From: Chloroflexota bacterium
Lineage (GTDB): Bacteria; Chloroflexota; Dehalococcoidia; Lucifugimonadales; UBA3495
Reading direction: 5' to 3'
NCBI GenBank assembly: GCA_009837355.1
Contig: VXTR01000088.1
Coordinates: 1 to 45,379, forward strand
DNA: 45,379 nt
Positions within the stretch are counted from its first letter, which is position 1. Every line of letters starts with the position of its first letter. The notes beneath the pieces are model-generated. The model saw nothing but the letters and a program-made list of their open reading frames with translations, ran no database searches and was not told the origin of the DNA. Below, one piece after another: positions 1 to 45,379 of the stretch. The position numbers and the translations under genes were made by a program.

Positions 1-1591
1 CCCCCGTCCTCCCCCGGGTTTCCTCCAAGTAGTCCCGGGTCAGCTGTGCCAGCAGGAAGAATATGTTTCCCACCGCGTTGGTCGCTTCGACGATGGCCCG
101 ATGCTGCCCGGCTTCCTCCTCCGGCGTCAGCGCCAGGTAGCGCGCCCGCACCTCCTGCATCAGCGACCGCCGGTCTCCCATCAGCTGCTCCACAAACTCC
201 CAGCCGTCCGCGTCGTCCTCCTCCAGCGCGTCCAGGAATATCAGCATCGCCGCGTCCGTGCCCTCCACCACGCTCATGCGGAACCCGTCCATGACCAGGT
301 CGTCCTCCGGCAGATCCAGCAGCGCTTCCGGCAGCGCCGAAAACTGCTCCTCCAGCCAGGTGATTAACTTCTGCCGGCTCAAAACCGTGTTCCGACGCTC
401 GCTGCTCTCCCCGGGACGCTGCCGCGCCAACTCGTCCAGGAACTCGTCAATCCGCCCGTTGACCTCCCGCGCCCAATCCCGAATGGCGCCCGTCGCCTGT
501 CCTTCCCGCGCGTACTCCAGGTAGCCCGAGTACATCCCCAGCACCCGCCGCTGCTCCAGGTGCGTCAGGTCCAGGGCCGTCTCAGCGTCGTCCATGGCCT
601 GGTCGTGGATGTAGTGCGGCTGCGATTCCCGTTCCTCCACGCTGGCCGGCCAGATGCGCGCGAACTGCCCCATCGTCCAGTCCGGTGCCGCCAGCACCAC
701 AATGCGCGACGGCATCCCGAAAATTATCACCGCCAGCGCCATCTGCGGCCCCAGCCCGATGTCCGGCCAGGTTACCAGCGCCGCCACCAGCGGAACGCCA
801 AAGGACACTTCCACGTACAGCAGCCCCACCAGTATCGCCGCCGAAAAGAATACCTGTATTGCCCAGAACATCCCCAACTGCCGCGCCGTTCCGCTCAACC
901 CGTAGGACACCACCATCACGCCGACGGCCAAGCCTACGTATGAGCCGTAGAGGTACATCAGCACCTGCTCCACGCCCACCAGGTCAGCCGCCGCCAGCCC
1001 GATGCCGAAGGCCACCACCGGCACCAGTGCCTGCACGATGAACGTCAGCAGTGCCCCCAGGACGAAGGACAGGATGATCGAGCCGGCCGACAGGTCCAGC
1101 CCCGCCTGGAACCACGCCTGGTCCGCCAGCGGCGCCGCCGACTCCTTGATCAGCACCAGGCCGAACAGCACTGCGGCCACGCCGAACAGCATCGCGCCGC
1201 CCTCACGGAAGTTGCCCCGGTTCAGCCGCGTGATGAGCACGCCGCCGATGCCGATGGCGATCAGCGCCGCCACCCGGATGTCCACCGTGACGATGAACAG
1301 AATCAGTCCCACCCCCATCTGCGCGCCCAGTGCGATGGGATAGGCCTGCCGCGTCGAAATCAGCCCCGAACGCAGCATACTGATGGTGATGAAGGTAACC
1401 GCCGGCGAGCTCTGCGTAATCGCGCCGGCCAGCGTGCCCCAGCCGAAGCCGGCAAAGCGGTTGTCGGCCAGGCGAGCGGCCAGCATCCGCAGCCGCGGGC
1501 CCACCAGCGTCTTCAGGTTCTCGGAAAGCAGCCACATCCCGAAGAACAGCAGCCCAACGCCGCCCAGAATGCCGCCAATAACTTCAAACAT
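1..1591 (-). CDS. Na/Pi-cotransporter-family protein, C-terminus cut by window edge
   Basis: The frame is open from an ATG at 1591 to the left edge with no stop, so the C-terminus is missing. The first ~300 residues are a run of glycine-rich hydrophobic segments, starting MFEVIGGILGGVGLLFFGMW, with the motif GAITQSSPAVT in the first repeat. A QSS motif of this kind is the hallmark of the Na+/phosphate cotransporter (NptA/YjbB, PF02690) fold. The rest, from about residue 330, is soluble, acidic and helical, as in the PhoU-like tail of bacterial members. Expected role: sodium-coupled phosphate uptake or export at the inner membrane. An AGGATGAG purine stretch, which belongs to an interspersed repeat, lies 5-13 nt before the ATG and may act as the ribosome site. 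The gene follows phage genes on the same strand but is not phage-like itself. Confidence 0.8.
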   Translation of the reverse strand, partial: MFEVIGGILGGVGLLFFGMWLLSENLKTLVGPRLRMLAARLADNRFAGFGWGTLAGAITQSSPAVTFITISMLRSGLISTRQAYPIALGAQMGVGLILFIVTVDIRVAALIAIGIGGVLITRLNRGNFREGGAMLFGVAAVLFGLVLIKESAAPLADQAWFQAGLDLSAGSIILSFVLGALLTFIVQALVPVVAFGIGLAAADLVGVEQVLMYLYGSYVGLAVGVMVVSYGLSGTARQLGMFWAIQVFFSAAILVGLLYVEVSFGVPLVAALVTWPDIGLGPQMALAVIIFGMPSRIVVLAAPDWTMGQFARIWPASVEERESQPHYIHDQAMDDAETALDLTHLEQRRVLGMYSGYLEYAREGQATGAIRDWAREVNGRIDEFLDELARQRPGESSERRNTVLSRQKLITWLEEQFSALPEALLDLPEDDLVMDGFRMSVVEGTDAAMLIFLDALEEDDADGWEFVEQLMGDRRSLMQEVRARYLALTPEEEAGQHRAIVEATNAVGNIFFLLAQLTRDYLEETRGRTG

Positions 1592-1595
1592 ACTC

Positions 1596-1620
1596 GCTCA
1601 TCCTGAGCCTGCCGAAGAAT
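1596..1620. repeat. Interspersed 'gctcaggatgag' repeat between portal and Na/Pi gene
   Basis: Read on the minus strand, the spacer holds ATTCTTCGGCAGGCTCAGG followed by ATGAGC. This resembles the short interspersed repeats of the TTCGACAGGCTCAGGATGAG type that I recall from many bacterial genomes, including Chloroflexota. It sits immediately upstream of the Na/Pi gene start and appears to supply its ribosome-binding purines. Only one copy is visible in this window, so the repeat status rests on recall rather than on comparison. Confidence 0.45.
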
Positions 1621-1654
1621 GTCGCCCCAGCATAACCCAGCCCCTTCCCCCTGT

Positions 1655-2938
1655 CTATTCGCTGGCCGGCCCGTCGCCCCACGGCACCTCCGGCAGGTTT
1701 CGCTCCCGGCGCACCTCGTTGATGGTCAGCACGCCCCGGTCCAGCAGCGCCGTCTCACGCTGCACCTTGCTGTTCTCATCCTCCTGCAGCGCCTCAATCG
1801 CCGACAGGTCGAACTCCACCGTCAGCTGCGGATACCCCAGCTTGGGCAGCAGCGACCGGTTCAGCTGGTCCTCCAGGAACTTCACCTCCGGCGCTACCGT
1901 GTTGCGCCAGAACATTCGCTCCGACGCTTGCACGTTGGCATACGTCGCCCGCTCAAAGTCGCCCAGCAGCAGCTTGGGCACGCCGTAGGCCCGGCTCACC
2001 TCTTCCAGGCTCCAACGCAGCCCCTGGATGAAGTCGATGTCCCGGTGCGACAGCCCCAGAGTCTTCACGTCCCGCACCGCCGACGCCACCGCCGGACGGC
2101 GCGCGTTCTCCGGCCCCTGGTAACGCTGCTCCCACCGGGCGTAGAAGTCCTCCAGCTCCGCCTCGTTCATCTCCTGGTTGGTCAGCAGCAGGAAGTCCGG
2201 GCGGGCCGAGTTCCGCAGCAGGTGCCGGTTGAAGTGCAGCCCCTCGTGGCCCATGTCCGCCGACAGCCGGGCCGGCGCCAGCGGCGACAACCCCGCCAGC
2301 TCCTCCAGCGGATTGAAATAGCGCAGCCAGACGATTTCGTCGGGCGTGTACGCCACCTGCTCGCTAGGCAAAGCCCCCGGCGCGCCCCGGTACACGAACC
2401 CCCGCACGTGCCGCCGACGGTCGGGTATCACGGCCATCCGGTCGGGACGCAGCGGCCACAGCTCCGGCTCGCCGTCCTCGCCCCGCTCAATCGCCCAGAA
2501 CGCCGAACCCCACAGGCACAGGTAGATTTCCGTCGCCCGCCACAGGTCCGTCCGCGTGTACCACGGATTCACCCGCTCCAGCAGCCGCGCCACCGGATGC
2601 GACGCCTCCACCGGAACCCGCCGGCTGGCTCCCTCTCCCCTGGCGGGGGTGTACCGGGGTGAGGGCGATTCCTCAACCCGGTACACCCGCAGCGGCGGCC
2701 GGGTCACCGCCTCGGCTCGCAGCTTCACCGCCGCGTACACCGACGGCGACGTCGCCATGTACCGCCCATACTCCGGACGCGCCCAGTCCTCGCCGCCGGC
2801 GCCGACTCCCGCCCCCAACTCGTCTCCAGGCAGCCGGTGCGCCGCCGCCCGGTTCACCTTCTGCGCTACAACGCCGCTACCGTTGCGCCCTCTGCCGCGC
2901 TCCGAAAACGCTCGTAACATCTTCCCAATTCCAACCAT
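1655..2938 (-). CDS. Phage portal protein (HK97-type)
   Basis: This 427-residue protein matches the phage portal family (PF04860): the portal ring through which DNA enters the capsid. Visible family features include SPSVYAAVKLRAEAVTRPPL near residue 75, a WRATEIYLCLWGSAFW segment, the PDEIVWLRYFNP motif, the YGVPKLLLGDFERATYANVQ region near residue 330 and a C-terminal LTINEVRRERNLPEVPWGD signature. I chose the ATG at 2938 because AAGGAGAG lies 9 nt upstream. An in-frame extension (MTMPRRRG) is made of repeat sequence. About residues 90-105 (SPSPRYTPARGEGA) derive from an inserted repeat. It lies downstream of the broken terminase on the same strand. No protease or capsid gene follows, so the module looks like a remnant although this frame is intact. 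Confidence 0.88.
   Translation of the reverse strand: MVGIGKMLRAFSERGRGRNGSGVVAQKVNRAAAHRLPGDELGAGVGAGGEDWARPEYGRYMATSPSVYAAVKLRAEAVTRPPLRVYRVEESPSPRYTPARGEGASRRVPVEASHPVARLLERVNPWYTRTDLWRATEIYLCLWGSAFWAIERGEDGEPELWPLRPDRMAVIPDRRRHVRGFVYRGAPGALPSEQVAYTPDEIVWLRYFNPLEELAGLSPLAPARLSADMGHEGLHFNRHLLRNSARPDFLLLTNQEMNEAELEDFYARWEQRYQGPENARRPAVASAVRDVKTLGLSHRDIDFIQGLRWSLEEVSRAYGVPKLLLGDFERATYANVQASERMFWRNTVAPEVKFLEDQLNRSLLPKLGYPQLTVEFDLSAIEALQEDENSKVQRETALLDRGVLTINEVRRERNLPEVPWGDGPASE
2629..2670. repeat. CTCCCTCTCCC repeat inserted in frame in the portal gene
   Basis: The plus strand reads CTCCCTCTCCCC, then TGGCGGGGGTGTACCGGGG, then TGAGGG. The two arms are partly complementary, as in the REP-like CCCTCTCCC...GGGTGAGGG elements common between genes in this kind of genome. 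Here it lies inside the portal frame and encodes the peptide SPSPRYTPARGEGA. Related copies lie at about 3575-3619 and 40326-40356. Confidence 0.6.
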
Positions 2939-2940
2939 AT

Positions 2941-3015
2941 CCCAACTCTCCTTAGTGCCTCTGCGCCTTGGCATCGTCAATCAAATCCTCTCCATCCCGT
3001 TCATCCTTGTGAATT
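2941..3015. repeat. Generic repeat sequence joining terminase end and portal start
   Basis: On the minus strand this stretch reads TTCACAAGGATGAACGGGAT, then GGAGAGGATT, then GATGCCAAGGCGCAGAGGCA and CTAAGGAG. Both halves look like the short stock repeats (AACAAGGATGAACAGGAT and GCCAAGGCGCAAAGGCACTAAGG types) that I recall from intergenic regions of many bacteria. The terminase frame ends inside it (residues DEFTRMNGMERI), and it supplies the portal ribosome site. The assignment is from memory; only one copy is present here. Confidence 0.4.
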
Positions 3016-4414
3016 CGTCTCCCCGGTCATCCAGGAACGCCAGCATCAAAGCGTCCGCCTTGTCCGGCGACGGCAAACTCCGACTGCGTATTTCGTCCTT
3101 CCCTTCTATGAGCAGCTTCCCCCGGCTGTTGTAGCGATAGCGCAGGGCCGCCAGCTCCGCAATCAGTTCCGGGTCATCGGGTATCCGTATCCGGCGGCTG
3201 CGGAACCGTTCCGCCAGCGCCCGGTAGCCTTCCGCCCGCAGGTTGGCGCAATCGTCGTCCCGCCAGGGCGCGGCCGCGCCGTTGACGCCCCGCACCGGTA
3301 TCCCCTACTCTCTCAGGCGGTCCACTACGCCGGAGCCAACTCCAATTTCGTCCACGTTCACCAGGCGGGGGCGGTGCTTGCGAACCGACGCCACCACGTT
3401 GCCGGCCACCGCCATGGTGTCCAACCGCGCAAAGACGCTGATTTCCTCCACCACTTCGCCCCGGCGCACTGCCACCACGCTGCGGTCGGATCCGAACCGC
3501 GCCACGTCCACGCCGATAACCGCCGAACCCGAGGCCGTTCCCATCCCCGGCAGAAACATCTCCGACCAGTCATACCCTCCTGCTCCCTCTCTACTTGCGG
3601 GCGAGGGCTGGGGTGATGGGTGTCCCTCATATACCGCCGCTTCAATGTCCGACATCGCAATCAAGCTGTCTGCTCCTCGCTCAGGAAACCTTCCCAGCAC
3701 CCGGGAACGGAAACGGTCGCTGTTTTCTCCCCAGACGGCGCGCCTCTCCTCAACCCACTGGGCCGTTACCAGGCCGGGAACATCAATACGCCCGTTTTCC
3801 ACGTTGGGCGAATCCAGCGCCGATATGGTGATGGTTTCGTAAATGCCCTGCTCCTGGTGGAAGGCCCGGTAAAACGCGCCCGATAACCGCGTCGGGTTGC
3901 TAATCAGCAGCAGCTTGGGATTCACGGAGGTCATCACCGCGTCGATGGCCTCGTAGATGGGTTCGGCCACTCCCTCCGCTTCGTCCACCACCACCAGCAT
4001 GTTCTCGCAATGAAAGCCCTGGAACTGGTCGGCGCCCGTCGCCGACAGCCCCATCGCGTACCGGTCCTCCGCCAGCTCCCAACGGATATCCAGGAGCTTC
4101 CCGCCCAACGTCTCCGCCGCGCGGCGGTGCAGGGCGTGAATCTGACGCCACAGGACGTGGCGCACCTGCCGGAACGTCGGCGCCGTGCTCAACACTATCC
4201 CCGGGTCGTGGGCGTGCAGATACCACAGCAACGCCACCGCCGCCGTAAAATCCTTGCCCAGCCCGTTGCCGGACCTCACCGCAACGCGTCGCCGGCGCCT
4301 GATGGCGTTCAGCACCCCTTTCTGCTTGTCCCACAGGCTCACGCCCAGGGTTTCCTCGGCGAACCGCACCGGGTCAATAATCTCTTTGTTGTCGTCCGTC
4401 GCTGACGGGGCCAC
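2981..4414 (-). pseudogene. Phage terminase large subunit, interrupted by in-frame TAG
   Basis: A GTG at 4414 opens a terminase large subunit (packaging ATPase plus nuclease). The ATPase has Walker A-like SGNGLGKD at about residues 48-55 and Walker B LVVVDEAEG at about 141-149. The nuclease starts at VIGVDVARFGSDRS (~300) and continues with LVNVDEIGVGSG (~352). At 3307-3305 a TAG follows VVDRLRE. The same frame resumes directly with GIPVRGVNG and runs through RIRIPDDPELIAEL and the final acidic motif SPDKADALMLAF to 2981. Relatives read Gln-Gly at the break (REQG), so a CAG to TAG change is the simplest explanation. The 369-residue front product lacks the last nuclease aspartate and should be inactive for DNA cleavage. 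The zinc-ribbon stop codon overlaps the GTG by one base (TAGTG), which indicates translational coupling. Confidence 0.85.
3575..3619. repeat. CTCCCTCTC...TGGGGTGATGGG repeat inserted in frame in terminase
   Basis: The plus strand reads TGCTCCCTCTCTACTTGCGG followed by GCGAGGGCTGGGGTGATGGG. This is another member of the CTCCCTCTCCC element family seen in the portal gene and downstream of pyrG. In the terminase it encodes HPSPQPSPASREGA (about residues 266-279), between the ATPase and nuclease domains. That peptide is the typical in-frame translation of such elements, and the reading frame is kept across it. Confidence 0.65.
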
Positions 4415-4647
4415 TACTTGCCCGCCGAGGGGCGACGGCGCGCCGCCGCGATTCGTTCCAGCCGCCGCTGGGCCTCATCCGCGTCATGGGCTGAATTGGC
4501 CGGCGCAACCCTCGGCGGCAACCCCTCCACCTCCGGCGGACTGAACAGGAACCCGCAGGTCCGGCAGCGATACACCGGATGGTCCACACCCTGCAGGCGT
4601 CCCAGCTCCCACAACTTCTCCGACTTGCATCGACGACAGTTCAACAT
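4414..4647 (-). CDS. Small zinc-ribbon protein of the phage module
   Basis: This 77-residue protein has two CxxC knuckles, C4-x2-C7 and C28-x2-C31 (YRCRTCGF), giving a single zinc ribbon. A charged helical tail rich in Arg and Ala follows. The start is supported by GAGG about 8 nt upstream. It precedes the terminase on the minus strand, and its TAG overlaps the terminase GTG, so the two are co-translated. By position it could assist packaging or DNA binding (the small-terminase slot), but there is no sequence evidence for that. I do not recognise a named family. Confidence 0.65.
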   Translation of the reverse strand: MLNCRRCKSEKLWELGRLQGVDHPVYRCRTCGFLFSPPEVEGLPPRVAPANSAHDADEAQRRLERIAAARRRPSAGK

Positions 4648-4700
4648 CTATGACCTCACGGCGCGCCGCGCCCTTTCAAAACTCCGTTCGCCATTGAGAG

Positions 4701-4710
4701 AACGTACGTT
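4701..4710. promoter_or_regulatory. Perfect palindrome AACGTACGTT at the leftward start site
   Basis: A 10-bp perfect palindrome lies just downstream of the leftward -10 box, across the predicted transcription start near 4706. This is a plausible operator position for the phage module. The regulator is unknown; the divergent HTH protein is one candidate. Confidence 0.3.
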
Positions 4711-4712
4711 CA

Positions 4713-4741
4713 TATTGACGCCTCAGCGCTCCATCCGTCAA
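4713..4741 (-). promoter_or_regulatory. Promoter for zinc-ribbon/terminase/portal genes
   Basis: On the minus strand TTGACG (4741-4736), a 17-nt spacer and TCAATA (4718-4713) form a sigma70-like promoter. It is about 65 nt upstream of the zinc-ribbon gene. The -10 box is imperfect. Confidence 0.45.
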
Positions 4742-4846
4742 GCCCCAGGTGTCGCTCAATAAAATCGCTGCCCCAGTTTCCAACCCCTGCGCCGTCAATT
4801 CCGCATCCCAATTCGGGCAGCCAATACTATGCTGCCATGCGGGGGG

Positions 4847-4876
4847 TTGACGAATGGCGAACCTCGGTTCTATAAT
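4847..4876 (+). promoter_or_regulatory. Promoter for the HTH gene
   Basis: TTGACG (4847-4852), an 18-nt spacer and a consensus TATAAT (4871-4876) form a sigma70-type promoter. It would start transcription near 4883, about 30 nt before the HTH gene. Together with the leftward promoter it makes a divergent, phage-style control region. The ~270 nt between 4647 and 4914 hold no gene that I can support. Confidence 0.75.
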
Positions 4877-4913
4877 GCCCTCATTATTAGAACGTCAGTT
4901 TCGGAGAATGGCC

Positions 4914-5255
4914 ATGTTTGCAGTCAACACCCGCGCCCCCAGCCAACGCCGAATCGCAGAGCCGCGCAGCGACATCTACCACGACACCGGCTGCGAAGTG
5001 GCCGGCTCCTGCCTGCAATGCCCCCTGTCTCGCTGCAAGTTTGACGATATGGAATGGTTCATCAGGTACCGGCGGATGGCGCATGACTTGCGGATGGCTG
5101 CCATCATCCACGGCGAGGGGCTCTCCGTAGCCCAAGCCGCCGAGCGGTTTTCCATCACCACCCGAACGGTCTTTCGCGTACTGCGCCGCTGCCGCTACGC
5201 CATGTGCGAGCTAACCCCTGAAGAGGCCGCCGTGTTCGCCTCCCTGGCCGCCTAG
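4914..5255 (+). CDS. Cys-rich helix-turn-helix protein (phage-associated)
   Basis: The protein has 113 residues. Residues 27-41 carry a four-cysteine cluster, C27-x5-C33-x2-C36-x4-C41 (GSCLQCPLSRC), that could bind zinc or a Fe-S cluster. Residues 69-92 (GLSVAQAAERFSITTRTVFR) are a clear helix-turn-helix of the resolvase/sigma-like type. I chose the second ATG (4914) because CGGAG sits at a proper distance from it; the ATG at 4908 is too close. The gene faces away from the phage genes across a shared control region, so a regulatory or small-terminase-like role is possible. It has its own consensus promoter. The function is not established. Confidence 0.7.
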   Translation: MFAVNTRAPSQRRIAEPRSDIYHDTGCEVAGSCLQCPLSRCKFDDMEWFIRYRRMAHDLRMAAIIHGEGLSVAQAAERFSITTRTVFRVLRRCRYAMCELTPEEAAVFASLAA

Positions 5256-5264
5256 GCCGCGCAG

Positions 5265-6440
5265 TTACCCTCGCGGCAAGCCCAACCCGCGCCCGGCCAC
5301 GATGCCGCGCTGCACTTCCGAAGTGCCGCCGGCGATTTTGTGAGAGAAGCTGATCATCCAGTTCTCCGGCAGCCGCCCCTTCAACGGCGCCCGCGCCTCG
5401 TTGCGGGCCAGCGCTCCCGGCAGCCCGGCGATTTCCAGCACTGCGTTGGCCGAGCGATGCAGCGTTTCGCTGCCAAAGGCCTTGCTCATGGACGCTTCCT
5501 TGTTGGGAACCAGCCCCTCGCCCTGCATCCAGGCCACGTTGTAGGCCATCAGCCGGGCCACCTCGCACTCAACGTAGCGGTCCGCCAGCAGGTGGCGCAC
5601 CCAGGGAATCTGCGTAACCTTGCTGCCGTTGCGCGACAGTTTGCCGGCATACTCCCGGGTGTCGTCCAGCAGCCGGCGCGCGATGGCCGAATAGTCGATG
5701 CCGGAGCGCTCAAAGTCCAGCAGCGTCACCGCCACGTACCAGCCCCGATTCTCCTCGCCCACCACGTTGCTGGCCGGCACGCGCACGTTGTCAAAAATTA
5801 TCTGGTTGAACTCGTGCCCGCCGGCCATGTTGATCACCGGACGCACCTCCACGCCGGGCGACTTCATGTCCACCAGGATGAAGCTGATGCCCCGGTGTCT
5901 CGGCGCCTCCGGGTCGGTGCGGGCCAGGCACATAATCCAGTTCGAGCGATGCGCCAGCGTAGTCCAGATTTTCGCCCCGTTGATGATGTACTCGTCGCCG
6001 TCCCGCACGGCACGGGTGCTCAGCGAGGCCAGGTCGGAGCCGGACTCGGGCTCGCTGTAGCCCTGGCACCACTGGATTTCGCCCCGGGCGATGGGCGGCA
6101 GATGCGCCTGCTTCTGCTCCTCGCTGCCGTGAATCATCAGCGTTGGCCCCAGCATCCGCACGCCGAATATGTCTCGACCGGGAGCCCGCAGGTAGGCCAG
6201 CTCTTCGTTGTAGATGGCCGAGCGCACCGGGGACGCGTCCTGTCCGCCATACTCTTCCGGCCAGTGCATGGTCAGCCAGCCCTTTTCGGCCAGCCGGCCC
6301 CGCAGGTGCATGGTGAAATCCCAGTCGTATTCCTCCGGCCAGCGGCCGCCGCCCTCCCAGTTGGGGGGCAACTCGGACTGAATGAATTGGCGCAATTCGC
6401 CGCGGAACTGGTCGTCGTCAGGAGTAAAGCGATACTCCAC
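5265..6440 (-). CDS. Acyl-CoA dehydrogenase family protein
   Basis: This is a flavoprotein of about 391 residues that oxidises acyl-CoA thioesters at the alpha-beta bond. Typical motifs are YNEELAYLRAPG, the FAD-binding CQGYSEPESGSDLASLSTRA, GAKIWTTLAHRS with W, FDNVRVPASNVVGEENRGW, and the C-terminal IAGGTSEVQRGIVAGRGLGL. In MCAD-type enzymes the catalytic glutamate lies just before GTS. Here that place reads GG, as in many FadE-like paralogues, so the base may lie elsewhere or in a partner subunit. I prefer the GTG at 6440 (AGGAGG 4 nt upstream) to the GTG at 6458. It converges with the phage HTH gene 9 nt away. The likely electron acceptor is ETF, and a candidate ETF oxidoreductase lies at 36.4-38.4 kb. 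Confidence 0.9.
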   Translation of the reverse strand: MEYRFTPDDDQFRGELRQFIQSELPPNWEGGGRWPEEYDWDFTMHLRGRLAEKGWLTMHWPEEYGGQDASPVRSAIYNEELAYLRAPGRDIFGVRMLGPTLMIHGSEEQKQAHLPPIARGEIQWCQGYSEPESGSDLASLSTRAVRDGDEYIINGAKIWTTLAHRSNWIMCLARTDPEAPRHRGISFILVDMKSPGVEVRPVINMAGGHEFNQIIFDNVRVPASNVVGEENRGWYVAVTLLDFERSGIDYSAIARRLLDDTREYAGKLSRNGSKVTQIPWVRHLLADRYVECEVARLMAYNVAWMQGEGLVPNKEASMSKAFGSETLHRSANAVLEIAGLPGALARNEARAPLKGRLPENWMISFSHKIAGGTSEVQRGIVAGRGLGLPRG

Positions 6441-6525
6441 GGGGCCTCCTACTCTCACTTCGTCTTTCCGGCGAAAGTCGCAGCTGCCCGCCGGATTCCG
6501 GGGCCGTCAGAACTGCCTCGTGGCG

Positions 6526-6762
6526 TCAAGCGTCCACGGCGACGCAGGTTACGGTGCGAACCACTCCCACCACCGTGTGAATCTTCTCCGTTACCAGGTT
6601 GCCAACGACGGACATATCGTCGCCGGAAATGACGGCGATGATGTCGTAAGGGCCGGTGACCACGTCCACCGACTCGATGCCGTCCAGCTCGCGCAGCGTG
6701 TTGGCCACGTCGCGAGTGCGTCCGACGGCGGTTTCGACCAGCAGAAAGGCTTTGGTTGCCAT
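6526..6762 (-). CDS. Lrp/AsnC ligand-binding (RAM) domain protein
   Basis: The 78-residue product is a stand-alone RAM/ACT-like domain (AsnC_trans_reg, PF01037) without a DNA-binding part. It shows AFLLVETAVGRTRDVANTLR, the turn GPYDIIAVISGDD and a last strand VVRTVTCVAVDA. Such domains form oligomers that bind amino acids or other small ligands. The ATG at 6762 is set by AAAGGAGA 8 nt upstream; a longer frame to 6900 crosses the promoter. Its own TTGACA promoter faces away from the monooxygenase at 6938. It may tune neighbouring catabolic enzymes or regulators, but no partner is evident. Confidence 0.82.
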   Translation of the reverse strand: MATKAFLLVETAVGRTRDVANTLRELDGIESVDVVTGPYDIIAVISGDDMSVVGNLVTEKIHTVVGVVRTVTCVAVDA

Positions 6763-6848
6763 GGCTTGGCGTCTCCTTTGTTTGTACCGGGTAAAAGGGT
6801 GTTGCAGCGGCCCGGCGCGGTTGCCGGCGCCGTTCCAATCGCCGGGCA

Positions 6849-6878
6849 ATTCTACGGCGGCGGCGGCAAAAGTGTCAA
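6849..6878 (-). promoter_or_regulatory. Promoter of the RAM-domain gene
   Basis: TTGACA (6878-6873), an 18-nt spacer and TAGAAT (6854-6849) on the minus strand lie about 90 nt upstream of the start at 6762. Confidence 0.65.
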
Positions 6879-6937
6879 TTGAACTGCTACAATGCCACAA
6901 GATAATTGCAGCACCCGGGACGCAGGAGTGTAACAGT

Positions 6938-8065
6938 ATGGACCTCGGCCTTTTCTACCAGATTCAAGTGCCCAAGCCCTGGGACGACCGCAGCGAAACC
7001 CGCAAGTTTCAGGAAATGATGGAGCAGGTCTGCTTCGCGGAAGAAATGGGGATGACCTCGGTCTGGTTCGTGGAGCACCACTTCCGTTCGGAATGGTCCC
7101 ACTCCAGCGCGCCCGACATCACCCTGGCCGCCCTCAGCCAGCGCACCACCAATATGCGCCTGGGCATTGCCGTGGTGCTGGCGCCGCTGCACCATCCTCT
7201 CCACGTGGCCTCGCGCATGGCCACCCTGGACGTGCTTTCCGGCGGCCGGGTTGACCTGGGCATCGGACGCTCCGGCTACCCCTATCAGATGATGCCCTAC
7301 GGCGCCGACCTGCCCGATGTTTCGGAAATGGTGGAAGAGTATCTCCAAATCATTCCCGGCGCCTGGACTGAAGAAATGTTTTCCTTCCAGGGAAAACACT
7401 ATGACATTCCGGCCCGGGAAGTTATTCCCAAGCCCGTTCAGAAGCCGCACCCGCCCATCTGGCAGGCGGTGAGCCAGGAGTTCACCGCCGAGAAAGTCGG
7501 ACGCCAAGGCCTGGGTTGCCTGGCGCAAACCAGCGTCGGCCTGGAACGGGCCGAGGGTCTCATCCAAATTTACCGCGACGCCATCAAGAACCCGGAACCG
7601 GCCACCAAGGTGGTCTTTCCCCGCGTCGCCGGCAACACCGTGGGCCTGTGCATGGAGAACCGGCAGAAAGCCTTTGCACGAGCCGAGACCATCATCGACT
7701 GGTATCGCGAGCAGCAGCGCATCCGCGATTCCTACGTGTGGCAGGGCTACGACCCGGCCCGGGTGCCCGAAGATTACCAGTGGCACTACCAGCGGGCCGT
7801 TCGGGCCGACACCGCTCGCGCCGACGAGGTGAGCTCACGCTCTCTGATTGACGACGGCGGCCGCTTCTGCATCGGCAACCCCGACGACTGCATCAAGTAC
7901 ATCGAAGACTACGAGCGCATGGGCGTCGACGAGATTATGCCGCTGTTCCAGGTGGGTCCGGTTACTCACGAAGAGGTGATGGAATCCCTGCGCCTGTTCG
8001 GCAAGTACATCATTCCCCACTTCAAAGATAAGGCGCGGAAAGAGTCCCTGGCCGCCGACAACTGA
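6938..8065 (+). CDS. LLM-class flavin-dependent monooxygenase
   Basis: This 375-residue member of the bacterial luciferase-like superfamily (PF00296) uses reduced flavin and O2 to oxidise an organic substrate. Family marks are the N-terminal GLFYQIQVP strand, WFVEHHFRSEW (EHH/EHF active-site segment, ~45), LGIAVVLAPLHHPLHVA (~90), GGRVDLGIGRSGYP (~115) and PVQKPHPPIWQA (~165). Residues 240-310 form an insertion rich in charged residues (WYREQQRIRDSY). The start at 6938 follows GGAG by 10 nt; upstream in-frame codons cross the divergent RAM promoter region. The substrate cannot be told from sequence. A second LLM enzyme lies at 14.7 kb. Confidence 0.9.
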   Translation: MDLGLFYQIQVPKPWDDRSETRKFQEMMEQVCFAEEMGMTSVWFVEHHFRSEWSHSSAPDITLAALSQRTTNMRLGIAVVLAPLHHPLHVASRMATLDVLSGGRVDLGIGRSGYPYQMMPYGADLPDVSEMVEEYLQIIPGAWTEEMFSFQGKHYDIPAREVIPKPVQKPHPPIWQAVSQEFTAEKVGRQGLGCLAQTSVGLERAEGLIQIYRDAIKNPEPATKVVFPRVAGNTVGLCMENRQKAFARAETIIDWYREQQRIRDSYVWQGYDPARVPEDYQWHYQRAVRADTARADEVSSRSLIDDGGRFCIGNPDDCIKYIEDYERMGVDEIMPLFQVGPVTHEEVMESLRLFGKYIIPHFKDKARKESLAADN

Positions 8066-8072
8066 GGCGACC

Positions 8073-8111
8073 AAAAAAAATATCGGGGCGACTCCCAGGG
8101 TCGCCCCGATA
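8073..8111 (-). terminator. Intrinsic terminator of the tubulin-like gene A
   Basis: A 12-bp perfect stem, TATCGGGGCGAC (8081-8092) with GTCGCCCCGATA (8100-8111), has a 7-nt loop. On the minus strand it is followed by eight T residues (8080-8073), so it terminates the leftward tubulin-like gene. On the plus strand it could weakly stop the converging monooxygenase transcript. Confidence 0.88.
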
Positions 8112-8134
8112 ACGTTTGTCAGGCGCAGGGATGG

Positions 8135-9631
8135 CTACGGGCGGAAACCGCCGGCGCCATTCTCGTGGCCGTTGCCGTACTGCGTCGTCTGGGTCTGCGT
8201 CTCTACGGCGCGCTCCTGCTGCTTCCGCTCGTTGCGGATTTGAGCGCCGCGGGAGACGTACCCGTACTGGGAACCCGCGTCGGGGCGGCCGGGCGACATG
8301 AAGTGGCCAGTGCCGAAGCCGGTTTGCTGCAGCCCGTCCGCCATGTGCGCCGGAGTGTAGGTGTCGTGCATGATGTCCGTGATGCTGTAGATGTTCTCGG
8401 TCTGCAGCGGGTAGAACAGCGATATGTGCATGTGCCGGTCGTCGGCGTTTTCCTGGAAGTTGGCCGAGGCGAAAGACCAGGTAAGGTTGGGGTAGGCCAG
8501 ATCAAACTCTTCCCGGTCCAGCTGGTCCCGAACGTCGGATTCGATGTCGGTAAGGCCGGCGGTTTCGATGGGCAGCGTGATGACCATGCGCATCACCGAT
8601 TCGCCGTGAACGAAGTCGTGATTGGCCAGGTTCATGTCCCGGCGGGCGGGATCAAGGATGTCCCACATGGCCTTCTTGGTGGCCCAGGTGAGCTGCTTGG
8701 CGTCGTCGTTGACCACCACCAGTTCACGGCCACGCAGCGGGCCGAACCAACGGCTGCGCTGGGGCACGTCCACGACGTCCAGGCGCCGGTTCATCACCCG
8801 CATCCCGAACCAGCCGTTGGAGTAGCCGCCGAAGCTGGCCACGGTCTCGGCCAGGGAACCGCTGTCAATGCGATCCCGCATCCCTGCTTCCATCGAAGCC
8901 AGGCCGACGGCAAGCTTGCTGTCCAGGCGTTGATAATCCCGGGACAGGCGGTTGTCGGTAACCAGGGCCGGGAACCCGCTGCCGCTTCCGTTGGCGCTGG
9001 GGCGGGCCAGGCCCATGGTCTCCTCGTAGGCGCCCCACGTCTCCCGGCGCATATTCTCTTCGAGTACGTGCTCTCGAGGCATCAGCATGATGGGCAGGAA
9101 CAGCGCGTCCGGGAACCTGTCCTGCAGCAGTTGGTGCAGGACGCCGCCCAGCTTGGCGTGGCCGCCGAAGCCGAGCCATTCCAGGATAATCTGCGGCGGG
9201 GAGCCAACCTCCTCGGCGCGACGGACCACCGTATCCACCATGCGTTCCATGTCCCGGTGAATCAGCCCGTAGTAGTCCTTGTAGGCGTTGGGGTCGCGCA
9301 GGAAGCCGTCCACCTTGGGGAGGTATCCCGGCACTATCACCGGCAGGTTCGCGTTGCGGCCGCTGCGGCGCATGGCCTGGGTTTCCGCGTCAATGGCATC
9401 GATGCTGCCCTGGTTGCAGTCATACATCAGCAGGCTTTGCACCCGGTCAAGCACTCCGGCCTCGCCCATGCGCATCGCCCACTTCCAGCTGCGCTTGTAG
9501 CCGGCGGTTCCTACGGCCACCGACACAATCGGGGGCGGTACGCCGTCGCGAATCTGGTCCTGCTGACTCCCAATTCGGTGAGGATTATTGCGACGAATGT
9601 GGAAGGTTCGGTTTTGCAATTTAGGCGGCAT
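8135..9631 (-). CDS. Divergent tubulin/FtsZ-like protein A
   Basis: The 498 residues have the order of elements of a tubulin/FtsZ-type GTPase fold. A basic N-terminal tail is followed by a strand-loop-helix SVAVGTAGYKRSWKW (37-51, T1-like), then LLMYDCN (67-73, T2-like strand). IILEWLGFGGHAKLGG (148-163) then leads into HQLLQDRFPDALFLPIMLMP (T4-like loop plus helix). LVTDNRLSRDYQRLDSKLA (223-241) resembles the T6/H7 nucleotide-contact helix. The canonical GGGTG(S/T)G loop is altered to GFGGHAKLGG, so GTP binding is unproven. The tail from ~470 is Gln/Asn/Gly-rich and disordered, as in FtsZ tails. The start follows AAAGGGGG by 9 nt and a consensus promoter ~145 nt upstream. It is a paralogue of the next upstream gene. 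Confidence 0.6.
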   Translation of the reverse strand: MPPKLQNRTFHIRRNNPHRIGSQQDQIRDGVPPPIVSVAVGTAGYKRSWKWAMRMGEAGVLDRVQSLLMYDCNQGSIDAIDAETQAMRRSGRNANLPVIVPGYLPKVDGFLRDPNAYKDYYGLIHRDMERMVDTVVRRAEEVGSPPQIILEWLGFGGHAKLGGVLHQLLQDRFPDALFLPIMLMPREHVLEENMRRETWGAYEETMGLARPSANGSGSGFPALVTDNRLSRDYQRLDSKLAVGLASMEAGMRDRIDSGSLAETVASFGGYSNGWFGMRVMNRRLDVVDVPQRSRWFGPLRGRELVVVNDDAKQLTWATKKAMWDILDPARRDMNLANHDFVHGESVMRMVITLPIETAGLTDIESDVRDQLDREEFDLAYPNLTWSFASANFQENADDRHMHISLFYPLQTENIYSITDIMHDTYTPAHMADGLQQTGFGTGHFMSPGRPDAGSQYGYVSRGAQIRNERKQQERAVETQTQTTQYGNGHENGAGGFRP

Positions 9632-9776
9632 AGTACTGTACCCCCTTTCAGGTTAGACAATCCCGGTTATGACGCAGTAGTTCGTTTGGTCAGTTGGACT
9701 ACATCAAGTCAAACAGGGCCAGGTTTCAATCTAAGTAAAAGGCGACGGACCGGAGGCCCCGCCGTGACACGCGGCC

Positions 9777-9806
9777 ATTATAGTGGATGGCGTAAGAACA
9801 CGTCAA
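9777..9806 (-). promoter_or_regulatory. Strong promoter with long leader for tubulin-like A
   Basis: TTGACG (9806-9801), an 18-nt spacer and consensus TATAAT (9782-9777) lie on the minus strand. The predicted leader to the ATG at 9631 is about 140 nt, unusually long for this window. I found no known riboswitch in it. It makes gene A separately transcribed from gene B. Confidence 0.75.
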
Positions 9807-9824
9807 ATTGGTTACGAGTACAAT

Positions 9825-9856
9825 TATTTAGTAAAATTTCCATTTTTTGCTAAATA
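9825..9856 (-). terminator. AT-rich hairpin at the end of tubulin-like B
   Basis: TATTTAG (9825-9831) and CTAAATA (9850-9856) are exact inverted repeats, with A-runs facing T-runs inside. It includes the stop codon of gene B. It could act as a weak terminator or boundary, but there is no GC-rich stem. The surroundings are much more AT-rich than the rest of the window. Confidence 0.35.
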
Positions 9857-11217
9857 TAACGCACATTTTGTTCCCAGTCGTCATCCGGAGGTTCTACAGA
9901 AGCAGCCGATGCAAGTGGCCGCATGGAGGTAAAGGCGTCCATATGGTAATAAGAGCCGAAGCCCGTTTCATGCGGAAGCGCCTGCGTATGTTGCTCGGCA
10001 TCACGATCGGGATGCAGAATATCCATCACCGGCGCCAATTCCCCCAGGATGGGATACAGACGCGATACGTGCATATAGGGGTCTTTGGTTAAACCTTCAC
10101 TGAACCGCGCAGTGTTGAAGGCAATGTCTGTGTTGGGAAGCTGTCCGAAGAAGTTGCTGCGTTCCAGCGCTTCCGCAGTCTCCGCGGCCATGGGTTCCAG
10201 CGCGTCCGGATGCACCGGCAGCGACACCACCACTTCCTGGGGCGCATTGTAGGGTTCCTTCAAACCCGGCGTCATCTGCGATGACGGCTCCAGCGTGGAC
10301 CAGATGGCGTCGGCGATGGAACTCGACGTTTCTTCTTCCGAGCTCACGGTGGCGTATTCCTGCCACCACGGTGGAAAGCGCATCCACTCAAACTTCCGCG
10401 TTATCGGCATCTTCCGCCGCACCGTGGCCATGCCCAGCCACCCGCCGGAGGATGGCACGAGACGCCCGTAAGCGGCCGCCAGCTGGCTGCTGGCCGCCCC
10501 CTCCTCCTCAATCTCCGCAGCTTCAAATCCCGCCAGGGCCGTGCTCAGCCTGATGTCGTCGTCGCCGGAAGAACCCAGCGACAGCCCCGTTACCAGGCAG
10601 TTGGAGCCTTCCAGCAGGCTTTCATACTGTTCCCAGATATAGCGCCTGGTCCATTCCCTGGACGCGTGGTCTTCGGGCAGCGTCAGCACCGGCAGCAGCA
10701 CGCTGGCGGGAAAGGCCACGCGCAGCTTGCGGTGCAGCCGCCCGCTGGGCACCGAGTGCCCGGAGAATCCCAGGAACTCGATGATTACGTCGGGCGAGCG
10801 GCCGGAACTCTCGGACTGCGCGCCGACCTGCCCCACGATGTTGTCCATGTCCCGCTCCAGCGGGCCTTCGTATTCCTCAAACCGCCTGGGGTTGCGCATA
10901 AATCCGTTGGGCATCGGCACGTAGCTGGGAAATAGTACCTGCATACCATGGCCATGCCTGGACCTCCCCAGGAACCTGCGCAGGAACTTCTGCACGTAGG
11001 AAACGGTGAGCTCGTTGCAGTCGTAGAAAACTACGCTTTGAACCTTCCCCAGCTGGGAAAGTTCCGCCATGCGCTGCAGAAACCACAATGCCCTCCGCGC
11101 GCCGGCCGTGCCGGTGCCCAATACCACCAGCGATGCCGCCGCTCCATTCGTCTTGCGCTTGGTGGTGCGGAGCAGTCGGTTGCTTCGGCTGCGCGCCTTT
11201 ACGAATGTGTTCGGCAT
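9850..11217 (-). CDS. Divergent tubulin/FtsZ-like protein B
   Basis: This 455-residue paralogue of the 8.1-9.6 kb product is collinear with it over most of its length. Shared blocks are the glycine loop VVLGTGTAGARRALWFL (31-47), VVFYDCNEL (62-70), SYVPMPNGFMRNPRRFEEYE (98-117), VIIEFLGFSGHSVPSG (144-159) followed by LHRKLRVAFPASVLLPVLTL, and a helix with STALAGFEAAE (225-235). Gene B keeps a GTGTAG glycine loop, closer to the tubulin GGxG pattern than A. Its T6-like segment reads CLVTGLSLG instead of ALVTDNRLS, so the Asn thought to contact the nucleotide base in tubulins is lost. The N-terminal 25 residues are strongly basic. No good ribosome site precedes 11217; the gene follows the hydrolase by 55 nt and may share its transcript. 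Confidence 0.6.
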   Translation of the reverse strand: MPNTFVKARSRSNRLLRTTKRKTNGAAASLVVLGTGTAGARRALWFLQRMAELSQLGKVQSVVFYDCNELTVSYVQKFLRRFLGRSRHGHGMQVLFPSYVPMPNGFMRNPRRFEEYEGPLERDMDNIVGQVGAQSESSGRSPDVIIEFLGFSGHSVPSGRLHRKLRVAFPASVLLPVLTLPEDHASREWTRRYIWEQYESLLEGSNCLVTGLSLGSSGDDDIRLSTALAGFEAAEIEEEGAASSQLAAAYGRLVPSSGGWLGMATVRRKMPITRKFEWMRFPPWWQEYATVSSEEETSSSIADAIWSTLEPSSQMTPGLKEPYNAPQEVVVSLPVHPDALEPMAAETAEALERSNFFGQLPNTDIAFNTARFSEGLTKDPYMHVSRLYPILGELAPVMDILHPDRDAEQHTQALPHETGFGSYYHMDAFTSMRPLASAASVEPPDDDWEQNVRYI

Positions 11218-11272
11218 GATTGTTTGACCGCTTGTGGTTCAGGAATGGGAATGCTGCAACGGGATGTTCGAG

Positions 11273-12073
11273 TCAGGAACCGGGTTTCAGGAAGGCCAGC
11301 ACCGCATCGACGAAGCCCTCCGGGTCTTCAATCTGCGGGATGTGCCCAACGCCCGGCATGATGTGCTTGCGAGCCCGCACAATGTTGTTGTGCAGCAGCT
11401 CTTCGCCGTCCCGCAGCCGGTCAACCTCGCCGTACAGCACCAGCGTCTCCCGGGCCTGCACCATCGGCAGCCGGGCCATGATGTCGTACCAGGCCAGCGA
11501 TTCGTGCAGCTTCTTCACCCAGGTGCCGGCCTGGGCCCGCGTGTCATTCTGGGCGTCCACCCACTCTTGCCTGGGTTCCGCAAAGGTGGTTGACTCTTTC
11601 GCCTGTTCCATGGTTCGGGGAACCGGCAGGCCGTCGGCGTCGTAGCCGGCGGCGGTCTCGGCAATACGCTCCGGCGCCGTGCGGGCGTCCCACACCGGCG
11701 AGCCCACCAGCACCAGCTTGTCCAGCCGGTCCGGGAACGAGGCGGCCATCTCCGTGGCCAGGACGGCCCCCACCGAATTGCCCACGTAATGGCCCCGGTG
11801 TATGTTCAGAATCTGGCAGGCGTCGTCCAGGGCCTGCGCGTAGTCCGGGATGTTGAAGTGGCGCGTCGGCTTGTCGGACTTGCCGTGGCCGAGCATATCG
11901 AAAGCGTAACAGGTATAGTGCTGGCTGAAAGCGTCGATGACGCTGCTCCACGCCCAGGTGGAAGTGCCCAGCGGGTGCAGCATCACCAGCGGATAGCCGG
12001 CGCCCTGCTTCACAAAGTGCATGTTGCCTTCGCGGGTGGTAACGGTGTCGGTAAGGTCGCGCCGCACGAACAT
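11273..12073 (-). CDS. Alpha/beta-fold hydrolase
   Basis: This 266-residue hydrolase has the oxyanion-hole block LVMLHPLGTSTWAW near residue 27, FDMLGHGKSDKP, and the nucleophile elbow HYVGNSVGAVLATEMA with Ser in GNSVG at ~100. The C-terminal acid (LVLYGEVDRL) and histidine (GVGHIPQIEDPE) are also present, so the catalytic triad looks complete. The substrate is unknown; relatives include meta-cleavage-product hydrolases, esterases and haloalkane dehalogenases. I chose the ATG at 12073 because AGGAGGC precedes it by 7 nt; a longer frame to 12139 lacks a ribosome site. It is the first gene after a TTGACA promoter and lies upstream of tubulin-like B. Confidence 0.88.
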   Translation of the reverse strand: MFVRRDLTDTVTTREGNMHFVKQGAGYPLVMLHPLGTSTWAWSSVIDAFSQHYTCYAFDMLGHGKSDKPTRHFNIPDYAQALDDACQILNIHRGHYVGNSVGAVLATEMAASFPDRLDKLVLVGSPVWDARTAPERIAETAAGYDADGLPVPRTMEQAKESTTFAEPRQEWVDAQNDTRAQAGTWVKKLHESLAWYDIMARLPMVQARETLVLYGEVDRLRDGEELLHNNIVRARKHIMPGVGHIPQIEDPEGFVDAVLAFLKPGS

Positions 12074-12146
12074 AACGGTGGCCTCCTGTTGGTAGCGAAA
12101 CAAGGGACGCTGGACGAACCCCCGTAGGGGTTGCCCCATTGCTGTA

Positions 12147-12176
12147 ATGCTAACGATTTGGCAGGTACAATGTCAA
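12147..12176 (-). promoter_or_regulatory. Promoter of the hydrolase / tubulin-like B transcript
   Basis: TTGACA (12176-12171), an 18-nt spacer and TAGCAT (12152-12147) on the minus strand lie about 75 nt upstream of the hydrolase ATG. Confidence 0.6.
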
Positions 12177-12234
12177 ATCAGGGGAACCGTAACCCCACGC
12201 AATCACCAACCACAGCGGGAGGAGCCGGCACAAG

Positions 12235-12744
12235 ATGGGAATTCTCACTGACGCCATGAAGCAGACTTTGACGGACGACCGGCTGATTTTCGTCGCCACC
12301 GTCTGCCCCGACGGCACACCTAACCTTTCGCCCAAGGGCACGACCATGGTTTGGGACGACGACCACGTCCTGTTCACCGATTTGGCCTCGCCGGGCACGA
12401 TGCGCAACCTGGAAAGCAACCCGGCCATTGAAATCAACGCGGTGAACGTCTTTGCCCGGCGCGGCTACCGTTTCAAGGGAACGGCCTCGATCCACAAAGA
12501 CGGCGACGTGCACGCCGCCGTCCTGGAGCGGATGCGCAACGGCCCGGCCTCGCTGAACGGCCTGGCGGAGCGAGTGCGCGCGGTGGCCCTGGTCAGGGTT
12601 GAACAGGCGCTGCCACTGGTGTCCCCCGGCTACTGGGGCGGCGCCACCGAGGCCGAAATGCGCCGCCAGTGGGAAGCCAACTGGAGCGCCGCCAACGACC
12701 AATGGCACGCCCGGGCAGCGGGAGCCAACGATGGCAACCAATAG
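12235..12744 (+). CDS. Pyridoxamine 5'-phosphate oxidase-family flavoprotein
   Basis: This 169-residue protein carries the split-barrel FMN-binding fold. Family traits are LIFVATVCPDGTPNLSPKGT near residue 17, VLFTDLASPGTMRNLESNPA near 45, AVNVFARRGYRFKGTASIH near 70, and a C-terminal PLVSPGYWGG segment. Such proteins bind FMN or F420 and reduce or detoxify small molecules; true PdxH activity is not implied. GGGAGGAG precedes the ATG. Its last 14 nt overlap the start of the GNAT gene, so the two are translated as a pair. It is divergent from the hydrolase. Confidence 0.85.
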   Translation: MGILTDAMKQTLTDDRLIFVATVCPDGTPNLSPKGTTMVWDDDHVLFTDLASPGTMRNLESNPAIEINAVNVFARRGYRFKGTASIHKDGDVHAAVLERMRNGPASLNGLAERVRAVALVRVEQALPLVSPGYWGGATEAEMRRQWEANWSAANDQWHARAAGANDGNQ

Positions 12745-13192
12745 CCAACTCTCCGACGTTACCGTCAAGCTCGTCGAAACCCCCGCCGAACTGGAGGGCG
12801 CCGTCGCCCTGCGGATGCGCGTCTTCGTCGGCGAACAGGGCGTCCCCGCCGCCGTTGAGGTGGACGAGGCCGATTCGTCGCCCGACACCGTTCACGCCGT
12901 GGCCTTGCATCAGGGTGTGGTCATTGCCACCGGCCGGCTGCTCCCCGACGTGGACGGCAAGGGACCCCACGTCGGTCGGATGGCGGTGGAACCACGATGG
13001 CGGCGCACCGGCGTCGGCGGCCGGGTGCTGGCCTTTCTGGAAGCGCAGGGCCGTGCCCTGGGTTTCCGCCAGATCACCCTGCACGCCCAGGAGTACGTAA
13101 AATCCTTCTACGCCGGCCACGGCTACCAGGAAGTCGGGGATATGTTCCTGGAAGTGGACATACCCCACCGCGAAATGGTGAAGAAACTGTAA
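12731..13192 (+). CDS. GNAT-family N-acetyltransferase
   Basis: This 153-residue acetyl-CoA-dependent acyltransferase resembles the ElaA/YjcF-like GNAT group. It shows ALRMRVFVGEQGVPAAVEVD near residue 25, ATGRLLPDVDGKGPHVGRMA near 65, the acetyl-CoA pyrophosphate loop RWRRTGVGGRVL (R/Q-x-x-G-x-G/A type), and a final SFYAGHGYQEVGDMFLEVDI segment. The ATG at 12731 lies within the 3' end of the PPOX gene (14-nt overlap) with GGGAG just upstream. A longer in-frame extension to 12599 would lie wholly inside the PPOX gene and is rejected. The substrate amine is unknown. Confidence 0.88.
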   Translation: MATNSQLSDVTVKLVETPAELEGAVALRMRVFVGEQGVPAAVEVDEADSSPDTVHAVALHQGVVIATGRLLPDVDGKGPHVGRMAVEPRWRRTGVGGRVLAFLEAQGRALGFRQITLHAQEYVKSFYAGHGYQEVGDMFLEVDIPHREMVKKL

Positions 13193-13195
13193 CGC

Positions 13196-13510
13196 TTACG
13201 CCACCCCGGCCGTCTCCTCCACGCCGTCCATCACCCGCACCTCCATCTTGGCGATGTGGCTGGTGGGACGGTCGGCCAGCGCCGTGCGCTCCGGCGAGGC
13301 GAAGTAGGCCGCCTCTTTCTCCGCTATGTCGTCCGCGCTGTCGAATCGGCGCATCCAGATGAACTCCGTGCGGTCGGCGTTCACGTAGCTGGATACCACC
13401 GGAATGCCCAGACGGTCGTGCAGCGGCCGGATGTGTTCGTTGAACAAACCCAACCAGGAGTCCATCATCCCACGGTTGATGGTGTAGATACGCAATTGAT
13501 AAGTTGCCAT
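13196..13510 (-). CDS. NIPSNAP-family protein
   Basis: The 104-residue protein is a ferredoxin-like dimeric alpha/beta-barrel domain of the NIPSNAP group (PF07978), starting YQLRIYTINRGMMDSWLGLF and containing TEFIWMRRFDSADDIAEKEA. GGAGGAG upstream sets the ATG at 13510; a longer frame to 13573 has no ribosome site. These proteins are often encoded beside oxidative catabolic enzymes in bacteria, but their reaction is generally undefined. It lies downstream of the enolase-superfamily enzyme, 71 nt away on the same strand, and is probably part of one transcript with it and the LLM enzyme. It converges with the GNAT gene. Confidence 0.85.
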   Translation of the reverse strand: MATYQLRIYTINRGMMDSWLGLFNEHIRPLHDRLGIPVVSSYVNADRTEFIWMRRFDSADDIAEKEAAYFASPERTALADRPTSHIAKMEVRVMDGVEETAGVA

Positions 13511-13581
13511 TGTTTCGACTCCTCCAACTCTTTTTGAAATACTCTTGTCAACCCGCCAAAAACCCGGAAACAACAGTTGGG

Positions 13582-14667
13582 TCAGGCGACTTGGTACTGG
13601 GCGATGGCGTCCTGGCTGAAGGACAAACCCAGCCCGGGACGGTCGGGCACGACGATGTCGCCGTCCACGATGTCCGGCGTTTCGTCGAACAGCCGCAGCG
13701 TCCAGGGCATATATTCCACCGTCAGCCCGTTGGGTATCGCGGCGATGGTATGCGTCTGCACTTCCGGTATCAGGTGCGACACCACCGGCAGGTTGAACGC
13801 CTCGGCCATGCCGGCGATTTTGCGGAACGGCGTGATGCCGCCGGCCCGCAGCAGGTCAATCATCACGATGTCGATGCTGCGCTGCTCCAGCAGGTGGCGG
13901 AAGGAGCGGATGCCGTACACGTACTCCCCGGCGGCGATGGGCGTCACCAATGCGTCGGCCACCCGCGCCAGGCCCTGGTAGTCGTCCCGCGCCACCACGT
14001 CCTCCAGCCAGAACAGGTGATATTCCTCCACCATGCTGCCAATCTGGATGGCCTGGTTCACGTTCCACAGCTGGTTGATGTCGCACATCAGGTCAATGTC
14101 CGGCCCGATTCCCTCGCGCAGCGTCCGTATCCGCGCCACTTCACGGGCCGCCGTCGGTTCCGCCCCCATCTGCGTCTTCATCTGGCGAAAGCCCTGCTCC
14201 ACCAGGCGCGGGCCGGCCTCGGCCAGATATTCCACGCCCATGGGCCGCATCAGCGCGCCGCTGGCGTAGGTCGGCGCCCGGTCCCGGTAACCGCCCAGCA
14301 GGCTGCAAACCGTCTGGTCCAACGCCTTGCCCTTGATGTCCCACACTGCCATGTCCACGGCGGCCAGCGCCAGCGACAGGATGCCCTCCGGCCCGGCCGA
14401 GGCGCAGGCGTCCATCAGCTTGCCCCACACGGCTTCCGGGTTCATCGGGTCCTCGCCGGCGGCCAGGGCCGCCAGGTCGTCCACCGCCCGCCGCAGCGCG
14501 TGCACCAGCGGGCCGCCGAAAAAGGTCAGCCCCACGCCGTCGATGCCTTCGTCGGTGTGCAGTTCCAGGGTAACGAACTCCCTGGTTCCGGGCTGCTCGA
14601 TGCCGACCACCAGCGGGTTGTCGGCGGGGGTTTGCAGGACGCGGGTCGTCGCGCCGGTAATTCTCAT
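13582..14667 (-). CDS. Mandelate racemase/muconate-lactonizing-type enzyme
   Basis: This 361-residue enolase-superfamily protein has a capping domain (1-125) and a TIM barrel. Metal ligands are D196 (LMCDINQLW), E222 (FWLEDVV) and E248 (AAGEYVYG). A D271/H298 pair (IDLLRAGG; VVSHLIPE) could act as general base. The usual KxK motif reads K164-T-Q166 (RQMKTQMG), so the second lysine is replaced by glutamine. That argues for a dehydratase or other function rather than a mandelate-type racemase. The ATG at 14667 aligns with the family N-terminus (MRITGATTRV). The frame runs further upstream through the next gene in an artificial register. It sits between the LLM and NIPSNAP genes. Confidence 0.88.
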   Translation of the reverse strand: MRITGATTRVLQTPADNPLVVGIEQPGTREFVTLELHTDEGIDGVGLTFFGGPLVHALRRAVDDLAALAAGEDPMNPEAVWGKLMDACASAGPEGILSLALAAVDMAVWDIKGKALDQTVCSLLGGYRDRAPTYASGALMRPMGVEYLAEAGPRLVEQGFRQMKTQMGAEPTAAREVARIRTLREGIGPDIDLMCDINQLWNVNQAIQIGSMVEEYHLFWLEDVVARDDYQGLARVADALVTPIAAGEYVYGIRSFRHLLEQRSIDIVMIDLLRAGGITPFRKIAGMAEAFNLPVVSHLIPEVQTHTIAAIPNGLTVEYMPWTLRLFDETPDIVDGDIVVPDRPGLGLSFSQDAIAQYQVA

Positions 14668-14726
14668 AGCAAGCTTGGCTCCGTATTGGATGGTCGTCGG
14701 CAGATTAGCATGGGGGGTTAACCCGT

Positions 14727-15782
14727 TCAAGCGTCTCGGAACTTCGGCATCACCTGCTCCGCCAGCAGCTTCAGCGAACGTTTGGTGGTGTCGTGGTCCA
14801 TCAACCCCCGATTCGTCAGCATCAGGTTGCGGATACCGCCCGCCCGCATCTGCTCCAGCTGCTCCGCCACCCGGCGGGGGCTCCCCACCAGGTTCTCCGC
14901 CGCGTCCGGGTCGGGCCGTTCCGCGTACCCCTCCCGCTGCACCGGCGGCGGCTGGTACGACATCGGAAACTCCTTCGGATTCCACCGTTCCCGGTAGTCC
15001 TGCATTATCGAGTAGGCCCGCAGGTTCGCCGGCAGAAACTCGTCCATCGCCTGGTCGTCGGTCTCGGCCAGGTGCATCTCCCGCCACACCCAGATTTGAT
15101 CCAGGTTGCGCTCGATGGCCTCCTCGCTGAACCCCGATTCCGCCATCGTGTCCCGGTACAGCGCGATGTCCGCCGCCGTGCTGTTCACCGAGCGACCCCG
15201 CAGCAGAATTGGCCGCCCAATGCGCGCCATCTCGATGATGGACTCCCGGTTGATGCACGCCCGGGCCAGCGGCGGATGCGGTTTCTGGTAAGGACGCGGA
15301 CGCACCGATGGAAAAGAAACCCGGTAGTGTTCGCCCTTGAAGTCAACGTTGTCGGTGGTCCAGGCCTTTACCATCAGCTCCTCGGCCTCCTCCATCTGCG
15401 CCGCGCCCAGCGCCGGGTCGGTGCCGAAGCCCAGGTACTCAAAGGCGTTATAGTTGGAACCCTTGGCCGTCCCCACAATCAGCCGCCCCTGGGTCAAATT
15501 GTCCAGCAGCGCCGTCTGCATCGCCACCCGCACCGGGTTATGCAGCGGCAGCTCAATGATGCCGAACCCCAGCAGCACCCGGCTGGTTTTCATCGCCACC
15601 GCGCTGGCGAATACCATCGGGTCGCCGTACACGCACTCCCCGGTGAAGTAGTGCTCCGCCAGCCAGATGGCGTCAAAACCCAGGGCTTCAACCAGCTCCG
15701 CCTCGTCCAGACAGTCTTGTATCTCCTGGGCGTCGCGGGAATCGTCAAACTTCATGGGGTAGAAAAAATGGCCGAATCGCAT
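14727..15782 (-). CDS. LLM-class flavin-dependent oxidoreductase
   Basis: This 351-residue luciferase-like monooxygenase starts MRFGHFFYPMKF, followed by AIWLAEHYFTGECVYGDPMV (~40), LLGFGIIELPLHNPVRVAMQ (~70), GRLIVGTAKGSNYNAFEY (~100) and RPRPYQKPHPPLARACIN (~165). The last third carries the LVGSPRRVAEQLEQMRAGGI segment typical of the family. It is the first gene of a leftward run with the enolase-superfamily enzyme and the NIPSNAP protein, which suggests one oxidative catabolic pathway. It resembles the LLM at 6.9 kb in fold but is not a close duplicate. A TATAAT promoter lies ~45 nt upstream. Substrate unknown. Confidence 0.9.
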   Translation of the reverse strand: MRFGHFFYPMKFDDSRDAQEIQDCLDEAELVEALGFDAIWLAEHYFTGECVYGDPMVFASAVAMKTSRVLLGFGIIELPLHNPVRVAMQTALLDNLTQGRLIVGTAKGSNYNAFEYLGFGTDPALGAAQMEEAEELMVKAWTTDNVDFKGEHYRVSFPSVRPRPYQKPHPPLARACINRESIIEMARIGRPILLRGRSVNSTAADIALYRDTMAESGFSEEAIERNLDQIWVWREMHLAETDDQAMDEFLPANLRAYSIMQDYRERWNPKEFPMSYQPPPVQREGYAERPDPDAAENLVGSPRRVAEQLEQMRAGGIRNLMLTNRGLMDHDTTKRSLKLLAEQVMPKFRDA

Positions 15783-15827
15783 TATCTTTCCGTCAGTCCG
15801 CCAAGGTAGTCCTCATTGTTCGGCGTG

Positions 15828-15855
15828 ATTATAGCACTGCAGGGAGACATCCCAA
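15828..15855 (-). promoter_or_regulatory. Promoter of the LLM / enolase-superfamily / NIPSNAP run
   Basis: TTGGGA (15855-15850), a 16-nt spacer and consensus TATAAT (15833-15828) on the minus strand lie about 45 nt upstream of the LLM start. The -35 box lies directly against the start of the divergent MFS gene. Confidence 0.5.
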
Positions 15856-17118
15856 TTGCTCCAAATGCGCAACGTTCCGGCGCTGGAAGTCCTCCAAAAC
15901 CGGAACTTCCAATACCTGTGGGCGGCCCGGTGGGTTCACGAGATTTCCCGGCGCATGGAACTCATTGTGCTGGGCTACCTCATCTACCACCTCACCGACT
16001 CGGCCTTCCAGGTCGGGCTGATTTCAACCTTCCTCAACGGCCCCCGGCCGCCGCTGTCCCTGGTCGCCGGCATGCTGGCCGACCGGCTGGACCGCTGGCG
16101 CATCCTGGCCGGCATCCACGCCTGCTACCTCGTTATCGCCGCCGGCATCCTGGCCCTTCTGATTCTCGACCTCGTGCAGCCCTGGCACATTTTCCTCGCC
16201 GTCCTGTTCCAGGGAACCGCCAAGGTGCTCGACGACCCCACTCGCCGGGCGGCCCTGTTCGACCTGGCCGGACAGGAACGCATCGCCCACGCCATGTCCC
16301 TGGAGACCATCACCAACAACGGCGGCAAAATCCTGGGACCGCTGGCCGGCGGCTTGATGGTCCAGTTCTACGGATTCACCGGCGCCTTCATCATGCTCGT
16401 CGTCCTCGACCTGGTGTCCGCCCTGCTGATGTTCAAGATGCGGCTGCCCCCCAACGCCGCCCAGGTGGTGCGCGACACCAGGTTCTGGGAGGGCATCCGG
16501 GGCGGCATCGCCCATTCCTTCGCCAACAAGTTCTGCCTGGGCGTGCTGACCATATCCCTGGTGATGAACGGCATGGTGCTGCCCCTGCAATACTTCATCC
16601 CCGTCATCGCCACCGACGTTCTGAAGGTCGGCCCGGCCCTGGGCGGCCTGCTGGGCTCCGCCGACGGCATCGGCGCTTTGGTGGGCGCGCTGATTATCGG
16701 CGCCCGCCGGCGCTACTCCTACCACGGACGTTACTACGCCATCGGAGCGGCCATCGTGGGCGTCGGGGTGGTGGCCGTGGCCTGGTCGCCCTGGTTCGCC
16801 GTTTCCTTCCTGCTGCTCTTCAGCGCCGGCGTGGGCCAGGCCGGGTTCAGCACCATGCAGAGCACCATCCTGCTCCTGTCCTCGCCGGCCGAGATGCGCG
16901 GCCGCATCATGGGTTCCCAGGGTCTGGTCAACGGACTGGGACACCTCATCGGCAGCGTGGAGATTGGCGCCATCGCCCAGGCTTTCACCATCTCCCTGGC
17001 CATCGGCGTCAACGCCGGTATCGGCCTCCTGCTGATGCTGCCGGTGGTATTGCTCACCCCGCTGGTGCGCCGTCCGGTGGTAGCGTACCAACGTCCCGCC
17101 GAACGTCCTGGCGGTTGA
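15856..17118 (+). CDS. Major facilitator superfamily transporter
   Basis: This ~420-residue integral membrane protein has about 10-12 hydrophobic segments. The MFS loop-2/3 motif appears as GMLADRLDRWRILAG near residue 75, and DDPTRRAALFDLAGQERIAH follows helix 3-4, as in the MFS_3/enterobactin-exporter-like group. Drug or metabolite efflux is the usual role of this group. I chose the TTG at 15856 because AGGGAG precedes it by 9 nt; the ATG at 15865 is the alternative. It is divergent from the LLM gene and just upstream of the arsM-like gene on the same strand, but arsM has its own promoter. Confidence 0.88.
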   Translation: MLQMRNVPALEVLQNRNFQYLWAARWVHEISRRMELIVLGYLIYHLTDSAFQVGLISTFLNGPRPPLSLVAGMLADRLDRWRILAGIHACYLVIAAGILALLILDLVQPWHIFLAVLFQGTAKVLDDPTRRAALFDLAGQERIAHAMSLETITNNGGKILGPLAGGLMVQFYGFTGAFIMLVVLDLVSALLMFKMRLPPNAAQVVRDTRFWEGIRGGIAHSFANKFCLGVLTISLVMNGMVLPLQYFIPVIATDVLKVGPALGGLLGSADGIGALVGALIIGARRRYSYHGRYYAIGAAIVGVGVVAVAWSPWFAVSFLLLFSAGVGQAGFSTMQSTILLLSSPAEMRGRIMGSQGLVNGLGHLIGSVEIGAIAQAFTISLAIGVNAGIGLLLMLPVVLLTPLVRRPVVAYQRPAERPGG

Positions 17119-17129
17119 TGACGTTCGGT

Positions 17130-17158
17130 TTGACGTTAACCCGCCGCCGTCGTAGCAT
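17130..17158 (+). promoter_or_regulatory. Promoter of the arsM-like gene
   Basis: TTGACG (17130-17135), a 17-nt spacer and TAGCAT (17153-17158) lie about 50 nt upstream of the ATG. No clear ArsR operator (dyad) was seen. Confidence 0.55.
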
Positions 17159-17206
17159 AGCAATGTAATCCGTGCAGCAACCGCACAACCCGGTCGGGAG
17201 GCGCTG

Positions 17207-18076
17207 ATGACCACGACACCTAACAATACCGAGCGAACTTCGACTGATCAAATTCGCCAGGCCGTGCAGGAGCACTACGGTCAGCGAGCCCTGCGGGTGA
17301 TCGAACTTGCCGACGTAACCCCGGAGTCGGGGCAAGACTGCGGCGCAGAGAACTGCGGCCGCGGCTCTTGCGGCAGCGACGATTGCGCCCCCAACGCCGA
17401 AGCGGCGGCCTGCTGCGGCCCGGCGGATACCGAGCGCGCCATGACCCTGTACAACGAAGCCCAGTTGCAGGGCCTCCCCGTCGAAGCCATGGCGGCCTCG
17501 GCCGGCTGCGGCAACCCCACCGCTCTGGCCGACCTGCGCCCCGGCGAAACCGTGCTGGACCTGGGTTCCGGCGGCGGCATCGACTGTTTCATCGCCGCCG
17601 AGCAGGTGGGCGCGTCGGGTCGGGTGTTCGGGCTGGACATGACCCCGGAGATGCTGGCCCTGGCCATCGCCAACCGCGACCGCATGGGCGTAACCAACGT
17701 GGAATTCATCGAAGGCCACTTGGAAGACATCCCCCTGCCCGACGCCAGCGTGGACGTGGTAATCAGCAACTGCGTCATCTGCCTGTCGCCCGACAAGGAC
17801 GCCGTTTTCCGGGAGGCTTACCGGGTGCTCACGCCCGGCGGACGCCTCCACGTCTCCGATATGCTCGCCCTGACCGAGGCCGGCCCGGCTCTGACCGACG
17901 CCGAATCCTGGGCATCCTGCGTCGGCGGCGCCGAATACCGGGGAACCTACCTGGCCCGCATGACCGCCGCCGGCTTTACCGACATCGACACCATTGACGA
18001 AGCCCTCCGGCTCGACGAGAACGACGTTCCCTTGAACGTCGCCAGCGTCAAGGTATCGGCCCACAAACCGGCGTGA
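17207..18076 (+). CDS. arsM: Arsenite S-adenosylmethionine methyltransferase (ArsM-like)
   Basis: This 289-residue SAM methyltransferase of the arsenite-methylating type has the SAM loop VLDLGSGGGIDCFIAA at ~117-131 and GLDMTPEMLALA at ~142. The As(III)-binding cysteines of the family are represented by C69/C70 (AACCGP), C101 (AGCGNP), C189 (SNCVIC) and C238 (SCVGGAEYRG). An additional Cys-rich stretch at 45-60 (four Cys in CGAENCGRGSCGSDDC) precedes them, and C192 is also extra. It should convert As(III) to methylated arsenicals in the cytosol. The ABC gene follows, with its start overlapping or within 9 nt of this stop. No arsR or arsenic pump is adjacent, apart from the upstream MFS gene, which is not ArsB-like. 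Confidence 0.88.
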   Translation: MTTTPNNTERTSTDQIRQAVQEHYGQRALRVIELADVTPESGQDCGAENCGRGSCGSDDCAPNAEAAACCGPADTERAMTLYNEAQLQGLPVEAMAASAGCGNPTALADLRPGETVLDLGSGGGIDCFIAAEQVGASGRVFGLDMTPEMLALAIANRDRMGVTNVEFIEGHLEDIPLPDASVDVVISNCVICLSPDKDAVFREAYRVLTPGGRLHVSDMLALTEAGPALTDAESWASCVGGAEYRGTYLARMTAAGFTDIDTIDEALRLDENDVPLNVASVKVSAHKPA

Positions 18077-18084
18077 GGCGCCTG

Positions 18085-19329
18085 ATGTCTGAATCGTCAC
18101 AGCAGCAAGTCAACGAAGAGTACGCCCGCCAGTTCATGCCGCCGGGAAGGCGTCAGCCGGCGGTCGTCCAGGAATCGGCCCCTGAGCCGACGGTTGAACC
18201 CCCAAGCGCAGAGTCGCCGGCCCCCGCCGAGGCGATGCCAGCCGAGCCGGATCCCCCGGCCCTGGACGGCGCAGAGCCGTCGCCCTCGGCCAACGGAGCG
18301 GCGCCCGAAAGAGCGGCCGCATCCGCCGCCGTCCCGGACTTGTCTCCGGCCCTGTTGCCGGAACCCGAATCCGATGGCGCTGACACCGCGCCTCCCTACG
18401 TGGAGGCCAACGACCTCTTCAAAATCTACAAGCCGGCCGACCTGGAAGTGGTCGCCCTGCGCGGCGTTGACCTGGAAGTGCGGGCCGGCGAGTTGGTCGG
18501 CATCGTGGGCGCCAGCGGTTCCGGCAAAACCACCCTGCTCAACATCCTGGCCGGGCTCGAACGGCCCTCGGCCGGCCGCATCCGCGTCGGCGAGCGCGAC
18601 CTGCTGGACATCAGCGACCGGGACCTGGTGGCGTACCGCCGCCAGGAGGTCGGCTTCGTCTGGCAGGCCACCGGACGCAACCTCGTGCCCTATCTCAACG
18701 TCCGCGACAACATCGAGCTCCCCCAGGCCATCGCCGGCGCCGCGCGACGCCAACGCCGCCAGCGTGCCGAAGAGCTGCTGGACGCCCTCCAGATGTCGGA
18801 CAAAACGCGCCGCTATCCTTCGGAGCTGTCCGGTGGTGAGCAGCAGCGCGTCGCCATCGCCGTGGCCCTAGCCAACAATCCGCCTCTGCTCCTGGCCGAC
18901 GAACCCACCGGCGAGCTGGACACCAACATGGCCGAGGACGTTTTCCGAATGCTGCAGCGCATCAACCGGCAGTTCGGCGTCACCGTAGTCATCGTTACCC
19001 ACTACGCCGGTATCTCCCACTGGGTGGACCGGGTCGTTCGCATCCGCGACGGACGCATCGGCTCGGAGTCCTACCTGACCACTTCCTACCGTGGCGAAGA
19101 CGGCCGCGAGGAAGAATACCTGGTGGTTGACCGGGCCGGCCGCCTGCAACTGCCCCGGGAATACGTCGAGCGTTTCCAGAGCCTGAACGGAACCTGGGAC
19201 GGACTGGCCAGCACCGGCATGGCCGACGACGGCGGCGAAATTACCCTGCGCCCCGCCTCGGCGCCCTACCGCAGCCGCGAACGCTGGGAACCTGCCCCGC
19301 GCGGCGACAACGGAGCCCGCAGTGCGTAA
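18085..19329 (+). CDS. ABC transporter ATPase with long Pro/Ala-rich N-terminus
   Basis: This 414-residue ATPase is of the LolD/MacB/FtsE type. Residues 1-110 are low-complexity Pro/Ala/Glu sequence with no domain. The ATPase follows: Walker A VGASGSGKTTLLN, Q-loop VGFVWQATGRNLVPYLNVRD, signature LSGGEQQRVAIAVA, Walker B LLLADEPTGELD and H-loop VTHYAG. After the ATPase an extra ~90 residues (YLTTSYRGEDGREEEYLVVD) form a C-terminal domain. GAGG at 18075-18078 supports the ATG at 18085; a GTG at 18073 overlapping the arsM stop is the alternative. It is paired with a second ATPase 24 nt downstream, and no permease gene is nearby, so the pair must use permeases encoded elsewhere. Confidence 0.9.
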   Translation: MSESSQQQVNEEYARQFMPPGRRQPAVVQESAPEPTVEPPSAESPAPAEAMPAEPDPPALDGAEPSPSANGAAPERAAASAAVPDLSPALLPEPESDGADTAPPYVEANDLFKIYKPADLEVVALRGVDLEVRAGELVGIVGASGSGKTTLLNILAGLERPSAGRIRVGERDLLDISDRDLVAYRRQEVGFVWQATGRNLVPYLNVRDNIELPQAIAGAARRQRRQRAEELLDALQMSDKTRRYPSELSGGEQQRVAIAVALANNPPLLLADEPTGELDTNMAEDVFRMLQRINRQFGVTVVIVTHYAGISHWVDRVVRIRDGRIGSESYLTTSYRGEDGREEEYLVVDRAGRLQLPREYVERFQSLNGTWDGLASTGMADDGGEITLRPASAPYRSRERWEPAPRGDNGARSA

Positions 19330-19353
19330 CCGCGTGTATAGCGAGGTTGCCCG

Positions 19354-20046
19354 ATGACCGATACCAGCGCGGCCCTGGCGACGGCATCGGTGGTGCGCGA
19401 GTTTGGCGACGGTGAAAGCGCGGTGACCGCGGTCAACGACGTTACCGTCAGCATCTCCCCCGGCGAGTTCGTCGCCCTGGTGGGACGCTCCGGCTCCGGC
19501 AAAACCACCCTCCTCAACCTGCTGGCCGGACTGGACCGGCCCAGTTCCGGCCAGGTCTGGTTTGAAGGCCGCGAATTGTCCTCCCTGCCCGAGCGGGAAC
19601 TGGTCGGCCTGCGCCGCGAACGCATCGGCTTTGTGTTCCAGTCCTTTGGCCTGATACCCCTGCTCTCCGCCTTTGAGAACGTGGAACTGCCCCTGCACAT
19701 CGGTGGAATGTCCTGGCGGGAACGACGCCGGCGCGCCAACGAATCCCTGGACCTGGTGGGCCTGCTGGGACGCTCCGGCCACCGTCCCTACGAGCTGTCC
19801 GGCGGCGAGCAGCAGCGCGTCGCCATCGCCCGCGCCCTGGTGGCCGGCCCCTCTGTCCTCTTCGCCGACGAACCCACCGGAGAGCTGGACAGCGTTACCG
19901 CCGAAAGCATCGGCGGCATCATGCGCGACATCGGCGCCAGCCGCGGCGTTACCGTGGTAACGGCCACCCACGACCTCATGCTGGCCGACATGGCCGACCG
20001 CCGCCTGCAGATGGCCGACGGCCAGATCGTCGCCGAAGAATCCTGA
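19354..20046 (+). CDS. ABC transporter ATPase (LolD/MacB type)
   Basis: This compact 230-residue ATPase shows ASVVREFGDGESAVTAVNDV, Walker A VGRSGSGKTTLLN, Q-loop IGFVFQSFGLIPLLSAFENV, signature LSGGEQQRVAIARA, Walker B SVLFADEPTGELDS and H-loop TATHDLML. The length is normal for the family, which powers MacB/FtsX-type permeases in lipoprotein release, peptide export or cell-wall control. It follows the first ATPase by 24 nt, so they are probably cotranscribed, perhaps as a heterodimer. The usual FtsX-like permease is missing from this locus; rpsU follows from its own promoter. Confidence 0.92.
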   Translation: MTDTSAALATASVVREFGDGESAVTAVNDVTVSISPGEFVALVGRSGSGKTTLLNLLAGLDRPSSGQVWFEGRELSSLPERELVGLRRERIGFVFQSFGLIPLLSAFENVELPLHIGGMSWRERRRRANESLDLVGLLGRSGHRPYELSGGEQQRVAIARALVAGPSVLFADEPTGELDSVTAESIGGIMRDIGASRGVTVVTATHDLMLADMADRRLQMADGQIVAEES

Positions 20047-20053
20047 CGCCAAT

Positions 20054-20082
20054 TTGCCCAATACCAAGCGGCGTGCTATATT
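20054..20082 (+). promoter_or_regulatory. Promoter of rpsU
   Basis: TTGCCC (20054-20059), a 17-nt spacer and TATATT (20077-20082) lie about 45 nt upstream of the bS21 start. Confidence 0.55.
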
Positions 20083-20132
20083 GTGCTTCGTACTAAACAA
20101 TCCGCAAACGGACGTTTTGATTGGAGAGTTAC

Positions 20133-20318
20133 ATGGCTTACGTAACCCCGCGAGAGGGCGAACCCCCCGAGAGCCTGGTCAACCGGTTCCGCGCCTCGGT
20201 GCAGCACGCCGGCATCCTGCGCGAGTTGAAAGACCGCCGCTTTTTCCGCTCCAAGGCCCAGAAGGAACGGCTGGCCGCCCAGCGCGCCGCCCGCCGCCGC
20301 CGCCGGCAGCGCCGCTAG
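20133..20318 (+). CDS. rpsU: Small ribosomal subunit protein bS21
   Basis: This 61-residue basic protein matches bS21: an N-terminal strand AYVTPREGEPPESLVNRFR, a middle KDRRFFRSKAQKERL helix and an Arg-only tail. bS21 sits near the anti-Shine-Dalgarno end of 16S rRNA in the 30S subunit and helps translation initiation. TTGGAGAG lies about 7 nt before the ATG at 20133, which fixes the start; an in-frame ATG at 20121 precedes the ribosome site. It has its own promoter and an intrinsic terminator, so it is a single-gene transcript. Confidence 0.9.
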   Translation: MAYVTPREGEPPESLVNRFRASVQHAGILRELKDRRFFRSKAQKERLAAQRAARRRRRQRR

Positions 20319-20351
20319 GACGCCTCTCGGAATTATCCGAGAGACACCGCC

Positions 20352-20373
20352 GACCGCCGCTAGGCGGTCTTTT
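20352..20373 (+). terminator. Intrinsic terminator of rpsU
   Basis: The stem GACCGCC (20352-20358) / GGCGGTC (20363-20369) with loop GCTA is followed by TTTT. A smaller CTCGG...CCGAG hairpin lies about 10 nt before it. Confidence 0.85.
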
Positions 20374-20418
20374 CCCGTGCTTTCAATTCGTATCGGCTGA
20401 CACGCAAGGAGGGTAGGT

Positions 20419-20769
20419 TTGCCTCGCTACGATTACAAGTGCACCGTCTGCGCCAACGAGTTTGAGCTGGTCCAGAAGTTCAGCGAGGCCGGCCAGGGCG
20501 AATGCCCCATCTGCGGCGGCGCCGGCCAGCGCGTCTTCCACGCCGTGCCCGTCATTTACAAGGGCAGCGGCTTCTATACCACCGACTACGGCCGGCCCAA
20601 GCGTCCCGCCGAAAGCTCCGAGAGCCGGGAATCATCCTCCGAATCCGCCTCCACCAATGGCAGCTCTTCCTCCGGCGACGACGCCAAGCCTGCCGAGGCT
20701 GCCCCTGCGTCCACCGGCGAGTCGTCCGGTTCGGCGGCCCCCGCCGCGGCCGGCAGCAACTCAACCTGA
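20419..20769 (+). CDS. FmdB-family zinc-ribbon protein
   Basis: The 116-residue protein begins PRYDYKCTVCANEFELVQKF and has a second knuckle CPICGG, giving the two CxxC pairs of the FmdB/putative regulatory zinc ribbon (PF09723). RVFHAVPVIYKGSGFYTTDY closes the conserved domain. The last ~55 residues are a Ser/Ala/Pro-rich tail of low complexity. The TTG start at 20419 follows a strong AAGGAGGG at 5-6 nt. The family has no settled function. It sits between rpsU and dtd on the same strand; a GGCCGC/GCGGCC hairpin at 20798-20820 may weakly separate it from dtd. Confidence 0.85.
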   Translation: MPRYDYKCTVCANEFELVQKFSEAGQGECPICGGAGQRVFHAVPVIYKGSGFYTTDYGRPKRPAESSESRESSSESASTNGSSSSGDDAKPAEAAPASTGESSGSAAPAAAGSNST

Positions 20770-20845
20770 TCTCCATTTCCCAATGGCCAACGCAACCGGC
20801 CGCGCTTTCGGGTGCGGCCTTCTCTATGTATAGACGAGCCGCCCG

Positions 20846-21310
20846 ATGCGAGCGCTTCTGCAGCGTGTAACCTCGGCCTCCGTCTCGATTGACGGCGCGG
20901 AAACCGGCAGCATCGGCCCCGGTCTGGTCGTGCTGCTGGGCGTGGCCGACGGCGACGACGAAACGGACGCCCGCTACCTGGTGGACAAGGTGGCCAATCT
21001 GCGGATTTTCGCCGACGAACAGGGGCGCTTCAATCATTCCGCCCTGGACGTTGGCGCCGGCCTGCTGCTGGTGTCCCAGTTCACCCTCTACGCCGACACC
21101 CGCCGGGGACGCCGGCCCGACTTCACCCGCGCCGCCGACCCCGAGACGGCCAACTCGCTGTACCAGCAGGCCGTTGAGATGTTCCGCGCCACCGGCCTGC
21201 CCGTCGCCACCGGGGAATTCCAGGCCTACATGCAGGTGAAACTGGAAAACGACGGCCCGGTAACCATCCTGCTGGACAGCGCCGACCGTGGCCGCCCGAG
21301 ACGGTCATAG
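20846..21310 (+). CDS. dtd: D-aminoacyl-tRNA deacylase
   Basis: This 154-residue protein carries the complete Dtd fold and its two signature motifs: LLVSQFTLYADTRRGRRPDF (the SQFTLY catalytic segment, Thr in the motif) and EFQAYMQVKLENDGPVTILL (the GxMQVxLxNDGPVT cross-subunit motif, here with AYMQ). The dimer hydrolyses D-amino acids and glycine mis-attached to tRNA in the cytosol, using main-chain atoms of the cross-subunit Gly-cisPro motif. In that motif the usual Gly-Ala-Phe reads FQAYM, a conservative change. The start MRALLQRVTSASVSIDG matches the family N-terminus. It converges with the DinB gene 6 nt away. Confidence 0.92.
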   Translation: MRALLQRVTSASVSIDGAETGSIGPGLVVLLGVADGDDETDARYLVDKVANLRIFADEQGRFNHSALDVGAGLLLVSQFTLYADTRRGRRPDFTRAADPETANSLYQQAVEMFRATGLPVATGEFQAYMQVKLENDGPVTILLDSADRGRPRRS

Positions 21311-21316
21311 CGCCGG

Positions 21317-21847
21317 CTACCGGTGCCAGCCCATCCCCTTGTACATCCCCCGCAGGAAGGCAATCTGTCCGCCGTGGGACACGCAGTCCCACGTCATCTG
21401 TCCCAGCGCGGCGGCCACGGTGCGCGGCTCGGACACCGGCGGAATGATTTTGGCCTGCTGCATCTGCGCCTCGGTCAGGCTGGGCAGATACTCGCGCAGC
21501 GCGGTTCGAACCTGCTCGAAATAGTCCATCTGCAACGCCCGGGACGGCGGCTGCCAGTCGCACACCATCTGGTGCGTCCAGCCCAGGCCCCGGTTCTCGC
21601 CGTCGGCCGGCATCCCGAAATGCTGTTCCCAGCTGTTCGCGTCCCACAGCTGGGGCAGATCCCGCAGCCGGGTGTGGATGAACGAGTCCATGACCCGCGG
21701 AAGGTGCCACAGCGTCCAGGCCACCGAGTTGCAATCCGGCGCCGGGATGCGGTGAAACTCCTCGTCGCTCAGGTCTTGCAGGGCCAGGTCAATGGTGGTG
21801 AAGTTGTTCTCCAGCGCGGAGATAAGACCGTCGGCTGCGGCGGACAT
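21317..21847 (-). CDS. DinB-family protein
   Basis: This 176-residue four-helix protein of the DinB/YfiT group is a putative metalloenzyme or thiol-transferase scaffold. Possible metal ligands are H of VAWTLWHLPRVMDSFI (~46) and H of TWDCVSHGGQIAFLRGMYKG (~160), the usual pattern with a third histidine in between not obvious. GGAGG precedes the ATG. It is 11 nt downstream of the CMD-domain gene on the same strand and probably cotranscribed. Substrate unknown; related families act in mycothiol or bacillithiol chemistry. Confidence 0.85.
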   Translation of the reverse strand: MSAAADGLISALENNFTTIDLALQDLSDEEFHRIPAPDCNSVAWTLWHLPRVMDSFIHTRLRDLPQLWDANSWEQHFGMPADGENRGLGWTHQMVCDWQPPSRALQMDYFEQVRTALREYLPSLTEAQMQQAKIIPPVSEPRTVAAALGQMTWDCVSHGGQIAFLRGMYKGMGWHR

Positions 21848-21858
21848 GGCGGCCTCCT

Positions 21859-22404
21859 TTAGGTGATTTCCGGCTGCACCCCGGCCGGCAGGTCCACTTC
21901 AAAAGCCGACAGGACTTGCCCCACCAGCATATAGTGGCCGATCAGGGCCGTAATTCCAACGGTTTTCTCCGTGCCGAAGTGGTCGCGGACGGTATTGAAG
22001 GTTTCGTCGCTGATTTTGTGGTTGCGGGCCAGTTCCTGCACGTACTGCACCAGCGACGCCTCAATGCCACCCATGCCCTCCGGCGCCTTGCCGGTGGCGA
22101 TGGCGCTCACCACGTCCTCAGACACCCCGGCTTGCCGGGCCAGCCGCGCGTGGGCCGAGAACTCATACTGCTGGCGGATTTCCCGGGCCGTGGCGCAGAT
22201 GATGATCTCCCGCTGCGCTTCGGTGATGTCCAGGTCAAAGCGCACGAAGGCGCCGGTGTGCGCGACGCGGGCGGCCAGGTCCGGGCTGTGCAGCAGCACG
22301 CCGTAGGGGCCGCGCACGCTGCCGCGGCTGCTGGCGATGGAGTCGAAGAACTCCTGGTGTTCGGGGGCAAGCTGGTCTCGGGTAACGTCGTTCAGGCGGG
22401 CCAT
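21859..22404 (-). CDS. Carboxymuconolactone decarboxylase-family protein
   Basis: This 181-residue all-helical protein is of the CMD/AhpD-like superfamily (PF02627): SVRGPYGVLLHSPDLAARVA, FDLDITEAQREIIICATARE, YEFSAHARLARQAGVSEDVV and FGTEKTVGITALIGHYML. The AhpD-type CxxC redox pair is absent; the corresponding motif is EFSAHARLA, so the protein belongs to the non-AhpD branch. The ATG at 22404 follows GGAG by 9 nt. The same frame continues upstream into a truncated toxin gene without a stop, which is a coincidence or the scar of a deletion. It pairs with DinB. Confidence 0.88.
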   Translation of the reverse strand: MARLNDVTRDQLAPEHQEFFDSIASSRGSVRGPYGVLLHSPDLAARVAHTGAFVRFDLDITEAQREIIICATAREIRQQYEFSAHARLARQAGVSEDVVSAIATGKAPEGMGGIEASLVQYVQELARNHKISDETFNTVRDHFGTEKTVGITALIGHYMLVGQVLSAFEVDLPAGVQPEIT

Positions 22405-22479
22405 CGGGTCATGCTCCTTGCCGGTCGGCGAATATAGTGCTGGCAATATACCGCCCACGCCCACGCTATTCAACCCAAC

Positions 22480-22581
22480 CGCTTCGGGTGACTCCTCTAC
22501 GGCATAGACCACGCTGTGCCCCAGAGCCCTCAACTCCGCCACTGCCCCGCCTGGGATATTTGCATCGGCAAGAAACCGCAC
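22480..22581 (-). pseudogene. Truncated DUF5615-type PIN-like toxin
   Basis: A GTG at 22581, ten nt after the antitoxin stop, opens VRFLADANIPGGAVAELRAL followed by GHSVVYAVEESPEA. This is the N-terminal third of a DUF5615 PIN-like toxin (typical start MRFLxDENxP, usual length ~110-120). Family similarity ends near 22480, and the frame then runs without a stop through the CMD promoter region into the CMD gene. The later catalytic acids of the PIN-like fold are missing, so the toxin is dead. It suggests a deletion that joined the toxin start to the DNA upstream of the CMD gene. Confidence 0.7.
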
Positions 22582-22591
22582 CTGATTGTCT

Positions 22592-22888
22592 CTATTCCGA
22601 TTGCAGCGGCAGCGTTTTCTCCCAGGCCAGGCTCTTGCTCGGAAGATGAATGCCATCCTCGTCAATCTCTACTTGGCCCTGGCGTGCAGCCCCGTGTTTT
22701 TCAGCATAAAGTTGGCAGGCCTTAATGTCCCCCAGGGAAAGAAACGGGTAGCTGTCCAGAACGTCGGCGACGCTGGAACCGGCATCCAGCAGTTCGCAGA
22801 CCAGGGCCACCGCTATTCTGGTTCCCTTCACCGCAGGTTTGCCCCCCAGCACTTTCGGGTTGGTATCTATGCGGTCTTCCCAGCCCAT
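22592..22888 (-). CDS. DUF433 antitoxin
   Basis: The 98-residue protein has the DUF433 (PF04255) layout: DRIDTNPKVLGGKPAVKGTR at the start, then ELLDAGSSVADVLDSYPFLS and DIKACQLYAEKHG, a winged-helix DNA-binding module. DUF433 proteins are the antitoxins of the VapB45-like pairs with DUF5615 toxins. GGAGGAAAATC precedes the ATG. The C-terminal ~25 residues (LPSKSLAWEKTLPL) would be the toxin-binding part. It is intact while its toxin partner, directly downstream, is truncated. It could persist as an anti-addiction gene or simply be decaying. Confidence 0.85.
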   Translation of the reverse strand: MGWEDRIDTNPKVLGGKPAVKGTRIAVALVCELLDAGSSVADVLDSYPFLSLGDIKACQLYAEKHGAARQGQVEIDEDGIHLPSKSLAWEKTLPLQSE

Positions 22889-22966
22889 GATTTTCCTCCG
22901 GCTGCGCTTGCCTTCGGGTTGCGTCGCTCAGTTCGTATCCTCATTCTACCACCAGGCGCCCCGACC

Positions 22967-23827
22967 CTACCCCGGAAACTCCAGGTCCAGTGAGATGTCC
23001 AGCGCGTCGGTGGAGTGCGTCAACCCGCCGATGCTGATGAGGTCAACGCCGGTCTCCGCCACCGCCCTCACCGTTGCCAGGTTGATGCCCCCGGAGGCTT
23101 CCACCGACGCTCGCCCGTCGATGATGGCCACCGCTTCCCGCATCGTGTCCACCGTCATGTTGTCCAGCATTATGATGTGCGCGCCGGCGTCCACCGCCTC
23201 CCGCACCTGCTCCAGCGATTCCACCTCCACCTCCACGCGGATTGTGTGGGACGCTCGGGCGATGGCCTGGCGCACTACGGCCCCCAGCGGCTCCTCCAGG
23301 GCGGCCCGCGCCGCCAGGTGGTTGTCCTTAATCAGGATGCCGTCGGCCAGGTTCAGCCGGTGGTTGTAGCCGCCGCCCATGCGCACGCTGTACTTGTCCA
23401 GGAAACGGTGCCCCGGCGCCGTCTTCCGGGTGTCCACGATGCGGGCGGCCGTGCCCTCAACTTCCCGCACGTAGCGGTTGGTGGCGGTGGCGATGCCGCT
23501 CATCCTCTGCATGAAGTTCAGCGCCGTGCGCTCGGCCCGCAGGATGGACGCGGCGGAACCCCGCACGCCGGCGATGTCCGTTCCCGGAGTGAGGTCGCTG
23601 CCGTCCTCCAGCAGCAGGTTCACTACCAGGTTCGGGTCGATGCGGTGGAATACGGCCCGGGCCACCTCGCCGCCGGCCAGCACGCCCACGGCTTTGGCCC
23701 GCAGGATGCCGTCGCCGGCCACGTCGTCCGGGATCAGGGTTTGCGTGGTGGGATCGTTGAACGCCTGGTCCTCGGTGAGAGCGGCGTCGATGAGGTTCAG
23801 TACTTCCGGGGGGAGCTGCTGGGTCAT
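22967..23827 (-). CDS. nadC: Nicotinate-nucleotide pyrophosphorylase (carboxylating)
   Basis: This 286-residue quinolinate phosphoribosyltransferase forms nicotinate mononucleotide from quinolinate and PRPP in de novo NAD synthesis. Typical blocks: ALTEDQAFNDPTTQTLIPDD, ILRAERTALNFMQRMSGIAT (residues 90-110), ARIVDTRKTAPGHRFLDKYS, GGGYNHRLNLADGILIKDNH, IRVEVEVESLEQVREAVDAG, IIMLDNMTVDTMREAV and ASGGINLATVRAVAETGVDL. All key Arg/Lys positions visible in the family appear present. The ATG at 23827 aligns with family starts; a longer frame extends into the rsmD region and is rejected. nadA and nadB are not in this window. It is divergent from rsmD. Confidence 0.95.
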   Translation of the reverse strand: MTQQLPPEVLNLIDAALTEDQAFNDPTTQTLIPDDVAGDGILRAKAVGVLAGGEVARAVFHRIDPNLVVNLLLEDGSDLTPGTDIAGVRGSAASILRAERTALNFMQRMSGIATATNRYVREVEGTAARIVDTRKTAPGHRFLDKYSVRMGGGYNHRLNLADGILIKDNHLAARAALEEPLGAVVRQAIARASHTIRVEVEVESLEQVREAVDAGAHIIMLDNMTVDTMREAVAIIDGRASVEASGGINLATVRAVAETGVDLISIGGLTHSTDALDISLDLEFPG

Positions 23828-23915
23828 GGGTGCCTCGCGGTGTTGCCGGGATTTGCCGGATTTTCTTGTGGCTTGACGGTAAGAGTTTGCCACGACCGCA
23901 CGGGTTCGGCAATGC

Positions 23916-23944
23916 GGACAAACGGGCCGCCGTGTAACTATAAT
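23916..23944 (+). promoter_or_regulatory. Promoter of rsmD-coaD
   Basis: GGACAA (23916-23921), a 17-nt spacer and consensus TATAAT (23939-23944) precede rsmD. The ATG at 23943 overlaps this -10 box, so translation must begin further downstream. Confidence 0.5.
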
Positions 23945-24038
23945 GCCAATATCCAAAAATCCACCAAAACCCGCAGCCCCTGCCAACGTCAAGACCTTTC
24001 CTGCCGGCCCTAAAATGCCCCCACGCAATTCCAATACG

Positions 24039-24626
24039 ATGCGCGTCTCCGGCGGCGACGCCCGCGGTATCCGGCTCAAAGGCCCCACGGTGGCCGGTGT
24101 CCGGCCCACTACCGAGCGTGTCCGTGCCGCCATCTTTAACATCTTGGAATCAGGGCAGGTTGCCGACCGCCGCGTTCTGGATCTCTTCGCCGGCACCGGC
24201 AGCCTCGGCATCGAGGCGCTGAGCCGCGGCGCTGCCTGGGCCGATTTCGTCGAACGCAACCGCCGGCAGAGCCGCGACTTGCAGGACAATCTCGCCCGCG
24301 CCGGTTTCGCCGACGCCGGACGGGTTCACTGCGCCGACGTGCTGCGCTGGCTGTCCGGTCCGGACTCCGACGCGCCGCCGGCCGAACTCTACGGCCTGGC
24401 GCTGTTGGACCCTCCCTACCGCATGGGCGATCCCACGCCGACGCTGCAGCTGCTCAGCAACTCCGGCGCCCTGCGCCCGGACGCTGCGGTCGTGGTGGGT
24501 TACAGCAGCCGGCTCGCTCTGCCGGACCGCGTTGACCAACTGCGTCAATACGACCGTCGCCGCTACGGAGACAACGCAATCGCGTTCTATCGATACGGAG
24601 CGGCGGTGCTGACGGACAACAACTGA
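24039..24626 (+). CDS. rsmD: 16S rRNA (guanine(966)-N2)-methyltransferase
   Basis: This ~195-residue RsmD-type enzyme starts MRVSGGDARGIRLKGP and contains RPTTERVRAAIFNIL, the SAM motif LDLFAGTGSLGIEALSRGA and the catalytic LLDPPY (family (D/N)PPY). It methylates G966 of 16S rRNA on the 30S subunit. The start is uncertain: the ATG at 24039 matches the family N-terminus but has no ribosome site. The ATG at 24015 (preceded by TAAA) or a leaderless start are alternatives, while 23943 is within the promoter. coaD follows after 18 nt, the common bacterial rsmD-coaD pair. Confidence 0.9.
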   Translation: MRVSGGDARGIRLKGPTVAGVRPTTERVRAAIFNILESGQVADRRVLDLFAGTGSLGIEALSRGAAWADFVERNRRQSRDLQDNLARAGFADAGRVHCADVLRWLSGPDSDAPPAELYGLALLDPPYRMGDPTPTLQLLSNSGALRPDAAVVVGYSSRLALPDRVDQLRQYDRRRYGDNAIAFYRYGAAVLTDNN

Positions 24627-24644
24627 AAACTGGAGAATCGCCGT

Positions 24645-25142
24645 ATGGTAACGGCTCTTTATCCGGGCACCTTCGACCCGGCAACAATGGGGCACCTGGA
24701 CGTCGCCAGACGCGCCGCCCGGCTCTTTGACCGGCTGATTGTCGCTGTCTACGACACGCCTTCCAAGAGCCTGTTGTTCAACACCGAAGAACGGGTCGAG
24801 CTGTTCCGTGGCGCGGTGGCCGATATGCAGAACGTTGAAGTGCGTCCGTTCCGCGGCCTGGTGGTCCAGACCGCCCGCAGCGCCGGCGCCGCGGCCATCA
24901 TCCGCGGTCTGCGCAGCGGCCCCGACTTCGAGTACGAGTGCCAGATGTTCTTCATGAACCGCCGGCTCGAACCCGAGGTCGACATGGTTTCGCTGATGAG
25001 CGACCAGGAACACACCTTCATCAGCTCCAGCCTGCTCAAGGAGGTCGCTCAGTTGGGCGGCGACATCTCTGGCATGGTTCCGCCCAACGTGGCCGAAGCT
25101 TTGGCCGAAAAATTCCCCGCCACAGGCGGGCCGCAACGGTAG
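24645..25142 (+). CDS. coaD: Phosphopantetheine adenylyltransferase
   Basis: This 165-residue enzyme transfers AMP from ATP to 4'-phosphopantetheine, the penultimate step of CoA synthesis. Motifs: YPGTFDPATMGHLDVARRAA (the (T/H)xGH nucleotidyltransferase motif, here TMGH), VAVYDTPSKSLLFNTEERV, IIRGLRSGPDFEYECQM and TFISSSLLKEVAQLGGDISG (family ISSSxxKE). Length and motifs are normal. It follows rsmD and is followed by the coiled-coil protein, a neighbourhood common in Gram-positive and Chloroflexota genomes. Confidence 0.95.
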   Translation: MVTALYPGTFDPATMGHLDVARRAARLFDRLIVAVYDTPSKSLLFNTEERVELFRGAVADMQNVEVRPFRGLVVQTARSAGAAAIIRGLRSGPDFEYECQMFFMNRRLEPEVDMVSLMSDQEHTFISSSLLKEVAQLGGDISGMVPPNVAEALAEKFPATGGPQR

Positions 25143-25182
25143 CCGTCATCGGCAATCCTGCCGCCGGCCCACGGAGGACATC

Positions 25183-25740
25183 ATAGATATCAACAACATA
25201 ATCGACCGCATTGAACTGCTGTTGGGTTCCAGCAAGTCCGTTCCCCTCAGCGGCAACGTCGTGGTGGACAAGAACAAGCTCAACGAACTGGTCTCCCAAC
25301 TACGGATGTCAATCCCGCAGGAGGTGCGCCGCGCCGAGGAAATGCTCTCCCGCAAGGAAGACATCATCTCCTCCGCCGTTTCCGAGGCTAACCAGTCCCG
25401 CCAGCACCTGGAGCAGGAATTCCGCAACCGCCTCAACGACCACGAGCTGGGACGCCGGGCGGAAGAAATCCTGCGCGACGCCGAGGAGCGTTCCCACCGC
25501 ATCATCTCCCAGGCCGAGCAGGAAGCCGAAAGCCGCCGCAATCAGGCCGACGCCTACGCTCTCCGCACCCTGCGGGACCTGGAGCGGGACCTCGCCGCCG
25601 CCACTGGCTCCATCCGCAAGGGCATCGACGTTCTCGCCGGCTCCGCCCTGGCCGCCGCCGACACTCCGCCGACGCCCACCCTGCCCTCGCCCGAGGACTT
25701 CGCTCCGGATGACATCGAGCAGCGAATCCGGGCCAGGTAG
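25183..25740 (+). CDS. DivIVA/F0-b-like coiled-coil protein, apparent ATA start
   Basis: The protein has about 185 residues. Residues ~1-40 (IDINNIIDRIELLLGSSKSV, VPLSGNVVVDKNKLNEL) and a long charged coiled coil from ~45 to 145 (RRAEEILRDAEERSHRIISQ, AEQEAESRRNQA) match a family I recall beside coaD whose N-terminus reads MDIxxLVDRLExLL. The only in-frame standard start is the TTG at 25222, which would remove that conserved first helix. An ATA at 25183 fits the family start exactly (I/M-D-I) and lies 5 nt after GGAGG (25173-25177). I therefore place the start there. ATA initiation is rare, and a sequencing error (ATG read as ATA) is the alternative. Function: probable cell-envelope or division scaffold, not proven. 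Confidence 0.65.
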   Translation: MDINNIIDRIELLLGSSKSVPLSGNVVVDKNKLNELVSQLRMSIPQEVRRAEEMLSRKEDIISSAVSEANQSRQHLEQEFRNRLNDHELGRRAEEILRDAEERSHRIISQAEQEAESRRNQADAYALRTLRDLERDLAAATGSIRKGIDVLAGSALAAADTPPTPTLPSPEDFAPDDIEQRIRAR

Positions 25741-25814
25741 CCAACGGCTCCGCCCGGCTCCGGGCCGAACCGGCTGCCACCGTTTTCCGCTCTGCGCCGG
25801 GGTCTCCGTCCTGC

Positions 25815-25843
25815 TTGACACTAAAAGGGCTGTGGGGTATAGA
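25815..25843 (+). promoter_or_regulatory. Promoter of the bifunctional-nuclease-domain gene
   Basis: Consensus TTGACA (25815-25820), a 17-nt spacer and TATAGA (25838-25843) give a leader of about 70 nt. The stretch 25741-25814 holds only short GC-rich hairpins. Confidence 0.75.
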
Positions 25844-25922
25844 ATTTAACCGTGACGGCCGGCAGCCCGCCGGCCGAACGTTAAATCTGCGCCGGACGCG
25901 GTCATTGGAGCTATGCAGCGAG

Positions 25923-26462
25923 ATGCGTGAACTGGTAATCGACAGCATCCGGATCAGCCAGATGAATTACCAGCGGGTGGTGGTCCTCAAGGAACTGGAA
26001 ACCAGCCTGTTTCTGCTCATTTGGATTGGCCCCACCGAGGCCGAAGCCATCGCCGTCAAGATGCAGGGCATGACCGTGCCTCGACCTCTAACCCATGACC
26101 TCCTGGTGGATTTGGTCAAGTCAGTGGGCGGCTCCGTTGAGCACATCCTCGTCAGCGACCTCCAGAACGAAACCTTCTACGCCAGAATCGTCATCAAGGT
26201 CGGCGACCAACTCCACGAAATCGACTCCCGTCCCAGCGACGCCATGGCCGTCGCCGTCCGCGCCGAGGTGCCCATCTACGTCTCCGACCAGGTCATGGAG
26301 AAGGCCGCCATCGCTATGGACGAGGACACCGGCCAGCCCTTGTCGGCAGAAGGAGCCGGCGAAGGCGCCCACGCCGAAGTAACCGAGGAAGAGCTTCAGG
26401 GCCTCTCCGCATTCACCGACCTGATTAACGAACTCGACATGGAAGACTTTGAGCGCAAGTAA
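25923..26462 (+). CDS. Bifunctional nuclease (DUF151) domain protein
   Basis: This 179-residue protein has a BFN/DUF151 domain (PF02577): MRELVIDSIRISQMNYQRVV at the start, LFLLIWIGPTEAEAIAVKMQ, PRPLTHDLLVDLVKSVGGSV, FYARIVIKVGDQLHEIDSRP and SDAMAVAVRAEVPIYVSDQV. The C-terminal ~45 residues are acidic and end in a short helix (LQGLSAFTDLINELDMEDFE), similar to the UvrB/UvrC-like tail of many members. Nuclease activity is claimed for plant homologues; the bacterial role is unsettled. The ATG at 25923 fits the family start. It is followed by an intrinsic terminator and stands alone between two promoters. Confidence 0.88.
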   Translation: MRELVIDSIRISQMNYQRVVVLKELETSLFLLIWIGPTEAEAIAVKMQGMTVPRPLTHDLLVDLVKSVGGSVEHILVSDLQNETFYARIVIKVGDQLHEIDSRPSDAMAVAVRAEVPIYVSDQVMEKAAIAMDEDTGQPLSAEGAGEGAHAEVTEEELQGLSAFTDLINELDMEDFERK

Positions 26463-26508
26463 CGGGGACCGGGGCCGGCTCGTTGCCCCGGCCTCTCACT
26501 GAAGTGCG

Positions 26509-26538
26509 GCCCCGCCACCGACTTTGGCGGGGCTTTTT
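26509..26538 (+). terminator. Intrinsic terminator upstream of the atp operon
   Basis: The stem GCCCCGCC (26509-26516) / GGCGGGGC (26526-26533), a 9-nt loop and TTTTT form a strong terminator. A CCGGGGC/GCCCCGG hairpin lies just before it. Confidence 0.9.
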
Positions 26539-26573
26539 CGTAACTCTGGTTACGGTTTCTGCAAAATCGGCGA

Positions 26574-26602
26574 TTGACACGACAGAAAGCGGATGCTAAC
26601 AT
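26574..26602 (+). promoter_or_regulatory. Main promoter of the atp operon
   Basis: Consensus TTGACA (26574-26579), a 17-nt spacer and TAACAT (26597-26602) give a start near 26609, so the first gene has a very short leader. No Rex-type TTGTGA...TCACAA box was seen by eye. Confidence 0.75.
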
Positions 26603-26623
26603 GCCTGCCGTTTGGAATCGGAA

Positions 26624-26908
26624 ATGCCGCATTGGATGATTGTCGCCCTGCGGCTCACCGGTCTGGGATGGTACATAGCCGCGTGCATTGTACTGGGCAT
26701 AGTTGGAGGCGTATGGTTGGACGGGCTGACTGGCCTGCGTATAGTGTTTACGCTGGTCGGAATCGTGCTCGGCAGCATCATCGCCTTTTACGGGGTGTAC
26801 CGCATGGTGCTCCCCGCTATCTATGGCTCCGGCAGCAGCCGGCAACCCTCTGCTCCCTCCAAACCTCGCAATCAGGATTCTGACCACGGAGGCAACGGGT
26901 ACTCGTGA
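26624..26908 (+). CDS. AtpI/AtpZ-like ATP synthase accessory protein
   Basis: The ~94-residue product has two hydrophobic segments (LTGLGWYIAACIVLGIVGGV; IVFTLVGIVLGSIIAFYGVY) separated by a short WLDGLTGLR loop, then a polar tail. This is the layout of the AtpI/AtpZ accessory proteins that help assemble the c-ring or carry Mg2+/Ca2+. It begins the ATP synthase operon and overlaps atpB by four nt (GTGA). The ATG at 26624 is preferred; a TTG at 26612 would lie only ~3 nt from the predicted transcript start. Confidence 0.8.
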   Translation: MPHWMIVALRLTGLGWYIAACIVLGIVGGVWLDGLTGLRIVFTLVGIVLGSIIAFYGVYRMVLPAIYGSGSSRQPSAPSKPRNQDSDHGGNGYS

Positions 26909-27891
26909 CCACCAAGCGCGTACTGCTGCTGCTCGGCGTAATATCGGCGGTTCTGCTCATCGTTGGCTTCGTAGTCGGCGCCGTGGGTTCCCGAATGTTC
27001 GGCATCGGCGACTCCTTCCTGTCCCAGCCCGGCATCCACCTCCCCCCCGACCCCGTGTTCCCGGCCTCCGTCCGCGAGGACGCCGTCGGCTACCGCGTCG
27101 CTGAAAAGAAAACCGAAGACAAGGCTCACGGCGAGAAGGAATCCCATCACGGCCTCGGCCTGATGCAGTTCGCCGTAACCAACACCATGCTGTCGGCCTG
27201 GCTTACCAGCGTCATTATGCTCGTGTTCTTCATCGGAGGCGCCGGCCGGCCTAAACTCGTTCCAACCCGATTGCAGGCATTGGTCGAGATGCTTTTCGAG
27301 CTGGTCCTTAACTTCGCCTCCAGCATCCTCGGCCCCGAGATGGGACGTCGCGCTTTCCCGGTGGTCGCCACCATATTCTTCTTCGTACTGTTCAACGCCT
27401 GGATTGCCATCTTCCTCATCCCCATTTACCAGGCCGTCGGCTTCGGCGCCAACGTGGGCGGCGAATTCAAGCTCGCTACTCACCTGGTGCGCCCCGCCGG
27501 CACCGACCTCAATATGCCTCTGGCCCTGGCTCTGGTATCATTCCTCTTCGTCGAGTACTGGGGATTCCGTGCCCACGGCTTCGGCTACCTCAAAAAATTC
27601 TTCGCCTTCGGCGATATCCTGCGCGGGCGACCCTCCGGTCTGATTAACGTTTTCGTTGGCCTGCTGGAACTGGTCTCCGAGCTCGTCCGGATAGTCTCCT
27701 TCACCTTCCGTCTCTTCGGCAACATGACCGCCGGCGAAATCCTGGTGATTATGATTACCTTCCTGGTGCCCTTCGTGGCCACCCAATTCGTCTTCGGGTT
27801 GGAGTTGCTGGTGGGCCTCATCCAGTCGGTCATCTTCGCCGGACTTACCCTGGTGTTCCTGTCCGTGGCCGTCAGCCACGAGGAGCACTGA
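26905..27891 (+). CDS. atpB: F1Fo ATP synthase subunit a
   Basis: This 328-residue membrane stator subunit lines the proton half-channels. The essential arginine is in FTFRLFGNMTAGEILVIM (~270), with later helices LLVGLIQSVIFAGLTLVFLS. It starts at a GTG that overlaps the preceding stop. The N-terminal ~75 residues include one membrane segment and a periplasmic stretch (SFLSQPGIHLPPDPVFPASV) longer than in E. coli. A charged loop (EKKTEDKAHGEKESHHG) precedes the conserved core. atpE follows after 113 nt; that spacer has a CCCCCG/CGGGGG hairpin that could adjust relative subunit expression. Confidence 0.95.
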   Translation: MTTKRVLLLLGVISAVLLIVGFVVGAVGSRMFGIGDSFLSQPGIHLPPDPVFPASVREDAVGYRVAEKKTEDKAHGEKESHHGLGLMQFAVTNTMLSAWLTSVIMLVFFIGGAGRPKLVPTRLQALVEMLFELVLNFASSILGPEMGRRAFPVVATIFFFVLFNAWIAIFLIPIYQAVGFGANVGGEFKLATHLVRPAGTDLNMPLALALVSFLFVEYWGFRAHGFGYLKKFFAFGDILRGRPSGLINVFVGLLELVSELVRIVSFTFRLFGNMTAGEILVIMITFLVPFVATQFVFGLELLVGLIQSVIFAGLTLVFLSVAVSHEEH

Positions 27892-27986
27892 CCCTCACGC
27901 CTCTCACATCCACTAACATCGGGTGCACGACCCCCGCGCCGGTACTGCCGACCCGGGGGCGCTCCAAAACACAAGGCCACCTTTGA

Positions 27987-28292
<306 letters not shown>

Positions 28293-28296
28293 CAAC

Positions 28297-28800
28297 ATGG
28301 TTGAACTGGGCTTGAATGTGCCCTCTCTGATCAGCTACCTGGTCAACTACGTTATCCTGCTGGTTCTGCTGGCAGCCCTGGCCTATCGCCCCCTGCTCAA
28401 CGCCCTGGACAACCGGGTCGAGAGCATCCGCGAGAGCCTGGCTGCCGCCGACCGCGCCCGGGAAGAAGCCGCCACGTCCCGTTCCGCCATCGAGGAGGAA
28501 CTGAACGAGGCCCGCCGGGAAGGTCAGCGCCTGCTCGACCAGGCCCGGGAAGCCTCCGAGCGTTACCGGGAAGAGGAGATGGCCCGCGCCCGTCAGTCCG
28601 CCGAGGAATTCACCCAGCGGGCCCAGGCCGACATCGCCCGCGAGCGCGACGCCGCCATCAACGAAGTGCGCGCCGCTTTCGGCGACCTGGCCATCACCGC
28701 CGCCGAACGCATCATCCGGCGCACCGTTGACCGGCAGACTCATCAGGAACTCATCGACCAGGTGCTGGTGGAAGGAGAGCAGGCGCTACGCCGCAACTAA
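28297..28800 (+). CDS. atpF: F1Fo ATP synthase subunit b
   Basis: This 167-residue peripheral-stalk subunit has one N-terminal membrane helix (LISYLVNYVILLVLLAALAY) and then a long charged right-handed coiled coil (RAREEAATSRSAIEEELNEA). A C-terminal part binds the delta subunit. It begins four nt after atpE. Normal length; no second b gene is present, so a homodimer is expected. Confidence 0.93.
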   Translation: MVELGLNVPSLISYLVNYVILLVLLAALAYRPLLNALDNRVESIRESLAAADRAREEAATSRSAIEEELNEARREGQRLLDQAREASERYREEEMARARQSAEEFTQRAQADIARERDAAINEVRAAFGDLAITAAERIIRRTVDRQTHQELIDQVLVEGEQALRRN

Positions 28801-28848
28801 TCCGTTCCGTTCGCGCCAACCCAACCCAGGACAGGGAGGCTGCAAACC

Positions 28849-29388
28849 GTGGCAAGTCGTTTGTCCGGGCAGCGCTACGCCCAGGCCATCTTCGAGTTGG
28901 CCCAGGAAAATCAACAACTTGAGCAGTGGGACCAGGAACTGCGCCTGGCCGCCGACGTGCTGGAGGACGAGGAGTTCGCCTTGTTCCTCAGCCACGCCGA
29001 CGTGCCCCAGGAACGGAAAATCGCCGCCATCGATGAGGTGCTTTCCGAGACGCATCCCCTGGTCCGCAACCTGGTGTCCCTGCTCGTCAACCGCGGCGGC
29101 GTCGCCGCCATGCGCGACGTGCAGGAAGGCTACGGACATTTGCTGGACGACCATCTCGGCCGCCAGCGCGCCGAGGTAACCACCGCCGTCGAACTGGAAC
29201 CCGCCGAGCTGGAACGCATCACCGAGTTCGTCGCTCAGGTCGTCGGTCGCGAAGTCGTGATCACCGCCCGCGTTGACGAAACCATCCTCGGCGGCCTCAT
29301 CGTCCAGATCGGCGACCAACTGCTGGACGGCAGCGCCGCCGCCGGCCTGGAGCGTATGCGCCAGGTCGTCCGCGCGCGGGCGGCGTGA
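28849..29388 (+). CDS. atpH: F1Fo ATP synthase subunit delta
   Basis: This 179-residue stator cap subunit (OSCP) has the N-terminal six-helix domain beginning SGQRYAQAIFELAQENQQLE and the C-terminal segment EVVITARVDETILGGLIVQI with the conserved GG(L/I)xxxxGDxxxDGS motif (IGDQLLDGSAAAGLERMRQV). It attaches the b dimer to the top of F1. A GTG start follows AGGGAGG by about 10 nt. Normal length. Confidence 0.93.
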   Translation: MASRLSGQRYAQAIFELAQENQQLEQWDQELRLAADVLEDEEFALFLSHADVPQERKIAAIDEVLSETHPLVRNLVSLLVNRGGVAAMRDVQEGYGHLLDDHLGRQRAEVTTAVELEPAELERITEFVAQVVGREVVITARVDETILGGLIVQIGDQLLDGSAAAGLERMRQVVRARAA

Positions 29389-29456
29389 AATCGCCCGGCG
29401 CCGCCGCCTCAAGCCCGGCCGGGCATCGCAACTAACCAAAACAAGGAGACTCGCCG

Positions 29457-30971
<1,515 letters not shown>

Positions 30972-30987
30972 CTGTTTATGAGGCTTT

Positions 30988-33302
<2,315 letters not shown>

Positions 33303-33336
33303 CCCTTCTGCGACAACCGGCCAGGAGTCTTTGCCG

Positions 33337-33780
33337 ATGCCTATGGAACTGCAAATCATCACCGCCGAGCGCGAGGTCTTCTCTGGCGAGGTCGATACCC
33401 TCGTCGCGCCCGGCATCGAGGGCCAGCTCGGCATCCTGCCCAACCACGCCCCGCTGATCACCGTCCTCCAGCCCGGCGAGCTGATGGTGCGCGCTGCCGG
33501 CGAAGAGTCCTACCTCGCCCTCTCCGGCGGCTACATGGAAGTCCTCGGCAACCGGGTCATCATCCTGGCCGACGCCGCCGAAGACGTTGACGAAATCGAC
33601 GAAGCCCGCGCCCAGGAGGCAATGGAACGGGCCCAGCAGCGCGTTGCCAACCGCGAGTCCGAAGCGGAACTCCAGCAGGCTCTGGCCTCGCTCCGACGGG
33701 CCCAGGTCCGCGTAACCGTCGCCCGCCGCCGCCGCAACGCCCCCCATCGCTCCATGGTGGCGCGTCAGCAACTCGGCTGA
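33337..33780 (+). CDS. atpC: F1Fo ATP synthase subunit epsilon
   Basis: This 147-residue rotor subunit has the N-terminal beta-sandwich (LQIITAEREVFSGEVDTLVA; GQLGILPNHAPLITVLQPGE; SGGYMEVLGNRVIILADAAE) and a C-terminal helical hairpin (RAQEAMERAQQRVANRESEA) that may inhibit ATP hydrolysis. The C-terminal end is unusually arginine-rich (VARRRRNAPHRS). CAGGAG supports the ATG at 33337. It closes the operon and converges with rex 2 nt away; no intrinsic terminator is visible between them. Confidence 0.95.
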   Translation: MPMELQIITAEREVFSGEVDTLVAPGIEGQLGILPNHAPLITVLQPGELMVRAAGEESYLALSGGYMEVLGNRVIILADAAEDVDEIDEARAQEAMERAQQRVANRESEAELQQALASLRRAQVRVTVARRRRNAPHRSMVARQQLG

Positions 33781-33782
33781 TT

Positions 33783-34487
33783 TCAGCCGGCCGGCCGCAA
33801 GCCGTTCACCGGCGCCTCCGGGAAGTTCAGGTAATACGTCATCGACTGCAGCGCCAGCACCGGGTCAATGCTGCGGACCCGCACCCCGGCCGGCACCTGG
33901 GCGTTGATGGGCGCGTAGTTCAGTATCGCCCGCACGCCGCACTCCACCAGCAGGTCCACCACCGATTGCGTGGCCGGGCTGGGCACGGCCACGATGGCGA
34001 TGGTGATGTTCCGGCTGGTCACCGTCTCGGCCAGGTCGCTCATCGGCTGCACGACGATGCCGCCCACTTCCTGGCCTACGTTCCGCGGATTGTTGTCGAA
34101 AGCCGCCACCAGGTGAAACCCGTCGGGGTTGAAACCGGGGTAGTTCAGGATGGCGTTGCCCAGCCGGCCAACCCCGATTACGGCTACGTTCCATTCGGAG
34201 TCCAGCCCCAGGATCTGCTTCAACTCTGTCAGCAGGTGCCGCACTCGGTAGCCGCGCCCTTGCTTGCCGAACCGCCCGAAGTAGGACAGGTCCTTCCGAA
34301 TCTGCGCCGGCGTAACCTGTAACTGCTCGCCCAGCTGCTGGGAATTGGTAACCTCAACCCCTTCTTCAAGAAGGTGCGTCAGGGTTCGGACGTACTGGGG
34401 CAATCGGTCGATGACTACCTCAGGAACCTCTATTGCGGGAGACGAGGTTTCCGACGAAGCGTCTGCGTCGCTGAGTATAGTTGCCAT
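33783..34487 (-). CDS. rex: Redox-sensing transcriptional repressor Rex
   Basis: This 234-residue repressor senses the NADH/NAD+ ratio. An N-terminal winged helix (VVIDRLPQYVRTLTHLLEEG; SQQLGEQLQVTPAQIRKDLS; YFGRFGKQGRGYRVRHLL) is followed by a Rossmann domain with VAVIGVGRLGNAILNYPGF and a swapped C-terminal helix (DPVLALQSMTYYLNFPE). It would repress fermentative or respiratory genes when NADH is low. It lies head-to-head with DUF503 and tail-to-tail with atpC. Its -10 box ends ~10 nt before the ATG, so the transcript is nearly leaderless. The first ~20 residues are a poorly conserved acidic tail. Confidence 0.95.
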   Translation of the reverse strand: MATILSDADASSETSSPAIEVPEVVIDRLPQYVRTLTHLLEEGVEVTNSQQLGEQLQVTPAQIRKDLSYFGRFGKQGRGYRVRHLLTELKQILGLDSEWNVAVIGVGRLGNAILNYPGFNPDGFHLVAAFDNNPRNVGQEVGGIVVQPMSDLAETVTSRNITIAIVAVPSPATQSVVDLLVECGVRAILNYAPINAQVPAGVRVRSIDPVLALQSMTYYLNFPEAPVNGLRPAG

Positions 34488-34496
34488 AGCGAATAT

Positions 34497-34525
34497 AATC
34501 TATCCCGCAGATTTACCGTCGTCAA
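34497..34525 (-). promoter_or_regulatory. Promoter of rex, near-leaderless
   Basis: On the minus strand TTGACG (34525-34520), a 17-nt spacer and TAGATT (34502-34497) would start transcription around 34490, about 3 nt before the ATG at 34487. On the plus strand the same stretch holds TATAAT (34494-34499), a possible -10 for the divergent DUF503 gene with a weak -35. Confidence 0.6.
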
Positions 34526-34551
34526 TAGCAATCAGGCCAACCGAAACCGTC

Positions 34552-34851
34552 ATGCACGTAGGAATCGCCCGCATCTCATTGCGACTGCCCGACAGCCGCA
34601 GCCTCAAAGACCGGCGCCAGGTGGCTCGCAGCCTGCCCCAGCGCATCCGAAGCCGCTTCAACGTCTCCGTGGCCCAGGACGCCGGCGCCGACGGCAACGC
34701 CTGGCAAAGCCTAACCCTGCTGGTCTCCTGCGTCAGCAGCGATGCCAACCACGCCGACGCCATGCTGGCCGAAGTCGTGGAATTTATCGAAAACAGCCGC
34801 CCCGACCTCCAGGTCCTCGACTACGGCTCCGAAACCATCAGCGGCCTTTGA
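34552..34851 (+). CDS. DUF503 (YlxP-like) protein
   Basis: The 99-residue protein starts MHVGIARISLRLPDSRSLKD and continues RRQVARSLPQRIRSRFNVSV, the DUF503 (PF04456) pattern; in Firmicutes YlxP lies beside rbfA and infB. Here it is divergent from rex. An insertion (AQDAGADGNAWQSL) replaces the usual short EVGxxDxWQ(R/L) stretch. It has no clear ribosome site, so short-leader initiation is likely. The family has no demonstrated activity and is thought to act in ribosome maturation. Confidence 0.85.
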   Translation: MHVGIARISLRLPDSRSLKDRRQVARSLPQRIRSRFNVSVAQDAGADGNAWQSLTLLVSCVSSDANHADAMLAEVVEFIENSRPDLQVLDYGSETISGL

Positions 34852-34853
34852 CT

Positions 34854-34880
34854 CGCTAATAGCGTTTGACGCTATTAGCG
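34854..34880. promoter_or_regulatory. Perfect palindromic operator of higBA
   Basis: CGCTAATAGCG (34854-34864) and CGCTATTAGCG (34870-34880) form an 11-bp perfect inverted repeat with a 5-nt centre TTTGA. It covers the higBA -35 box and begins 3 nt after the DUF503 stop. HigA antitoxins bind such dyads to repress their own promoter. No T-run follows, so a terminator is less likely. Confidence 0.8.
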
Positions 34881-34894
34881 GGAATTGCTATCAT
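34866..34894 (+). promoter_or_regulatory. Promoter of higBA
   Basis: TTGACG (34866-34871), a 17-nt spacer and TATCAT (34889-34894). The -35 box lies inside the palindrome, consistent with autorepression. Confidence 0.7.
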
Positions 34895-34937
34895 TGAATC
34901 CAATCGTGCAGAGCCTCGGCAATACGCGGAGTAAGCC

Positions 34938-35219
34938 GTGATTAAGAGCTTCAAAGACTCTGCTACCGAGTCCGCATTCGCATCCCATACCGTTCGGCAA
35001 TTTTCCGCTTCTCTACAGCGACAGGCACAACGCAAGCTGAGAATCATCGACAATGCCACTACGTTAAACGATTTACGAGTACCGCCCGGTAATCGCTTGG
35101 AGCGGTTGTCAGCAGACCGCGATGGTCAACATAGCATCCGCATTAACGACCAATGGCGGATTTGCTTTGTGTGGGATGACGGTGATGCTTGGGACGTAGA
35201 AATTGTAGATTACCATTGA
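34938..35219 (+). CDS. higB: HigB-type toxin (RelE family)
   Basis: The 93-residue protein matches the HigB/plasmid-maintenance killer group (PF05015): IKSFKDSATESAF at the start, RQAQRKLRIIDNATTLNDLR, then PPGNRLERLSADRDGQHSIR and INDQWRICFVWDDGDAWDVE (family IRINDQWRICFxW). It is expected to cut mRNA in the ribosomal A site and arrest growth. The GTG start is set by GGAG 6-7 nt upstream. Toxin precedes antitoxin, as is typical for higBA. The region is more AT-rich than its surroundings, suggesting acquisition. All conserved residues that I recognise are present, so it may be active. Confidence 0.92.
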   Translation: MIKSFKDSATESAFASHTVRQFSASLQRQAQRKLRIIDNATTLNDLRVPPGNRLERLSADRDGQHSIRINDQWRICFVWDDGDAWDVEIVDYH

Positions 35220-35254
35220 TTTAGAGCAACAATCGTTACTATGCGAGGCCCCAA

Positions 35255-35566
35255 ATGGCATCCGACTTGCAACGCTGGCTTGAGGAACAACCGCCGATTC
35301 ATCCCGGCGAAATTCTCAACGAGGAGTTTCTCAAGCCTATGAACATCAGCCAGTATCGTCTGGCTAAGTCCATCGGCGTTGACCCGCGCCGTATCCACGC
35401 CATCGTGCATGGCGAACGCTCCATCACCGCCGAAACCGCCCTTCTGCTCGCGCGTTTCTTCGGCAACAGCGCGGCTTTCTGGATTGGGTTGCAGAACCAG
35501 TACGACTTGGAAATTGCCCAGGAGCGCGTCGCTGATAAATTGGCCCTGGTCCAACCACATCGCTAG
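35255..35566 (+). CDS. higA: HigA-type antitoxin
   Basis: This 103-residue protein has an HTH_3 domain of the HigA group: PIHPGEILNEEFLKPMNISQ at the start, YRLAKSIGVDPRRIHAIVHG, ERSITAETALLLARFFGNSA and AFWIGLQNQYDLEIAQERV. It neutralises HigB and binds the 34854-34880 palindrome. It is 35 nt downstream of higB. Its stop codon overlaps that of the converging hydrolase by two bases (CTAG at 35563-35566). Confidence 0.93.
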   Translation: MASDLQRWLEEQPPIHPGEILNEEFLKPMNISQYRLAKSIGVDPRRIHAIVHGERSITAETALLLARFFGNSAAFWIGLQNQYDLEIAQERVADKLALVQPHR

Positions 35567-36338
35567 CCTGACGGCGAGGGCAGCCCGTCCACCCACCCGC
35601 GCAGCGCCTCCCAAAACTCCGGCGTGTCCCCAATGTCCAGGTGACCCACGCCGGCGATCTCGGCGTACTCCTTGGGCTCCTCAGCCGCCAGGTATAGCTT
35701 GCGCCCTTGCTCCGCCGGCACGATGTCGTCTCCGTCCCGTGCAGTATCAGCAGCGGGCATCCGATGTCTCCCACGCAGGCCAGCGAGTTGTACCGGTTGC
35801 GCACCAGCCACCCGCCCAGCGTCAGCGTCGGATGCCTCCGCCGCGCCATGTCCCGCAGCGACGCAAACGGCGCCACCAGCGCCACGCCGCCGGGCCGACT
35901 CGATTCCGCCGCCAGCCGCAATGCCACCGCCGCGCCCATTGATACGCCCAGGTAGAGCGTCTGCTCCGGAACCGCGCCGTAGCGCTCTTGCAGGTGCGCC
36001 AGGGCCGTTCTTGCGTCAACGGCAGTATTCCCCACCGTTGCTTTGCCGGTGCTCTCGCCGAACCCGCCGTAGTCAAACCCGAAGATGTTGGCCCCGGTAT
36101 GCTTCCGCACCGCGCCGAACTCCCCAACCCGCAGGCTGAGGTTGCCGCCGTTCCCGCCGAACCATAGCCAGGTCAAGTCGGCTCGCTCGTCCCCCCGAAT
36201 GTACCAGCAATGCAGACGCCGGCCGTCCCCGGTCTCCGCCCAGCTCTCGACGTAGTCCATGCCCAGGTCGGTGGGCCGCGCTTCGCAAACCGGCCGGGGC
36301 TGAAACAGGAGGCGGCGTTCCAATATCTCCAGCAGCAT
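35563..36338 (-). pseudogene. Alpha/beta hydrolase (DUF-type serine esterase) with frameshift
   Basis: The frame from the ATG at 36338 encodes a serine hydrolase of the BAAT/YqkD-like group: TWLWFGGNGGNLSLRVGEF, IFGFDYGGFGESTGKATV, the nucleophile elbow YLGVSMGAAVALRLAAESS and CPLLILHGT. At about 35731-35732 the frame is lost. The rest of the protein (DDIVPAEQGRKLYLAAEEPK, GVGHLDIGDTPEFWEALRG) continues in the neighbouring frame to a TAG at 35563. Restoring one base gives HGTxDDIVP, the expected acid motif. A one-nucleotide deletion (real mutation or sequencing error) is therefore likely. Without it the product lacks the catalytic Asp and His. It is 22 nt downstream of the Fe-S oxidoreductase gene. 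Confidence 0.8.
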
Positions 36339-36360
36339 GGCGGTAAGCTCCGCGCCCCGC

Positions 36361-38433
36361 TCAGTCGTCCCCCAGGCTGTCCGCCAGGATTTCCAGCACG
36401 TCCCGCGCCTCCTTGACGTCCGCCTCGCCCTTGGACTGGATGCCCTCGGTCATCATCTGCAGGCAGAAGGGGCAGGAGACTCCAACCGTGTCCGCTCCCG
36501 TCTCCAGGAAGTGGTCCGTTCGCACGTGGTTGATGCGCTCGCCCTGGCTCTCCTCAATCCACATGTGGCCGCCGCCGGCGCCGCAGCAGAACCCGCGCTC
36601 CCGGCAACGCGGCGACATCTCCACCAGCGTCAGGCCCGGAATGGCTTTGGCCACGTTGCGCGGCTCGTCGTACACCCCGTTGTGCCGGCCCAGGAAGCAC
36701 GAATCGTGGTAGGCCACCGACACGTCCATCATCTTCACCGGCTTGACCCGCCCTTCCTTGATCAGCCCGTCCACGAACTGGCTGTAGTGCAGCACTTCGT
36801 AGTTGCCGCCGAACTGCGGATACTCGTTGCGGATGGTATTGAAGCAGTGCGGGCAGATCGTAACCACGGTCTTGATGTTGTAGCTGTTCATTACCTCAAC
36901 GTTCTGCTGCGCCAGCATCTGGTACAGGTACTCGTTGCCCATCCGGCGGGCCGGGTCGCCCGTGCACGACTCCTCCTCGCCCAGGATGGCGAAGTCCACG
37001 CCGGCCGACTTCAGCACCTTCACCATCGAGCGGGCGATGCCCTGGCTCCGCTGCTCCAACGCGGCGGTGCAGCCCACCCAGAACAGCACCTCGGCGTCGG
37101 GCTTCTCCGCGATGGTCGGCACGTCCAGCCCCTCGGCCCAGTCCGTGCGGGCAAATGTCGTGCCGCGCCAGGGATGCCCCCGCTGTTCCATGCTCAGCAG
37201 GGCGTTCATCCCCGTTTCCGGAATCCGCGATTCTTCCAGCACCAGGCTTCGGCGCATATCCATGATGGTCGGCACGTGCTCCACCACCACCGGACACTCC
37301 TCCATGCACGCGCCGCAGGACACGCAGTCCCAGATGGCCTGCTCCGGAATTGCCCCGTCAATCAGCGGCATCGGCTCCACGTGCGTCGCGTCCCGCGGCC
37401 CCTGGTGGCCGATGGCAATCATGTGCTCCTTCAGGTTCTCCACAATGTGCATCGGCGACAGAATCTTGCCCGTTGTGTTCGCCGGGCAGGCGTCGGTGCA
37501 CCGTCCGCACACCGCGCAGGCGTACCCGTCCAGCAGCTGCCGCCAGGTGAAATCCTGCACCCGCGACGCCCCGAACCGCGCGTCCTCGTCCATGCTCTCC
37601 AGGTCAATCAGCGGGATTTGCAAACCACCGCGCGGTTCCAGATTGCGGAAGAAGGCGTTCACTGGCGCGGCCACCATGTGGATGTGCTTGGAGAACGGAA
37701 TGTACAGCCCGAATCCCAGGATGATGAGCAGGTGTATCCACCAGAACGTCGCTTGCAGCGCCCCGGCTGCTCCGGCCGACAACCCCATCCCGGTGAACCA
37801 GCCGCCAATCGCGCCGCCGACGATTACGTCCGCCTCCGGGCCGTGTCCGTCGCCGGCCACGTAGAACGAGTGCACCAGCAGCGTGGCAATCATCAATCCG
37901 GCGGTCAACCCAACGATGACCACCGACTCGCCCTTGCGCGTCAGGTCAAAGCTCAGGCGATGCGGCTGCGCTATCCAGCGACGGACCAGCGCCCACACCA
38001 GCGCCGCCAGCACCAGCACGGCCAGCACTTCCAGGTAAATGCTGTACACCAAAACGCCGGTCTTGGTCAGGATGGTCTCGCCCAGGGGATGCCATATCGA
38101 CCCCCCGAATATGAAAATCAGGTAGGACAGACTGAAGGACAGAAACCCCCAGAAGATGGTCGCATGTCCGATGCCGGCCAGGTCGATGCGCCGGGAGCGC
38201 GGGTCGGTTCGCCCCACTCGCTGCAACACCTTGCGCTGTCCCAGCACGATGGCCGCCGCGCCCACCAGGCGCGTCAGCGGACGGTCGAACCGGGCGGTGG
38301 CCGTTCCTTGCAGCACCAGCCGGAACACCCGGTAATACACCGCGTAACCGGCCACGGCAAAGACAATAGCGGTCAGCGCGTACACGCCGACCCAAACGGG
38401 AATCACGCCAAAAAGAACGTCGGGGGGAACCAT
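36361..38433 (-). CDS. EtfD/HdrD-like membrane Fe-S oxidoreductase
   Basis: This 690-residue fusion has about six N-terminal membrane helices (1-255) similar to the heme-b NarI gamma domain. They contain His residues in LAGIGHATIFWGF (90), LLVHSFYVAGDGHG (~188) and WWIHLLIILGF (~234). Two [4Fe-4S] motifs follow: C306-x2-C309-x2-C312-x3-C316-P and C370-x2-C373-x2-C376-x3-C380-P. Two CCG domains of the HdrD type come last (SCTGDPARRMG, ICPHCFNTIRNEY; HDSCFLGRHN, RGFCCGAGGGHM, SCPFCLQMM). Such proteins (EtfD/FadF) pass electrons from ETF to the quinone pool. This suits the acyl-CoA dehydrogenase in the window. The ATG at 38433 gives the expected N-terminus; a longer frame to 38478 is less likely. 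Confidence 0.9.
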   Translation of the reverse strand: MVPPDVLFGVIPVWVGVYALTAIVFAVAGYAVYYRVFRLVLQGTATARFDRPLTRLVGAAAIVLGQRKVLQRVGRTDPRSRRIDLAGIGHATIFWGFLSFSLSYLIFIFGGSIWHPLGETILTKTGVLVYSIYLEVLAVLVLAALVWALVRRWIAQPHRLSFDLTRKGESVVIVGLTAGLMIATLLVHSFYVAGDGHGPEADVIVGGAIGGWFTGMGLSAGAAGALQATFWWIHLLIILGFGLYIPFSKHIHMVAAPVNAFFRNLEPRGGLQIPLIDLESMDEDARFGASRVQDFTWRQLLDGYACAVCGRCTDACPANTTGKILSPMHIVENLKEHMIAIGHQGPRDATHVEPMPLIDGAIPEQAIWDCVSCGACMEECPVVVEHVPTIMDMRRSLVLEESRIPETGMNALLSMEQRGHPWRGTTFARTDWAEGLDVPTIAEKPDAEVLFWVGCTAALEQRSQGIARSMVKVLKSAGVDFAILGEEESCTGDPARRMGNEYLYQMLAQQNVEVMNSYNIKTVVTICPHCFNTIRNEYPQFGGNYEVLHYSQFVDGLIKEGRVKPVKMMDVSVAYHDSCFLGRHNGVYDEPRNVAKAIPGLTLVEMSPRCRERGFCCGAGGGHMWIEESQGERINHVRTDHFLETGADTVGVSCPFCLQMMTEGIQSKGEADVKEARDVLEILADSLGDD

Positions 38434-38555
38434 ATACGACCCTGTTGAAACGCAGCCGGCGCAAGTCCGGCCCGCCAAGCATAAAAGTGGCGGCTAGTGT
38501 ACCACGTTCCACCGCAATTCCCCCGAAAGTGAGCGTCCGCAAGTCGCCAACCTCC

Positions 38556-38585
38556 TTGACGCGCCGCGCCGCCCCGTTGTAACAT
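38556..38585 (+). promoter_or_regulatory. Promoter of pyrG
   Basis: TTGACG (38556-38561), an 18-nt spacer and TAACAT (38580-38585) give a leader of about 75 nt. The 232-nt gap between the oxidoreductase and pyrG starts holds nothing else that I can support. Confidence 0.6.
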
Positions 38586-38665
38586 TGCACTGTCCCCCTT
38601 ACTGTCAACGGCATCCATTCCCGGCTATCCGGGCCGTTTCAGGCCGTCGAACTCGTTTGATATCT

Positions 38666-40321
38666 ATGCCCACTAAGTACATCTTCGTGACCGGGGGCGT
38701 GGTCAGCTCCATCGGCAAGGGCATCTGCGTTGCCTCCATCGGGCGCATCCTCAAAAGCCAGGGGCTTTCTGTTACCGTCATCAAGCTCGACCCCTACCTC
38801 AACGTTGACCCCGGCACCATGTCGCCCTACCAGCATGGCGAGGTCTTCGTCACCAGGGACGGCGGCGAAACCGACCTCGACCTCGGCCACTACGAACGCT
38901 TCATCGACGTCGAGCTCACCCGCGACAGCAACGTAACCGCCGGCCAGGCCTACCTCGAACTGATTACCCGCGAGCGTCGCGGCGACTTCCTCGGCGGCAC
39001 CATCCAGACCGTGCCCCACCTCACCAATGAAATAAAAGACCGTTTGATTGGCCTCGCCGAGAAATCCAACGCCGACGTGGTCGTCGTCGAGGTCGGCGGC
39101 ACCGTGGGCGACATCGAAGGATTGCCCTTCCTCGAAGCCATCCGACAGATGCGCAACACCGTGGGACGCAACAATGTCTTCTACATCCACCTTACCCTGC
39201 TGCCCTACATCTCCGCGTCGGAAGAACTGAAAACCAAGCCCACCCAGCACAGCGTAAAAGAACTGCGCAGCATCGGCATCCAGCCCGACGCCCTCATCTG
39301 CCGCAGCGACACCGAGGTAACCTCCAGCATCCAGGAAAAGCTTTCCCTCTTCTGCGACGTGGAAACCGAAGCCGTCTTCCCCATGCCCACCGTCGGCAAC
39401 GTGTACGAAGTGCCCCTGATCATGGAACAGTTCGGATTGGGTCGGTTCCTCTCCCAGTCCCTGGCCCTGGACGGCCAGCGGGAACTGGCCGAGTGGTACG
39501 ACCTGGTTAACCGTATGAACGCCGCCGAGCAAGCCGTCCCCATCGCCATCGTCGGCAAGTACGTGGAATACCCCGATTCCTATATGTCGGTGCGCGAGGC
39601 ATTGCGCCACGCCGCCGCCTCCTGCGGCCTCAAGGCCGAGGTGCGCTGGGTGCATTCCGAAGCGGTGGAGCGCGACGGCCCCGACGCTTACCTCAACGAC
39701 GTCTGCGGCATCGTGGTTCCCGGCGGGTTCGGCCCCCGCGGAGTCGAAGGCATGGTCGATACCAGCCGCTACGCCCGCGACAAGGGCGTCCCCTACCTGG
39801 GCCTGTGCCTCGGTATGCAGGTCATGGTCATCGACTGGGCCCGGGACGTTACCGGCCTCAGGTGGGCCAATTCGTCGGAGCTTGACCCCGACTGCGAGCA
39901 TCCCGTCATCGACATCATGCACGGCCAGCGCTGCATCACCGACCTCGGCGGCACCATGCGGCTGGGCCAGTATCCCTGTCGTCCTCAGTCCAACACCCGC
40001 ATGGCCCAGGCTTACGGCCTCGACCAAGTCATGGAGCGCCACCGGCACCGCTACGAAGTCAACAACAACTATCGCGAGTCCCTGGAAGCCTCCGGCATGG
40101 TGATGAGCGGCCTGTCTCCCGACGGCGAACTGGTGGAGGCGGCCGAGATTCCCGACCACCCTTTCATGGTCGGCGTGCAGTTCCATCCCGAGTTTCAATC
40201 TCGCCCCAACCGTCCCCATCCGCTCTTCTGCGCGCTGATGGGACAGGCGCAAAAGACCGTCCGCGAGGGTAAGCAGCTGCCCTTCAACCGCCCCGGCTGG
40301 TGGTCCTTTTCAACTCATTAA
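38666..40321 (+). CDS. pyrG: CTP synthase
   Basis: This 551-residue enzyme aminates UTP to CTP with glutamine. The synthetase domain has the P-loop FVTGGVVSSIGKGICVAS (~8-25), LDPYLNVDPGTMSPYQHGEV and VEVGGTVGDIEGLPFLEAIR. The class-I glutaminase domain has GGFGPRGVEGMV, the nucleophile Cys in YLGLCLGMQVMVID and the His/Glu in VGVQFHPEFQSRP. Both domains look complete. The ATG at 38666 fits the family start (MPTKYIFVTGG) but lacks an evident ribosome site. The C-terminal ~20 residues are extended (LPFNRPGWWSF). Confidence 0.97.
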   Translation: MPTKYIFVTGGVVSSIGKGICVASIGRILKSQGLSVTVIKLDPYLNVDPGTMSPYQHGEVFVTRDGGETDLDLGHYERFIDVELTRDSNVTAGQAYLELITRERRGDFLGGTIQTVPHLTNEIKDRLIGLAEKSNADVVVVEVGGTVGDIEGLPFLEAIRQMRNTVGRNNVFYIHLTLLPYISASEELKTKPTQHSVKELRSIGIQPDALICRSDTEVTSSIQEKLSLFCDVETEAVFPMPTVGNVYEVPLIMEQFGLGRFLSQSLALDGQRELAEWYDLVNRMNAAEQAVPIAIVGKYVEYPDSYMSVREALRHAAASCGLKAEVRWVHSEAVERDGPDAYLNDVCGIVVPGGFGPRGVEGMVDTSRYARDKGVPYLGLCLGMQVMVIDWARDVTGLRWANSSELDPDCEHPVIDIMHGQRCITDLGGTMRLGQYPCRPQSNTRMAQAYGLDQVMERHRHRYEVNNNYRESLEASGMVMSGLSPDGELVEAAEIPDHPFMVGVQFHPEFQSRPNRPHPLFCALMGQAQKTVREGKQLPFNRPGWWSFSTH

Positions 40322-40491
40322 CTACAGCAACCCCCTCTCCATTGAGAGAAGAGGGCGAGGTGCGGAACGTCCGCCTTTGGCGGGAGGGTAACGCCCCTGC
40401 CCGGTTCCCAAACCCCGCTCCGGCGGGATAACGGCAACGTCGCCATGGCTCCCCGTCGGGAGAAATCACCGAGTCAGGGAGGATACCGCAA
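40322..40491. repeat. Repeat-bearing, hairpin-rich spacer between pyrG and tal
   Basis: The 170-nt spacer holds no gene. It begins with a CCCCCTCTCC...GAGAGAAGAGGGCGAGG element (40331-40361), related to the copies in the phage genes. It then has small dyads: CGGA/TCCG (40363-40373), CCCGC/GCGGG (40417-40430) and CTCCC/GGGAG (40450-40463). These could form a structured 3' end for pyrG or a leader for the next gene. No T-tract terminator is seen. GGGAGG precedes the next ATG. Confidence 0.5.
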
Positions 40492-41151
40492 ATGAAGCTA
40501 TTTCTGGACACCGCGAACATCGACGAAATCCGACAGGGCGCTCAGCTGGGCGTCATCTCCGGCATCACCACCAACCCCTCGCTGGCCGCCAAAGAAGGCA
40601 TCGGCGGTTCCGCCGGATACCGCGCCGCCGTCCAGGAAATCGCCGACATCATCGACGGCCCCATCTCCGTCGAAGTCGTCAGCACCGACGCCGACGGTAT
40701 GATTGCCGAAGGCCGCGACATCGCTGAGTGGATTCCCAACCCCTGGGTCAAGATTCCCAGCACCGAGGAGGGTTTCAAGGCCATCAGCGTCCTGGCCCGC
40801 GACGGCATCCAAATCAACCAGACCCTCGTGTTCACCGTCAACCAGGCATTGCTAGGCGCCAACGCCGGCAGCACCGTGGTCAGCCCCTTCGTCGGTCGCC
40901 TCGACGACATCGGACAGGACGGCATGGCCCTGGTGCGCGACATCGTCGGCGTGTATCGCGAGCAGAACGTGGAAACCATGGTTATGGCCGCCAGCATCCG
41001 CGGAGCGCGCCACTGCGTTACCGCCGCCCAGGCCGGCGCCCACATCTCCACCATCCCCTACAACGTACTTATGCAGATGATTAAACACCCACTAACCGAC
41101 GCCGGTCTGGCGAGTTTCCTCCGAGACTGGCAGCAAGCATCCGGAGGCTGA
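40492..41151 (+). CDS. Transaldolase / fructose-6-phosphate aldolase
   Basis: This 219-residue class-I aldolase of the small TalC/FSA type starts MKLFLDTANIDEIRQGAQLG and contains VISGITTNPSLAAKEG, VSVEVVSTDADGMIAEGRDI-like segments, the Schiff-base Lys in PWVKIPSTEEGFKAI, and FSVNQALLGANAG-type segments. It ends with HISTIPYNVLMQMIKHPLTD. The short form with ~215-220 residues forms decamers and acts in pentose-phosphate flow as transaldolase, or as fructose-6-phosphate aldolase; the two cannot be separated here. GGGAGG precedes the ATG. It is followed by rho after 4 nt. Confidence 0.93.
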   Translation: MKLFLDTANIDEIRQGAQLGVISGITTNPSLAAKEGIGGSAGYRAAVQEIADIIDGPISVEVVSTDADGMIAEGRDIAEWIPNPWVKIPSTEEGFKAISVLARDGIQINQTLVFTVNQALLGANAGSTVVSPFVGRLDDIGQDGMALVRDIVGVYREQNVETMVMAASIRGARHCVTAAQAGAHISTIPYNVLMQMIKHPLTDAGLASFLRDWQQASGG

Positions 41152-41155
41152 CGAT

Positions 41156-42592
<1,437 letters not shown>

Positions 42593-42616
42593 CCACCCTC
42601 CTGGCGGGTATCGGTT

Positions 42617-43219
42617 ATGACTACCACTGCTAAACCACGCACGGGTATGCGAGTATCCGTCGCCGAGTTCCTGGAACTTGAACTCCCCGAACCGGACGAC
42701 AAGCGCAAGATGGAGCTGGACGACGGAGTGCTCTACATTATGCCCAGACCCAGGCCGCGCCATCAATCCGTACAAGGCTCGCTGTACTACCATATAGAAA
42801 CCTACTTACGCGGCCTTGCCGAACGTCCTGGCGTCGCGTACATGGATGTCAACGTCGCCTTGCCCTCCGAATTGCCTCGCCTGTTCGCCCCCGACTTGAC
42901 CGTCATTCTGTACGGTGGCGCAGCAGTCGTCGGTGAGCGAATGCTGGAAGGCGTCCCAGCCATCGTGGCGGAAATCCTCTCCACGGACCGCAGCCGCGAC
43001 TTGACGCGCAAGCGGCAGGTCTATGCGGAGGCGGGAATCCCGGAATACTGGATTATTGACCAGCAAAACGATACGGCGATGCAACTGGAATTGCAGGATG
43101 GCGAGTACGTGCAGCGCGCAGCCCTGGCCGCCGGCGACACGCTCACCACGCCCTTGCTCCCCGGCCTGGCAATCCCATTGGCCGACGTATTCCACCACCG
43201 CAGTCAACTCCCCAACTGA
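42617..43219 (+). CDS. Uma2-family (DUF820) nuclease-like protein
   Basis: This 200-residue protein has the restriction-endonuclease-like Uma2 fold (PF05685): KMELDDGVLYIMPRPRPRHQ near residue 32, FAPDLTVILYGG with the active-site Asp (~93), VPAIVAEILSTDRSRDLTRK with Glu (~116), and QVYAEAGIPEYWIIDQQNDT with the family YxxxGIxEYWIID motif. The PD-(D/E)xK-type acidic residues look complete, but the biochemical role of the family is unknown. It is common in cyanobacteria and Chloroflexota. It lies between rho and the two-component genes on the same strand. Confidence 0.9.
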   Translation: MTTTAKPRTGMRVSVAEFLELELPEPDDKRKMELDDGVLYIMPRPRPRHQSVQGSLYYHIETYLRGLAERPGVAYMDVNVALPSELPRLFAPDLTVILYGGAAVVGERMLEGVPAIVAEILSTDRSRDLTRKRQVYAEAGIPEYWIIDQQNDTAMQLELQDGEYVQRAALAAGDTLTTPLLPGLAIPLADVFHHRSQLPN

Positions 43220-43235
43220 CGGGAATAGCGCAGCG

Positions 43236-44018
43236 ATGTCTCCCCGCTCCGGCAATATCCTCGTTGTTGACGACGAGGCGACTTCCGCCATCGTCCGGGC
43301 GGTCTGCCGTCGCCTGGAAGATGAAGGCTGGAGCACCCGCGTCGTCAGCAAGGAAGAGCATGGCTCCGCCGACGATATGCTCTGGGCTGCCCTGGAAGAG
43401 ATTGAAGAGAGCCTGCCCGACGGCGTCATTCTCGACGTCCGGCTGGGCGAGTACCGCGACGACCATTTCAAAGGTCTCGACCTGTTGAAGCGCATCGTCG
43501 CCGACCGGCCTCACCTCCCGGTGCTGATGTTCACCCAGTACAGCCACGGCGTCGAGCGCGACACCGTCGCCCGCAGCGCCTTGCAGGTCGAGGCCCCCGT
43601 TGAGTTCATCGACAAGCTGGCGTCCCCCGAGGAGGTCGCCCTGCGGATACGCCGCCTCGTCGGCGCGGAACCCGAGACCATCGCCATCGGCAGCCGCATC
43701 GTCCTCGATGCCGACGCCGGGGCCGTGCTCATCAAGTATTCCGACGGACAGCTGGCCGCCGTCAACGACGTGCGCGGCCGCCGCTTTGAAATCCTGCGCG
43801 AGCTGGCCCAGGCCTGGTATCGCAGCCCGGGCAACGTGGTTCCCTTCGACCGCCTGGAACGCTATCTGGAAGGCGATGACACCCGCGCGTCCCTGCGGGT
43901 TCGCATCCGCGAGATCAAGGTGGCCATGGGGCGAGCCCTCGAACAGCCCCTGGGCGCTAACGACTTCATCGTCAGCGTGCGCGACCGAGGCTATCGCCTG
44001 CTGCCGCCCCGGGAGTGA
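43236..44018 (+). CDS. Response regulator with winged-helix output domain
   Basis: This 260-residue regulator has a receiver domain at 1-145 with acidic pair D12/D13 (VVDDE), phosphoacceptor D67 (VILDVRLGEY), T100 (LMFTQYSH) and K127 (FIDKLAS). The receiver has extra sequence between beta1 and beta3 (VVSKEEHGSADDMLWAALEE). A C-terminal winged helix (OmpR/PhoB-type; LRVRIREIKVAMGRALEQPL, VRDRGYRLLPP) follows from ~165. The ATG at 43236 starts the typical N-terminus. It is followed after 9 nt by a histidine kinase, the likely cognate partner. Targets are unknown. Confidence 0.88.
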   Translation: MSPRSGNILVVDDEATSAIVRAVCRRLEDEGWSTRVVSKEEHGSADDMLWAALEEIEESLPDGVILDVRLGEYRDDHFKGLDLLKRIVADRPHLPVLMFTQYSHGVERDTVARSALQVEAPVEFIDKLASPEEVALRIRRLVGAEPETIAIGSRIVLDADAGAVLIKYSDGQLAAVNDVRGRRFEILRELAQAWYRSPGNVVPFDRLERYLEGDDTRASLRVRIREIKVAMGRALEQPLGANDFIVSVRDRGYRLLPPRE

Positions 44019-44027
44019 TGGCTGCTT

Positions 44028-45011
44028 ATGGCAACCCTGACCCACCGTCGCATTGGCGCTCATCCCTGGCCGGCCTTCGCCGGCTTTGCCGTCGCCGTGG
44101 CCGGCCTCGTCGCCATGGTCATTTCGCTTTTCTTCCCCATCACCGGGCTGTTTCCGAAGCCCTGGCCCGTGGAACCGCTGGCCTACCTCGGCATCGCCGG
44201 GGTGGTAATCGGCCTCGCTCTGGCCGTCGGAGCCTACGTCACCGACGGCCAGCGCCGGCGTCATTCCAACGGTTTTCAGGACGTGGGCGACTGGAGCCGC
44301 CTTACCGAGCAGCAATTTGAAACCTTCCAGCACGACCTCGGCCGACCCATGCGTCGCATCCTGGGCAAGTGCCGGGAGGTGCGCGGTGTACTCGCCGCCA
44401 CCGGCGAGGACGTATCAATCGTAGTGCACGAACTGCTCGATGAAATCGAGGAACAGGCCCCCTCCTTCCGGCTGATGATGGCCAATATGCAGGTCATGAT
44501 TAACCTGGAAACCCCCGAAGCCCCGGCCGAATCCTATCCCGTGGAGCCCACCGCCGTGGTCAGTCGCATCGTCGAACGTTATACCGGCCAGGCGATGGAA
44601 CAGGGCAAAGACATCGCCTGGTGGTCCGAACCCCAGGAATTCGGGCTGGTCTATTCCGACGCCGCGGCCCTGGAGCACATCATCGCCAACCTCGTGGACA
44701 ACGCCCTGCGCTACGGAGGCGACTACATCGAGATTTCAACTACCCGCGGCGCCGAAACCTTCCGGGTTGACGTTACCGACAATGGCCCGGGCATCCCCGC
44801 TCACTACCGCAGCCACCTGTTCACCCGCGGTTGGACGCCCGAAATGGGCCGCAGCGAGGAAAAAACCTCCTCCGGCCTCGGCCTCTACATCAGCCGCACC
44901 CTGGCCCATCGCTACGGAGGCGAACTGTCCGTAACCTCCGTGGTTGCCCCGCAGCCCGACCACTGCACTACCTTCACCCTGACTCTCCCAGTAGGCGCGC
45001 CGGAAGCCTGA
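44028..45011 (+). CDS. Sensor histidine kinase
   Basis: This 327-residue membrane kinase has two hydrophobic segments (15-40 and 50-71), separated by a very short outside loop of ~10 residues, so sensing is probably within the membrane or in the cytosol. A dimerisation/phosphorylation segment with H102 (QHDLGRPMRRIL) and an ATP-binding HATPase_c domain follow: N box LVDNALRYGGDYIEI, G1 DNGPGIP, and G2 SSGLGLYISRTLAHRYGGEL. A KEEKTS-like lid (SEEKTSSGL) is seen. It is paired with the response regulator 9 nt upstream. Confidence 0.88.
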   Translation: MATLTHRRIGAHPWPAFAGFAVAVAGLVAMVISLFFPITGLFPKPWPVEPLAYLGIAGVVIGLALAVGAYVTDGQRRRHSNGFQDVGDWSRLTEQQFETFQHDLGRPMRRILGKCREVRGVLAATGEDVSIVVHELLDEIEEQAPSFRLMMANMQVMINLETPEAPAESYPVEPTAVVSRIVERYTGQAMEQGKDIAWWSEPQEFGLVYSDAAALEHIIANLVDNALRYGGDYIEISTTRGAETFRVDVTDNGPGIPAHYRSHLFTRGWTPEMGRSEEKTSSGLGLYISRTLAHRYGGELSVTSVVAPQPDHCTTFTLTLPVGAPEA

Positions 45012-45085
45012 CGCCGCCGCCGACTTCAAACGCCTGGGACGGTTCGCCCATCCGCCAGCCGTCCCGCCCCGAGCAGCCTGACACT

Positions 45086-45379
45086 TTGCGCCAGAGTATA
45101 TTAGCAGCCAGCCTCGCCCTCCTGCTGGTCTTGGTGTTTATGGCCGTGTGGGGACGCGCGCTGCCCGGAGCGCCCCAATGGCCCCTGATCACGGCCCGCG
45201 TCGAGCCTGCGCCAACTCCGGCTCCGACCCGGCTGCCGCCGCCCGCCCCGACGCCGACCATCGCACCCACGCTCACGCCAACCCCGGCTCCGACGCAGCC
45301 GCCGCCCACGACCACCCCGACGCCAACCCCGCCGCCCACGTTGACGCCCACGCCTGTTCCCACACAGCCGCCGCCCACG
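45086..45379 (+). CDS. Membrane-anchored Pro/Thr-rich protein, cut by right edge
   Basis: Reading from a TTG at 45086, the first ~22 residues are a hydrophobic anchor (ILAASLALLLVLVFMAVWG), followed by ~60 residues almost only of P, T and A with recurring PTPAPT, PTLTPTP and QPPPT units. This looks like a secreted or membrane-tethered protein with a rigid Pro-Thr stalk, with its functional domain beyond the window. No strong ribosome site is visible; the start is uncertain and could lie further upstream. It follows the kinase gene by ~75 nt on the same strand. The Pro/Thr repeats are low complexity at the DNA level (CCGACGCCAACC-type). Confidence 0.6.
   Translation, partial: MRQSILAASLALLLVLVFMAVWGRALPGAPQWPLITARVEPAPTPAPTRLPPPAPTPTIAPTLTPTPAPTQPPPTTTPTPTPPPTLTPTPVPTQPPPT

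Follow-up and report, generated by a model that had tools for sequence, protein, structure and literature searches.

Two adjacent genes on the minus strand, here called A and B, were followed up in a window of 45,379 nucleotides (the whole stretch of DNA that was analysed), which comes from a 3.25-Mb, 97%-complete genome (contig C48). On the minus strand B comes first, then A, and the open reading frames encode proteins of 455 and 498 residues, respectively (Table 1). The two proteins are 28% identical over 445 residues (E = 8e-51) and are thus paralogues rather than a chance resemblance; sequence comparison therefore confirmed the first-pass annotation, which had placed two neighbouring paralogues here, as real genes on the same strand. 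Protein A consists of a basic N-terminal extension (residues 1–30), a tubulin-like core (about 31–440) and a Gly/Asn-rich tail. The tail of B is acidic and ends in VRY(I/V/F) in 11 of the 12 full copies. The sequence blocks previously listed as shared between the two were found to be real and invariant or nearly invariant across relatives (GTxG, YDCN, PxYxPxxxGFxRdP and IIE(W/F)xGFxGHxxLGG). Both genes are under purifying selection, with NG86 dN/dS of about 0.02–0.07 for A and 0.07–0.19 for B, and B changes about two to three times faster than A.

Table 1. Features of the A/B locus, with positions counted from the first nucleotide of the window.
Feature	Description	Position	Strand	Basis
Gene A	tubulin-fold protein, 498 aa	8135..9631	-	ORF; AF2; Foldseek; VIA; 14/14 genomes of genus
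Gene B	tubulin-fold paralogue, 455 aa	9850..11217	-	ORF; 28% identity to A; VIA; alignment
Alpha/beta hydrolase	directly upstream of B	11273..12139	-	Pfam Abhydrolase_1 5.7e-28; synteny conserved
Promoter of A	TTGACG-N18-TATAAT, in the B-A gap	9777..9806	-	11/12 consensus; conservation
Ribosome-binding site of A	AAAGGGGG, GGGG core, conserved	9641..9648	-	alignment of loci
Intrinsic terminator after A	strong, 12-bp stem, T8	8081..8111	-	sequence
A loop T1	residues 40-47, VGTAGYKR	9491..9514	-	profile alignment to FtsZ T1; 100th percentile conservation
A loop T2	residues 70-74, YDCNQ, aligned to FtsZ NTDAQ	9410..9424	-	profile alignment; conservation
A loop T4	residues 153-163, LGFGGHAKLGG, replaces GGGTG(S/T)G	9143..9175	-	profile alignment; conservation
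A loop T6	residues 223-229, LVTDNRL, Asn kept	8945..8965	-	alignment
A T7-equivalent	residues 253-262, DRIDSGSLAE	8846..8875	-	AF2 secondary structure; global profile alignment; low conservation
B loop T1	residues 35-42, TGTAGARR	11092..11115	-	alignment; conservation
B loop T2	residues 65-69, YDCNE	11011..11025	-	alignment; conservation
B loop T4	residues 149-159, LGFSGHSVPSG	10741..10773	-	alignment; conservation

The order hydrolase, B, A and convergent luciferase-like monooxygenase is kept in nearly all loci; at one locus (L013) the monooxygenase was not seen after A. The hydrolase proteins of relatives begin at a position equivalent to about 12073 in the window. The gap between the hydrolase and B is longer in one sub-clade, so that an obligate hydrolase-B operon is not certain. 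A function read from the neighbours was rejected, as the hydrolase and the monooxygenase look metabolic, the monooxygenase is convergent and no pathway could be read. No conserved partner gene giving functional context was found among the neighbours of A and B. Portal and terminase genes lie near the pair in this window; in relatives they are not at this place.

Expression signals were compared between the two genes. In the putative promoter of A the TTTGACG and TATA-T positions are invariant in 11 of 11 loci, against a mean column identity of 44% for the gap in which they lie. The codon index, with the ATP-synthase genes of the window as reference, was 0.55 for A, which is mid-range, and 0.37 for B, the second lowest of 26 genes and just below a terminase-like ORF; the low value of B could also be caused by fast evolution or composition drift instead of low expression. 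Together, the promoter of its own, the better codon usage and the slower change suggest that A is produced independently of, and in excess over, B.

To describe the distribution of the pair, 250 genomes of the order were searched with A/B profiles. Both genes were present in 14 of 14 genomes of their own genus and were neighbours wherever contigs allow, the contigs of G727 and G723 breaking between or inside the genes. The only other matches were a third, more divergent copy, C, within the same genus (G726), where its neighbours are an IS4/5 transposase and the remnant of a DNA methylase, and an incomplete copy, D, at the end of a contig from a sister genus (G758). Weak matches in G341 and G490 were dropped as chance, lying over other genes or containing a stop. 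Evenly drawn samples of the class (393 genomes) and the phylum (400 genomes) held no further credible member, and a search of viral contigs, phages and plasmids with A and B gave no significant relative. The pair is thus essentially limited to one SAR202 genus and found almost nowhere else. Sister genera carry extra FtsZ-like proteins whose GGTGSG or GGTGAG loop is intact, as well as compact FtsZl1/Tubulin_2 proteins, which are absent from the A/B genus, where a PF13809 search gave nothing significant.

Relatives recovered by the genome scan were Dehalococcoidia/Chloroflexota assemblies only. One of them, SAR202 bin87, originated from the sponge Aplysina aerophoba (PMC5649159), and the hosts of the pair are one genus of uncultured, at least partly sponge-dwelling SAR202 (Chloroflexota) bacteria. 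SAR202 cells of A. aerophoba were described as rods (PMC6306507), a form that does not point to any special part for A and B in cell shape. The genome carries one copy of canonical FtsZ, separate from the pair and the single match of a PF00091 search. In the open literature, no tubulin relatives were found in SAR202 beyond the CetZ-like proteins of Dehalococcoidia.

Neither protein had a match in Pfam, NCBIfam, PHROGs, PADLOC or the PDB sequences, in agreement with the earlier remark that no named family was known for them. There was no match to PF00091, and none to PF13809 at E values up to 10, nor any PF13809 match in the genome as a whole. The fold was predicted with AlphaFold2 using 22 family sequences. 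The model of A reached pLDDT 69 and pTM 0.71, the remaining four models being much lower (pLDDT 48–53), and that of B pLDDT 57 and pTM 0.54, with much of the C-terminal half under 50. In a Foldseek search against the PDB, the best 50 matches of A were all in tubulin-containing entries (top E 3e-12); B matched tubulins and TubZ (E 2e-5), with the TubZ of phage c-st among its top matches. VIA aligned residues 31–440 of the A model, which cover both tubulin domains, to tubulins with Z-scores of 23.5–21.5: a gamma-tubulin-complex chain came first (Z 23.5), BtubA (7quq) scored 23.1 (rmsd 3.8 over 317 residues, model 31–426) and CetZ (3zid) 21.7. For B, the VIA match to tubulin (Z 17.7 over 242 residues) fell mainly in the N-terminal domain. 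Matches to phage tubulins were also obtained from BFVD (E 2.6e-8). The tubulin/FtsZ fold has two domains, a Rossmann-like GTPase domain and a C-terminal domain, and a core helix, H7. On these models, the tubulin/FtsZ fold proposed in the first-pass annotation is confirmed for A and B, the model of B being weaker but in agreement.

As AlphaFold2 was possibly led by a few motifs, homology was also assessed from sequence alone. Using hhalign, the profile of A, B, C and D was aligned to a merged Chloroflexota tubulin profile (FtsZ, FtsZ-like and FtsZl1) with a score of 50.7 (E 1.1e-5), compared with at most 25.3 in 60 column-shuffled controls, and the alignment was collinear through T1, T2, T4 and T5. 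Against FtsZl1 alone the family profile scored 38.0 (E 5.5e-4) and against FtsZ alone 21.4, with at most 20.4 for 15 unrelated decoy families, so that FtsZl1/Tubulin_2 is the nearest profile to A and B. The signal needs the whole family together: the A profile alone remained below significance against the tubulin profile (score 20.5), and neither A nor B was significant against single small tubulin groups, merged profiles only reaching significance. Membership of the FtsZ/tubulin superfamily is well supported on both structural and sequence comparison. We regard A and B as the products of an old duplication and as a new branch of that superfamily, highly divergent and outside every named family tested.

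The loops of the nucleotide pocket were then located by alignment; for T6 and T7 the assignment relies on a profile alignment of low identity together with secondary-structure prediction. The GxxG of T1 is GTAG or GTQG in every copy of A and B; in the present pair it is GTAG (A residues 41–44, B residues 36–39). The GGGTG(S/T)G signature of T4 is absent from all copies and replaced by (G/S)FxGH, so that the shared alteration to GFxGH noted earlier holds throughout. In FtsZ/tubulin GTPases the Asn of T6/H7 contacts guanine. The corresponding DN is present in A and C, and B has LVTGL or VTTQS instead. Of the split of motifs proposed between the two proteins, the VTDN of A and its loss in B were upheld, but the GTAG loop is common to both and not particular to B. 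The NxDxx(D/E) motif was not found at the T7 position of any copy; in the global profile alignment Ser259 of A stands at the position of the catalytic Asp, and in B nothing is conserved there. The pair thus has in common a remodelled pocket and the loss of canonical T7, with the T6 Asn lost in B.

Conservation was expressed as a percentile among equal-length stretches after removal of near-duplicates; because these stretches overlap, the values are descriptive and not a formal test. They were 100th (T1), 100th (T2), 94th (T3), 99th (T4) and 27th (T7) for A, and 83rd, 100th, 94th, 91st and 7th, in the same order, for B. Strong constraint on the pocket from T1 to T4, combined with drift of T7, suggests that a ligand is bound but not hydrolysed in the canonical way: both proteins probably still bind one, and canonical GTP hydrolysis by either of them is unlikely.

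The reading we prefer, tentatively and at somewhat less than an even chance when taken as a whole, is a ligand-bound, non-hydrolysing assembly of A with B as a minor partner. The pocket would hold a ligand, either a guanine nucleotide or something in its place, which stabilises the subunits without the turnover seen in FtsZ and tubulin. The main subunit would be A, which evolves more slowly and has a promoter to itself; through tubulin-type contacts it would build a filament or sheet that is static or exchanges slowly. B lacks the base-contacting Asn and is probably expressed at a lower level; it may cap, nucleate or anchor this assembly. Attachment to membrane, DNA or other proteins would likely occur through the C-terminal tails and the conserved basic extensions at the N-termini, and the genome's canonical FtsZ would remain responsible for cell division. 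More doubtful is the broader statement that the pair forms an essentially genus-specific two-component cytoskeleton of tubulin fold, whose GFxGH pocket serves another ligand or control than GTP hydrolysis, with A as main component and B as a minor regulator that does not bind the base.

An obligate heterodimer of the alpha/beta-tubulin or BtubA/B kind, with A and B alternating in the protofilament and forming composite nucleotide sites, would suit two full-length genes on the same strand, always adjacent where contigs allow, present together in all 14 genomes and of the same type in T1, T2 and T4. We consider it unlikely, however. An invariant promoter serves A separately, the codon usage of A is better than that of B, and B has an evolutionary rate about two to three times that of A. 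Moreover, neither protein retains T7 and B is without the T6 Asn, so that a complete canonical site would not form at any interface between alternating subunits. Simple 1:1 co-production is likewise disfavoured by the conserved promoter that A has to itself and by the poor codon usage of B, and the sequences do not favour a strict 1:1 dimer of the alpha/beta type. Rather improbable in our view is a divergent, compactly reduced FtsZl1/Tubulin_2 system of the membrane-remodelling type. In its favour, the FtsZl1 profile lies nearest (38.0; FtsZ 21.4, decoys no more than 20.4), and compact FtsZl1 genes occur in sister genera but are lacking in the A/B genus. Against it, A and B do not match PF13809, carry no long extension with a coiled coil and have no gene for a vWA, P-loop GTPase or OmpA protein beside them, and the A model keeps a tubulin-like C-terminal domain, which was not found in FtsZl1 (PMC2875224).

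A TubZ/PhuZ-like filament of mobile origin, segregating DNA or phage, was considered in view of the phage tubulin matches in BFVD (E 2.6e-8), the basic N-terminal extensions, the portal and terminase genes nearby in the window and the transposase beside copy C in G726. The stable genus-wide synteny, from which the phage genes are missing at this place in relatives, makes this very improbable, as does the lack of a significant phage, plasmid or viral-contig relative and of any partition-type neighbour among those seen. Least probable, by a little, are pseudo-tubulins acting as pure protein scaffolds without any ligand: canonical T4 and T7 are indeed missing from every copy, but T1–T4 at the 94th–100th percentile in A and the 83rd–100th in B would be hard to explain without a ligand in the pocket.

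T4 is the signature by which the tubulin superfamily is recognised, and its loss from A and B has left the fold and the other parts of the pocket in place; surveys based on motifs and Pfam can therefore miss whole branches of the superfamily. The pair offers a natural test of what tubulin-fold proteins can do without canonical GTP hydrolysis, and may represent a cytoskeleton or scaffold of a new kind, operating without such hydrolysis. Both proteins are of ordinary size with no obvious obstacle to expression, so that polymerisation and structure are directly testable.

Among known systems, Misato/DML1 and chloroplast ARC3 are degenerate tubulin/FtsZ relatives thought to lack a normal GTPase, both eukaryotic. 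CetZ, TubZ and PhuZ keep a T4 of the GGGTGSG type; they have the fold in common with A and B (CetZ 3zid; phage c-st TubZ), which however lack such a T4 and have no phage or plasmid relative among those searched. CetZ-like proteins have been reported in Dehalococcoidia (PMC9871819). Like FtsZl1, their nearest relative by profile, A and B are divergent superfamily members of the sort that usually accompany a conventional FtsZ. FtsZl1 (PF13809 Tubulin_2) was proposed by Makarova and Koonin 2010 to form a membrane-remodelling complex, and a tubulin-like C-terminal domain could not be found in it (PMC2875224). It combines an N-terminal FtsZ-like domain with a coiled coil and a helical domain in an operon with vWA, GTPase and OmpA genes. 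A and B, at 455–498 residues with no long extension, have no coiled coil and no such operon; they differ further in having GFxGH at T4 instead of GGGTG(S/T)G or GGGTIG, and in being a paralogous pair with a predicted tubulin-like C-terminal domain. BtubA/BtubB of Prosthecobacter are likewise a bacterial pair of neighbouring tubulin-fold genes. Their GTP motifs are intact, whereas A and B are without canonical T4 or T7, A has a separate promoter and no BtubC-type gene was seen. BtubA/B are true tubulins close to alpha/beta tubulin, and the genes of the Prosthecobacter pair share one operon (PMC9871819), in contrast to the probably independent production of A. BtubA is among the best structural matches of A, at about 12% sequence identity in the structural alignment.

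An N-terminal fragment (D) of a relative of the adjacent tubulin/FtsZ-like paralogues A and B was found in a sister genus, and its presence there suggests an origin predating the genus, or transfer. The third paralogue, C, which is divergent, carries GFGGH and SDN, with GTAG replaced by GSAA; it adjoins an N6/N4 DNA methylase that is truncated, and an IS4/5 transposase lies alongside as well.

Coordinates of features in the window and in relatives' loci
Feature	Position	Strand	Remarks
Fragment D (genome G758)	L039:6548-6889		contig end; 34-37% to A
Paralogue C (genome G726)	L038:5668-7032	-	27% to A
Phage portal protein and terminase-large-subunit-like ORF	window 1655-4414	-	PF04860, phrog_2
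C-terminal end of B (genome G730)	L040:10580-10664

The portal (2e-68) and terminase-like (2e-29) genes, close to the A/B pair, are a prophage remnant; no such remnant was seen at the corresponding place in relatives' loci.

In one sub-clade (L009, L010, L012 and L014), the gap between the alpha/beta hydrolase gene and B has a TTAAAAT-like box and, downstream of it, an inverted repeat around GCCGACGG...CCGTCGGC; the window's short gap is without this repeat. B of the most divergent genome, G730, lacks the C-terminal VRY(I/V/F) tail present in all other full B copies.

Sister genera of the same family (L041-L057) have many tubulin relatives per genome, namely FtsZ, two FtsZ-like kinds (GGTGSG/GGTGAG) and compact FtsZl1 (Tubulin_2) proteins with GGGTIG.

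Follow-up and report, generated by a model that had tools for sequence, protein, structure and literature searches.

Genes A and B are neighbouring paralogues of a Chloroflexota bacterium (assembly GCA_009837355.1, contig VXTR01000088.1; the whole stretch of 45,379 nt that was analysed is referred to as the window), both encoded on the minus strand and separated by a 218-nt spacer that runs exactly from the B stop codon to the A start codon (9632-9849). An original prediction, made from the letters of the window, described both genes as tubulin-like and proposed that the spacer holds a strong promoter for gene A only, followed by a long leader, and that this separate control points to a regulated stoichiometry of the two proteins, as a two-component filament might require. 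The question raised by this locus is whether the spacer carries a regulatory leader or the promoter region of a separately expressed gene. Its base composition is as originally described, with a GC content of 0.459 vs 0.645 for the whole window; only 0.2% of 218-nt windows are equally AT-rich, and the lowest of all starts at 9652 (features are listed in Table 1).

Table 1. Coordinates of the features discussed (positions in the window).
Feature	Position	Strand	Description
Intrinsic terminator of A	8081..8111	-	12-bp hairpin, then eight T; z -4.87
Gene A	8135..9631	-	498 aa, predicted tubulin/CetZ-like fold
Predicted untranslated leader of gene A	9632..9770	-	139 nt, without conserved structure
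Shine-Dalgarno of A	9640..9648	-	AAAGGGGGT, 8 nt before start codon; -13.8 kcal/mol
Terminator-like hairpin early in leader	9743..9764	-	in the window; not at the same place in most relatives
Gene A promoter	9777..9806	-	-35 TTGACG (9806-9801), 18-nt spacer, -10 TATAAT (9782-9777)
AT-rich inverted repeat	9825..9856	-	overlaps B stop; not terminator-like
Gene B	9850..11217	-	455 aa, A paralogue, predicted tubulin-like fold in N-terminal two thirds
Alpha/beta-hydrolase gene	11273..12139	-	upstream of B, same strand; PF00561
Promoter of hydrolase(-B) unit	12147..12176	-	TTGACA-18-TAGCAT

A gene pair with a predicted tubulin-like fold, found in one genus

The genome of the window comprises 3.25 Mb in 89 contigs, and the named relatives of gene A (12 loci) come from Dehalococcoidia/Chloroflexota metagenome assemblies, one of which is titled SAR202 cluster bacterium. 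All 13 other genomes of the genus contain gene A, and 46 genomes from other genera gave no match (0/46). A profile search with A and B through 393 genomes sampled from the class matched only the window's own genome. The A/B pair was found in all 14 genomes of the genus that were examined, and nowhere else among the genomes searched. The spacers upstream of A were compared in these 14 genomes (SAR202/Dehalococcoidia), i.e., the window and 13 relatives, which fall by eye, without a tree, into about four related groups and hence represent fewer than 14 independent cases. B lies on another contig in one of them (L050), and in another (L047) the contig breaks off within B and leaves its start unreadable.

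A and B share 29% identity. Neither matches a Pfam family, and even with a cutoff of E <= 1, scanning 26 A and B sequences retrieved no tubulin family, neither PF00091 nor PF13809; a PDB sequence search with A and B gave no match either. The only PF00091 match in the window's genome is an FtsZ encoded elsewhere, which looks canonical and adjoins an FtsA-like gene (named FtsA from reading its sequence), hence A and B are additional to the FtsZ of this genome. The relationship becomes visible in predicted structures: the model of A (pLDDT 68, pTM 0.71) matches tubulins in Foldseek with an E-value of about 4e-11 and reaches Z 21-23 when superposed on tubulins and CetZ. The B model is poorer (pLDDT 56, pTM 0.50), but its N-terminal part still aligns with CetZ and tubulins over about 200-225 residues (Z 16-18). 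The description of both genes as tubulin-like is consequently borne out for the predicted fold, but not by Pfam or PDB sequence matches, and the models support placing A and B by overall fold in the tubulin/FtsZ/CetZ superfamily. Bacterial FtsZ is absent among the best 50 VIA-align matches for A and B, which excludes nothing.

The T4 loop of tubulins is glycine-rich, with the motif GGGTGSG. After the strand at residues 148-153, A carries GFGGHAKLGG, and B has G-F-[SAG]-G-H-[AS] at the matching place, a glycine-rich segment that is related to the T4 motif but does not have its classical form. A third, more diverged paralogue with 30% identity to A was observed away from the pair in one relative (L059, G004:C33:143778-145013).

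Promoter, ribosome-binding site and 3' end of gene A

Sigma-70 (RpoD/SigA)-type promoters have near-consensus -35 and -10 hexamers 16-18 nt apart, may carry an optional extended -10 element and start transcription 6-8 nt past the -10 box. The TTGACG and TATAAT boxes with an 18-nt distance that had been noticed in the spacer match this consensus at 11 of 12 positions. As a pattern scan alone, this is weak, with two matches of 9 or more in 4 kb vs 1.0 expected from shuffles, and the score of the window's spacer is reached in 0.4% of its own dinucleotide shuffles. The strong evidence for a promoter at this site is rather its conservation in 14 of 14 genomes against a diverged background: all 14 spacers have a best score of 11-12 (positions matched out of 12, with one more point for TGn), which 1000 dinucleotide shuffles per spacer equal in 0-0.9% of cases, although outside the promoter the spacers align poorly between clades. 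Invariant columns make up 28/30 of the promoter vs 28/79 of the mid-leader in a clade of five genomes, and 16/32 vs 16/145 in the six-genome clade to which the window belongs. In six genomes (the window and L046-L050) the -10 box is TATAAT without TG; the other eight have one -10 mismatch, namely TATATT or TATAGT in seven and TATGAT in L058, and all eight have an extended -10 element, with TG separated from the -10 box by a single base. This compensating pattern points to selection on promoter strength and makes the gene A promoter a clean case, seen across relatives, of TGn compensating a -10 mismatch. With TTGACR, 17-18 nt, a TATAAT-like box and TGn where the box is one off, the predicted site shows no difference in kind from the sigma-70 type, and it appears to be an ordinary, strong-looking and private promoter.

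Such near-consensus sites are rare, since TTGACR-N16-18-TATAAT occurs just 12 times in the 3.25-Mb genome, the gene A promoter included, and the reversed control has no match. Six of the 12 (L062, L064, L065, L068, L069, and L070; 1501-1530 in each) carry a GAAC-N4-GTTC-like palindrome touching TATAAT, which we take to be LexA/SOS-box-like. Each of these six stands at the head of a dispersed non-coding element, which is about 450 nt long, contains internal repeats, has a conserved 3' block that ends in AGGAGG and is covered by no Rfam family. With L070:1495-1945 as query, the window's genome yields 39 matches, of which about 13 are near full length; seven other genomes of the genus also have matches, vs 0/8 from other genera. 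A seventh palindrome-type promoter (TTGACG-18-TATAAT with GAACCTCGGTTC) lies in the window at 4847-4876 on the plus strand, 31 nt before a Cys-containing, HTH-like ORF of 115 aa, which possibly encodes a DNA-damage-induced regulator. Furthermore, an 11/12 promoter match (TTGACA-18-TAGAAT) is found at 6878 on the minus strand, in the region of a luciferase-like gene and on the strand opposite to it.

The ribosome-binding sites of the two paralogues differ markedly when pairing is computed against the 3' end of the genome's own 16S rRNA. A AAGGGGGT-like site (GGAGGAGGT in L058) lies 8-12 nt 5' of the A start in 14/14 genomes, with pairing energies of -10.3 to -16.1 kcal/mol, vs -1.0 to -6.3 kcal/mol for the 12 of 12 readable B starts (-4.4 in the window). 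The pairing of A in the window exceeds that of all 21 ribosomal-protein/EF-G genes compared (-3.2 to -13.3 kcal/mol; 21 of 25 operon genes, four with uncertain starts being left out). Codon adaptation (0.707 for A, 0.560 for B) was dropped as a measure of expression, as the ribosomal genes, at 0.55-0.76, are not separated from others.

Past the A stop codon, a G+C-rich hairpin is seen by eye within at most about 45 nt in all 14 genomes, and a script requiring a T-rich tail finds a match in 11/14, that of L052 at a different place. In the window, this hairpin possibly also terminates the facing luciferase-like gene.

The claim that the promoter serves gene A only holds for the spacer, but B would also be served by a promoter, a conserved one located before the upstream hydrolase gene: TTGAC[AT]-17/18-TAGCAT is present in 11/11 genomes with readable sequence, a count that leaves out L046 (ends too early) as well as L047 and L050 (part missing). 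Its weaker -10 box suggests a weaker promoter than that of A. Directly before B, the best promoter scores are 6-10 (12 genomes), and only the one in L052 is reached in fewer than 1% of shuffles. In the five-genome clade, a weak promoter-like site is present there in every member (best score 8-10), for which a script returns TTGG..-18-TA[AG]AAT in four of the five. In the window, B is thus probably expressed with the hydrolase gene; one clade perhaps adds a weak promoter specific to B.

The leader and alternative readings of the spacer

The leader is predicted to begin at 9770, and its 139 nt (9770-9632) agree with the roughly 140 nt first proposed. Its length is similar throughout, 139-181 nt over 14 genomes, which speaks for a cis-acting element controlling how much A is made (a riboswitch, an attenuator or a site to which A binds); a long leader kept in this way could hide a function that averages of sequence and fold overlook. 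We nevertheless consider a regulated leader unlikely. The window, leader included, has no Rfam match at gathering score, in line with the earlier remark that no known riboswitch was recognised, and the 14 predicted leaders are on average no more stable than shuffled sequence, with folding z-scores of -1.38 to 1.68, a mean of -0.09, and 0.27 in the window. For the six-genome clade, RNAalifold gives a consensus of just -1.09 kcal/mol, i.e., the fold is not conserved, and in the clade of five genomes covariation counts against the fold (+2), 4 of 64 pairs showing compensatory changes; the consensus of -38.7 kcal/mol in the latter also takes in the promoter and the non-transcribed part. These fold tests are limited by the sequence alignment of diverged leaders on which they were made. 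An alignment of nine leaders inspected by eye likewise lends no support to a structured leader, and 8-93% of shuffles do as well as the hairpins found in the final 100 nt.

Other points would favour regulation through the leader. In the five-genome clade, its first 50 columns are better kept than its middle (32/50 vs 28/79 invariant), and a six-codon ORF at about +24 (a start, M/V-P-x-x-L-V/M and a stop) is shared by all five members (L054, L051, L056, L052, and L055). It is preceded by AAGG in four of the five genomes and opens with ATG/GTG-CCG, as does gene A. This ORF, which may possibly encode a leader peptide, is however confined to one clade and was not seen in the others. A stem, GTAGTTC/GAACTAC, recurs in the window, L049, and L050, and by eye as GTGGTT/AACCAC in L058; it was set aside because it is missing in several genomes and, where it is the best hairpin, 8-27% of shuffles match it. 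An attenuator at 9764-9743 was also rejected: for this terminator-like hairpin of the window a script found no equivalent past the promoter in 12/13 relatives (a different one in L057), so that this hairpin probably arose by chance. The original prediction had named a lack of leader conservation in relatives as evidence against itself; the leader does show such a lack, whereas the promoter is kept in 14/14 genomes. There is thus no evidence for regulation via the gene A leader, which looks ordinary.

Alternatively, the hydrolase gene, B and A could be co-transcribed as one operon, in which case the promoter match in the spacer would be incidental. The order hydrolase-B-A on one strand is kept in every genome with readable sequence, and a terminator between B and A is missing in most genomes, the window being among those in which none was found, so that read-through from B into A is possible. 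However, the promoter persists in 14/14 genomes with compensating changes although the remaining spacer has diverged, and the spacer itself measures 218-382 nt across the genomes, which makes a single operon very unlikely.

The inverted repeat noted at the end of B was found as well, with 12-nt arms (9825-9836 and 9845-9856) that are 92% complementary. As RNA it reaches only -4.6 kcal/mol (z -0.56), and this AT-rich hairpin was rejected as an intrinsic terminator of B, which would be expected to have a G+C-rich hairpin and a T run. The promoter-proximal arm (about -55 to -66) lies within an AT-rich stretch common to the six-genome clade, which is UP-element-like by position. The centre of the repeat lies about 70 nt 5' of the predicted start, and its right arm is kept in that clade. 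Least probable of all, however, is that it serves as an operator at which a regulator controls the A promoter, as its left arm covers the region of the B stop codon, the palindrome is missing from other clades and no regulator gene has been identified.

Expression model and comparison with known tubulin systems

We consider it likely that the spacer holds the promoter of a transcription unit consisting of gene A alone, which would lead to a constitutive excess of A over B without a leader-borne switch. The conserved promoter, the contrast between the ribosome-binding sites, the hairpin and the lack of a conserved leader structure are established by sequence comparison, while we infer the start site, the promoter strength, the protein ratio and the co-transcription of B with the hydrolase gene. 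Housekeeping (sigma-70/SigA-type) RNA polymerase would start about 139 nt before A at the near-consensus promoter, and the transcript would run through a leader without conserved fold, the strong ribosome-binding site and gene A, ending at the hairpin just past it. B, which lacks a good ribosome-binding site, would be part of the adjacent hydrolase-B unit with its separate promoter and weaker -10 box, hence the constitutive excess of A. The promoter, Shine-Dalgarno and hairpin data thus portray A as a separate, strongly expressed unit and B as a weakly translated operon gene, and A is probably made in excess of B.

The separate control of A that was originally proposed is therefore upheld by the promoter (14/14), the hairpin after A (14/14 by eye) and the separate hydrolase-B promoter (11/11). 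The proposal of a regulated stoichiometry survives in part: a difference in the amounts of A and B is likely, given their Shine-Dalgarno pairing, whereas its being regulated finds no backing in the Rfam search, the mean folding z-score or the six-genome fold. The promoter provides a first handle on a divergent pair of tubulin-fold genes, and points to A as the protein of the two that is likely to be abundant.

The promoter data of A also argue against a simple 1:1 heterodimer. A speculative reading, which we regard as doubtful, is that A and B form a genus-specific tubulin-like cytoskeleton with unequal subunits, A being the bulk of the filament and B a scarce cap, nucleator or length regulator. 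In such a filament, A would be supplied by the strong promoter and ribosome-binding site that it has to itself, and B by the hydrolase operon; unlike in alpha/beta-tubulin or BtubA/B, the two subunits would not be made 1:1.

In the literature on bacterial tubulins, the Btub operon and SAR202/sponge symbionts, with subscription journals poorly covered, no description of the A/B pair was found. CetZ-like sequences have been reported from Halobacterota, Altiarchaeota, and a few Chloroflexota-Dehalococcoidia, in a set gathered via Pfam PF00091 (PMC9871819). A and B belong to the same bacterial class, Dehalococcoidia, but have no PF00091 match and differ in this from that set. The model of A superposes on CetZ (3zid_A) with Z 23.1 and rmsd 4.0 over 301 residues, and that of B on CetZ2 (4b45_A) with Z 18.4 and rmsd 3.4 over 204 residues; as eukaryotic and gamma tubulins equal CetZ within 1 Z unit, a closer placement of A and B is not possible. 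In Prosthecobacter, the btub genes of btubA-btubB-bklc are described as forming one operon (PMC3232192; PMC5372463). The locus studied here resembles it in that two neighbouring paralogous tubulin-fold genes occur in a bacterium, where FtsZ has to be considered for comparison as well. In contrast to the Prosthecobacter system, A has its own promoter and a terminator-like hairpin, its ribosome-binding site is far stronger than that of B, and both proteins fall outside the Pfam Tubulin family.
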